Assembly: GCA_016463775.1 (NCBI GenBank)
Contig: JAEMQQ010000013.1
Coordinates: 1,956 to 41,384 of the forward strand
Direction: 5' to 3'
Length of the DNA stretch: 39,429 bases
Source: Ilumatobacteraceae bacterium
GTDB taxonomy: Bacteria; Actinomycetota; Acidimicrobiia; Acidimicrobiales; Ilumatobacteraceae
In this document: positions 1 to 39,429 of the stretch, one piece after another
Layout: each line of letters begins with the position of its first letter
Position numbering within the stretch: position 1 is the stretch's first letter
The notes under the pieces: model-generated
Database searches by the model: none
Told to the model about the DNA's origin: nothing
The model's input: the letters and a program-made list of their open reading frames with translations, nothing else
Position numbers and translations under genes: made by a program

Positions 1-40
1 GTGGCATCTGCGCGTCCACTTGCCTAACCATCCGAGGGCA

Positions 41-46
41 TAAACT
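41..46 (+). promoter_or_regulatory. -10 box of LysM lipoprotein gene
   Basis: TAAACT fits the actinobacterial -10 pattern TANNNT and ends 7 nt before the ATG at 54. No Shine-Dalgarno lies between, so transcription would start at or next to the ATG (leaderless mRNA). This is inferred from spacing only; I see no convincing -35. Bases 1-40 hold nothing else I can assign; the first 27 bases could be the tail of an upstream gene ending in TAA, but this cannot be tested here. Confidence 0.45.
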
Positions 47-53
47 CGTCGCA

Positions 54-614
54 ATGCGTTCACGATGGCTACTTCTTGCGGTGGTGCTCACCGCGTGCGG
101 TGTGGATGCCGCTGGTTCAGCCACCACAATCGTGCCGATCGGCCCAACCGACTTTGCCACCATTCCGCCCGCGGTTACCACGATCGCGGTGGCGGTCACC
201 ACGTTGCCGCCAGGCGCGGTTGGTGTCGAACAAATTTATGTAGTGCAAGCAGGGGATTCGCCCATCAAAGTGGCCAGTGCGTTCGGCATTTCAGTCGACC
301 AGTTGTTGTCGTGGAACGGCCTGATTTCAACCGCGCAGTTCCCATACCCTGGGCGCCAGTTGAAGATTCCGCCAAGTGCGCAGGTGACGGTGAACCAAAC
401 GCAGCAAACCGTGGTGGCCAACCCCGTGGGCAAACCAGGTTGCGGCAACCGGCCAGCGGGCACCTATGAAGTGCAAGCGGGGGATTCGGTCTCGGCGATT
501 CGCAGCAAGTTCTGTGTGTCGGTGAGTTCGCTGTTGGTTGCCAACCAGTGGCCGAGCGTGGATGTGTTTTTGTTCCCCGGCAAAAAAATCAACATCCCAC
601 CCGCGGGCAGTTGA
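54..614 (+). CDS. Lipoprotein with two LysM domains
   Basis: This 186-residue protein is probably an exported, lipid-anchored peptidoglycan-binding protein. A short signal peptide ends in the lipobox LTAC, with Cys15 as the likely lipidated residue. A Thr/Pro-rich linker (about 20-58) follows, then LysM 1 (about 61-106, starting YVVQAGDS) and LysM 2 (about 138-182, starting YEVQAGDS). LysM domains bind N-acetylglucosamine in peptidoglycan. There is no catalytic domain, so it may be a cell-wall adaptor or structural lipoprotein. Cys130 and Cys154 could form a disulfide around the second LysM. It lies just before ddl and murF, which also concern the cell wall, but ddl runs convergent to it, so this is not an operon. 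The start is supported by a -10-like box 7 nt upstream. Confidence 0.85.
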   Translation: MRSRWLLLAVVLTACGVDAAGSATTIVPIGPTDFATIPPAVTTIAVAVTTLPPGAVGVEQIYVVQAGDSPIKVASAFGISVDQLLSWNGLISTAQFPYPGRQLKIPPSAQVTVNQTQQTVVANPVGKPGCGNRPAGTYEVQAGDSVSAIRSKFCVSVSSLLVANQWPSVDVFLFPGKKINIPPAGS

Positions 615-623
615 CCGCTTGGC

Positions 624-1754
624 TTAGCGATGCGTGGTGCGAAACTTGGCGCGGCGCGTGTTGCGCTCGAGCGCCAAGGCGATCAACTCATCAATGAGCG
701 CGGGGTACGCAAGGCCTGAGGCCAGCCACAACTTGGGGTACATCGAAATGGGTGTAAAGCCCGGAATGGTGTTGATCTCGTTGCACAAAAACCCGCGGCC
801 CGGGCTGCCGTCGCTGCGTCGCTCTTCGTAGAAAAAATCCACGCGGGCCATGCCTTCGGCGCGCACCGCGCGAAACACTTGCAACGCCATGTTGCGCACC
901 GTTGCTGACTCGGCGTCGCTCAGCGGTGCGGGCACCAGCAATTGGGCGCCGTCACCGATGTATTTGTCTTCGTAGTCATAAAACTCGCGGCCTGGCACAA
1001 TTTCGCCAGCCACCGATGCCCGCGGCTCGCGATTGCCGAGCACGGCGACTTCGATTTCGCGACCCGTGACGGCTTCTTCGACCAGCACCCATTCGTCGTA
1101 GGCCAGCGCAGCACGTGCAGCAGCAATGGCTTCATCCACGGTTTTGGCCTTGGCCACACCAACCGACGAACCCATGTTGGCGGGTTTCACAAACACCGGC
1201 AGCCCCAGTTGTTGCACGGCTTGAGTAATGCGCGCTGCGTCAGCAAGATCGTCTTCGCGCAACGCCACGAACCGAGGTTGGGCGATGCCTTCGGCGGCCA
1301 GCACACGTTTGGTGGTGGCTTTGTCCATCGACACTGCACTGCCCAGCACACCTGCACCCACATATGCCACGTGGGCCAGATCGAGCAGACCTTGCATGGT
1401 GCCGTCTTCGCCCATCGGGCCGTGCAACAACGGCAACACCACGGTGGCGTTGGCATCATGCGAACTTGCTGCTATCACCTCGCCGAGCGACGACGCACGA
1501 CCAGTTGCCTCGAGCCGGTCGGGCAACGCATCGCGACCACGGGCCAAGGCGGCCATGGCCGAATCGGCAAGCATCCATTGCCCAGCGCGCGAAATGGCGA
1601 TGGTGGTGATGTCGTAACGCGCAGGGTCAAGGGCACGCAACACGTGGGCGGCGGTCACGCAACTCACATCGTGTTCGGCAGATTCGCCACCAAAGATGAC
1701 GACCACATGGATGCGCGAATGCGAAGTCACTCGTATCAACGGTATCTCGCCCAT
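624..1754 (-). CDS. ddl: D-alanine--D-alanine ligase
   Basis: Ddl joins two D-alanines using ATP, giving the dipeptide that MurF adds to the peptidoglycan precursor in the cytoplasm. The ATP-grasp fold is evident: an N-terminal strand VVVIFGGESAEHDVS, the loop VKPANMGSSVGV, and the C-terminal metal/ATP segment FLCNEINTIPGFTP followed by SMYPKLW. The open frame runs upstream to 1886, but those residues do not resemble Ddl and overlap murF, so I place the start at the ATG at 1754 (376 residues, normal for the family). A GTG at the codon for Val in HVVVIFGG (about 1706) is an alternative. The gene is divergent from murF with about 30 bp between starts. Both enzymes act on D-Ala-D-Ala, so shared control is plausible. 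Confidence 0.9.
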   Translation of the reverse strand: MGEIPLIRVTSHSRIHVVVIFGGESAEHDVSCVTAAHVLRALDPARYDITTIAISRAGQWMLADSAMAALARGRDALPDRLEATGRASSLGEVIAASSHDANATVVLPLLHGPMGEDGTMQGLLDLAHVAYVGAGVLGSAVSMDKATTKRVLAAEGIAQPRFVALREDDLADAARITQAVQQLGLPVFVKPANMGSSVGVAKAKTVDEAIAAARAALAYDEWVLVEEAVTGREIEVAVLGNREPRASVAGEIVPGREFYDYEDKYIGDGAQLLVPAPLSDAESATVRNMALQVFRAVRAEGMARVDFFYEERRSDGSPGRGFLCNEINTIPGFTPISMYPKLWLASGLAYPALIDELIALALERNTRRAKFRTTHR

Positions 1755-1769
1755 CAGGTGCTGCGCTCG

Positions 1770-1775
1770 TAAGAT
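1770..1775 (+). promoter_or_regulatory. -10-like box of murF
   Basis: TAAGAT lies 10 nt before the ATG at 1786, within the 31-bp space that separates the divergent ddl and murF starts. It fits TANNNT and would give a leader of only a few bases. Its support is position and the same arrangement at other genes in the window. Confidence 0.3.
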
Positions 1776-1785
1776 GAGGCTTCGT

Positions 1786-3111
1786 ATGCGTTTCATGGCA
1801 ACCGATGTTGCACATGCCGTGGGCGGTCGCCTCAGCGGTAAAAACGCCCACCTGTCGGGGGCTTCGTTCGATTCGCGCACACTCACGATGGGGCAGTTGT
1901 TCGTGCCGATTATTGCTGAGCGCGATGGTCACGATTTTATTGACGATGCATTGGCGCGTGGCGCGGGTGCGTATCTCACCTCGCGCGAAGTGGGCACCGA
2001 TGGCGCTGCGTTGCGCGGCACGGCAATTGTCGTGCCCGACACGGTGGAAGCGTTGCGCGCACTCGGGCGCTGGGCGCGCATGGCACTGGGTGCTCGGGTG
2101 GGCAACCGGGTGGTGGGCATTACCGGCAGCGTGGGCAAAACCACCACGAAAGATTTGGCTGCTGCTGCCATCGGCTCGGCGTTGCGCGTGGCGGCGAGCT
2201 CGCGTTCGTTTAACAACGACCAAGGTGTGCCGATCACGCTGCTCAATGCCCCCGACGATTGCGAAGCACTCGTGTTGGAAATGGGCATGCGTGGCCACGG
2301 TGAAATTACGCGGCTCACCGAAGTGGGCCTACCAATAATTGGTGTGGTCACCGCAATTGCCGAAGCACACACCGCACTGCTCGACAACTTAGATGGCATC
2401 GCCCAAGCCAAAGGCGAACTCATCGCAGCGCTGCCAAGCGACGGCATCGCCATTTTGAACGCCGACGACGAACGGGTGTTGGCAATGCAGTCGCGCACGT
2501 CGGCACGCGTCATTACCTTTGGCGAAGCGCCGTCGGCAACCGTGCGCATCACCCAGGTAGATCTCGACCACCGCGCGCACGCCACGGTGCACATGGCCAC
2601 GCCATGGGGTGACGTGTCGTTCGCCTTGCCCATTGCGGGTCGGCACAGTGCCAGCAACGCTGCGGCGGCCATCGCTGCAGCAGGTGCGTGCGGCGTGGAT
2701 GTGCAGGGTGCTGGCGCTGCGATTACCGCAGCACCAATGTCGCCTAATCGCATGCATGTGCGCACCACTGCTGGTGGCGTGGTGCTGATCGACGACTGCT
2801 ACAACGCCAACCCCAAGTCGATGGCGGCAGCACTCAACACCTTGGCGGCGATACCTGCCCGGCGTCGCACGGCATTTGTTGGTGTGATGGCCGAACTCAA
2901 AGACCCCGACATCGCCCACCGTCTGATTGCCTCGCTCGCACGACGGTTAGAAATCAACCTTGTTGCAGTAGACACCAATTTGTATGGCGGTGATTCCATC
3001 ACGCTGCAATCAGCAATCTTGCAGGCTGGCCAATTTGGCGATGGCGATGCCGTGTTGGTGAAAGGTTCGCGTGTTGCGGGCCTAGAGCGTTTGGTGCACG
3101 CCTTCGGCTGA
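1786..3111 (+). CDS. murF: UDP-MurNAc-tripeptide--D-alanyl-D-alanine ligase
   Basis: MurF adds D-Ala-D-Ala to UDP-MurNAc-tripeptide with ATP, completing the soluble pentapeptide precursor. Seen in the protein: an N-terminal substrate domain (FDSRTLTMGQLFVPI), the Mur-ligase P-loop GITGSVGKTTTKD, a central region with NNDQGVPITLLN and LEMGMRGHGEI, and the C-terminal motif DDCYNANPKSM typical of MurF. Candidate starts are ATG 1774, 1786 and 1795. I prefer 1786 (441 residues) because it sits just downstream of a TANNNT box and keeps the usual N-terminus. Its last 30 bases overlap the 3' end of the convergent MFS gene. No other mur gene is in the window, so it is detached from a dcw-type cluster. 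Confidence 0.93.
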   Translation: MRFMATDVAHAVGGRLSGKNAHLSGASFDSRTLTMGQLFVPIIAERDGHDFIDDALARGAGAYLTSREVGTDGAALRGTAIVVPDTVEALRALGRWARMALGARVGNRVVGITGSVGKTTTKDLAAAAIGSALRVAASSRSFNNDQGVPITLLNAPDDCEALVLEMGMRGHGEITRLTEVGLPIIGVVTAIAEAHTALLDNLDGIAQAKGELIAALPSDGIAILNADDERVLAMQSRTSARVITFGEAPSATVRITQVDLDHRAHATVHMATPWGDVSFALPIAGRHSASNAAAAIAAAGACGVDVQGAGAAITAAPMSPNRMHVRTTAGGVVLIDDCYNANPKSMAAALNTLAAIPARRRTAFVGVMAELKDPDIAHRLIASLARRLEINLVAVDTNLYGGDSITLQSAILQAGQFGDGDAVLVKGSRVAGLERLVHAFG

Positions 3112-4371
3112 TTCATCAATGGCGCGAGTGTTGCACCACCAGGCCATCACCAACGCCCACGCAGCACCGACGAACAACAACCAGCGCGAACCATAGCGAT
3201 CAACGAGCGGGCCAAACAACATGTTGCCGAGTGGCACCGTGCCACCAAAGGCCATGAACCACAACGCCATGGTGCGGCCCCGTTCGTGGGCCTGCAAGCG
3301 GCCCTGCATCACCGTCGACATTGCGGTGGTGGTAAAAAAATACGACGCACCGAGCGCAAAGCCGGTGATAAACGCCGGCACCACCGAACGCGAAGCTGCA
3401 AAGCCCATCATCGCCACGGCGTTGGCGACGAAGCCCCAACGAATCATCACGCGTGGGTCGCGCCCCACGAACACGGTGCCGAGCGCCAAACCGCCAAGTG
3501 CTGCACCAAATGCCCAAGTGGCGTACAACCATTTGTACAGCGCAGTCGAGCCCACGACCCCAAAGTTCAACTCGGCAACCGCTGGAAACAGCCCGATGTA
3601 CGGCAGCGAGATGAGCGAATACAACGCCAGGGTAAGAATGAGTCGCCGCACCACCGGGCGATCGCGTGCCACACGAAACGCAAACGTGAATCGCTGCCAG
3701 CCGCGCGAGGTGTCGCGTTGATGGGCAGGCACATCGATGCGGGTGAGTGCCCACACCACGAGCAAATACGTGACTGCGTTGAAGGCAAAAAAGTGCCACG
3801 CTTCCGCACCCAACGGTGCAAATACCGCCACCAAAATTGGCCCCACCACGCGCGAGCCATTGATGAGCGTGGAATTGAGCGACATCGCCCCGGGCAAATC
3901 GGCCCGCGGCACGAGCGAGGGCAACATCGCCGACCACGCCGGCATGTTCATGGCCCCACCAATGCCCACGCCAAGTTGGGCTAGGAACAACGCCCAGATT
4001 GGGGCATCAACCCGGGCCAAGGCTGCCAGCACTACCGAAAATGTGAGCATCACTACTTGCATGGCAGCCAACCACTTGCGTCGATCAACTGAGTCGGCGA
4101 TGACACCAGCAGGAATGGCCAGCAACAATAAGGGGCCCATCTGCGCCAAAATAAGCAGCGCCACGATCGACGCTTTACCGGTGCGCTCATAGATATAGAT
4201 GGGCAACACCACGTTTTGAATCCACGAACCAATGTTCGAGCCGAACGAGGCAATAAAAATGCGGCGAAAGTGTGGGTGCGAAAGTGCCGAGCGGGCACTG
4301 CCGGGGCGAAAGACGCGCAACTCGCCCGTATCTGGGCCGGTATCTGCTGCGAGTGGCGAGCTATCAGTCAC
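3082..4371 (-). CDS. MFS transporter, EntS/MFS_3-like exporter
   Basis: This is a 429-residue major facilitator superfamily membrane protein with about 12 hydrophobic segments. The N-terminal part (SHPHFRRIFIASFGSNIGSW, then IPAGVIADSVDRRKWL) matches the MFS_3 (EntS-like) exporter pattern, where a DRRK-type loop between helices 2 and 3 is the MFS signature. Members export small molecules such as siderophores or drugs; the substrate cannot be read from sequence. It starts with GTG at 4371. The first 40 residues are hydrophilic and probably cytoplasmic. Its 3' end overlaps murF by 30 bp, tail to tail. The upstream -10 appears to overlap that of the divergent zinc-ribbon gene. Confidence 0.82.
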   Translation of the reverse strand: MTDSSPLAADTGPDTGELRVFRPGSARSALSHPHFRRIFIASFGSNIGSWIQNVVLPIYIYERTGKASIVALLILAQMGPLLLLAIPAGVIADSVDRRKWLAAMQVVMLTFSVVLAALARVDAPIWALFLAQLGVGIGGAMNMPAWSAMLPSLVPRADLPGAMSLNSTLINGSRVVGPILVAVFAPLGAEAWHFFAFNAVTYLLVVWALTRIDVPAHQRDTSRGWQRFTFAFRVARDRPVVRRLILTLALYSLISLPYIGLFPAVAELNFGVVGSTALYKWLYATWAFGAALGGLALGTVFVGRDPRVMIRWGFVANAVAMMGFAASRSVVPAFITGFALGASYFFTTTAMSTVMQGRLQAHERGRTMALWFMAFGGTVPLGNMLFGPLVDRYGSRWLLFVGAAWALVMAWWCNTRAIDESAEGVHQTL

Positions 4372-4389
4372 TGGCGCACCACGGCGTTC

Positions 4390-4396
4390 TACGCTA
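4390..4396. promoter_or_regulatory. Overlapping divergent -10 boxes (bidirectional promoter)
   Basis: On the plus strand TACGCT (4390-4395) lies 9 nt before the ATG of the zinc-ribbon gene. On the minus strand TAGCGT (4396-4391) lies 19 nt before the GTG of the MFS gene. Both fit TANNNT and share five base pairs, so a single site could fire in both directions. This is inferred from sequence and spacing alone. Confidence 0.3.
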
Positions 4397-4404
4397 GGTC
4401 ACTA

Positions 4405-4596
4405 ATGGTTGCAGCAAACGCTTCTGCGACGCCGACTGTGTCACACACTGTGTCACCAGCCGTGTCACCAGCGAGTGAGTGTTCGACCCGCTTTGCGATT
4501 TTTACCGAGTGCCCACAATGCGGGCACGCCTTGCACGCCGAACACGCGCACTACAAATGTGCGGGGTGTGGGTGGCGCGACAGTTGCTGCGACTAA
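4405..4596 (+). CDS. Small zinc-ribbon protein, function unknown
   Basis: This encodes a 63-residue protein. The first 28 residues are low-complexity (Ser/Thr/Val/Pro, from three near-repeats of GTGTCAC in the DNA). The rest is a compact metal-binding module: CPQCGHAL, a short His-rich stretch (HAEHAH), then YKCAGCGWRDSCCD. The two CxxCG knuckles are typical of a zinc ribbon, and the terminal Cys-Cys is unusual. I do not recognise a function. The open frame continues upstream of 4405, but that part is antisense to the MFS gene. A -10-like box 9 nt upstream supports the ATG. It ends 8 bp before the stop of the convergent LLM gene. That it is a real gene is inferred from the intact cysteine motif filling the gap between neighbours. 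Confidence 0.6.
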   Translation: MVAANASATPTVSHTVSPAVSPASECSTRFAIFTECPQCGHALHAEHAHYKCAGCGWRDSCCD

Positions 4597-4604
4597 TTCG
4601 CTAG

Positions 4605-5633
4605 TTACGCAAGTAAGTCGGCGTACATCTGCAAAAATCCCGCGGGGCCACCGACCAAAAATGTGGTGACGGTGGTTTCTTTCCACTTGGGTAATTCGTC
4701 TTTGATCTTGTCGAGCGGCCCGACCAACGCCACATCTTCCACCATTTCAAGTGGAATCAACGCTGCGGCTTCTTGCTTCTTGCCTTGCAGATACAGCTCT
4801 TGCACCTGTGTCGCGACACCTTCCCAACCCATGCGGGCAAACACCTCGAAGTGAAAGTTCGCACCTTTGGCACCCATGCCACCGGCATACAACGCCACGA
4901 ACGGCCGAATCATGTCGGCACACTTTTCGGCATCTTCACCTGGCACCACGATCAATGACGACACCACCTCGAACGAGTCGCGTTTTTTTGGGTTGCCCGA
5001 TTTGGCAAAGCCCTCATCAAGGCAACGGCGATAGTGAGCGTCGTCTTTGGGTGAATAAAACAACGGCAACCAGCCGTCGGCAATCTCGGCAGACAACGCC
5101 ACATTCTTTGGGCCTTCAGCGGCCAGATAAATAGGTATGTCTTTGCGAAACGGGTGAATGGTGCTCTTCAGCGGTTTACCCAAACCAGCGCCACCTTGCA
5201 ACGGCAGATCATAAAACTCGCCGTGATGCTCGAGTGGCCCTTCGCGCCGCACGATGTTGCGCACGATCTCGAAGTATTCGCGGGTGCGCGCCAGTGGCTT
5301 GGGGTACGGCTGGCCGTACCAACCTTCGACCACTTGCGGGCCCGAAGCACCGAGCCCGAGAATCATGCGACCGTTCGACAAATGGTCGAGCGTCATGGCC
5401 GACATTGCAGTTGCCGCAGGTGTGCGACCAGCCATTTGCATAATGCCGGTGCCGAGTTGAATCTGTGTCGTCTGGGCACCCCACCACGCCAACGGTGTGA
5501 GTGCATCGCTGCCGTATGCCTCGGCAGTCCACAACGAATGAAAGCCGAGTTTGTCGGCTTCTTTCACTGCTTCAACGACGCCTGCAGGTGGGCCCGAGCC
5601 CCAATAACCGGTGGTGTAGCCAAGTTTTGTCAT
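4605..5633 (-). CDS. LLM class (F420-dependent type) oxidoreductase
   Basis: The protein has 342 residues with the TIM-barrel fold of the luciferase-like monooxygenase superfamily. Family features are the start MTKLGYTTGYWG, the segment GFHSLWTAEAYGSDALTPLAWWGAQT, then IQLGTGIMQMAGRTPAATAM and LDHLSNGRMILGLGASGPQVVEGWYG. The last is typical of F420-dependent actinobacterial members, which transfer hydride using F420 rather than FMN. The substrate is unknown. Length is normal. It lies downstream of ald on the same strand with a 26-bp gap and could be co-transcribed with it. F420 use is inferred from subfamily resemblance; an FMN-dependent monooxygenase is the alternative. Confidence 0.82.
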   Translation of the reverse strand: MTKLGYTTGYWGSGPPAGVVEAVKEADKLGFHSLWTAEAYGSDALTPLAWWGAQTTQIQLGTGIMQMAGRTPAATAMSAMTLDHLSNGRMILGLGASGPQVVEGWYGQPYPKPLARTREYFEIVRNIVRREGPLEHHGEFYDLPLQGGAGLGKPLKSTIHPFRKDIPIYLAAEGPKNVALSAEIADGWLPLFYSPKDDAHYRRCLDEGFAKSGNPKKRDSFEVVSSLIVVPGEDAEKCADMIRPFVALYAGGMGAKGANFHFEVFARMGWEGVATQVQELYLQGKKQEAAALIPLEMVEDVALVGPLDKIKDELPKWKETTVTTFLVGGPAGFLQMYADLLA

Positions 5634-5659
5634 GTGCCTAGTCTGCCCACGACGAGAAC

Positions 5660-6790
5660 TTAAGAACGAAGCGCAGCGAGCGGTTCGACAAAGTCGCGCC
5701 CCAACGCCTGGGCGCTCGGCTGGTTGGTGAGCACCCCCGCGACGGTGTTGACACCCAAGGCAATGGCCGGGTCGGCGTTGGCTGCGCCACCTGCGCCATG
5801 CATCGCCACTTGCAATTGATAGGGCAGCGTGGCGTTGGTCAGGGCATAGGTGCTGGTGTTGGGCACCGCGCCAGGCATGTTGCCTACGGCGTAATGCACC
5901 ACACCGTGTTTTTCGAACACCGGCTCGGTGTGGGTGGTTTCGCGCATGGTTTCGATGCAGCCACCTTGGTCGATGGCAACATCCACCATGACTGCGCCAC
6001 GCTTCATGGTTTTGACCATTGCTTCGCTCACCACCACTGGCGCGCGCGCGCCAGCCACGAGCACTGCACCAATCACCAAGTCGGCATCCAAGACACTGCG
6101 TTCGATGGCACCACGGTTAGAAGCCAACGTCATGATGCGACCCTTTTCGATTTGGTCGATGAAGCGCAAACGATCCAAGTTTTTGTCGAGCAGCACCACT
6201 TCAGCTTCCATGCCTGCGGCGATGCGCGCCGCATTCCAACCCACGTTGCCGGCACCGATGACCACCACCTTGGCGGGCCGCACACCGGGCGCGCCACCCA
6301 TCAACACGCCACGACCGCCGTACGGGCGCTGCAAATAATGTGCACCAGCCTGCGTGGCAAGACGACCCGCGATTTCGCTCATCGGTGCCAAGAGCGGCAG
6401 TGAACCATCGGCAAGTTGCACCGTTTCGTACGCGATGCCCGTGGTGCCGTGCTTGAGCAATGCTTCGGCCACCTTCGGATACGCCGCCAAATGCAAATAC
6501 GTAAACAAGGTGAGGTCGGGGCGCAAAAAGCCGAATTCTTTTTCGGTGGGTTCTTTGACCTTCACCACCATGCTTTGGGCCCAGGCATCGGCAGCCGTGG
6601 GCACGATGGTGGCACCAGCAGCGACATATTGGTCATCGCTGATCGACGCTGCAGCCCCGGCCTGGGTTTCGACGAAGACCTCCACGCCGGCGCGCTCAAA
6701 CTCGCGTACGCCATCAGGGGTAAGGGCCACGCGGCCTTCGAGCGTCTTGGTTTCTTTGGGTACGCCCAGGGTGGCGTGCACCGGCTTCAC
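5660..6790 (-). CDS. ald: Alanine dehydrogenase
   Basis: Ald catalyses reversible NAD-dependent oxidative deamination of L-alanine to pyruvate and ammonia. The N-terminus (GVPKETKTLEGRVALTPDGV) and the segment MVVKVKEPTEKEFGFLRPDLTLFTYLHLAAYP contain the substrate-binding Lys and catalytic His of the family. The NAD fold is seen at VVVIGAGNVGWNAARIAAGM, and the C-terminal NMPGAVPNTSTYALTNATLPY is diagnostic. The length of 376 matches known Ald proteins. It starts with GTG at 6790, divergent from the aldehyde dehydrogenase gene across 43 bp. The short inverted repeat in that gap (5-bp arms at 6805-6809 and 6815-6819) might bind a regulator, but this is weak. Confidence 0.93.
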   Translation of the reverse strand: MKPVHATLGVPKETKTLEGRVALTPDGVREFERAGVEVFVETQAGAAASISDDQYVAAGATIVPTAADAWAQSMVVKVKEPTEKEFGFLRPDLTLFTYLHLAAYPKVAEALLKHGTTGIAYETVQLADGSLPLLAPMSEIAGRLATQAGAHYLQRPYGGRGVLMGGAPGVRPAKVVVIGAGNVGWNAARIAAGMEAEVVLLDKNLDRLRFIDQIEKGRIMTLASNRGAIERSVLDADLVIGAVLVAGARAPVVVSEAMVKTMKRGAVMVDVAIDQGGCIETMRETTHTEPVFEKHGVVHYAVGNMPGAVPNTSTYALTNATLPYQLQVAMHGAGGAANADPAIALGVNTVAGVLTNQPSAQALGRDFVEPLAALRS

Positions 6791-6821
6791 GTCACTTGTC
6801 TACTACAACGGGCGGTTGTGC

Positions 6822-6827
6822 TAAACC
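6822..6827 (+). promoter_or_regulatory. -10-like box of aminobutyraldehyde dehydrogenase gene
   Basis: TAAACC ends exactly 6 nt before the ATG at 6834 and no Shine-Dalgarno intervenes, consistent with leaderless transcription of the polyamine block. The last base departs from TANNNT. Confidence 0.3.
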
Positions 6828-6833
6828 AACCTC

Positions 6834-8258
6834 ATGAAAAAGTTCCGTAATTTCATCAACGGCAAGCACGTCGACGCAGCCGACGGCAGCACATTAGACA
6901 TCATCAACCCCGCCACGGGCAAGGTGTATGCCACCTCACCGAATTCGCGACAAGCCGACATCGACGCAGCAATGCACGCTGCCCAACAAGCATTTGACGT
7001 GTGGAAAGAATCAACGCCGTCTGAGCGCTCGCTGGCGCTGTTTCGCATCGCTGATGCCATCGAAGCACGCCAAGACGAATTCATCGCCCTCGAAGTAGAA
7101 AACTGCGGCAAGCCTGTCGCCATTACCACCGCCGAAGAAATACCGCCGATGGTCGACCAGATTCGATTCTTTGCCGGCGCTGCGCGCATGCTCGAAGGCA
7201 AGAGCGCCGGCGAATACATGAAGGGTTACACCTCAATGATTCGCCGTGAGCCGATTGGCGTGTGTGCCCAGGTGGCACCGTGGAACTATCCGATGATGAT
7301 GGCGGTTTGGAAGTTTGCACCAGCCATCGCGGCGGGCAACAGCATCGTGCTGAAGCCGAGCGACACCACACCAGCAACCACGGTGTTGCTGGCCGAGATT
7401 GCTGCACAGTTTTTGCCGACGGGTGTGTTCAACGTGGTGTGTGGTGATCGCGAGACGGGTCGCACGATGGTTTCGCACGACACACCGGTGATGATTTCCA
7501 TCACCGGTTCGGTGCGGGCGGGCATGGAGGTTGCCGAAGCGGCAGCCAAGTCGTTGAAGCGCGTGCAGCTTGAACTTGGTGGCAAGGCGCCAGTCGTCGT
7601 GTTCGACGATGCCGACCTTGAAGCGGCCGCAGCACAAATAGCGATGACCGGGTATTTCAACGCCGGGCAAGACTGCACTGCTGCCACACGCGTGATCGTG
7701 GGGCCCAAGGTCTACGGTGATTTCGTCGAAGCACTGGCCGATGCCGCCAAGAACACCAAGACGGGCCAGCCCACCGAAGATGTGCTCTATGGTGCGTTGA
7801 ACAACGCCAGCCAACTCGCGCGCGTCAACGGCTTCGTCGAGCGCGCACCAAAACATGCACGTGTCGTGACCGGTGGCAACAAAATCGGCAACGACGGATA
7901 CTTCTTCGAACCCACCGTGATTGCCGACCTGCGGCAATCAGACGACCTGATCCAGCAAGAAATTTTCGGCCCCGTTATCACGGTGCAGAAATTCAGCGAC
8001 GAAGCCGAAGCCCTCAAATGGGCCAACGGCGTGGAATACGGCCTGGCGTCGTCAGTGTGGACCCGCGACTTTGGCAAGGCCATGCGCATGGCCAAATCGT
8101 TGGATTTCGGCTGTGTGTGGATCAATACGCACATCCCGGTCGTTGCCGAAATGCCACACGGCGGTTTCAAGAAGTCGGGCTACGGCAAAGACTTGTCGGC
8201 CTACGCACTCGACGACTACACGCGCATCAAACACGTGATGGCGAACATCAACCTCTGA
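6834..8258 (+). CDS. patD: Gamma-aminobutyraldehyde dehydrogenase
   Basis: The 474-residue enzyme belongs to the NAD-dependent aldehyde dehydrogenase family and most resembles gamma-aminobutyraldehyde dehydrogenase (E. coli PatD/YdcW). That enzyme oxidises 4-aminobutanal, made from putrescine, to GABA. The catalytic pair is visible: Glu247 in LELGGKAP and Cys281 in [11 protein letters not shown]. PatD-like stretches include [32 protein letters not shown] and the C-terminus [20 protein letters not shown]. The next genes encode a spermidine/putrescine ABC transporter, which supports a polyamine substrate. No putrescine aminotransferase or oxidase is in the window. Betaine aldehyde dehydrogenase is the main alternative. 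Confidence 0.85.
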
Positions 8259-8262
8259 TGAC

Positions 8263-8284
8263 TAGCGTTGCGCCACAGAGGGGG
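8263..8284 (+). promoter_or_regulatory. -10-like box and ribosome-binding site before potA
   Basis: TAGCGT (8263-8268) could be a -10 element, followed by the purine-rich AGAGGGGG (8277-8284) 12 nt before the GTG at 8297. Unlike most genes here, potA appears to have a leader with a Shine-Dalgarno. Given the 38-bp gap to the dehydrogenase gene, read-through from upstream is also likely. Confidence 0.35.
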
Positions 8285-8296
8285 CGATAGCCAACA

Positions 8297-9409
8297 GTGG
8301 GTATTGAGCGCGGCTCCGTTGAACTCGTCGATGTAACCAAGCGGTACGGCGACGTTGTTGCCGTCGACAAAATCAATCTCGAGGTGAATGCCGGTGAATT
8401 TTTGTCGCTGCTCGGCCCCAGTGGTTGTGGCAAAACCACCACCTTGCGAATGCTCGCCGGGTTTGAGCAACCCGACGCAGGTTTCATTCGTATCTCGGGT
8501 GAATACGTGCAGGGCGTGCCACCACACAAGCGGGATGTCAACACGGTGTTCCAGCATTACGCGTTGTTTCCACACATGTCTGTTGCCGAAAACGTGGCCT
8601 ATGGGTTGCGCCAAAAAGGCGTCAACAAATCTGAAATTGCCACACGAGTCACCGAAGCGCTCGACATGGTGCAGATGTCAAAACTCGCCGAGCGTCGCCC
8701 GCGGCAGATGTCGGGTGGGCAGCAACAGCGGGTGGCGGTGGCGCGAGCGCTCGTCAATCGTCCGAGCATTTTGTTGCTCGACGAACCACTCGGTGCACTC
8801 GACCGCAAATTGCGGGAAGAGATGCAAATTGAACTGAAACTCCTGCAAAGCCGTCTGGGCATCACCTTCGTGTTCGTCACGCATGACCAAGAAGAGGCAA
8901 TGTCAATGTCGGATCGCATCGCCATCATGCTGGACGGTCACGTTGAACAACTTGCTGACCCTGAAACCGTGTACGAGCATCCGACGACGGCCTTCGTGGC
9001 TGGTTTCGTCGGGCGTAACAATTTTTGGCAAGGGGTGGCCACTGAACACGGCCTCCAGGCCGACGACGGCACCGTGTTCGTCGCAAGTCGACCGGAGGAA
9101 GACGTGCCCAACGGCGAGCCCGCGCTGTCGGCGGTGCGACCCGAGTGCATCCATCTGGCCTCGGCCCAGCCCACCCAGGCTGAAAACGTGGTGCAGGCCA
9201 CCGTGGCCGGTGTGTCGTATTACGGCGATGTGCTGCAATATGTGTTGCGCACCAGCACCCGCGACCTGCTGGTGTTGGTGCCCCGTACCAACCCAGAGCG
9301 GTTCAAATTAGGCGACACGGCATGGTGCTCTTGGGCGGCCGAAGACGTTTATCTCTTCTCGGCCCGCCAAGCCAGCGTGGTCATGGCCACCCCCAGCGCC
9401 GCCGCCTGA
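8297..9409 (+). CDS. potA: Spermidine/putrescine ABC transporter ATP-binding protein
   Basis: PotA is the cytoplasmic ATPase that powers polyamine uptake. The nucleotide-binding domain fills about residues 1-240. It shows Walker A GPSGCGKTTT (from residue 40), signature MSGGQQQRVAVARAL, Walker B ILLLDEPLGALD and the switch His in FVFVTHDQEEAMSMSD. A C-terminal TOBE-type regulatory domain follows (about 270-355, with PECIHLASAQP and VSYYGDVLQYVL). The 370-residue length fits PotA. It starts with GTG. It is followed by potD and the fused permease, giving a complete importer. Iron(III) or other CUT1/PotA-type transporters share this architecture, but the binding protein and the adjacent aminobutyraldehyde dehydrogenase favour polyamines. 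Confidence 0.88.
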   Translation: MGIERGSVELVDVTKRYGDVVAVDKINLEVNAGEFLSLLGPSGCGKTTTLRMLAGFEQPDAGFIRISGEYVQGVPPHKRDVNTVFQHYALFPHMSVAENVAYGLRQKGVNKSEIATRVTEALDMVQMSKLAERRPRQMSGGQQQRVAVARALVNRPSILLLDEPLGALDRKLREEMQIELKLLQSRLGITFVFVTHDQEEAMSMSDRIAIMLDGHVEQLADPETVYEHPTTAFVAGFVGRNNFWQGVATEHGLQADDGTVFVASRPEEDVPNGEPALSAVRPECIHLASAQPTQAENVVQATVAGVSYYGDVLQYVLRTSTRDLLVLVPRTNPERFKLGDTAWCSWAAEDVYLFSARQASVVMATPSAAA

Positions 9410-9444
9410 TGCGCTAAGTTTTGACAAGCCATACGCCACACAAC

Positions 9445-9450
9445 AGGGGG
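9445..9450 (+). promoter_or_regulatory. Ribosome-binding site of potD
   Basis: AGGGGG lies 5 nt before the ATG at 9456, one of the clearest Shine-Dalgarno sites in the window. A TANNNT-like box TAAGTT (9415-9420) further upstream could give potD its own transcript with a leader of about 30 nt, which would raise the binding protein above the other subunits. Confidence 0.5.
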
Positions 9451-9455
9451 ATGTC

Positions 9456-10670
9456 ATGACCAAACAACTTCGAATGCTCGCACCGGAATCTTTCCGAGAG
9501 CATCTGTCACGTCGTGCCTTCATTCAAGGCGGCACTGCTGCTGCCGGGTTTGCCGTGTTGCTCACCGCTTGTGGTTCAGATGATGCCGCTGATGATGCAT
9601 CGACAGGTGGCGAGGCAGCCACTGGTGACTACAGCCGTGTGATCAACAAAGCGTCGGGTTCCCTCGCGATGTACACCTGGGGTGACTACAACGACCCAGA
9701 CATCGTCGGTGCGTTGGCTGAATCCGAACTCGGCGTCACGATGAAAGTCGATTACTACCCAAGCAACGAAGATCTCATCACCAAACTCGCAGCCGGTGCA
9801 GGTGGCAGCGGTTTCGACATCGTCGTGCCAACCGGCCCCTACGTGCCGCAGATGATCGAAAAGGGTCTCATCCAGAAACTTGACATGTCGTTGATTCCCA
9901 ACCTCGGCAACCTCGATGCGGCCTACGTGTCACAGACCTGGGACCCGAACAACGAATACTCGGTGTGCAAAAACTGGGGCAGCACGGGCTTTTTCTACGA
10001 CAAGACCAAAATCACCCGCAAGATGGAGACGTGGCAAGACTTCATCGACGCGTGCATGAACGAGGGCAGCGGCAATTGCGCCATGATCGACACGGCGCCG
10101 AACCTCTGCGGCATGTGGTACTGGTCGCAAGGCAAGAACTGGAACAGCCAAGACGCAGCAGACCTTGACGCCTGCGAGAAGTTCCTCGTCGATGAGTTTG
10201 CCCAACACATCAAGGCGTTCGACTCGTACCCGAGCACCAAATTGGCCGAAGGTGCCTACATATTGTCGATGGGTTGGAACGGCGACCTGCGTCAGGCCTA
10301 CACCCGCATCGCTGATGCCGGCGGCAACCCGGAAAATTGGGTGTGGGTGCTTGGCACGCCAGCCACCGAATTGTGGATGGACACCTATTGTGTCGCTGCC
10401 GGCGCACCAAACCCGGAGGCTGCGCACGCGTGGATCAACTGGCTGCTGGTTCCTGAAATTTCGATCAAAGACTTGCAGTACCACGGTTACAACACGGGCA
10501 TGAAGAGCATGGATTCGCTCATCGCCGAGTTGGCACCCGACCTGCAATATGGCGACATGATTTTCTTTTCACCCGAGCAGGTGGCAACGTTCCAAACCCA
10601 GGAGATCACCCCGACTCTCGACCGCATGGTCGACATCATGAACAAGGTAAAGGCCAAGGCCGGAGCCTGA
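9456..10670 (+). CDS. potD: Spermidine/putrescine-binding lipoprotein
   Basis: This is the extracellular solute-binding protein of the polyamine importer (404 residues). The N-terminus has a twin-arginine-like motif SRRAFIQGG (Arg19-Arg20) and a lipobox LLTAC with Cys39 as the likely lipid anchor, so it may be a Tat-exported lipoprotein. An acidic low-complexity linker follows. The mature domain begins LAMYTWGDYNDPDIVGALAE and contains DYYPSNEDLITKLAAGAGG and GFDIVVPTGPYVPQMIEKG, the pattern of PotD/PotF-type binding proteins. The stretch DTAPNLCGMWYWSQGKNWN has two Cys-containing insertions compared with a minimal PotD. Ligand choice (putrescine, spermidine or another cation) cannot be read with certainty. 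Confidence 0.87.
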   Translation: MTKQLRMLAPESFREHLSRRAFIQGGTAAAGFAVLLTACGSDDAADDASTGGEAATGDYSRVINKASGSLAMYTWGDYNDPDIVGALAESELGVTMKVDYYPSNEDLITKLAAGAGGSGFDIVVPTGPYVPQMIEKGLIQKLDMSLIPNLGNLDAAYVSQTWDPNNEYSVCKNWGSTGFFYDKTKITRKMETWQDFIDACMNEGSGNCAMIDTAPNLCGMWYWSQGKNWNSQDAADLDACEKFLVDEFAQHIKAFDSYPSTKLAEGAYILSMGWNGDLRQAYTRIADAGGNPENWVWVLGTPATELWMDTYCVAAGAPNPEAAHAWINWLLVPEISIKDLQYHGYNTGMKSMDSLIAELAPDLQYGDMIFFSPEQVATFQTQEITPTLDRMVDIMNKVKAKAGA

Positions 10671-10708
10671 TCGAAACTGCCGGGCGATAGTCGGAGCCTG
10701 AACAGCAC

Positions 10709-12760
10709 GTGACCGCCTCGGTCGCCCCAGAGAATCGTCGGCGTCTGCGGGCGCCGAAGTATGCCTTGGCGTTGCCATCGATCATCTGGTATTCGGTGTT
10801 TTTTGTTGCACCGATTGCCTTCGTGGTGCTGTATTCGTTCGGCACCAAAGACACCAGCAAGTTGGTGCCAGTTGACCTGACGCGCCTGTCGGCTTCGAGT
10901 TACAGCGAGGTATTTGACGAAACCTTCTTCACGGTGTTTCGCGCCACCGTGCGCATTGCCATCACGGCCACGCTGTTGTGTTTGCTGATCGGTTTGCCCG
11001 TTGCGTATTTCGCAGCGTTCAAGGTGGGCGAGCGTTGGCGCGCAATCGTCTTGGCTGCGGTGGTGGTGCCGAGCTTTACGAGCTTTCTCATTCGCACGGT
11101 CGCGTGGCGTATTCCGCTGGCGCCGAATGGCACGTTCTCCAAATTTTTGCAAGACATCGGTGTCATCGGTGACAGTGGTATTCAGATACTCGAGACGTCT
11201 TTGGCGGTGCAGTTGGCGATCGTCTACAACTATCTCGGCTTCATGATTTTGCCGCTGTACGTGGCATTTGATCGCATCGACGTGCGGTTGCGCGAAGCAA
11301 GCAAAGACCTCGGCGCCGGGCGAGTCGCCACTTTCTTTAGCGTCACGTTGCCACTCGCTGGGCCGGGTGTTGCTGCCGGCGTGCTGTTGACGTTCATCCC
11401 GATGTGTGGCGACTATGTGACGGCCACGGTGCTCGGCGGCGCCAAAGGCAACATGATCGGTGCGATGATCGCATCGCAATTCAGTAGTGCCCAGAACTGG
11501 CCGCTCGGTGCGGCCATGGCAGTGCTCATGATCGGCGCAGTGTTGCTGGTGCTCGTGGTTGGGGCAGCAATCGTGTGGCTGGCCCCATGGCTCTTGGCTG
11601 CCCTTGGCCCAGTTGTGCAACGCTGGCGTGCGATTCAAGCGGCGCGTCATGGCGATCGAGGTAATCAGGGCAATCAGGGCGACCAGCCGTCGCGCCGATG
11701 GGGTATTGCCGACAGTTTGCTGCATCGACTGCTCGGTGTGTGGACCACGCTCGTATTGATCTTTTTGTTCATCCCCGTTGGCTTGGTGTTTTTGCATTCG
11801 TTCAATCGCGGCAACTCGTTCACCATTTGGTCGAATGCGGTGAGCATCAAGTGGTGGGGCGAATTGTTTGACGGTGCGGTCTTTTTGCAGACTGCGGTGC
11901 TGTTTGCGGCACTCGTGACAGTGGCAGTGGCGGCCAGACGCAACTTGAAGAGTCGCGCGAAGTTTGGTGGCGGCTACACCGCGTGGCTAGTGCCGAGTGG
12001 TTTCGTGCTGGCCTTGGTGGTCAACGGAGTGCTCACCAATTGGTACGCCAACTTGTTTGATTTCACGGGCATCGGCGATTCCATTCGCAACTCATTCGTG
12101 GCCGCACTCGGTGCCACCGTCATTGCTGTGATTCTTGGGGGCACTGCGGGTGTGGCGTTGGCACGTCGTCCTGGCAGGTGGGCGACGGCGTTCATGGTGT
12201 TGGTGTTTCTCATCTTGGTGACACCCGAAATCATGGATGCGATCGCACTCGCCACGTGGTTTCCGCGAATTCGCGACGTGCCGATCGTTGGCTACATCTT
12301 CACCGAGGGCTGGGGGCCATTCAGCGGTGGCATGAACAAGTTGTGGGTGGGTCAGTCGCTGTATGCGTCAGCCGTGGTCACACTCATCGTGCGGGCGCGA
12401 CTCGCAGGTCTCGACGAATCACTCGAGCAAGCCGCAGCCGACCTCGGTGCGCCTCCGGGTCGGGCCTTCCGACAAATCACATTGCCACTCATCGCGTCGG
12501 CCATGATCGCCGGCGGGTTGTTGTCGTTCGCTTTGTGTCTTGACAACGCGGTGATTTCAACGCTCATCAGCGAAGCCGGCTCGACAACATTCCCCGTTGC
12601 ACTCTTGGGCGCCACACGTAGCACGATCAAACCGTTCTGGGGTGTCGGAGCGATCAGTTTGTTCGTCGTCACCATGGCGTCACTGTGGTTCTTGGTCGTG
12701 TTGTTGCGTCGTGGTGGTGCTTCGGCCGGCAATATTGCCGCCACGCTCACTGGCAACTAA
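10709..12760 (+). CDS. Fused PotB-PotC polyamine ABC transporter permease
   Basis: One 683-residue frame holds both membrane subunits of the importer. The first half (about 20-300) is PotB-like with an EAA loop at about 196-215 (REASKDLGAGRVATFF). A hydrophilic linker with a GNQGNQGDQ repeat (about 312-340) joins it to a PotC-like half (about 340-668) with its EAA loop at about 573-594 (EQAAADLGAPPGRAFRQ). Between the first hydrophobic segment of the second half and its core there is an extra stretch (about 390-455) with two more hydrophobic segments. It looks like a partial internal repeat (KWWGELFD at 381 and NWYANLFD at 444). The start is GTG at 10709. PotB and PotC are normally separate genes. 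No frameshift is needed to read the fusion. Confidence 0.85.
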   Translation: MTASVAPENRRRLRAPKYALALPSIIWYSVFFVAPIAFVVLYSFGTKDTSKLVPVDLTRLSASSYSEVFDETFFTVFRATVRIAITATLLCLLIGLPVAYFAAFKVGERWRAIVLAAVVVPSFTSFLIRTVAWRIPLAPNGTFSKFLQDIGVIGDSGIQILETSLAVQLAIVYNYLGFMILPLYVAFDRIDVRLREASKDLGAGRVATFFSVTLPLAGPGVAAGVLLTFIPMCGDYVTATVLGGAKGNMIGAMIASQFSSAQNWPLGAAMAVLMIGAVLLVLVVGAAIVWLAPWLLAALGPVVQRWRAIQAARHGDRGNQGNQGDQPSRRWGIADSLLHRLLGVWTTLVLIFLFIPVGLVFLHSFNRGNSFTIWSNAVSIKWWGELFDGAVFLQTAVLFAALVTVAVAARRNLKSRAKFGGGYTAWLVPSGFVLALVVNGVLTNWYANLFDFTGIGDSIRNSFVAALGATVIAVILGGTAGVALARRPGRWATAFMVLVFLILVTPEIMDAIALATWFPRIRDVPIVGYIFTEGWGPFSGGMNKLWVGQSLYASAVVTLIVRARLAGLDESLEQAAADLGAPPGRAFRQITLPLIASAMIAGGLLSFALCLDNAVISTLISEAGSTTFPVALLGATRSTIKPFWGVGAISLFVVTMASLWFLVVLLRRGGASAGNIAATLTGN

Positions 12761-12763
12761 CTC

Positions 12764-13672
12764 ATGACGCGCGTCGCGGTCGGGCCGACCAAAGCACCCG
12801 AATGGTTGCGCGACGCAGTGCGTGCCGGTGGCTGCGAGGTTGTCGACTATGCCGACGCGCAAGGCCTGGTGTGGGGCGACCCGCGTGGCCCTGATGCGTT
12901 TGGCGAAGTGTTGCGCACACACCCGCAGTTCGAATGGGTGCAGCTGCCGTTTGCCGGCATCGAAACTTTTGTGCCTCATCTTGATGACCGTCGCGTGTGG
13001 ACGAGTGGCAAAGGTGTCTACGCCGAGCCCGTTGCCGAGTTGTGCATGGCGTTTTTGCTCGGCGGTCTGCGCCACGTGATTGGTTATTCGCGGGTCACCG
13101 AGTGGACGGTTGACCATGGCCGATATCTGTTGGGTGGCAACATCGTGATTGTCGGCGGGGGAGGCATCACCGAATCGCTCGTGCGCATGCTGCAGGGCTT
13201 CAACACCAACATCACCGTGGTGCGCCGCCACCCCACACCGATTGCCGGTGTGCAGCGAGTGGTCACCCAAGCGCGGTTGCACGACGTGTTGCCCGAGGCT
13301 GATGCCGTGGTGCTGGCCTGTGCGCTCACCCCCGAAACGATGGGCCTCATTGGTGCGCGCGAACTGGCGCTCATGAAACACGATGCGTGGCTGGTGAACG
13401 TGGGCCGCGGGCGCTTGATTGCGACCGACGATCTGGTTGCTGCGCTACGCGAACGGCGCATCGGTGGTGCCACGCTGGATGTAACCGAACCTGAACCGCT
13501 TCCGAAAGAACACCCGCTGTGGCGCCTCGACAACTGTTTGATCACCCCGCATGTCGGCAACACCCGGGCCATGGCGGTGCCACTGCTGACCGAGCGCATC
13601 ACCACCAACTGTCGGCTGTTTGCAGCCGGCCAGCCCCTCGTTGGTGTGGTGAACGTGACGCTCGGGTACTAA
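12764..13672 (+). CDS. D-isomer-specific 2-hydroxyacid dehydrogenase family protein
   Basis: The 302-residue protein has the two-domain fold of NAD(P)-dependent D-2-hydroxyacid dehydrogenases. The catalytic domain includes VQLPFAGIETF. The nucleotide-binding domain starts at IVIVGGGGITESL, followed by LVNVGRGRLIATDDLVAAL (catalytic Arg region), LDVTEPEPLPKEHPLW (Glu) and CLITPHVGNT (His). The glycine motif reads GGGGIT (131-136), so the third Gly of GxGxxG is Thr, which may affect cofactor choice. It begins 3 bp after the permease stop, so it is surely in the same operon. Its role beside polyamine uptake is unclear. Phosphoglycerate or glyoxylate reductase-type activity is possible but not shown. 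Confidence 0.8.
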   Translation: MTRVAVGPTKAPEWLRDAVRAGGCEVVDYADAQGLVWGDPRGPDAFGEVLRTHPQFEWVQLPFAGIETFVPHLDDRRVWTSGKGVYAEPVAELCMAFLLGGLRHVIGYSRVTEWTVDHGRYLLGGNIVIVGGGGITESLVRMLQGFNTNITVVRRHPTPIAGVQRVVTQARLHDVLPEADAVVLACALTPETMGLIGARELALMKHDAWLVNVGRGRLIATDDLVAALRERRIGGATLDVTEPEPLPKEHPLWRLDNCLITPHVGNTRAMAVPLLTERITTNCRLFAAGQPLVGVVNVTLGY

Positions 13673-13694
13673 GCAATAGCGTCGGGCGTGCCCC

Positions 13695-14297
13695 ATGATT
13701 GACCACTACGACACATTGGGCGTCGCCCGTGGTGCATCGCTCACCGATATTCGTCGTGCATACCGGGCACGCATGCGCTCGGCGCACCCCGACGCCCGCA
13801 AAGCAAGTTCGGCAGCCGGGAGCAATTCTTCATCGACAACTGCTGAGGTCACCCGCATTGCCGAAGCGTGGAACGTGTTGTCATCGCCTGCACGGCGTGC
13901 GGCGTACGACCTACAAACTGCCACAGGCAGTGCAGCCGGGGTGCATGCCAACGAGCCGACGTTTTCGTACATCGATACCGATGCAGACCTCGATCGGGTG
14001 TATGAGCCGGCGCGATTTCCGTGGCGATTCGTGTTGGTCGTCATTGGTATCGGTTCGGCATTTTTGATCTTCCTGCACATCATGGGCGACCCGATGCCGA
14101 GGCGCGGTATCGACGGCCTCATCAACTCGGGTTCATGCGTTGATTTCGACAACCTTGGTGCCGCCTTCGAAGTGGAATGTGACGGGCCGTATCAGGCAGT
14201 GGTACGCGAGCTCGTGCCGTTCAATTCGGCGTGTGATAGCGACACCACCCAAGCCCGCGACCGCCAAGGCATGGGCACGGTCTGTCTGGCGCCGTAG
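13695..14297 (+). CDS. J-domain protein with one transmembrane segment
   Basis: The N-terminal J-domain (about 1-73) begins DHYDTLGVARGASLTDIRRAYRARMRSAHPDARK and carries the HPD triad at 31-33 needed to stimulate DnaK. It contains a Ser-rich insertion (about 39-50). One hydrophobic segment (about 110-130, RFVLVVIGIGSAFLIF) follows. The last 70 residues, predicted outside if the J-domain is cytoplasmic, contain four Cys (148, 162, 180, 197). It lacks the Gly/Phe and zinc-finger regions of DnaJ, so it is a type III co-chaperone. It probably recruits DnaK to the membrane. The role of the outer domain is unknown. Confidence 0.78.
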   Translation: MIDHYDTLGVARGASLTDIRRAYRARMRSAHPDARKASSAAGSNSSSTTAEVTRIAEAWNVLSSPARRAAYDLQTATGSAAGVHANEPTFSYIDTDADLDRVYEPARFPWRFVLVVIGIGSAFLIFLHIMGDPMPRRGIDGLINSGSCVDFDNLGAAFEVECDGPYQAVVRELVPFNSACDSDTTQARDRQGMGTVCLAP

Positions 14298-14337
14298 CCC
14301 GGTCGCTGTCACGGCATTGCACGCAGGTGACACCCGC

Positions 14338-14343
14338 TAGCCT
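14338..14343 (+). promoter_or_regulatory. -10 box of tRNA-Val gene
   Basis: TAGCCT lies 13 nt before the tRNA 5' end, with TTGCAC (14317-14322) upstream as a possible -35 at a short 15-nt spacing. The same hexamer precedes tRNA-Asn, hisC, the GroES-like gene and mshD. Confidence 0.5.
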
Positions 14344-14356
14344 CGGCTGTAATTAA

Positions 14357-14432
14357 GGGCGATTAGCTCAGTCGGAAGAGCGCTACGTTCACATCGTAGA
14401 AGTCGTGGGATCGAGGCCCGCATCGCCCACCA
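14357..14432 (+). tRNA. tRNA-Val (anticodon CAC)
   Basis: The 73-nt cloverleaf folds with acceptor GGGCGAT/ATCGCCC, D-stem GCTC/GAGC, anticodon stem CTACG/CGTAG with loop TTCACAT (anticodon CAC, reading GTG), and T-stem GTGGG/CCCGC. The discriminator A and CCA are encoded (14430-14432). The T-loop reads ATCGAGG, so position 54 is A in place of the near-universal T. Confidence 0.9.
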
Positions 14433-14461
14433 AATGCGCCACCTTCAGGCGTGCCATTGCG

Positions 14462-14467
14462 TACTCT
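14462..14467 (+). promoter_or_regulatory. -10 box of DUF3499 gene
   Basis: TACTCT ends 7 nt before the GTG at 14475 with no Shine-Dalgarno, which fits a leaderless start and helps choose this GTG over the one at 14451. Confidence 0.4.
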
Positions 14468-14474
14468 GGAACAC

Positions 14475-15125
14475 GTGAATCGAAGTTGCGAAAAGCTCGG
14501 CTGCAACGTGCCAGCCGAAGTGGCCTTCGGTATCGATCGAGTGGCCTGTGTGGTGTGGTTGGAAAATTACGACGCCGACGAACAGCGCCATCTCAATCGG
14601 TTGTGTGGTGAACACGCCACGCGACTCACCTTGCCTCGTGGCTGGTCATTCGATGATCGTCGCGAGAAGTCACCGCGTTTGTTCGTCGCATCGAGACCAG
14701 CGGTCGCAATCGTCAAGCCGGCGGTGAAGCCCGCCCGCAAGACATCGAACAAAACAACGGCGTTACCACGACGCACCTCGCGTGATGCATCGGCGCCGGT
14801 CAAACGAATGGATGGCCCGGGGTTGTTCGACCCGACGCTGCCGATGAATTCACCGTTGTTGACGCCACGACCCACACCCGTTGCCACCAAGTCCACACCT
14901 GTTGTGCAGCCAGACACCGAACGTGAACCTGCGCCGCAGTACGCACCGAAGTTTGATCGCACCAGCGATGTGGGCGGTGCGCTCAATGCGCGTGGGCGAC
15001 TGCTTGCCCGTGCATTTTCGAGCCAAACGAAACCAATCGAACGCCCCGCCCAAGTAGCGAACACCGATTCGCTGCCACAGGGTGACCACATCGACGACTT
15101 CAATCAGGGCGATCATGTTGAATAG
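14475..15125 (+). CDS. DUF3499 family protein with long disordered tail
   Basis: The first 70 residues match the actinobacterial DUF3499 pattern: SCEKLGCNVPAEVAF, a middle strand CVVWLENY, then LCGEHATRLTLPRGWSFDDRR. The paired Cys (CxxxxC and C..H) suggest metal binding, but no function is established. The remaining 145 residues are rich in Pro, Thr, Ser, Lys and Arg and look disordered, ending in a repeated acidic motif (QGDHIDDFNQGDHVE). I choose GTG 14475 (216 residues) because DUF3499 proteins begin just before the first Cys and a -10-like box lies 7 nt upstream; GTG 14451 would add eight residues. It follows tRNA-Val directly. Confidence 0.75.
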   Translation: MNRSCEKLGCNVPAEVAFGIDRVACVVWLENYDADEQRHLNRLCGEHATRLTLPRGWSFDDRREKSPRLFVASRPAVAIVKPAVKPARKTSNKTTALPRRTSRDASAPVKRMDGPGLFDPTLPMNSPLLTPRPTPVATKSTPVVQPDTEREPAPQYAPKFDRTSDVGGALNARGRLLARAFSSQTKPIERPAQVANTDSLPQGDHIDDFNQGDHVE

Positions 15126-15155
15126 CCACGTCGAGTAGTCGACGTTCGCCCGGCA

Positions 15156-15596
15156 ATGCATCTTGAAGCGGCGCTGCACACTGCGGCACCGGCTTCAGCC
15201 GTGATGATGCACGTTGCAGAACTCGACAAATACCCGCGGTGGATGACCCTCGTGCACTCCGCCACGCTCGTGCCCGACACGTCGGTGCCAACCTGGGATG
15301 TGGAATTGCGAGCCAAGGTCGGACCATTTGCACGCTCGAAGCGTCTGCGCATGGTGCGCACAACGTTTCACGAAACAAACCCGACCCACATCGTGTTCGA
15401 GCGCCAAGAACACGATGGTCGTCAGCACGCCGCCTGGCGACTCGAGGTGACGGTGGATGACACAGCGCCGCACGGCACGAACCTCGTGATGCATCTGCAC
15501 TACGACGGACGGTTGTTCGTTTCGGTAATCGAGTCGATTCTGCGGCAAAATATTGATGCGGGGCGCAGCAATCTCGCGGCCTTGCTGGCGAGCTAA
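15156..15596 (+). CDS. SRPBCC family protein (polyketide cyclase/lipid-binding fold)
   Basis: The 146-residue protein begins MHLEAALHTAAPASAVMMHVAELDKYPRWMTLVHSATLV, the usual N-terminus of SRPBCC/START-like proteins (strand, helix with YPRW, strand). It continues with alternating strands (TSVPTWDVELRAKVGPFARSKRL) and a long C-terminal helix (FVSVIESILRQNIDAGRSNLAALLA). Members bind hydrophobic ligands in a deep pocket; some are cyclases or ubiquinone-binding proteins. No ligand can be named. It starts 30 bp after the DUF3499 gene and may be co-transcribed with it. It is convergent with rlmN. Confidence 0.7.
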   Translation: MHLEAALHTAAPASAVMMHVAELDKYPRWMTLVHSATLVPDTSVPTWDVELRAKVGPFARSKRLRMVRTTFHETNPTHIVFERQEHDGRQHAAWRLEVTVDDTAPHGTNLVMHLHYDGRLFVSVIESILRQNIDAGRSNLAALLAS

Positions 15597-15640
15597 CGAG
15601 CGCTTATCGCGCTGTGTCTACGAGCGCTTATCGCGCTGTG
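15596..15640. repeat. Tandem 24-bp repeat, each copy a small hairpin
   Basis: A 21-bp sequence occurs at 15596-15616 and again, identical, at 15620-15640, separated by TCT. Each copy contains AGCGC, a 5-nt spacer TTATC, and GCGCT, so it can form a short hairpin. It lies between the convergent SRPBCC and rlmN genes, and the second copy includes the last codons and stop of rlmN. It may act as a bidirectional terminator, although there is no T-tract. A similar hairpin (AGCGC, TTCATT, GCGCT) lies at 34917-34932. Confidence 0.6.
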
Positions 15641-16683
15641 AGCACCACGGGTTGGCCGGCCGCCAACTGGCCGCACGCGGCGTCGATATCGGTGCCACGA
15701 TTGCGTCGCACGGTGGCATTGACACCACGATCACTCAGACGGTCGGCGAACCGTCGCACACCCGCCATGTCGGTGCCACGTGTGGCAAACCCAGGCGTGG
15801 GGTTGAGGGGTATCAGGTTCACATGCGCGGTTGGCTTCAATGACAATGCGAGTTTGGCCAATTCGCTGGCGTCACGCGCGGTGTCATTGACGCCGGCGAT
15901 CATCGCCCATTCAAAACTGATACGACGATGTTTTTCGCGCAGGTAATCCCGGCAGGCACTCATCAATTCGTTGATGGGGTAGCGCTTGTTGATCGGCACC
16001 AAGTCGTTGCGCAAGTCGTCGCGTGCCGCATGCAATGACACCGCGAGGTTGACGGGCAGTGGGCGGGTGGCGAGTGTGCGGATGCCGGGCACGATACCCA
16101 CGGTCGAGATGGTGATGTGACGCGCCGAGATGCCCATGTCGCCATGGATACGTTCGACGGCACCCCACACGGCTGGTTCGTTGGCGAGTGGTTCGCCCAT
16201 GCCCATGAACACGATGTTGGCCACGCGTTGTTTGCGCTGTTTGGCATGGCGGGCCGCGCGCACCACCTGCTCGACGATTTCACCGACCGTGAGTTGACGG
16301 TTGAAACCCGCCTGACCAGTGGCACAAAAACCACACGCCATCGCACATCCCGCTTGGGTGCTCACACACACCGTCACGCGATCGGCGTAGTGCATGAGCA
16401 CGGTTTCGATGGGATGGTTGCCGTCGGCCAGTTGCCACAAGAACTTGATGGTGTCGCCTTTGTCGCTCACGCTTTCACGCACGAGCTTGAGGCTGGTCGG
16501 TAGTTCTTCGTTGAGTCGCTGGCGCAGCGCAGTCGACAGCGTCGTTATCTGATCGACTTCCTGAAATTGTTCGTACAACCCCGACCACATTTGTTTGATG
16601 CGATAGGCGGGTTCACCCACCATGACCTCAGACAGCTGTGCGCCGCTGGCGTCATAGAGCGTGCGTCGCGGGTTGTCGTTCAC
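15628..16683 (-). CDS. rlmN: 23S rRNA (adenine2503-C2)-methyltransferase RlmN
   Basis: RlmN is a radical-SAM enzyme that methylates C2 of A2503 in 23S rRNA and A37 in some tRNAs. The 4Fe-4S motif CxxxCxxC is seen in STQAGCAMACGFCATGQAG. Other family hallmarks are FMGMGEPLAN, ISTVGIVPGIRTLA, LAVSLHAARDDLRNDLVPIN and the C-terminal catalytic Cys in DIDAACGQLAA. Its 351 residues fit the family. It starts with GTG at 16683, overlapping the stop of the M3 peptidase gene by 4 bp (GTGA), so translation is likely coupled. The gene's 3' end lies in a tandem repeat. Confidence 0.93.
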   Translation of the reverse strand: MNDNPRRTLYDASGAQLSEVMVGEPAYRIKQMWSGLYEQFQEVDQITTLSTALRQRLNEELPTSLKLVRESVSDKGDTIKFLWQLADGNHPIETVLMHYADRVTVCVSTQAGCAMACGFCATGQAGFNRQLTVGEIVEQVVRAARHAKQRKQRVANIVFMGMGEPLANEPAVWGAVERIHGDMGISARHITISTVGIVPGIRTLATRPLPVNLAVSLHAARDDLRNDLVPINKRYPINELMSACRDYLREKHRRISFEWAMIAGVNDTARDASELAKLALSLKPTAHVNLIPLNPTPGFATRGTDMAGVRRFADRLSDRGVNATVRRNRGTDIDAACGQLAAGQPVVLTAR

Positions 16684-18491
16684 ACCTTCAAGTGTGGCGT
16701 AGCCAAGCGCTCATAGTCGCGCATCCGGGCCCGCAAAACGTCGAGCGATGCGGTCCAGAAGTCTTCTTTGGTCACATCCAGCCCGAAGGATGCACCCAAC
16801 TGTTCGGCTGAATCCATGCCGGCCCGCGACAACAAGTCGTCGTATCCACCACGGAAACGATCGGGGTCTTGCTGGTATTGCGCGTACAAGCCCAAGCCGA
16901 ACAACAAACCGTAGGTGTACGGCCAGTTGTAGAAGTGACTGCCGTAGTAATGCGGCTTCAAAATCCACATGTATGGGTGGGCTGTCGATTGGTCGATGCC
17001 ATCGCCGTATGCGTTGTTCTGGGCGTCGCCCATCAACTCGTTGAACTCGCTCACACCCAGGGTGCGGCGTTGACGACGGGCGAACACCTCCGACTCGAAC
17101 AAGAACCGGCTGTGGATGTCGACCACCACCTGGGCAGCACCCTGCAGATCCACGTCGAGCAATGCCAGCCGCTGGTCACCCTGCAGGCGCGACAGACCGT
17201 CTTCGACGACGAGTGTCTCACAAAAGATGCTGGCGGTTTCGGCAAGGGCCATCGGCAAATTGCGTTGCATTGGCGTGCGATGGGCCAGTTGGGTGTTGTG
17301 GTACGCATGCCCGAGTTCGTGGGCCGTCGTTTGGGCCGAATCGACGCTGCCGCTCCAATTGAGCAAGACGAGCGAACGATCATTGACGAACGACATGCAG
17401 AATGCACCACCAACTTTGCCTTCGCGCGGTTCGGCATCGATCCATTTTTCGTCGAGGGAACGGTCGACCAGGCCAGCCAGACGGTCGCTGTAGGCGCCGA
17501 ACGCACCACGCACGAGTTGCACGCCTTGATCCCACGAAATATTGCTAGGGGCAAACGACAACGGGGCCAGCAGGTTCCACCACGACACACCGTTTTTGTC
17601 GCCGTTCAGTTGGCCCTTGATGCGCAACCAGCGACGAAAATCGGGCAGTGACGCATGAATCGCCGACTGCATCGCGTCGAAAGTTGGGCGGCTCACACTG
17701 TTGGCATACAACGACGCATCGAGTGGCGACGCCCAGTTGCGGCGGCGGTTCACCGTGTTGGCTTCACCCTTGATTGCGTTCATCGCTGCAGCACACGCCA
17801 CGCCAATCGTTGGCCATGCACGCATCTCGGCTTCGTAGGCCGCTTTGCGCACTCGCACATCGGGGTTGCTGGCCATGCCACGCACCGCAGCCATCGGCAA
17901 TTCTTTGGTGCCATCAGGCAGGTCGACCGCGGTCTTCAACTGTGAGGCGATGTCGCCTTGCAGGCGACCCCATGCAGATGACCCGGTCGTCGACAATTCG
18001 GCGTACAGATTTTCTTCCGGCTCGCTCATCTGATGTTCGGCACGCGCCTGCAAACGACGCAGCGGGCCGAGATGTTCGCGGGCCTGTTCGCTCAACTTTG
18101 CCAAGGCGTCTGCGCCAAGTGAGGCGACCCATTCGGCCAGGCGGGCCACCAGCGGTGACAGTTTCGAATCTGTCACTTCGAGTTCTGACAACAGCCCTTG
18201 CGCCCGCTCGTGACGCGTGTCGGTGCTCACCGTGGCGTACACATAGGCACCCAGAATGTTGTTGGCTTCGGCCACCGAATTGAAGGCGTTGATTACTGCG
18301 TCGGCTGCCTCGGCGTCATCGGCAGTCGGTTGGCGTGGTTCGGTACCGCGAATGTTGTGCTTGTCGAACAGCGAACTGAGGCGACCGACATCGGCGCCGA
18401 GCAGTTCCATTGCATCGGTGAATGATCGGGCATCGAACGACTCGTGAATATCGGCAACACTCCAACGGGGCAGGGCAGGTGTTTCGGGCAT
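16680..18491 (-). CDS. M3 family oligoendopeptidase
   Basis: The 603-residue protein is a cytoplasmic zinc metallopeptidase of family M3 (PepF/oligoendopeptidase F-like), which trims short peptides. The metal site is HELGH at 391-395 in AQTTAHELGHAYHN, with the third ligand in the downstream helix MALAETASIFCETL. The N-terminal helical region and the C-terminal YTYGLLFGLGLYAQY match the family. The ATG at 18491 is preceded 6 nt upstream by a TANNNT box. It is the first gene of a two-gene operon with rlmN. No signal peptide is seen. Confidence 0.9.
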   Translation of the reverse strand: MPETPALPRWSVADIHESFDARSFTDAMELLGADVGRLSSLFDKHNIRGTEPRQPTADDAEAADAVINAFNSVAEANNILGAYVYATVSTDTRHERAQGLLSELEVTDSKLSPLVARLAEWVASLGADALAKLSEQAREHLGPLRRLQARAEHQMSEPEENLYAELSTTGSSAWGRLQGDIASQLKTAVDLPDGTKELPMAAVRGMASNPDVRVRKAAYEAEMRAWPTIGVACAAAMNAIKGEANTVNRRRNWASPLDASLYANSVSRPTFDAMQSAIHASLPDFRRWLRIKGQLNGDKNGVSWWNLLAPLSFAPSNISWDQGVQLVRGAFGAYSDRLAGLVDRSLDEKWIDAEPREGKVGGAFCMSFVNDRSLVLLNWSGSVDSAQTTAHELGHAYHNTQLAHRTPMQRNLPMALAETASIFCETLVVEDGLSRLQGDQRLALLDVDLQGAAQVVVDIHSRFLFESEVFARRQRRTLGVSEFNELMGDAQNNAYGDGIDQSTAHPYMWILKPHYYGSHFYNWPYTYGLLFGLGLYAQYQQDPDRFRGGYDDLLSRAGMDSAEQLGASFGLDVTKEDFWTASLDVLRARMRDYERLATPHLKV

Positions 18492-18497
18492 GCTCCG

Positions 18498-18503
18498 AAA
18501 CTA
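18498..18503 (-). promoter_or_regulatory. -10 box of M3 peptidase-rlmN operon
   Basis: On the minus strand TAGTTT ends 6 nt before the ATG at 18491, the same spacing as at hisC, mshD and dnaG. This suggests a leaderless transcript. Confidence 0.45.
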
Positions 18504-18514
18504 TCGGGCAATAG

Positions 18515-19273
18515 CTATCTGCTGACCGTACCGATGAACACATCGTCGCTGTGGGCCACCGTCATACCGAGTGACTCGTACAGCGTGATTGCCGCGGTGT
18601 TGTTGCCCGCAACGTAGAGCATGCCGTGCTGCAATCCACGTGCAGCAAGATAGGCAAAGCCGGCAATGGTGAGCGCCCGGCCAAGGCCTTTACCGTGATG
18701 GCTGGGGTCGACACCGACCACATAAATCTCGCCAGCCGGTGCTGCGCCATGGTGGTCGTGGGTGGCGAGGTCGTCGTGTGCCTCCGCTTGGTCGTGCTCA
18801 GCGGAATGGTCGTGCATTTGAGTCCAGCAGAAGCCGGTCATGTGCCCATCCGTCTCATGAATCAAAAAGCCCTGTGGGTCGAACCACGGCTCGGCCAGAC
18901 GCTCAATGAGCACGTCGTTGGTCCAACTACCTTGCTCGGGGTGCGCAGCAAACGCGCGAGCGTTGACCGCCAGCCACGCCTGGTTGTCGACGCCGGCACG
19001 AAACGGTCGCGTGACGAAACCCGCCGGCAGCTGGTGTGCGGTGTTGAGCGGCAGGGCACAGCGCATGTGCAGGAGCGGGGCGTCGGCTTGCAACCCATGG
19101 TGGGCCGCACACGCACGCTCATCGTTCGTTGGTTCACACACGAACCAACGAACGTTGCCACCACCCGCAGCACGAATGGTGGTGATCGTGTCGGCGAATT
19201 CGGCCGGGGTCACATGATCATGACAACGAATGACCCACCCACGGTTGACGCGAGAGAGGTGGATGTGCGACAC
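18515..19273 (-). CDS. mshD: Mycothiol synthase (GNAT acetyltransferase)
   Basis: MshD acetylates the cysteinyl amine of Cys-GlcN-Ins with acetyl-CoA, the last step of mycothiol synthesis. The family pattern is clear: NARAFAAHPEQGSWT, LAEPWFDPQGFLIHE, GEIYVVGVDPSHHGKGLGRALTIAGFAYLAARGL (the acetyl-CoA loop) and LYVAGNNTAAITLYESLGM. At 252 residues it is shorter than the roughly 300 usual, with a reduced N-terminal GNAT repeat. Between the strand ending FCWTQM and GEIYVVG sits a His/Asp/Glu-rich insertion (about 154-175, seven His) where relatives have a short loop. The GTG start at 19273 has a TAGCCT box 6 nt upstream. It is divergent from nth. Confidence 0.85.
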   Translation of the reverse strand: MSHIHLSRVNRGWVIRCHDHVTPAEFADTITTIRAAGGGNVRWFVCEPTNDERACAAHHGLQADAPLLHMRCALPLNTAHQLPAGFVTRPFRAGVDNQAWLAVNARAFAAHPEQGSWTNDVLIERLAEPWFDPQGFLIHETDGHMTGFCWTQMHDHSAEHDQAEAHDDLATHDHHGAAPAGEIYVVGVDPSHHGKGLGRALTIAGFAYLAARGLQHGMLYVAGNNTAAITLYESLGMTVAHSDDVFIGTVSR

Positions 19274-19279
19274 GGCGAA

Positions 19280-19285
19280 AGGCTA
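19280..19285 (-). promoter_or_regulatory. -10 box of mshD
   Basis: On the minus strand TAGCCT ends exactly 6 nt before the GTG at 19273. It is identical in sequence and spacing to the hisC box. No Shine-Dalgarno is present. Confidence 0.55.
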
Positions 19286-19338
19286 CCGATGGGACGGTGC
19301 TCAGTTGGTGTTCAGTGGGTGTGCAGCATCCCCCCGAT

Positions 19339-19344
19339 TACCGT
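19339..19344 (+). promoter_or_regulatory. -10-like box of nth
   Basis: TACCGT ends 7 nt before the GTG at 19352. It helps choose this start among three nearby GTG codons (19343, 19346, 19352), but the argument is partly circular. Confidence 0.3.
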
Positions 19345-19351
19345 GGTGCGC

Positions 19352-20032
19352 GTGCCCGTAAAAAAACTGTCGCCCAAGCGGGCGAAGCGCCCGAACAAAT
19401 CCGCACTGCCGGCACATACTCGGGCAATCCTGCGCTCATTGAAGAAGGATTATCCGGTGGCGATTTGCGAGCTCACGCACGAATCACCGTTTCAACTCCT
19501 GGCCGCGACGATTCTTTCGGCGCAGTGCACCGATGTACGCGTCAACATCGTGACCCCGAACTTGTTCGCCGCGTATCCGACGGCGGCAACCTTGGCGGTG
19601 GCCGACGTGTCGCACGTCGAGCAGCTCGTGCGGTCTACGGGGTTCTACAGCACCAAGGCTAAAAATCTCATCGGCATGGCCAACGGTGTGATGACCCGCT
19701 TTGGCGGCGAGGTGCCGCGGGCCTTGGAAGATCTCATCACGCTGCCCGGCGTGGGCCGCAAAACCGCCAATGTGTTGCGCAGCGCGGCCTACCACCTGCC
19801 CGGTCTGCCGGTCGACACCCACGTGCTGCGGCTTTCGAAACGGCTCGGCATCACCAAAGAAACAGATCCCGTAAAAGTGGAGATGCAACTCAACGCCCTG
19901 TTGCCACCCGCCGAGTGGGGCGAGTTCAGTCTGCGTCTGATCCTGCACGGCCGTCGTATCTGTGATGCGCGCGCACCGAAATGCAACGAGTGTCGACTGG
20001 CAACGATCTGCCCGTCGCGTGACCTCTCCTAG
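19352..20032 (+). CDS. nth: Endonuclease III (DNA glycosylase/AP lyase)
   Basis: Nth removes oxidised pyrimidines and cleaves the abasic site in base-excision repair. The helix-hairpin-helix is seen at LITLPGVGRKTANVL with the catalytic Lys in GRKTA. The catalytic Asp is in LPVDTHVLRLSKRLG. The 4Fe-4S cluster motif C-x6-C-x2-C-x5-C is complete at the C-terminus (CDARAPKCNECRLATICPS). The open frame extends upstream to 18626, but that part is antisense to mshD and unlike Nth. Starting at GTG 19352 gives 226 residues, normal for the family. The Lys/Arg-rich N-terminus (KKLSPKRAKRPNKS) is a modest extension. Confidence 0.92.
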   Translation: MPVKKLSPKRAKRPNKSALPAHTRAILRSLKKDYPVAICELTHESPFQLLAATILSAQCTDVRVNIVTPNLFAAYPTAATLAVADVSHVEQLVRSTGFYSTKAKNLIGMANGVMTRFGGEVPRALEDLITLPGVGRKTANVLRSAAYHLPGLPVDTHVLRLSKRLGITKETDPVKVEMQLNALLPPAEWGEFSLRLILHGRRICDARAPKCNECRLATICPSRDLS

Positions 20033-20035
20033 CGT
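20030..20035 (+). promoter_or_regulatory. -10-like box of small helical protein gene
   Basis: TAGCGT overlaps the nth stop codon (TAG, 20030-20032) and ends 8 nt before the ATG at 20044. Confidence 0.3.
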
Positions 20036-20043
20036 GCAGTCGC

Positions 20044-20268
20044 ATGTCTGATCGCGATAACGCCAGCGCTGCGGCCGAACTGGCGGCCTTGGTGGATGCA
20101 GTGGAGGCGTGTCGAGCGCGGCTCACGGCACTTGCCGAGCGACGCAACGCAGCGATCCGCACCAAACAAGACGACGCAGACTCGTTGCTCGTGTCGATCT
20201 ACGAAGCAGAGCGTGGGCTATCGACGGCGATTCGATTGTTGCAGCGCGCCGCACGCACCGCGCGGTAA
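20044..20268 (+). CDS. Small helical (coiled-coil-like) protein, unknown function
   Basis: This encodes 74 residues with no recognised family. The sequence is almost wholly helix-forming, with Ala/Leu heptad-like spacing (AAELAALVDAVEACRARLTAL, then IYEAERGLSTAIRLLQRAA), and a polar middle (RRNAAIRTKQDDAD). It could be a two-helix hairpin. There is no signal or membrane segment. It lies between nth and hisC on the same strand, with a TANNNT box 8 nt upstream. That it is a real gene is inferred from the position, the tidy fit of the frame and the amphipathic pattern. Confidence 0.55.
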   Translation: MSDRDNASAAAELAALVDAVEACRARLTALAERRNAAIRTKQDDADSLLVSIYEAERGLSTAIRLLQRAARTAR

Positions 20269-20309
20269 GTAGCACGCAATGAATGCGTCAGGATAAAAAC
20301 CTCGCTCAG

Positions 20310-20315
20310 TAGCCT
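20310..20315 (+). promoter_or_regulatory. -10 box of the his operon
   Basis: TAGCCT ends exactly 6 nt before the GTG of hisC at 20322, with no Shine-Dalgarno. It would start a leaderless mRNA covering hisC to hisF and perhaps beyond. Confidence 0.55.
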
Positions 20316-20321
20316 TGCCAT

Positions 20322-21422
20322 GTGATTCGCTACCCGAAGCGCGACGACCTGCGTGCAATGGCGGGTTATCACTCGCCGCAGGTCTCGGTGCAGGTTCGCC
20401 TGAACACCAACGAGTCACCCGTTGAGCCACCGGCAGAATTCGTGCAGGCACTAGCCGCGGCCGTCAGTGACGTGCGCTGGAACCGCTATCCCGACCGTGC
20501 GGCGCGCGAACTGCGCACTGCCATCGGTGCATTGCACGGGGTGAGCAGCGACAATGTGTTCGTTGCCAACGGCAGCAACGAAGTGTTGCAGTCGGTGTTG
20601 TTGGCCTATGGCGGTGCGGGTCGCACCGTTGCAACATTCGAACCGACCTATCAGTTGCACTCGCACATCGCACGCATCACTGGTGCCACCGTGGTGAGTG
20701 GCCGTCGTAACGCAGACTTCACGCTGGATGCCAACGAAGTGCAGCGGGTACTTGACGCCCACGCACCCAGCGTTACGTTTCTTTGTTCACCGAACAACCC
20801 GACGGGAATGGCCGAAGACCTGGCAGTGATCGCCAGCACGATCAAGAACGCACCAGGCATCGTGGTCGTCGACGAGGCGTATGCGCAATTCTCGCCCCAC
20901 ACCGCTCTCGATTATGTGAATGACGAGTCACGAGTGGCAGTGAGCCGCACATTTTCAAAGACGTGGTCGATGGCTGCTGCCCGGCTCGGCTATGTCATCG
21001 GCCCGAAGTGGATGGTGGAAGATCTGGAAATCGTCACACTGCCGTACCACCTCGATGCGCTCAAGCAAATCGCCGGATGTCTCGCCGTGCAATACCACGA
21101 TCACATGCAACGCGGTGTGCACGACGTGGTGGCCGAACGTGAACGACTGCTGTCGGCGATGCGCGCCATGCCGCTGACGGTGTGGCCGAGCCAGGCCAAC
21201 TTCATCTTGTTCAAGCCGACTGCCGGCCCAGCCGAAGCCAGCACGGCGGTCGGGGTGGTGGGGCGCCGCGTCTGGCAGGCGCTCCTTGACGGTGGCGTGC
21301 TGGTGCGCGACTGCTCGTCATGGGAGGGCCTTGCCGACTGCCTGCGCGTGACCGTCGGTACGCGCGGCGAAAACGACGCATTTCTGGCGGCATTGCGTAC
21401 CGCATTGACGGCGCGAGACTAG
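20322..21422 (+). CDS. hisC: Histidinol-phosphate aminotransferase
   Basis: HisC is the PLP enzyme that makes histidinol phosphate from imidazole-acetol phosphate using glutamate. The 366-residue fold-type I aminotransferase shows RLNTNESPVEPP at the N-terminus, FVANGSNEVLQSVLLAYG, FLCSPNNPTGMAEDL, VVVDEAYAQFSP and the PLP Lys213 in SRTFSKTWSMAAARLGYVIG. The C-terminal VLVRDCSSWEGLADCLRVTVGT contains the phosphate-binding Arg. It starts with GTG and a leaderless-type promoter. hisB follows after 5 bp. No hisD precedes it, unlike in many actinobacterial his operons. Confidence 0.93.
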   Translation: MIRYPKRDDLRAMAGYHSPQVSVQVRLNTNESPVEPPAEFVQALAAAVSDVRWNRYPDRAARELRTAIGALHGVSSDNVFVANGSNEVLQSVLLAYGGAGRTVATFEPTYQLHSHIARITGATVVSGRRNADFTLDANEVQRVLDAHAPSVTFLCSPNNPTGMAEDLAVIASTIKNAPGIVVVDEAYAQFSPHTALDYVNDESRVAVSRTFSKTWSMAAARLGYVIGPKWMVEDLEIVTLPYHLDALKQIAGCLAVQYHDHMQRGVHDVVAERERLLSAMRAMPLTVWPSQANFILFKPTAGPAEASTAVGVVGRRVWQALLDGGVLVRDCSSWEGLADCLRVTVGTRGENDAFLAALRTALTARD

Positions 21423-21427
21423 AAGCC

Positions 21428-22018
21428 ATGGCCCGTTCAGCCCGTCGTTCACGCGCCACCAAAGAAACGTCGATCGACGTCTTCATCGATCTGGATGGCC
21501 CCGCGTCGACCAGTATCGAAACAGGAATCCCGTTCTTTGATCACATGCTCGACCAGCTCGGCAAACACGGCGGGTTCCGGCTGGAAGTCAAAGCCAAAGG
21601 CGACCTGCACATCGACACACACCACACGATCGAAGATGTCTCGATCACTCTTGGTGAGGCATTTCGTGAAGCACTCGGCGACAAAGCCGGTATTCGTCGG
21701 TTTGCCAGCGGCACGTTTCCACTCGACGAAGCACTCATCGAAGTGTCGATGGATCTGAGCGGTCGGCCATTCGTGGCGTGGGATGTGCAGATGCCCGAGT
21801 GCTTGCCACTCGGCAACCCGCCGTTTGATCCGCAACTTGCCGAGCACGCCGTGTCGTCTTTCGCGACTGCTGCGGCGATCACGCTGCACGTGCAGAAGCG
21901 GGCCGGCACCAACGTGCACCACATTATTGAGGCAACCTTCAAGGGTTTGGCTCGTTGTCTGCGTGATGCAGTGCGCGTCGAGTCGTCGGGAGTGCCGTCA
22001 ACCAAGGGCACGCTCTGA
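21428..22018 (+). CDS. hisB: Imidazoleglycerol-phosphate dehydratase
   Basis: HisB dehydrates imidazole-glycerol phosphate to imidazole-acetol phosphate and needs Mn2+. The metal-binding His/Glu motifs are all visible: GIPFFDHMLDQLGKHGGF, DTHHTIEDVSITLGEAF, LAEHAVSSFATAA and GTNVHHIIEATFKGLARCL. It is the monofunctional form (196 residues) without a phosphatase domain. The frame is open further upstream, but ATG 21428 directly after hisC gives the standard N-terminus (ARSARRSRATKETSIDVFI). Its TGA overlaps the hisH ATG by one base (TGATG), suggesting coupled translation. Confidence 0.95.
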   Translation: MARSARRSRATKETSIDVFIDLDGPASTSIETGIPFFDHMLDQLGKHGGFRLEVKAKGDLHIDTHHTIEDVSITLGEAFREALGDKAGIRRFASGTFPLDEALIEVSMDLSGRPFVAWDVQMPECLPLGNPPFDPQLAEHAVSSFATAAAITLHVQKRAGTNVHHIIEATFKGLARCLRDAVRVESSGVPSTKGTL

Positions 22019-22662
22019 TGTCGACACCGCTCATCGCGGTATTGGATTACGGCATCGGTAATCTGCGCTCGGCCCAAAAGGCCCTGCAAAAAGTCGGCGC
22101 AGACGCGCGGCTCACCAACGACGCAGCCCTCATTCGTGACGCTCAGGCGGCCGTGTTGCCTGGTGTCGGTAATTTTGGGGCCTGCATGAACGCCGTGCGG
22201 GCAGCAGGGCTGGAAGATCTCGTGCTCGAACGGGTGGCTGGGGCGGCGCCATTCTTGGGCATTTGTGTCGGCATGCAAATGCTGTTCAGCGAAAGCGAAG
22301 AGAGCCCGGGTGTTGCCGGTTTCAACGTGGTGCCTGGCGTGGTTCGCTATCTGCCCGACACCGTGAAGCGCCCGCAGATGCAGTGGAACCGACTGCAACT
22401 GCGCACCAACCCACAGTCGGTGGTCGACCCACTCTTTGCCACGCTGCCCAGCGAACCATGGATGTACTTCGTGCACTCGCTGCACGGTGTGCCCACCGAT
22501 GCATCGTGCATCGTGGCCACTGCCGACTACGGATGCGATGTCACTGCTGCCGTGCGCATCAACAATGTGTTCGCCGTGCAATTCCATCCGGAGAAATCGG
22601 CAGTCGACGGTTTGGGCCTGTTGCGCAACTTCGTTGACGCTGCACGCCTCGTTGCCGCCTAA
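22018..22662 (+). CDS. hisH: Imidazole glycerol phosphate synthase glutaminase subunit
   Basis: HisH is the class I glutaminase that supplies ammonia to HisF. The catalytic Cys83 lies in PFLGICVGMQMLF, and the His/Glu pair in VQFHPEKSAVDGLGLLRNF. N-terminal IAVLDYGIGNLRSAQKAL and LPGVGNFGACM (oxyanion region) are standard. The 214-residue length is typical. It overlaps hisB by one base, and hisA begins 7 bp after its stop. The HisH-HisF complex channels ammonia to form IGP and AICAR. Confidence 0.95.
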   Translation: MSTPLIAVLDYGIGNLRSAQKALQKVGADARLTNDAALIRDAQAAVLPGVGNFGACMNAVRAAGLEDLVLERVAGAAPFLGICVGMQMLFSESEESPGVAGFNVVPGVVRYLPDTVKRPQMQWNRLQLRTNPQSVVDPLFATLPSEPWMYFVHSLHGVPTDASCIVATADYGCDVTAAVRINNVFAVQFHPEKSAVDGLGLLRNFVDAARLVAA

Positions 22663-22669
22663 GCACGCG

Positions 22670-23380
22670 ATGGACCTGTATCCGGCAATCGACCTGCGTG
22701 GTGGTCGGGTGGTGCGACTTGAACAGGGTGATTTTGCCCGTGAGCGCATGTACGGCAGTGACCCGTTGGAAGTGGCGCGGCGATTCGTTGACGACGGCGC
22801 AGTGTGGTTGCATATCGTCGATCTCGACGCGGCGAAGGGTGATGGCAACAATCGCGCAGTGGTGAAACAAATCGCCCAGGCTGTCGGCGAACATGTGCGC
22901 GTACAAACGGGCGGTGGTGTGCGCAGCGTGACTGATGCCCAACAACTTGCGGATGCTGGTGTCACGCGAGTGGTCATGGGCTCAGCTGCGGTGCGCGAAC
23001 CGCAACTGGTGGATGATGTTGCGCGAATCATCGACGTGGCGGTCGGCTTGGACCACCGCAACGGCGAGGTTGCCACCGACGGTTGGTTGCGTGGCTCAAC
23101 CCTCACGCTCACGGTTGCGGTGGCACAGTACCCGGCTGCAGCAGCGTTCATCATCACCGATATTTCGCGCGATGGCATGCTGGCGGGCCCCGACATCGAC
23201 GGTTTGCGAGATATCGCCACGCTCACCACCACACCAATCGTCGCCAGTGGCGGGGTGGCCGAACTTGGCGACCTGCGCGAATTGCGCGACGTGCGCGGCT
23301 TGGCAGGTGTGATCGTCGGCAAAGCCTTGTACGAGGGCCGGTTCACCACGCGCGACGCTCTGCGAGCGCTACAACAGTGA
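22670..23380 (+). CDS. hisA: ProFAR isomerase (HisA; PriA-type possible)
   Basis: HisA is a TIM-barrel isomerase converting ProFAR to PRFAR. It shows the first catalytic Asp in [15 protein letters not shown], then [16 protein letters not shown], the phosphate-binding VQTGGGVRS and [10 protein letters not shown], and the second Asp in [20 protein letters not shown]. At 236 residues it is full length. In many actinobacteria this gene is priA, which also performs the TrpF reaction. The GGGVR rather than SGGIR loop looks more like dedicated HisA, but I cannot decide. The frame continues upstream inside hisH; ATG 22670 is the natural start. Its stop overlaps the hisF GTG by 4 bp. Confidence 0.93.
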
Positions 23381-24159
23381 CGACCGACGCCAGCCGTCGC
23401 CGGCACAGCGTGGCCCGTGTCATTCCATGTTTGGATGTGACCGCCGGTCGGGTGGTCAAAGGCGTCAACTTCGTTGGTTTACGCGATGCGGGTGACCCGG
23501 TGGAACTCGCCACGCGGTACGACGCAGAGGGTGCCGACGAAGTGGTGTTCTTGGATATCACCGCGTCAAGCGATGAACGCAACACCATGGTGGATGTCGT
23601 CTCGCGCGCCGCCGAACGACTCTTCATTCCGCTCACGGTTGGTGGCGGGGTGCGCGACGCAGCATCGGCAGGCGAACTACTGCGCGCTGGTGCCGACAAG
23701 GTGAGTGTGAACACTGCAGCCGTTCAACGACCAGAACTCATCCGTGAAATTTCCGGAGATTTCGGCAACCAATGTGTGGTCTGCGCCATCGATGCCAAAC
23801 ACACGGCGAACGGCTACGAAGTATTCGTGCATGGTGGCCGCACCGCAACGGGTATCGATGCCCGGCAGTGGGCGCAACAGGCCGTTGCACTCGGGGCGGG
23901 GGAGATTCTGCTGACCTCGATGGATCGCGACGGCACACGTGAGGGCTTCGACCTGCAACTCACACGGGCGATCGTTGACGCAGTCGGTGTGCCGGTCATC
24001 GCCAGCGGTGGTGTGGGCACCCTCGACCACTTGGTTGATGGCGTGCTGATCGGTGGTGCCGACGCCGTGCTCGCTGCATCGATATTTCACTTCGGTGAGT
24101 TCACCGTGGCGCAGGCAAAAGCTGCCATGGTTGCCCGTGGTATTGCAGTGCGTCAGTAG
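23377..24159 (+). CDS. hisF: Imidazole glycerol phosphate synthase cyclase subunit
   Basis: HisF is the TIM-barrel cyclase that uses ammonia from HisH to form imidazole glycerol phosphate and AICAR. Catalytic Asp residues lie in [18 protein letters not shown] and [21 protein letters not shown]. The phosphate loops are seen at LTVGGGVRD and [17 protein letters not shown]. Translation probably begins at GTG 23377, overlapping the hisA stop (GTGA), giving 260 residues with a short basic N-terminal extension ([10 protein letters not shown]). Its TAG stop is also the first part of the TAGCCT box for the next gene. Confidence 0.95.
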
Positions 24160-24162
24160 CCT
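24157..24162 (+). promoter_or_regulatory. -10 box of GroES-like gene
   Basis: TAGCCT overlaps the hisF stop codon and ends 7 nt before the ATG at 24170. It would make a leaderless internal transcript covering the GroES-like gene, trpE and ygfZ. Confidence 0.5.
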
Positions 24163-24169
24163 GACCGAA

Positions 24170-24493
24170 ATGTCCGAAGACGAAAAACTTCCGATCAAGA
24201 TGCTGAATGATCGTTTGCTGGTGAAGATTCCGTTGAATGATGGCGACCGTCGAAGCGGTGGGGGCATCCTGATTCCGGCCACGGCGCAGGTCGCCAAGCG
24301 CCTCGTGTGGGCCGAAGTGGTCGCCCTTGGCCAAAGTGTGCGGGCAGCAGAAGTTGGCGACCGCGTGCTGTTCAGCCCCGATGACCGATACGAAGTCGAG
24401 GTGGGTGGCATCGACTACATCATGTTGCGCGAGCGAGACCTGCACGCCGTCGCCGCCTCGCGTATCGAGGCGAGCACGGGCTTGTACCTCTGA
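24170..24493 (+). CDS. GroES-family (Cpn10-like) protein
   Basis: The 107-residue protein aligns with the co-chaperonin fold: KMLNDRLLVKIP, a Gly-rich mobile-loop analogue DRRSGGGILIP, then VVALGQSVRAAEVGDRVLFSPDDRYEVEVGGIDYIMLRERDLHAV. The last stretch matches the GroES C-terminal half (GDxVLF..YIMLRE.DL). No groEL is adjacent. The N-terminus MSEDEKLPI and the tail EASTGLYL extend beyond canonical GroES. It may be a second, specialised co-chaperonin. Its place between hisF and trpE is one often occupied by hisI in actinobacterial clusters. The promoter box suggests separate control from the his genes. Confidence 0.78.
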   Translation: MSEDEKLPIKMLNDRLLVKIPLNDGDRRSGGGILIPATAQVAKRLVWAEVVALGQSVRAAEVGDRVLFSPDDRYEVEVGGIDYIMLRERDLHAVAASRIEASTGLYL

Positions 24494-24501
24494 GCCCCGC
24501 C

Positions 24502-26046
24502 ATGCGAATTTCACCGAGTCGCGAAGAATTTCGCACACTGGCCGCACAATTCGGGGTGGTACCGGTGTGGGCCGAGGTGCTTGCCGATCGCCACACACCT
24601 GTGGGTGCATTCATGGCATTGGTCGGTGACGAGCCTGGTTTCTTGCTCGAGTCGGTGGAACACGGCGAGCGGTGGGCTCGCTTTAGTTTCGTTGGCTGTC
24701 GACCGCGTGCCGAAATTTCGTTGGTCAACGGCACGCTGCACACGAGTGGCGCCGTGCCCGGCTCGGTGCCAACCGACAAGGGTTTTTTGGCCGCGCTCGA
24801 AGCAATGCTGGTCGCCCATCGGGCCCCAGTGATGCCTGAGTTGCCACCCCTCCAAGGGGGCATGATCGGCCACATCGGCTACGACATCGTGCGCGAAATC
24901 GAGCACTTGCCCAACCCCCCGGCCGATGATCGGAATATTCCCGACGCGGTCATGTCGATGATCGGGTCGCTGGCGGCGTTCGACCATTGGCGACAACGGG
25001 CGTATCTGATTGAAAGTGTGCCCACACTCGGCTTGCACCAAGCCGAGGTCGACACCGCATACGACGCCGCAGTGCTTGGCGTACAACGTATGGCTCATGA
25101 CCTATCGCGCGCGGTCAGCAGTGATGTCGCCGAGCCCCCGAACGCATCCGACAGATCCGACACGCCAACATTTCTGTCATCGTCGCTGTCGTCACCTCTG
25201 TCATCGTCGCTGCCCGACGGCCGATACCAAGCTGCCGTGCGAGTGGCCAAGGAGCATATTGTGGCCGGTGACATTTTTCAGGTGGTGCTGTCGCAGCGCT
25301 TTGCAGTGCAGTTGGATGCCGACCCGTTCGATTTCTATCGTGTATTGCGCCAGATCAACCCCAGCCCGTACATGTATTTCGTCCGGCACGAGGCACTCAC
25401 CGTTGCCGGTAGCTCACCCGAGCCATTGGTGCAGGTGCGCGACGGGCGTGTCATCAGCCGGCCAATTGCTGGCACCCGCAAACGCGGTCGCGACGACGAT
25501 CATGACCGCCGCTTGGCGGGCGAGTTGCGCGAGAACCCGAAAGAGCGTGCTGAACACGTGATGCTCGTCGATCTGGCGCGCAACGATGTGGGTCGCATCG
25601 CCAAATTTGGCACGGTACAACTCGACGAGCTCATGACACTCGAGAGATACAGTCACGTCATGCATCTCACCTCACAGGTGTCGGGGGAGTTGCGCGATGG
25701 CCTCGGCCCGATCGATGTGCTGCGCGCCACCCTGCCTGCTGGCACGGTGAGCGGTGCACCAAAGGTGCGGGCCATGCAAATCATCGACGCCCTCGAACCG
25801 GTGCGGCGTGGGCCGTATGCGGGCATCGTTGGTTATGTCGATTTCAACGGCAATCTGGATGCCGCCATCGCGATTCGCACGATGTTTGCGCAAGGCAATT
25901 CGGCATGGTTCCAGGCAGGGGCGGGCATCGTCGCTGACAGCGACCCCGATGACGAGAATCTTGAGTGCCACAACAAAGTTGCAGCATTGGTGGCGGCGTT
26001 GCCAGCGGCGCGTCGCATGACCGCCCAGCGCCGAGCCAAGACATGA
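24502..26046 (+). CDS. trpE: Anthranilate synthase component I
   Basis: TrpE makes anthranilate from chorismate with the TrpG glutaminase, starting tryptophan synthesis. The N-terminal tryptophan-feedback motif LLES is at 48-51 (GFLLESVEHGERWARFSFVG), which favours TrpE over PabB. The chorismate-binding domain is complete: SPSPYMYFV-like NPSPYMYFVRHE, SSPEPLVQV, RPIAGTRKRG, ERAEHVMLVDLARNDVGR, LPAGTVSGAPKVRAM and AGAGIVADSDPDDE. A Ser/Leu-rich linker (about 220-236) carries an 8-residue repeat and is probably a flexible insertion. The length is 514 residues. trpG, trpD and trpC are not in the window. Its TGA overlaps the next ATG by 4 bp. Confidence 0.93.
   Translation: MRISPSREEFRTLAAQFGVVPVWAEVLADRHTPVGAFMALVGDEPGFLLESVEHGERWARFSFVGCRPRAEISLVNGTLHTSGAVPGSVPTDKGFLAALEAMLVAHRAPVMPELPPLQGGMIGHIGYDIVREIEHLPNPPADDRNIPDAVMSMIGSLAAFDHWRQRAYLIESVPTLGLHQAEVDTAYDAAVLGVQRMAHDLSRAVSSDVAEPPNASDRSDTPTFLSSSLSSPLSSSLPDGRYQAAVRVAKEHIVAGDIFQVVLSQRFAVQLDADPFDFYRVLRQINPSPYMYFVRHEALTVAGSSPEPLVQVRDGRVISRPIAGTRKRGRDDDHDRRLAGELRENPKERAEHVMLVDLARNDVGRIAKFGTVQLDELMTLERYSHVMHLTSQVSGELRDGLGPIDVLRATLPAGTVSGAPKVRAMQIIDALEPVRRGPYAGIVGYVDFNGNLDAAIAIRTMFAQGNSAWFQAGAGIVADSDPDDENLECHNKVAALVAALPAARRMTAQRRAKT
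25174..25212 (+). repeat. Two 15-bp direct repeats within trpE
   Basis: CTGTCATCGTCGCTG occurs at 25174-25188 and 25198-25212, a 24-bp period. In the trpE frame this yields the low-complexity linker LSSSLSSPLSSSLP. The period is a multiple of three, so the reading frame is kept, as expected for slippage-generated expansion. Confidence 0.7.
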
Positions 26047-26840
26047 CGTCGCAACCGTTCGCCGCACTCATCACCCGTGATGTCATCGTCGCCATGGGCA
26101 AGGACGCCCGAAGTTTTCTGCACTCACAAGTAAGCAACGACGTTGCCGGTCTCGGCGTCGGTGCTGTAACCCACGCATTCGTACTCGAGCCCACCGGCAA
26201 GATCAGCGCATTTCTGCGCGTGCGTTGTGTGGCCGACGACCATTTCGTGCTGGATGTCGACCCAGGTTGCGGGGCAGCAGCCCTTACCCGACTGAACAAA
26301 TTCAAGATTCGGGTGCAGTGTGAATTCATGTTGACACAAGAAGGCGTCACCGCCGTGCGGGGCCTCGATGAGGTACTGACCGCCCAGTTACTGACCCAAC
26401 CAGGGGCCGTTGCCGCGTGGCGATCGGGTAGTGGAGCCGTCGATATTTTCGGCACACTGAGCACGCCGATCAGCGCGGGCACCGACGCCGACTTCCACAT
26501 CGAGCGAGTGCGTTGCGCGTGGCCGATCTTCGGCGTCGATATCGACACCAACTCGTTGCCTGCTGAAACAGGTTTGGTCGACATCGCCGTGTCGTTCACG
26601 AAAGGTTGTTACCCCGGACAAGAGTTGGTCGAGCGCATGGACAGCCGCGGCAGCACTGCGCCACATTCGCTGATGCGCTTGCTGGCCCAACCGACTTCTG
26701 ACACACCCCGCGCGATTGCCGGCGAGCCGTATCGCAGCGCCACCGACGAAATTGGGCGTTGCACATCGGTGGCCGGGGAATATGCGTTGGTCTCGGTGCG
26801 TCGAGCACATGTTGCCGCCGCTGAATTACTCAAGCAGTGA
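26043..26840 (+). CDS. ygfZ: YgfZ/GcvT-domain folate-binding protein
   Basis: YgfZ is a tetrahydrofolate-dependent protein that helps assemble or repair Fe-S enzymes. The hallmark K-G-C-Y-x-G-Q-E is present in FTKGCYPGQELVERMDSRG near residue 200. The N-terminal domain RDVIVAMGKDARSFLHSQVSNDV and EPTGKISAFLRV match the GcvT-like fold. The 265-residue length is slightly short. ATG 26043 overlaps the trpE stop (ATGA), so the two are translationally coupled. The frame extends upstream inside trpE, but that part is not YgfZ-like. Fe-S clients in this window include RlmN and Nth. Confidence 0.88.
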   Translation: MTSQPFAALITRDVIVAMGKDARSFLHSQVSNDVAGLGVGAVTHAFVLEPTGKISAFLRVRCVADDHFVLDVDPGCGAAALTRLNKFKIRVQCEFMLTQEGVTAVRGLDEVLTAQLLTQPGAVAAWRSGSGAVDIFGTLSTPISAGTDADFHIERVRCAWPIFGVDIDTNSLPAETGLVDIAVSFTKGCYPGQELVERMDSRGSTAPHSLMRLLAQPTSDTPRAIAGEPYRSATDEIGRCTSVAGEYALVSVRRAHVAAAELLKQ

Positions 26841-26848
26841 TGCATCCA

Positions 26849-26854
26849 TAGACT
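26849..26854 (+). promoter_or_regulatory. -10-like box of ppdK
   Basis: TAGACT ends 10 nt before the ATG at 26865, in the 24-bp gap after ygfZ. Confidence 0.3.
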
Positions 26855-26864
26855 GCGCACGAAT

Positions 26865-29543
26865 ATGACCTACGTCTACGCCTTTGACCACAAGCATCGC
26901 CAGGCGCCGATGAACATGAAGAATCTGCTCGGTGGCAAGGGCGCGAATCTTGCCGAGATGATGACCGTGCTCAAGTTGCCGGTACCCCACGGTTTCACGG
27001 TGACCACCGATGCATGCCGCGATTACATGCGCGGTGGCTGGCCGGTGAACCTCGACAAAGAGATCGCCGCCCAAATCATCGTGCTGGAAAAAAAGATGGG
27101 TCGCAAACTCGGTGACCCGCACGACCCGCTGCTCGTATCGGTGCGTTCGGGTGCCAAATTTTCGATGCCCGGAATGCTGGATACGGTGCTGAATTTGGGC
27201 CTCAACGACGCGAGCGTCAGGGGGCTGGCGGAATCAACGAATGACGAACGATTTGCCTACGACAGTTACCGACGTTTCGTGGCGATGTACGGCCGCATCG
27301 TGCTCGGTGTTGACGCCCACCAGTTCGAACAGCTGCTCGAGCAGGCCAAAGCTGCGCTCGGTGTGCAACACGATGCCGACATTTCGGCGGTGAAATTGCA
27401 GGAACTGTGCGAGCAGTACAAGAACACCATCAAGCGTGCAACCGGCAAGGACTTCCCCCAAGAACCCGCCAAGCAACTGCGCGGTGCGATTGAAGCGGTG
27501 TTTCGTTCATGGAACGGTACGCGTGCCATCGCCTACCGCGTGCGCGAAAAAATCAGTCACGACCTGGGCACGGCCGTGAACGTGCAGGCAATGGTGTTCG
27601 GCAATCGCAACAGCCAGTCGGGGACTGGCGTTGGTTTCACGCGTAATGCGGCAACCGGTGAAAAGCAGCCCTATGGCGATTATCTCATCAACGCCCAGGG
27701 TGAAGATGTGGTCGCGGGTATTCGCAACACCGACGACCTGGCAACCCTGCAGGGTCAATTTCCGGCGGTGCACGCCCAGTTGCTCGACATTTTCGGGCGG
27801 CTCGAGCGCCATTACAAAGACATGTGCGACACCGAGTTCACGATCGAGGATGGTCGTTTGTGGATGTTGCAGACCCGTGTCGGCAAGCGCACGGGTGCCG
27901 CAGCCCTGCGCATCGCCGTTGAAATGGTGAAGCGCGGTGGCACCAAGAAATATCCGTGGAAGATCAGCAAGCGGGCCGCACTCATGCGCATCACCGCCGA
28001 GCACCTCAACTCGGTGTTGCATCCGCAGTTCGCGAACAAAACGTCGGTCATCACCAAAGGCTTGGCTGCCTCACCGGGGGCGGCAGTCGGCAAGGTGTAC
28101 TTCACCGCCGATGACGCGCAAACCGCAGCAAGGAACGGCGAGTCGGTCATTCTGGTGCGGGTCGAAACGAGCCCCGAAGACGTGCACGGCATGTTGGCCG
28201 CCAAAGGCATCTTGACGGTGCGGGGAGGCCTCGTGAGTCATGCTGCCGTGGTCGCCCGTGGCTGGGGCACCCCCGCCATCGTTGGCGCCAACGCGGTGAA
28301 GATTGTCGGCAGGCAATTCACGGTGGGTGACATCGTCGTGCGGGAGGGTGACACCATTTCGCTCGACGGGGCAACCGGTGAAGTCATGCTCGGTGCGCTC
28401 GCGCTGACAGATGCACAGCCACCCGCGGAGTTTCACACGATGTTGCGGTGGGCCGACGAGATTCGCAAAGGCAAACTTGCGGTGCGCGCCAACGCCGACA
28501 CGGGTGATGATGCCACCGTTGCACGCAACTTCGGTGCCGAAGGCATCGGCTTGTGCCGCACCGAGCACATGTTCTTGGCCCCCGATCGCCTGGCCGTTGT
28601 GCGACGAATGATTCTTGCCGGCTCACCCGAGGAAGAAATTGCTGCACTCGAAGAGTTGCGGGTGGTGCAGCAAGAAGATTTTGTGGGCGTCCTGCGGGCA
28701 ATGAGCGGGTTGCCCGTAACCGTGCGGTTGCTCGACCCACCGTTGCACGAATTTCTGCCCAGCGTCGACGACTTGGAGGTCAAAGCCGCCACCGTTGGTC
28801 TCACCGCGGACGAACAGCTCCTGCTGCAAGCCGCCCATTCATGGGCGGAGGTCAACCCGATGCTTGGTATTCGGGGTGTGCGTCTTGGCGTAATGAAACC
28901 TGGTTTGTACGCAATGCAGGTGCGGGCACTCATGCAAGCTGCTGACCAGGTGGCGGCGGAAGGTGGCGAGCCAATCATCGAAGTGATGATTCCACTGATT
29001 GTTACCGCCGACGAGTTGGTGCTGGCGCGCGGCTGGGTGGAAGGTGTGCTCGCAGAATTTGCCGGACGACCACAGGTCGCGACGGCTGGCAAGCGTGCAA
29101 AGCGACCACAGGTCACCATCGGCTCGATGATCGAAACACCGCGCGCAGCGTTGCGTGCCAGTGAACTTGCGCTGCATGCCGATTTCTTCAGTTTTGGCAC
29201 GAACGACCTCACGCAAATGACCTTTGGCTTCAGTCGTGACGACGTTGAAAGTCGGATGATGCCCGCCTATCTCGAAGCGGGTTTGCTGGAGCGCAACCCG
29301 TTTGAGACCATCGATCAGACCGGCGTCGGTGAACTCGTCGAAATTGCGGCGAAGCGGGGCCGCAAGGTCAAACGCAAACTCAAACTCGGTGCCTGTGGCG
29401 AACACGCAGGTGACCCCGAGTCGATCGGGCTGTTCTACCGCGCAGGTCTTGACTACGTAAGTTGCTCGCCGTATCGGGTGCCGATCGCCCGTCTCGCCGC
29501 AGCCCAAGCAATCATCGGGCGTGCGAAATCTGCCACGAAGTAA
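26865..29543 (+). CDS. ppdK: Pyruvate, phosphate dikinase
   Basis: PPDK interconverts pyruvate + ATP + Pi with PEP + AMP + PPi. All three domains are present in 892 residues. The ATP-grasp domain is at the N-terminus (NLLGGKGANLAEM, VSVRSGAKFSMPGMLDTVLNLG). The phosphohistidine domain contains GGLVSHAAVVARGWGTPAIVG with catalytic His459. The C-terminal PEP-binding barrel shows GIGLCRTEHMFL, FFSFGTNDLTQMTFGFSRDD and Cys844 in GACGEHAGDPESI. The residue two before His459 is Val457, where typical PPDKs have the Thr modified by the PPDK regulatory protein. A very similar length and motif order exclude PEP synthase. It probably supports gluconeogenesis or PPi-based glycolysis. Confidence 0.94.
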   Translation: MTYVYAFDHKHRQAPMNMKNLLGGKGANLAEMMTVLKLPVPHGFTVTTDACRDYMRGGWPVNLDKEIAAQIIVLEKKMGRKLGDPHDPLLVSVRSGAKFSMPGMLDTVLNLGLNDASVRGLAESTNDERFAYDSYRRFVAMYGRIVLGVDAHQFEQLLEQAKAALGVQHDADISAVKLQELCEQYKNTIKRATGKDFPQEPAKQLRGAIEAVFRSWNGTRAIAYRVREKISHDLGTAVNVQAMVFGNRNSQSGTGVGFTRNAATGEKQPYGDYLINAQGEDVVAGIRNTDDLATLQGQFPAVHAQLLDIFGRLERHYKDMCDTEFTIEDGRLWMLQTRVGKRTGAAALRIAVEMVKRGGTKKYPWKISKRAALMRITAEHLNSVLHPQFANKTSVITKGLAASPGAAVGKVYFTADDAQTAARNGESVILVRVETSPEDVHGMLAAKGILTVRGGLVSHAAVVARGWGTPAIVGANAVKIVGRQFTVGDIVVREGDTISLDGATGEVMLGALALTDAQPPAEFHTMLRWADEIRKGKLAVRANADTGDDATVARNFGAEGIGLCRTEHMFLAPDRLAVVRRMILAGSPEEEIAALEELRVVQQEDFVGVLRAMSGLPVTVRLLDPPLHEFLPSVDDLEVKAATVGLTADEQLLLQAAHSWAEVNPMLGIRGVRLGVMKPGLYAMQVRALMQAADQVAAEGGEPIIEVMIPLIVTADELVLARGWVEGVLAEFAGRPQVATAGKRAKRPQVTIGSMIETPRAALRASELALHADFFSFGTNDLTQMTFGFSRDDVESRMMPAYLEAGLLERNPFETIDQTGVGELVEIAAKRGRKVKRKLKLGACGEHAGDPESIGLFYRAGLDYVSCSPYRVPIARLAAAQAIIGRAKSATK

Positions 29544-29581
29544 ACGGGCGGTTCATCGTGCGACGTTGCTCCTTCAACAAC

Positions 29582-29587
29582 TAAACT
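29582..29587 (+). promoter_or_regulatory. -10-like box of terC
   Basis: TAAACT ends 10 nt before the ATG at 29598, and the same hexamer precedes the LysM lipoprotein gene. The 54-bp gap after ppdK is too short for a typical Mn riboswitch, and I see no terminator there. Confidence 0.3.
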
Positions 29588-29597
29588 GCCAACAAGC

Positions 29598-30614
29598 ATG
29601 ATTCCCCCAGTCATCTCTTCGCTGCTCGGTGCCGCCTCCGGTTCGCAGAACTTCGTTGATGTCGATGTGCCCGTGTGGGGCTGGCCGCTCCTGATCGGTG
29701 TCATCGCAACTGCACTACTCGTTGATTTGCTCGTCTTTCACCGCAAAGCACATGTCGTAGATATTCGTGAGGCAGCGATCGAGAGCGCCGTTTGGATTGG
29801 TTTGGGTCTGGCATTTACCGGTGTGATTGCCGCCATGTTCGCCGGCCAAGGCGAGGGCGGCGGGGCAGCCGTCGAATACCTCAGTGCGTATCTGATTGAA
29901 AAGAGCCTGTCGGTCGACAACGTGTTCGTGTGGGCGGTGGTGTTCGCGCACTTTGCGGTACCCCGCGAGTATCAGCACCGCACGCTGTTCTGGGGTATTT
30001 TCGGCGCGCTCGTCATGCGCTTCATCTTCATTCTCGTGGGCACGGCAGTCATCAACCGCTTCAAGGTGCTGTTGGTGGTGTTCGGGCTCTTCCTTGTTTA
30101 TACGGGTTGGAAGATACTGAAAGCCAAAGACAAAGAAAGCGACCCGAACGACACCCGGACCATGCGTCTGTTTCGGCGATTCGTGCCGTCAGTCGAGCAC
30201 TACGACGGCCAAAAGATGTTCACCCGGGTGAATGGCAAGCGCTTGGCCACGCCGCTGCTGGCGGTGCTCGTCATTATCGAGGTCACCGACGTGGTGTTCG
30301 CAGTCGACTCGGTGCCAGCCGTGCTCGCCGTGAGTCGCGAACAGTACATCGTGTTTGCCTCCAACGCCTGGGCGATTCTCGGGTTACGAGCGCTGTTTTT
30401 CTTGTTGGCCGACATGCGTGCGCGATTCGTGTACATGCCGCAAACCATCTCGGCACTGTTGATTTATGTCGGCATCAAGATGACACTTGCCTGGCGTGAA
30501 ATACATATTCCTGTCGCTATTTCGCTGGCAATCATCGTGGGCTTTTTGGTCACCGGTGTCGTCGCCTCCATTGTCGCCAATAAGCGACAAGGTCAGAAAC
30601 GCCTACCCACCTAG
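29598..30614 (+). CDS. TerC family integral membrane protein
   Basis: The 338-residue protein has about nine hydrophobic segments and the TerC pattern: VDLLVFHRKAHVVDIREAAIESAVWIGLGLAFTG, AYLIEKSLSVDNVFVWAVVFAHF, RTLFWGIFGALVMRFIFILVG, VIIEVTDVVFAVDSVPAVLAVS and FLLADMRARFVYMPQTISALLIYVGIKM. The conserved acidic residues in the membrane (EKSLSVDN, EVTDVVFAVDS) likely bind metal. Relatives such as Alx/MeeY-type proteins export Mn2+, and TerC itself is linked to tellurite resistance. The substrate here is not proven. It is followed by dnaG after 15 bp. No other ter genes are near. Confidence 0.88.
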   Translation: MIPPVISSLLGAASGSQNFVDVDVPVWGWPLLIGVIATALLVDLLVFHRKAHVVDIREAAIESAVWIGLGLAFTGVIAAMFAGQGEGGGAAVEYLSAYLIEKSLSVDNVFVWAVVFAHFAVPREYQHRTLFWGIFGALVMRFIFILVGTAVINRFKVLLVVFGLFLVYTGWKILKAKDKESDPNDTRTMRLFRRFVPSVEHYDGQKMFTRVNGKRLATPLLAVLVIIEVTDVVFAVDSVPAVLAVSREQYIVFASNAWAILGLRALFFLLADMRARFVYMPQTISALLIYVGIKMTLAWREIHIPVAISLAIIVGFLVTGVVASIVANKRQGQKRLPT

Positions 30615-30617
30615 AAC

Positions 30618-30623
30618 TAGTGT
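30618..30623 (+). promoter_or_regulatory. -10 box of dnaG-rpoD
   Basis: TAGTGT ends 6 nt before the GTG at 30630, with no Shine-Dalgarno, giving a leaderless-type start for the primase-sigma pair. Confidence 0.45.
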
Positions 30624-30629
30624 GCGCGC

Positions 30630-32390
30630 GTGGCTATCGCTGACGACGATGTTGAACGGGTGCGGGCAGCCCAGCCGATTTCTGCGATTATCGGCGACTA
30701 CGTAGCGCTGAAGCGCGCCGGGCGAAATCACCTCGGGTTGTGTCCTTTTCACGGCGAGAAAACCCCGTCGTTCAACGTGCGTGACGAAACCGGTCGCTAC
30801 AAGTGCTTCGGGTGTGGTGCGTCGGGTGACGTGTTCAAGTTCGTGCAAGAGGTGGAGCGACTCGACTTCGTGGGCGCAATCGAGCATCTGGCGGCCAAGG
30901 TCGGTGTCGTCCTCACCTACACCACGGGCGGGCCGTCGCGCGACCGTCAACGCAACAAACAATTGTTCGAAGTAATGAATCAAGCCGTCGAGTGGTACCA
31001 CCAGCGCCTGCTCACCGCGCCCGACGCCAAGGATGCCCGCGAATATCTGCGCACGCGCAATCTGGGTGGCGATGTGGCGCGGCAGTTCAAATTGGGGTGG
31101 GCACCTGACGCTTGGGATGCGTTGAGTGCCGAACTCGGGGTGGCCGAAGACGTGTTGCGTGACTGTGGGCTGGGGTTCACGAACAGCCGAGGGCGGATGC
31201 AGGATTCGTTTCGGGCCCGGGTGATGTTTCCGATCTTCAAAGATTCGGGTGAAGCAGTGGCGTTCGGTGGGCGAGTACTGCCTGGCAGCACCGACCCGGC
31301 CAAATACAAAAACTCCGCCGAGTCGAAGATTTACGCAAAGTCAAAGACGCTCTACGGGCTCAATTGGGCGAAGGTCGATGTCGTCAAAGCCGATCAGATC
31401 GTCGTGTGTGAGGGCTACACCGATGTGATCGGGTTTCATCGCATCGGGTTCACACGCGCAGTCGCCACCTGTGGAACGGCGCTGACCGAGGATCACGTGC
31501 GGTTGATGAAGCGGTTCGCCAACAATGTCGTGCTGGCCTTCGACGCCGATGCGGCCGGTCAGGGTGCCGCCGAACGCTTTTACGAGTGGGAACGCAAAAT
31601 CGATGTGCAGGTGAAAGTGGTGCGTTTCACCGGCGGCAAAGACCCAGGCGAGTTGGCCGATAGCGACCCACAGAGCTTGCTGGCGGCGGTCGAAAGTGCC
31701 GAAGCGTTCATGGCGTTTCGTATGCGCCGGGTGCTGGACGGTGCCAAAGTCACGACACCCGAAGAAAAGTTACGGGTTGCCGAACGGGCGCTCACGATCA
31801 TCAACGAACACCCTGATGTGTTTATTCGGCGCGAGTACGCCGGCCAGTTGGCGGCGGCACTCGGCTATCCGGCCGACGAGATGCTGCGCAAGGTCGACCG
31901 CCAGCTCGAACAAAAGCGGGCGCGCAGCGAGGGTGCGGCTGCGGCACCGACACATGGTCGCGAGAATGCCGAGTTCGTCATCTTGGCGTTGATGTTGCGC
32001 GACTTTGATGCGGTGACGGGCATCGTTTCGCAGGACGTCTTTGCCGGTGAGACGCACCGGCGCGTGTTCCAGGCGCTGCTGTCGCATGGTGGCAATCCGA
32101 AACAGGCCGAAACCAACCTCGACCCTGACGCACTCGATTTACTGAGCCGGGTACTCGTGTTCGATGCCGATGCCACCGCTGACCCGCGTAAGGAGGGCAT
32201 CAATCTGTTGCGTGCCGCAGTTCGTCGCGAACTTGGGCGCCGGGTGAGCAACACCTCAACCGAGGTCATCGGTCGTGACCGAGTGATCAAACAGAAGGTG
32301 GACAAGTTGAGTGGCCGCGATGTGGCAGACTCGGACGTGACGGATTTATTGACATGGCTGTACGACGTTTGTTCCACGGTCGAGGCGTGA
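30630..32390 (+). CDS. dnaG: DNA primase
   Basis: DnaG makes RNA primers for replication. The CHC2 zinc site is Cys38-x2-His41-x17-Cys59-x2-Cys62 (LCPFHGEKTPSF and YKCFGCGASGDVF). The catalytic core contains FRARVMFPIFKDSGEAVAFGGRVL and a TOPRIM motif in IVVCEGYTDVIGFHRIGF, with Asp residues in VVLAFDADAAGQGAAER. A helicase-interaction domain follows (about 390-586). The 586-residue length is normal. GTG start with a TANNNT box 6 nt upstream. The next gene is rpoD after 7 bp, so this is part of the classic macromolecular synthesis arrangement (rpsU is missing). Confidence 0.95.
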   Translation: MAIADDDVERVRAAQPISAIIGDYVALKRAGRNHLGLCPFHGEKTPSFNVRDETGRYKCFGCGASGDVFKFVQEVERLDFVGAIEHLAAKVGVVLTYTTGGPSRDRQRNKQLFEVMNQAVEWYHQRLLTAPDAKDAREYLRTRNLGGDVARQFKLGWAPDAWDALSAELGVAEDVLRDCGLGFTNSRGRMQDSFRARVMFPIFKDSGEAVAFGGRVLPGSTDPAKYKNSAESKIYAKSKTLYGLNWAKVDVVKADQIVVCEGYTDVIGFHRIGFTRAVATCGTALTEDHVRLMKRFANNVVLAFDADAAGQGAAERFYEWERKIDVQVKVVRFTGGKDPGELADSDPQSLLAAVESAEAFMAFRMRRVLDGAKVTTPEEKLRVAERALTIINEHPDVFIRREYAGQLAAALGYPADEMLRKVDRQLEQKRARSEGAAAAPTHGRENAEFVILALMLRDFDAVTGIVSQDVFAGETHRRVFQALLSHGGNPKQAETNLDPDALDLLSRVLVFDADATADPRKEGINLLRAAVRRELGRRVSNTSTEVIGRDRVIKQKVDKLSGRDVADSDVTDLLTWLYDVCSTVEA

Positions 32391-32397
32391 TCATTCG

Positions 32398-33351
32398 ATG
32401 AGGGGGCCAAGAATTTCTGGTGGCGACTCGCCCGACACCGTTCGTCAGTACCTGAACGAAATCGGTCAGGTGCCGTTGCTGATATCAGCCGAAGAAAAAA
32501 CGCTCGGTAAAGCCGTGAAAGATGGCCAACACGCCGTACAGCGCCTTGCCGACGGCAAGGGCAAGTTGGCCGCACCCGAGCGCAAACGCCTGCGTGACCT
32601 CATCAAGGCTGGCGAGAAAGCCAAGGACCGCATGGTTCGGGCAAATTTGCGGCTCGTTGTGTCGATTGCCCGGCGGTACGACCGCAAGGAGTTGCACCTG
32701 TCGGACCTCATTCAGGAAGGCAATATTGGTCTGATGCATGCCGTTGACAAGTACGACTATGAAAAGGGCTTCAAGTTTTCGACGTATGCCACGTGGTGGA
32801 TTCGTCAGTCGATGACGCGGGCAATGGCCGACCAAGGTCGCAATATTCGCATACCAGGCCACATGATGGAGATCGTCAACCGAGTGCAACGCTCAAAGCG
32901 TGAGCTCACCGCTGAACTCCGCCGCGACCCGACACCGGAGGAGGTTGCGGCGCGCTGCGACATTACCGTCGAGAAATTGTTTGAAATCGAACAACTCACA
33001 CTTTCGACGGCCAGCCTTGACGCACCAGTTGGTGTCGACATCGACGATCTCACCGTTGGTGAAACGCTGGCCAGCCCCGACGCCGCAGATCCGCTCAGTG
33101 AAACCGTGCAACGCGAGTTGGTCAATCAAATTGAGAAGTCACTCGATGGCCTGCCCGATCGTGAACGTCGCATCATGTCGATGCGCTTCGGGTTGGGCGA
33201 GTTCATCGGCAAGCAGCACACGTTGGAGGAAGTCGCCGAGAAAGAAGACATCACGCGCGAGCGAGTGCGTCAGATCGAACAAAAGACGCTGGCGCGCATG
33301 CGCCACCCGCACAACAACAGTGGGCTGCGCTCTTTTGTGGAAGACGAGTAG
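32398..33351 (+). CDS. rpoD: RNA polymerase primary-type sigma-70 factor
   Basis: This 317-residue sigma-70 protein has region 1.2 ([21 protein letters not shown]), region 2 ([62 protein letters not shown] in pieces), region 3 ([20 protein letters not shown]) and region 4 ([17 protein letters not shown], then [17 protein letters not shown]). It lacks region 1.1, so it is shorter than E. coli RpoD, as in many actinobacterial SigA/SigB-like factors. Its place after dnaG favours the housekeeping sigma, which would recognise the TANNNT boxes described here. A secondary group 2 factor is the alternative. Its stop TAG is part of the tRNA-Asn -10 box. Confidence 0.9.
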
Positions 33352-33354
33352 CCT
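33349..33354 (+). promoter_or_regulatory. -10 box of tRNA-Asn gene
   Basis: TAGCCT, overlapping the rpoD stop codon, lies 11 nt before the tRNA-Asn 5' end. It matches the tRNA-Val box in sequence and nearly in spacing. Confidence 0.5.
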
Positions 33355-33365
33355 GACAAAGCAAT

Positions 33366-33441
33366 TCCGGGGTAGCTCAGTTGGTAGAGCAACGGACTGT
33401 TAATCCGTTTGTCGTGGGTTCGAGCCCCACCCCCGGAGCCA
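33366..33441 (+). tRNA. tRNA-Asn (anticodon GTT)
   Basis: The cloverleaf has acceptor TCCGGGG/CCCCGGA, D-stem GCTC/GAGC, anticodon stem ACGGA/TCCGT with loop CTGTTAA (GTT), and T-stem GTGGG/CCCAC with the normal loop TTCGAGC. Discriminator G and CCA (33439-33441) are encoded. Confidence 0.95.
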
Positions 33442-33453
33442 CGATTACCACCG

Positions 33454-33526
33454 GGGCCAGTAGCTCAGTGGTCAGAGCAGGGGACTCATAATCCCTTGGT
33501 CGTAGGTTCGATCCCTACCTGGCCCA
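33454..33526 (+). tRNA. tRNA with CAT anticodon (Ile2 or elongator Met)
   Basis: The 73-nt cloverleaf has acceptor GGGCCAG/CTGGCCC, D-stem GCTC/GAGC, anticodon stem GGGGA/TCCCT with loop CTCATAA (CAT), and T-stem GTAGG/CCTAC with loop TTCGATC. Discriminator is A; the 3' CCA is not encoded (ACTT follows). It is not the initiator, which has three G-C pairs closing the anticodon stem in another form. C4-G69 and C5-G68 in the acceptor, plus the GACTCATAATCCCTTGGTCG core, resemble tRNA-Ile2 (lysidine-modified), so it may read ATA rather than ATG. Confidence 0.88.
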
Positions 33527-33541
33527 CTTGTGGCCCTGTTG

Positions 33542-33556
33542 CCCGCTCGCCGCGGG
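33542..33556. terminator. Possible weak hairpin terminator
   Basis: CCCGC, a 5-nt loop TCGCC, and GCGGG form a short GC hairpin between the tRNA pair and the convergent CDGSH-like gene. There is no T-tract on either strand, so its role as a terminator is tentative. Confidence 0.25.
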
Positions 33557-33564
33557 TGCGACGA

Positions 33565-33726
33565 TCAGCTCGACTTTTTGAATTCTTTGACGAGTTCGGA
33601 GGCCTCGGTGAGGCCCTTGGCGGCTAAAGCTTGGGCGATATCGGTTTTCACCGCTTGCACCACCCGGTGCGTGCCGTTGCAATTTTTTTCTGGATCAGTC
33701 GTGTAGCCACATCCGCATGCGCCCAT
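33565..33726 (-). CDS. Tiny CDGSH-like iron-sulfur protein candidate
   Basis: This minus-strand frame encodes 53 residues. The N-terminus (GACGCGYTTDPEKNCNGTH) reads C-x-C-x9-C-N-G-T-H. This resembles the CDGSH (NEET) 2Fe-2S signature C-x-C-x2-(S/T)-x3-P-x-C-D-G-(S/A/T)-H, with one extra residue before the third Cys and Asn for Asp. The rest is a single amphipathic helix region (VVQAVKTDIAQALAAKGLTEASELVKEF) ending Lys-Lys-Ser-Ser. A good Shine-Dalgarno (AGAGG, 8 nt before the ATG) and a -10-like TAAGGT further upstream support expression. It is divergent from the BMP lipoprotein gene. Function unknown; simple zinc binding is the alternative. Confidence 0.7.
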   Translation of the reverse strand: MGACGCGYTTDPEKNCNGTHRVVQAVKTDIAQALAAKGLTEASELVKEFKKSS

Positions 33727-33783
33727 GGTGGTACCTCTTTCGTTTGATGTTGAATGAATACCTTATCGGTGGCCATTGGTGTC

Positions 33784-33789
33784 TACTAT
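33784..33789 (+). promoter_or_regulatory. -10 box of BMP transporter operon
   Basis: TACTAT, close to the consensus, would start a transcript near 33796 with a leader of about 50 nt before the ATG at 33848. The leader holds a perfect inverted repeat and a Shine-Dalgarno. No clear -35 is visible. Confidence 0.4.
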
Positions 33790-33810
33790 GCTCGGTCTCA
33801 ACTACAAACG

Positions 33811-33830
33811 CGTGCAACACCCGTTGCACG
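33811..33830 (+). promoter_or_regulatory. Perfect 8-bp inverted repeat in BMP gene leader
   Basis: CGTGCAAC (33811-33818) and GTTGCACG (33823-33830) are exact reverse complements around the 4-nt spacer ACCC. The repeat lies one base before the purine-rich Shine-Dalgarno GAGAGGGAG. As DNA it looks like an operator for a LacI- or GntR-type repressor; as RNA it forms a stable hairpin that could influence ribosome loading or mRNA stability. Confidence 0.55.
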
Positions 33831-33847
33831 AGAGGGAGAAATACACA

Positions 33848-34915
33848 ATGAGGAAGCACAAAGGACTTAAGTCCGCTGCGCTAGCCATTGCCGCATTCGC
33901 GCTGATCGCCAGCGCCTGTGGCAGTGACGAGGCAACGGAGGAAGTCGCAGAGGAAGAAGTCACAGAAGAGACGACAGCGCCACTGCCTGGCGCCGGCACT
34001 CTCGCCTGCATGGTCACCGACACCGGTGGTGTTGATGACAAGGGCTTCAACCAAATTTCCTACGCCGGCATGCTGCAGGCTGAATCCGAGCTCGGTGTCA
34101 CCATCGACTTGCTCGAGTCAGCAAGCGATGCCGACTACGCACCGAACCTTCAGTCGTTCGCCGACAAGGGTTGCAACATCACCGTCACGGTGGGTTTCCT
34201 CTTGGGAGACGCAACGAAGGCAGCCGCCGAGGCCAACGCTGGTCTTAGCTACGCCATCGTTGACTATGCGTACGATCCAGCAATCGCCAACGCTCGCGGT
34301 CTCGTGTTCGCCACAGACCAGCCATCATTCATGGCTGGTTACTTGTCGGCTGCAATGAGCAAGACCGGTATCGTCGGCACGTACGGCGGTATCAACATTC
34401 CGCCAGTGACCATCTTCATGGAAGGCTTCCGCAAGGGCGTTGAGTATTACAACACCCAAAAGGGTGCAACCGTGAAGTTGCTCGGTTGGGACGGCAAAGA
34501 CGGCACATTCGCCGGAAACTTTGACAGCCTTGACGATGGCAAGAACATTGCCAAGAGTCAGGCCGACGAAGGCGCCGACATCATCTTCCCAGTTGCCGGC
34601 CCAGTGGGTCTTGGCTCAGCGCAGTACGCGTTGGAGTCGGGTGGCAAGGTCAGGATCATCGGTGTTGACGTTGACATGAGCGTGTCGAACCCTGACGCAG
34701 CCGCGGTGTACATCGCCTCGGTGCTGAAGAAAATCGATGCAGCCGTGTTCGCAGCGATCAAAGATGTCGTTGAAGGAAGTGGTGTCACTGACAACTACGT
34801 GGGCACGCTTGCCAACGGTGGTGTCGGTGTGGCATTCACTGACGTTCCCGACGATCTGAAGGCCGAAGTTGAGGCCATCGGAGCAGGTATCGCAGACGGA
34901 TCAATCAAGATCTAA
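33848..34915 (+). CDS. BMP family (PnrA-like) substrate-binding lipoprotein
   Basis: This is the solute-binding protein of a BMP-type ABC importer, whose characterised relatives bind purine nucleosides (PnrA, NupN). The signal peptide ends in the lipobox IASAC, with Cys24 lipidated, followed by a Glu/Thr-rich linker (about 28-43). The fold begins LACMVTDTGGVDDKGFNQISYAGML, the diagnostic BMP motif (GGxxDxxFN). It continues with VGFLLGDATKAAAEAN, VFATDQPSFMAGYLSA and DIIFPVAGPVGLGSAQ. An upstream ATG at 33776 gives an unlikely N-terminus; ATG 33848 has a Shine-Dalgarno (GAGAGGGAG) and yields 355 residues. The ATPase and permeases follow after a strong terminator. Confidence 0.9.
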   Translation: MRKHKGLKSAALAIAAFALIASACGSDEATEEVAEEEVTEETTAPLPGAGTLACMVTDTGGVDDKGFNQISYAGMLQAESELGVTIDLLESASDADYAPNLQSFADKGCNITVTVGFLLGDATKAAAEANAGLSYAIVDYAYDPAIANARGLVFATDQPSFMAGYLSAAMSKTGIVGTYGGINIPPVTIFMEGFRKGVEYYNTQKGATVKLLGWDGKDGTFAGNFDSLDDGKNIAKSQADEGADIIFPVAGPVGLGSAQYALESGGKVRIIGVDVDMSVSNPDAAAVYIASVLKKIDAAVFAAIKDVVEGSGVTDNYVGTLANGGVGVAFTDVPDDLKAEVEAIGAGIADGSIKI

Positions 34916-34916
34916 G

Positions 34917-34932
34917 AGCGCTTCATTGCGCT
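34917..34932 (+). repeat. Short AGCGC/GCGCT hairpin after BMP gene
   Basis: AGCGC, a 6-nt spacer TTCATT, and GCGCT form a hairpin starting one base after the stop codon. It resembles the duplicated hairpin at 15596-15640 and precedes the strong terminator. Confidence 0.4.
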
Positions 34933-34939
34933 GAACGTG

Positions 34940-34978
34940 CGGGGCGGGTCGCGAAAGCGGCCCGCCCCGTTTCGTTGT
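34940..34978 (+). terminator. Strong rho-independent terminator inside BMP operon
   Basis: A 13-bp stem (34940-34952 with 34957-34969, one T-G pair) closes a GAAA tetraloop, and is followed by TTTCGTTGT. The GC-rich stem (GGGGCGGG/CCCGCCCC) makes this the clearest terminator in the window. It separates the binding-protein gene from the ATPase gene, so it likely keeps the binding protein more abundant than the membrane components. Confidence 0.85.
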
Positions 34979-35013
34979 ATTACTGTTCTTGGACATAAGG
35001 GGTGATGCACGAA

Positions 35014-36534
35014 ATGAAATTTGAATTGCGGGGCATCACCAAACGATTCCCTGGTGTTGTCGCCAACGACAACGTGAACTTGTCGGTGGAAACTGGTGAA
35101 GTCTTGGCCCTAATCGGTGAAAATGGTGCTGGCAAAAGCACCCTCATGAACGTGCTCTACGGGCTGTACCGGGCCGACGAGGGTGAATTACTGATCGACG
35201 ACCAGGCGACCCAGTTTTCTTCACCAGCTGATGCAATTGCGGCTGGTATCGGAATGGTGCACCAACACTTCATGCTGGTGCCGGTGATGACGGTTGCGGA
35301 AAACGTAGTACTCGGTGTCGAGCCGACGGGTCGATTCGGGTCGTTGGATATTGACGAGGCGCGGCGCATGGTGCGCGAGGTGTCCGACAGGTACCACCTC
35401 GAATTAGACCCGGATGCGATCATCGAAGACCTATCCGTGGGTGTGCGGCAACGTGTGGAGATCGTGAAAGTGCTCATGCGCGACGCAAAAATCGTGGTGT
35501 TCGACGAGCCGACAGCAGTGTTGACACCAAGTGAGATTTTGGAATTTTTCGGGATAGTTCGGTCGTTGGTGGCTGCCGGTCGGGGTGTCATCTTCATCAC
35601 ACACAAATTGAAGGAGGCACTAGAGATAGCCGACCGCATCAATGTCTTGCGCCGCGGCAAGGTGGTTGGTGAGGCATTGCCGAAGAACACCAGCGAAGCA
35701 GCGATCGCAGAAATGATGGTTGGTCGGCCCGTGCTGTTGGTGGTCGACAAAGCGCCGGCAACACCGCGTGAAGCAATGCTCACGCTGGCCGAGGTTTCCG
35801 TCGTCGATCCCGATGGCCGCACCGTGGTGGACGGTGCATCGTTTGAGGTGCGGGTTGGCGAAATCGTCTGCGTTGCTGGTGTGCAGGGCAACGGCCAGAC
35901 CGAATTGGTCGAAGCCATTGCTGGTTTGCGCCGAGTTGCTAGCGGATCAATCTCACTCGGTGGAAAGAACATCACGGGTGACTCACCGCGTGAGCGGCAT
36001 GCCGCAGGGATGGCGCATATTCCCGAAGATCGCCAGCGTCAGGGGCTGGTAACCGAACTGTCGATAACCGAAAATCTTGTCCTGACTCGCTATCACGACG
36101 CCGAATTTTCGCAGGGCATCCGCATGAAGTGGGGTGCCGCCGCCGCCAAGTCGCAGGAACTCGTCACGGCCTATGACATTCGTACGACCGACCCGTCACA
36201 ACTGGCGTCGACATTGTCGGGGGGAAACCAGCAGAAAGTGATCGTTGCACGCGAGTTGAGTCGCGACATACGCGTCGTGGTTGCCGCCCAGCCAACCCGT
36301 GGTATCGACGTCGGGTCAATCGAATATGTGCATGCCCAGATCGTCAAAGAACGCGACGCTGGTCGGGCGGTGCTGGTGGTGAGCACCGAACTTGATGAGG
36401 TGATGTCGCTGGCCGACCGTGTGCTGGTGATGTACCGCGGCAAAATCGTGGCGGACGTCGATCCGAAAAAGGTGAGCCACATGGACATTGGTCTGTACAT
36501 GGCTGGGTCTCGTCCGACGGCGGCTGTCGCGTGA
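35014..36534 (+). CDS. Nucleoside/simple-sugar ABC transporter, double ATPase
   Basis: This protein carries two fused nucleotide-binding domains, as in RbsA/NupO-type ATPases of BMP importers. Domain 1 has Walker A LIGENGAGKSTLMN, signature LSVGVRQRVEIVKVL and Walker B VVFDEPTAVLTP. Domain 2 has a degenerate Walker A (VAGVQGNGQTELVEAI), signature LSGGNQQKVIVAREL and VVVAAQPTRGID, where the catalytic Glu is Gln, a normal asymmetry of this family. The open frame begins at GTG 35002, but the Shine-Dalgarno AAGGGG (34997-35002) fits ATG 35014 better (506 residues). The permease gene overlaps its stop by 4 bp. Confidence 0.9.
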   Translation: MKFELRGITKRFPGVVANDNVNLSVETGEVLALIGENGAGKSTLMNVLYGLYRADEGELLIDDQATQFSSPADAIAAGIGMVHQHFMLVPVMTVAENVVLGVEPTGRFGSLDIDEARRMVREVSDRYHLELDPDAIIEDLSVGVRQRVEIVKVLMRDAKIVVFDEPTAVLTPSEILEFFGIVRSLVAAGRGVIFITHKLKEALEIADRINVLRRGKVVGEALPKNTSEAAIAEMMVGRPVLLVVDKAPATPREAMLTLAEVSVVDPDGRTVVDGASFEVRVGEIVCVAGVQGNGQTELVEAIAGLRRVASGSISLGGKNITGDSPRERHAAGMAHIPEDRQRQGLVTELSITENLVLTRYHDAEFSQGIRMKWGAAAAKSQELVTAYDIRTTDPSQLASTLSGGNQQKVIVARELSRDIRVVVAAQPTRGIDVGSIEYVHAQIVKERDAGRAVLVVSTELDEVMSLADRVLVMYRGKIVADVDPKKVSHMDIGLYMAGSRPTAAVA

Positions 36535-37655
36535 GTGAAACACTGAAGTCGCTGCGCTTCACACTGCTTGCCGTCGTTGCTGCATTGTTCGTGAGTGCCT
36601 TCATCATCGTGATCACCGACATCGAGGCGCTCGGGGACGGAAATCTCGGCAAGGCATTCGCCACTGTCGGCAGGGCATATTGGGGTCTGTTCAAGGGTTC
36701 ATTCGGGTCGTTGCGGGCGATTTCGAACACGATCACGGGTGCCACGCCGCTGTTGCTGGCGGGTCTGGCCGTGTCGGCGGCCTTCAAGGCCGGCTTATTT
36801 AACATCGGTGCCACCGGTCAGATGTTGGCGGGTGCTGTCACCGGTTTGTTCGTTGGTTTTGCATTTCAATTGCCACCGATCATCCACGTACCCTTTGCGC
36901 TTCTGGCGTCGGCTGCTGGTGGTGCTGCATTCGGGGCGATTCCTGGTGTGTTGAAAGCGCGAACTGGGGCGCATGAGGTGATTACCACCATCATGTTGAA
37001 CGGCATCGCCTCGTTCACCGTGTTGTGGCTGCTCAAGACGGAGTTGTTCAAACGTGAGGGTCGTGATGATGCGATTTCGAAATTCGTCGAAGATTCGGCA
37101 AAGTTGCCCAAGCTCTTTGGTTTCATGGGCAACCGCATCGACCTGCTTGCCCATAGTGGGTTCATCGTTGCGCTGCTTGCCACGTTGGCGTTCTGGTGGC
37201 TGTTGCGCAAGACAACCCTTGGTTTTGAAATGCAGGCAACTGGGTTCAACCAAGAAGCAGCGCGTTACGCCGGCATGCGCACAAAGTCGTTGATGGTGAC
37301 ATCAATGGCGATTGCGGGGGCATTCGCGGGGTTGGCGGGTGGCTCAGAGGTGCTCGGTCTGTACGGCTACGCCAGTGCAACCGTGGCTGGTGACATCGGT
37401 TTTGATGCGATTGCAGTCGCGTTGTTGGGTCGGTCGACACCGATCGGAACGCTCGTGTCGGCGTTGTTGTTCGGTGCGCTGCAGGCAGGCGGTCGCCAGA
37501 TGCAGGTTGATACCGATGTGCCGATAGATCTCATCATCGTGCTGCGCGCGCTCATCGTCATGTTCATTGCCGCTCCGCTGCTCGTTAAAGCCATGTTTCG
37601 TATACGAGGCGAAGCCACATCATTCGGCCAAACGTTCCGGGGCTGGGGCGGATGA
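36531..37655 (+). CDS. ABC transporter permease (BMP/NupP-type)
   Basis: The first of two permease subunits (374 residues) has about ten hydrophobic segments. The family core reads LLLAGLAVSAAFKAGLFNIGATGQMLAGAV and later GAIPGVLKARTGAHEVITTIMLNGIASF, the cytoplasmic loop that contacts the ATPase. GFNQEAARYAGM and GDIGFDAIAVALLGRSTPIGTLVSALLFGAL are also typical of BPD_transp_2 permeases. It begins with GTG overlapping the ATPase stop (GTGA) and ends overlapping the next ATG (ATGA), so the three genes are translationally coupled. The likely cargo is a purine nucleoside or simple sugar. Confidence 0.9.
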   Translation: MSETLKSLRFTLLAVVAALFVSAFIIVITDIEALGDGNLGKAFATVGRAYWGLFKGSFGSLRAISNTITGATPLLLAGLAVSAAFKAGLFNIGATGQMLAGAVTGLFVGFAFQLPPIIHVPFALLASAAGGAAFGAIPGVLKARTGAHEVITTIMLNGIASFTVLWLLKTELFKREGRDDAISKFVEDSAKLPKLFGFMGNRIDLLAHSGFIVALLATLAFWWLLRKTTLGFEMQATGFNQEAARYAGMRTKSLMVTSMAIAGAFAGLAGGSEVLGLYGYASATVAGDIGFDAIAVALLGRSTPIGTLVSALLFGALQAGGRQMQVDTDVPIDLIIVLRALIVMFIAAPLLVKAMFRIRGEATSFGQTFRGWGG

Positions 37656-38893
37656 GTACATCAGCAGCGCCAGGCCTCGTTGTTTCGGCAGAGCAGCGCA
37701 AACGTGCCCGCAGTCTGGGCATCGCCTATTTGGTGCTAGCGGTCGTGTGCTTTACCATTTTCACCCGTCGCACAGGTGACGCCGGCTTCAGGATCTCTGA
37801 ATCAAGCCAGTTCACACTGCCAGCCCAAGGGTTCGGTTGGGCATTAGGCATCGTGCTTATCGCCATTGCCGCAGGGCAGTTGCTGCGTGGTTTCGGGAAA
37901 CTGTCGAACGTGGTGTTGGCGTTGGCCACCGCTGCATTCTTCATGAGTTTCATGGCGTGGGCAGCAGCGGGTGACTCGTTCAGTTTCGTGGGCATGTTGC
38001 AGGACACGGTGAGCCGCAGTGTGCCCATCACGCTCGGGGCCGTAGCTGGAATCCTGAGTGAACGCAGCGGCGTCATCAATATCTCCATTGAGGGCATGCT
38101 CCTCGCGTCGGCGTGCACGAGCGCCATTGGAGCTTCGCTGACCAACTTGTGGCTTGGAACCTTGGTTGGCATCCTGACCGGGGTCGCACTCGCGGCGATC
38201 TTGGCGGTGATGTCGATTCGCTACAAGGTTGATCAGGTCATCGTGGGATTCGCCATCAACTTCTTTGCCCTCGGGGTCACGTCGTTCATCAGTTTCCGTG
38301 TGCTCGTGCCGAACCGCGACACGATGAACAACCTGCTGCCTGTCATGCCGATACGTATTCCGCTGTTTGCAGATATTCCGTTTTTCGGTCAAATCTTGTT
38401 CGATCAAACGATTTTCGTCTACTTTTCGTTTGCGACGGTGGCCTTGGCGACCTGGGGTCTTTATCGCACCAAGTGGGGTTTGCGAACACGGGCCATCGGT
38501 GAGTATCCACGGGCGGCGGGCACACTCGGGGTTGATGTCAACAAACTGCGCTACCGAAACCTGCTGCTCGCTGGCGCAGTCGCCGGCATCGGGGGTGCCT
38601 GGTGGCCGATCGGCATTGTCGGACGTTTCGACCAGAACATAACGAATGGTCGCGGGTTCATTGCGCTTGCTGCGGTGATCTTTGGTCGCTGGCATCCGGT
38701 TGGCGCACTGTGTGGTGCCCTCGTGTTCGCCCTTGCAGAGGCGGTTCGTCTCAAAATCGGCAACTTTGACACTGGCATTCCAAGCGAATTCCTCATCATG
38801 GCGCCATATCTGGTGACCCTCGTCGTGGTGGCGGGTTTCATCGGGGCGAGCCGTGCGCCGAAGGCTGCCGGCCAGCCCTACGAAGATCAATAG
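37652..38893 (+). CDS. ABC transporter permease (BMP/NupQ-type)
   Basis: The second permease (413 residues) is also of the BPD_transp_2 family, showing RSVPITLGAVAGILSERSGVINISIEGMLL, RYKVDQVIVGFAINFFALGVTSF and TRAIGEYPRAAGTLGVDVNKLRYRNLLLAGAVAGIGGAW. The C-terminal half has FIALAAVIFGRWHPVGALCGALVFALAEAV. The N-terminal 130 residues add about three extra hydrophobic segments before the core. It overlaps the preceding permease by 4 bp (ATGA) and completes the importer. The downstream SDR gene begins 12 bp later and may be co-transcribed. Confidence 0.9.
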   Translation: MSTSAAPGLVVSAEQRKRARSLGIAYLVLAVVCFTIFTRRTGDAGFRISESSQFTLPAQGFGWALGIVLIAIAAGQLLRGFGKLSNVVLALATAAFFMSFMAWAAAGDSFSFVGMLQDTVSRSVPITLGAVAGILSERSGVINISIEGMLLASACTSAIGASLTNLWLGTLVGILTGVALAAILAVMSIRYKVDQVIVGFAINFFALGVTSFISFRVLVPNRDTMNNLLPVMPIRIPLFADIPFFGQILFDQTIFVYFSFATVALATWGLYRTKWGLRTRAIGEYPRAAGTLGVDVNKLRYRNLLLAGAVAGIGGAWWPIGIVGRFDQNITNGRGFIALAAVIFGRWHPVGALCGALVFALAEAVRLKIGNFDTGIPSEFLIMAPYLVTLVVVAGFIGASRAPKAAGQPYEDQ

Positions 38894-38905
38894 AACGAGG
38901 CAACG

Positions 38906-39429
38906 ATGAGCAGCACAAAGATGAGCACACCACATTTTGCATTTTGTGACAAACGAGTCGTGGTCACTGGTGCTGCGTCGGGCATCGGTCGACGTGTGGC
39001 CGAGCTGTTGCTTGAGGCTGGTGCAAAAGTCATTGCGCTAGATCGCAACGCCGTTGATCTGGCGGTCGATCAAGTTGTGTCCGTCGATTTCACTGATCCT
39101 GTATCAATCGAGGCTGCCGCCAAGGCGATCGTCGGCGAAGTAGACGTGTTGTTGAACATTGCCGGCGTGCCAGGCACCGTGGCGGCTGCAACCACGATGC
39201 GCGTCAACGTGTTGGGGTTGCGAATGCTCACCGAACTGCTGGTGCCGCGCATCAATCGCGGCGGGGCCATCACCAACGTGGCGTCGATTGCTGGTGCCCA
39301 ATGGCAGGCGCATCTCGACGAGGTGCAGCGACTGCTCGCCACACCCGACTACGACACGGGTGTGGCCTGGGTGCGCGACCACCCGATGGATGGCAAGCGG
39401 GCCTACGACTTTTCCAAGGAGTGTGTCGT
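38906..39429 (+). CDS. SDR oxidoreductase, partial (coniferyl-alcohol/3-alpha-HSD type)
   Basis: The frame is open to the window edge, so the 3' end is missing. The NAD(P)-binding motif is VVVTGAASGIGRRVAELLLEAG. NIAGVPGT and RVNVLGLRMLTELLVPRI follow, then the catalytic Ser region ITNVASIAGAQWQ and the YxxxK pair in KRAYDFSKECV near the edge. The pattern, including DRNAVDLAVDQVVSVDFTDP, resembles the SDR subgroup annotated as coniferyl-alcohol or 3-alpha-hydroxysteroid dehydrogenase. The substrate is unproven. ATG 38906 has a Shine-Dalgarno-like ACGAGG 5 nt upstream; ATG 38921 is an alternative. It may be the last gene of the ABC operon. Confidence 0.82.
   Translation, partial: MSSTKMSTPHFAFCDKRVVVTGAASGIGRRVAELLLEAGAKVIALDRNAVDLAVDQVVSVDFTDPVSIEAAAKAIVGEVDVLLNIAGVPGTVAAATTMRVNVLGLRMLTELLVPRINRGGAITNVASIAGAQWQAHLDEVQRLLATPDYDTGVAWVRDHPMDGKRAYDFSKECV

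Follow-up and report, generated by a model that had tools for sequence, protein, structure and literature searches.

CDGSH proteins (PF09360, zf-CDGSH; NEET/CISD types 1-7) are recognized by the consensus C-x-C-x2-(S/T)-x3-P-x-C-D-G-(S/A/T)-H (PMC5311916), and nine CISD positions are universally conserved (C2, C4, S/T7, P11, C13, D14, G15, S/T/A16 and H17; PMC3174974). This signature holds a [2Fe-2S] cluster in the solved structures, all of which contain an N-strand, a P motif [GP-Phi-X-Phi] and a beta-sandwich dimer (PMC3174974). An earlier note on the DNA analyzed here stated that NEET proteins are usually longer or carry two motifs, which is only partly right, since small single-motif members exist, as exemplified by the archaeal type 3 protein PcCISD with 53 residues (PMC3174974).

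The window, i.e. the whole stretch of 39,429 nucleotides that was analyzed, belongs to an Ilumatobacteraceae genome of 1.56 Mb that is 94% complete (G000, contig C49) and in which no canonical CDGSH gene was found. The mini-CDGSH-like open reading frame on its minus strand translates to MGACGCGYTTDPEKNCNGTHRVVQAVKTDIAQALAAKGLTEASELVKEFKKSS, followed by a stop codon (Table 1). The AAAGAGG sequence ends 7 nt upstream of the ATG; similar AAAGAGG/AAGGAG-like sequences precede the start codon in most relatives, and a purine-rich stretch occupies the Shine-Dalgarno position in almost every one of 29 inspected family genes. A promoter scan for the gene found none. The gene stands alone between a convergent tRNA-Asn/tRNA-Met pair, located downstream of rpoD, and a divergent operon for a BMP lipoprotein and an ABC transporter that starts at approximately 33849 on the plus strand. 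In comparison to CDGSH, its motif C-x-C-x9-C-N-G-T-H contains one additional residue between the second and third cysteine and Asn instead of Asp. The earlier note had thus described the intact tiny gene, its Shine-Dalgarno sequence, its divergence from the ABC operon and its motif correctly.

Table 1. Features of the mini-CDGSH-like locus in window coordinates.
Feature	Position	Strand	Basis
Mini-CDGSH-like gene, 53 aa	33565..33726	-	Translation, homologues, alignment, purifying selection
C4-x-C6-x9-C16-N-G-T-H20 cluster-like motif, codons 4-20	33667..33717	-	Sequence; invariance in alignment
Predicted helical hairpin (helix 1, residues 19-36; helix 2, residues 40-48)	33583..33672	-	AlphaFold2
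Leader with Shine-Dalgarno-like AAAGAGG (33734-33740)	33727..33745	-	Sequence; purine-rich there in relatives
Segment of ~270 bp with the mini-CDGSH-like gene as sole gene	33530..33799	.	Replaced in G004 (L097)
tRNA-Asn(gtt) and tRNA-Met(cat), convergent neighbours, context only	33366..33527	+	tRNA genes

Homologues and selection both confirm the gene as real, with dozens of cellular relatives that are 61-92% identical. Protein searches identified clear homologues in 5 of 12 further genomes of the same genus and in one additional genus within the family, and public genomes, which partly overlap with this set, yielded 27 loci with one L12 chance match left out. Short homologues, which the earlier note had proposed to look for, are therefore widespread beyond the contig, and all of them keep the three cysteines and the histidine. 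The alignment of 27 cellular proteins is invariant at M1, C4, C6, G7, T10, D11, K14, C16, N17, G18, H20, V23, K27, D29, L34 and A42; C4, C6, G7, T10, C16, N17, G18 and H20 are also invariant across the combined cellular and phage set. The window gene differs from its closest relative by 21 synonymous and 6 non-synonymous changes (pS 0.58, pN 0.05), and other pairs behave similarly. As 27 of 27 homologues keep C4, C6, C16 and H20, and dN is 0.05 at a dS of 1.10 (dN/dS ~0.05), the reading frame is, far beyond chance, a gene under strong purifying selection.

Homologues were also detected in phages. Two scans of IMG/VR (24 and 57 contigs, 12 of them shared) provided 69 distinct phage contigs, 12 of which encode a nine-residue loop as found in the cellular proteins. 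The other 57 contain the canonical eight-residue loop with the CDGSH spacing C-x-C-x2-S-x3-P-x-C-N-G-T-H, for example in the protein MACSCGFSTDYPNCNGTHK, which retains 8 of the 9 conserved CISD positions. Among the short-loop contigs, 43 of 57 harbor a tRNA gene on the same strand within 3.5 kb downstream, and tRNA-Met comes first in 40; the same arrangement was observed for five of the 12 nine-loop contigs, with tRNA-Met first in all five. Genes for 2OG-Fe(II) oxygenases, Hsp20, thioredoxin, pyrimidine dimer glycosylase and WhiB are found in the phage neighbourhoods. According to tblastn searches of 104 partly redundant phage loci, the 2OG-Fe(II) oxygenase is present in 55, Hsp20 in 29 and WhiB, which is considered a key actinophage indicator (PMC10202952), in 15. 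Named phages (GenBank/INPHARED) and plasmid collections contained no believable homologue, and two Streptomyces phage matches were rejected due to the absence of the C-x-C motif. All 27 cellular members matched phrog_27955, a PHROG family of phage proteins with no assigned function (best E 4.7e-5), but the match is weak and for the window protein confined to the motif half, covering the first 30 of the 65 positions of phrog_27955. The literature searched contained no paper on a phage-borne CDGSH-like gene.

A second small cysteine-rich phage protein, W-[AV]-C-P-C-N-G-C-K-K-A-Q-K ... C-P-N ... [FY]-C ... H-[DE]-D-C, is encoded on the same strand 0.2-1 kb downstream of the mini-CDGSH-like gene in 32 of the 57 short-loop contigs and was seen at IMG/VR loci such as L129, L131, L132, L138, L157 and L166. 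It has no Pfam match and is a possible metal-binding partner.

The phage members link the window protein to CDGSH. Three cysteines and one histidine in the order C-x-C ... C-x3-H, corresponding to the CDGSH loop C-x-C...C-x-G-[ST]-H, are present in the 27 cellular and all aligned phage proteins. The short-loop phage forms show the exact consensus save for Asn at D14, their single deviation from the nine universal positions, whereas the window protein additionally contains the extra residue and has no proline there. The zf-CDGSH profile, suggested as a check in the earlier note, did not match the window protein or other cellular members but weakly matched each of the 20 phage members tested (best E 1.7e-4), compared to 3 for the next family; the bit scores, where shown, were 17.6-19 and thus below the gathering cut-off of 29.5 bits. 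NCBIfam returned no match for the family, and sequence searches of the PDB gave chance-level matches, the sole single-sequence match being a CDGSH protein (E 5.7). Profile comparisons with hhalign, whose E-values refer to single comparisons and to a CDGSH alignment of five sequences only, connected the cellular with the phage family (A1 versus A6, E 1.1e-21) and the phage family with CDGSH (probability 93.9, E 1.6e-7), but the cellular family directly with CDGSH at a probability of only 39 (E 3e-4). Because the phage relatives with canonical spacing bridge the cellular family and CDGSH, kinship is preferred over mimicry: the resemblance noted earlier stands, and the window protein is, judging from these alignments, probably a divergent relative of CDGSH domains and not a mimic. 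The most fitting description of the cellular form is a CDGSH variant that gained one loop residue and lost the proline. A tree of 47 proteins separates the short-loop phage forms (92/92), with some nine-loop phage forms next to them, and places the Ilumatobacteraceae copies as one group (97/88) inside the cellular set; its finer branching is unsafe, as it rests on so few columns.

Nevertheless, the protein cannot be filed as an ordinary NEET protein. Aspartate is replaced by Asn in every member of the mini-family, so that D14 is kept nowhere, and P11 is absent from all cellular members. The motif begins at residue 3-4, and with only three residues before C4 there is no N-strand in the window protein. 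AlphaFold2 models, calculated as monomers without metal, consist of a loop (residues 1-18 of the window protein) and two helices in both the window and the phage protein, with mean pLDDT values of 77.9 and 71.9, respectively; for the window protein, pLDDT is ~84-92 over the helices and 64-72 in the motif loop. The prediction supports the helical C-terminal half proposed previously. No beta-strand is predicted in either model, and therefore the N-strand, the P motif and the beta-sandwich of CISD proteins, where the mini-family is predicted to form a helical hairpin, are missing. By its sequence relationships the family is thus CDGSH-like by homology and lies outside the strict family definition. 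Foldseek detected no significant match in the PDB. In BFVD, Foldseek ranked A0A6J5NGJ5 first for the phage model; this unannotated and uncharacterised protein of 55 aa from an uncultured Caudovirales phage shares 41% identity across 39 columns at a probability of 0.96, but the E-value is 0.55. A kinship with the L7/L12 N-terminal hairpin (PF16320) was rejected: the weak resemblance at residues 27-51 of the window protein (E 0.005) scores 16.9 bits, which is below the 25-bit cut-off, occurs in 1 of 27 members and was judged convergent. The protein at the Blastocatellia locus L040 looks L12-like, was matched via the second helix and is not counted as a family member.

These observations suggest a minimal, distant CDGSH relative in which a 17-residue 3Cys-1His loop at the very N-terminus would be directly followed by an alpha-helical hairpin that replaces the usual beta-sandwich. 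The hairpin may dimerise, and each chain would then hold one exposed, labile [2Fe-2S] cluster, with which the protein would pass on electrons or clusters, or sense oxidants in sunlit surface water; in phages, the protein would support iron-dependent or redox steps. A probability of roughly 0.6 is assigned to this reading. The window family lacks D14, P11, the N-strand, the lid-proline and the hydrophobic positions needed to pack the beta-sandwich, and may therefore no longer bind a cluster or bind it differently. That D14 and the beta-sandwich are missing also favors the main rival, in which the loop would hold a structural zinc ion and the hairpin would bind a protein or a nucleic acid; the protein could, for example, be a regulator of phage origin that acts on the host RNA polymerase or ribosome. 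The basic residues after the histidine, the weak resemblance to the L7/L12 dimerisation hairpin and the proximity of the phage genes to tRNA arrays are also in line with a zinc protein. The L7/L12 match is limited to a single member, however, and C-x-C and C-x3-H combined with S/T7, P11, G15 and S/T16 in the phages constitute a specific CISD signature that holds [2Fe-2S] in solved structures (PMC3174974), which makes a zinc-binding regulator unlikely, though it deserves serious consideration. A new CDGSH architecture in the full sense, a [2Fe-2S] loop on an alpha-helical hairpin dimer without beta-sandwich that is exchanged between planktonic actinobacteria and phages as an auxiliary redox/iron-sulphur gene, is a tentative proposal, held at slightly below even odds.

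All clear cellular relatives that were found belong to planktonic Actinomycetota with small genomes (0.9-1.8 Mb) from two classes, namely the Ilumatobacteraceae of the window (class Acidimicrobiia) and the Nanopelagicales (class Actinomycetes), which include Planktophila; several MAG loci were placed in the Nanopelagicales by similarity and by their occurrence among Planktophila relatives, not by a marker tree. In the surroundings of Planktophila lacus, 19 of 80 genomes gave clear matches and one more a partial match. All holders there are 1.8 Mb or smaller: 19 of the 51 genomes below 1.9 Mb contain the gene, and 0 of the 29 genomes of at least 1.9 Mb do. Within the window's class, it was detected in 3 of 296 genomes; across the phylum, clear scores were obtained for 2 of 396, and almost all other sampled actinobacteria are devoid of it. 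A single copy was present in each of 13 genomes checked (1.1-1.8 Mb). The presence of the gene tracks genome-streamlined aquatic lineages. Three loci (L030, L035 and L039) stem from MAGs titled Bifidobacterium breve and Streptomycetaceae; these titles look wrong, as the sequences are of the planktonic-actinobacterium type and the genomes, where sized (L030 and L039), measure 1.1-1.4 Mb.

The cellular neighbourhoods differ almost everywhere, and no conserved operon partner was found across approximately 20 distinct contexts. An intact tRNA gene lies within ~60 bp of the gene in four contexts (tRNA-Met, tRNA-Val and two tRNA-Arg), and in one context a tRNA-like 3' half adjoins it. At the loci L031, L035 and L066, a VapC-like gene is directly followed by this 3' half, which looks like the remnant of an integration site, and then by the mini-CDGSH-like gene; an intact partner tRNA for the L031/L066 remnant was not found in that genome. 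In the genome G004 (L097, 1267-3103), the ~270-bp segment of the window is replaced by 1.8 kb of unrelated sequence, located between the tRNA-Met gene and the BMP operon, and the sequences on both sides are 94% identical. The gene adjoins a BMP/nucleoside-type ABC operon in two Ilumatobacteraceae groups (L015, L019 and L021 compared to window positions 33849-37655), on opposite sides of the operon. Overall, it behaves like a small single-gene cassette that is gained and lost.

Such mobility would also be expected of a gene that is selfish or acts antagonistically between phage and host (in superinfection exclusion, in anti-defence or as a decoy), that integrating elements keep near tRNA sites and for which metal binding is incidental. 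The varied contexts, some of them beside intact tRNA genes or the tRNA 3' remnant, the different segment in a 94% identical relative and the frequency of the gene in phages agree with this second rival. Nevertheless, strong purifying selection, a near-fixed motif in cells, retention in streamlined genomes and a presence in 19 of 51 small genomes around Planktophila, which is not sporadic, render it rather improbable. A functionless chance reading frame or assembly artefact, conceivable for an ORF under the usual length cut-offs, can be dismissed almost with certainty in view of the dN/dS of ~0.05 and the 27 aligned homologues across two classes, and binning artefacts do not explain holders that are complete chromosomes (NZ_CP016769 and CP015606).

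Under the preferred reading of an iron-sulphur protein, the cassette would travel between planktonic actinobacteria and their phages, with phage transfer as a plausible, though unproven, route. Phages encode the gene next to tRNA arrays and along with Fe(II)/2-oxoglutarate oxygenases, Hsp20 and thioredoxin, and may bring it to aid iron-dependent or redox steps during infection. The phage reservoir and the niche-restricted distribution are the more interesting parts of this analysis and were beyond the sight of the earlier note. If the protein binds a cluster, it would rank with the smallest known iron-sulphur protein folds and would indicate that the CDGSH module can do without the beta-sandwich common to all solved CISD structures. 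It would also represent an unreported phage-borne CDGSH-like gene that ties phages to the way in which abundant freshwater bacteria handle iron or redox processes. Irrespective of cluster binding, phages and small-genome aquatic actinobacteria share a conserved gene so small that it easily escapes notice.
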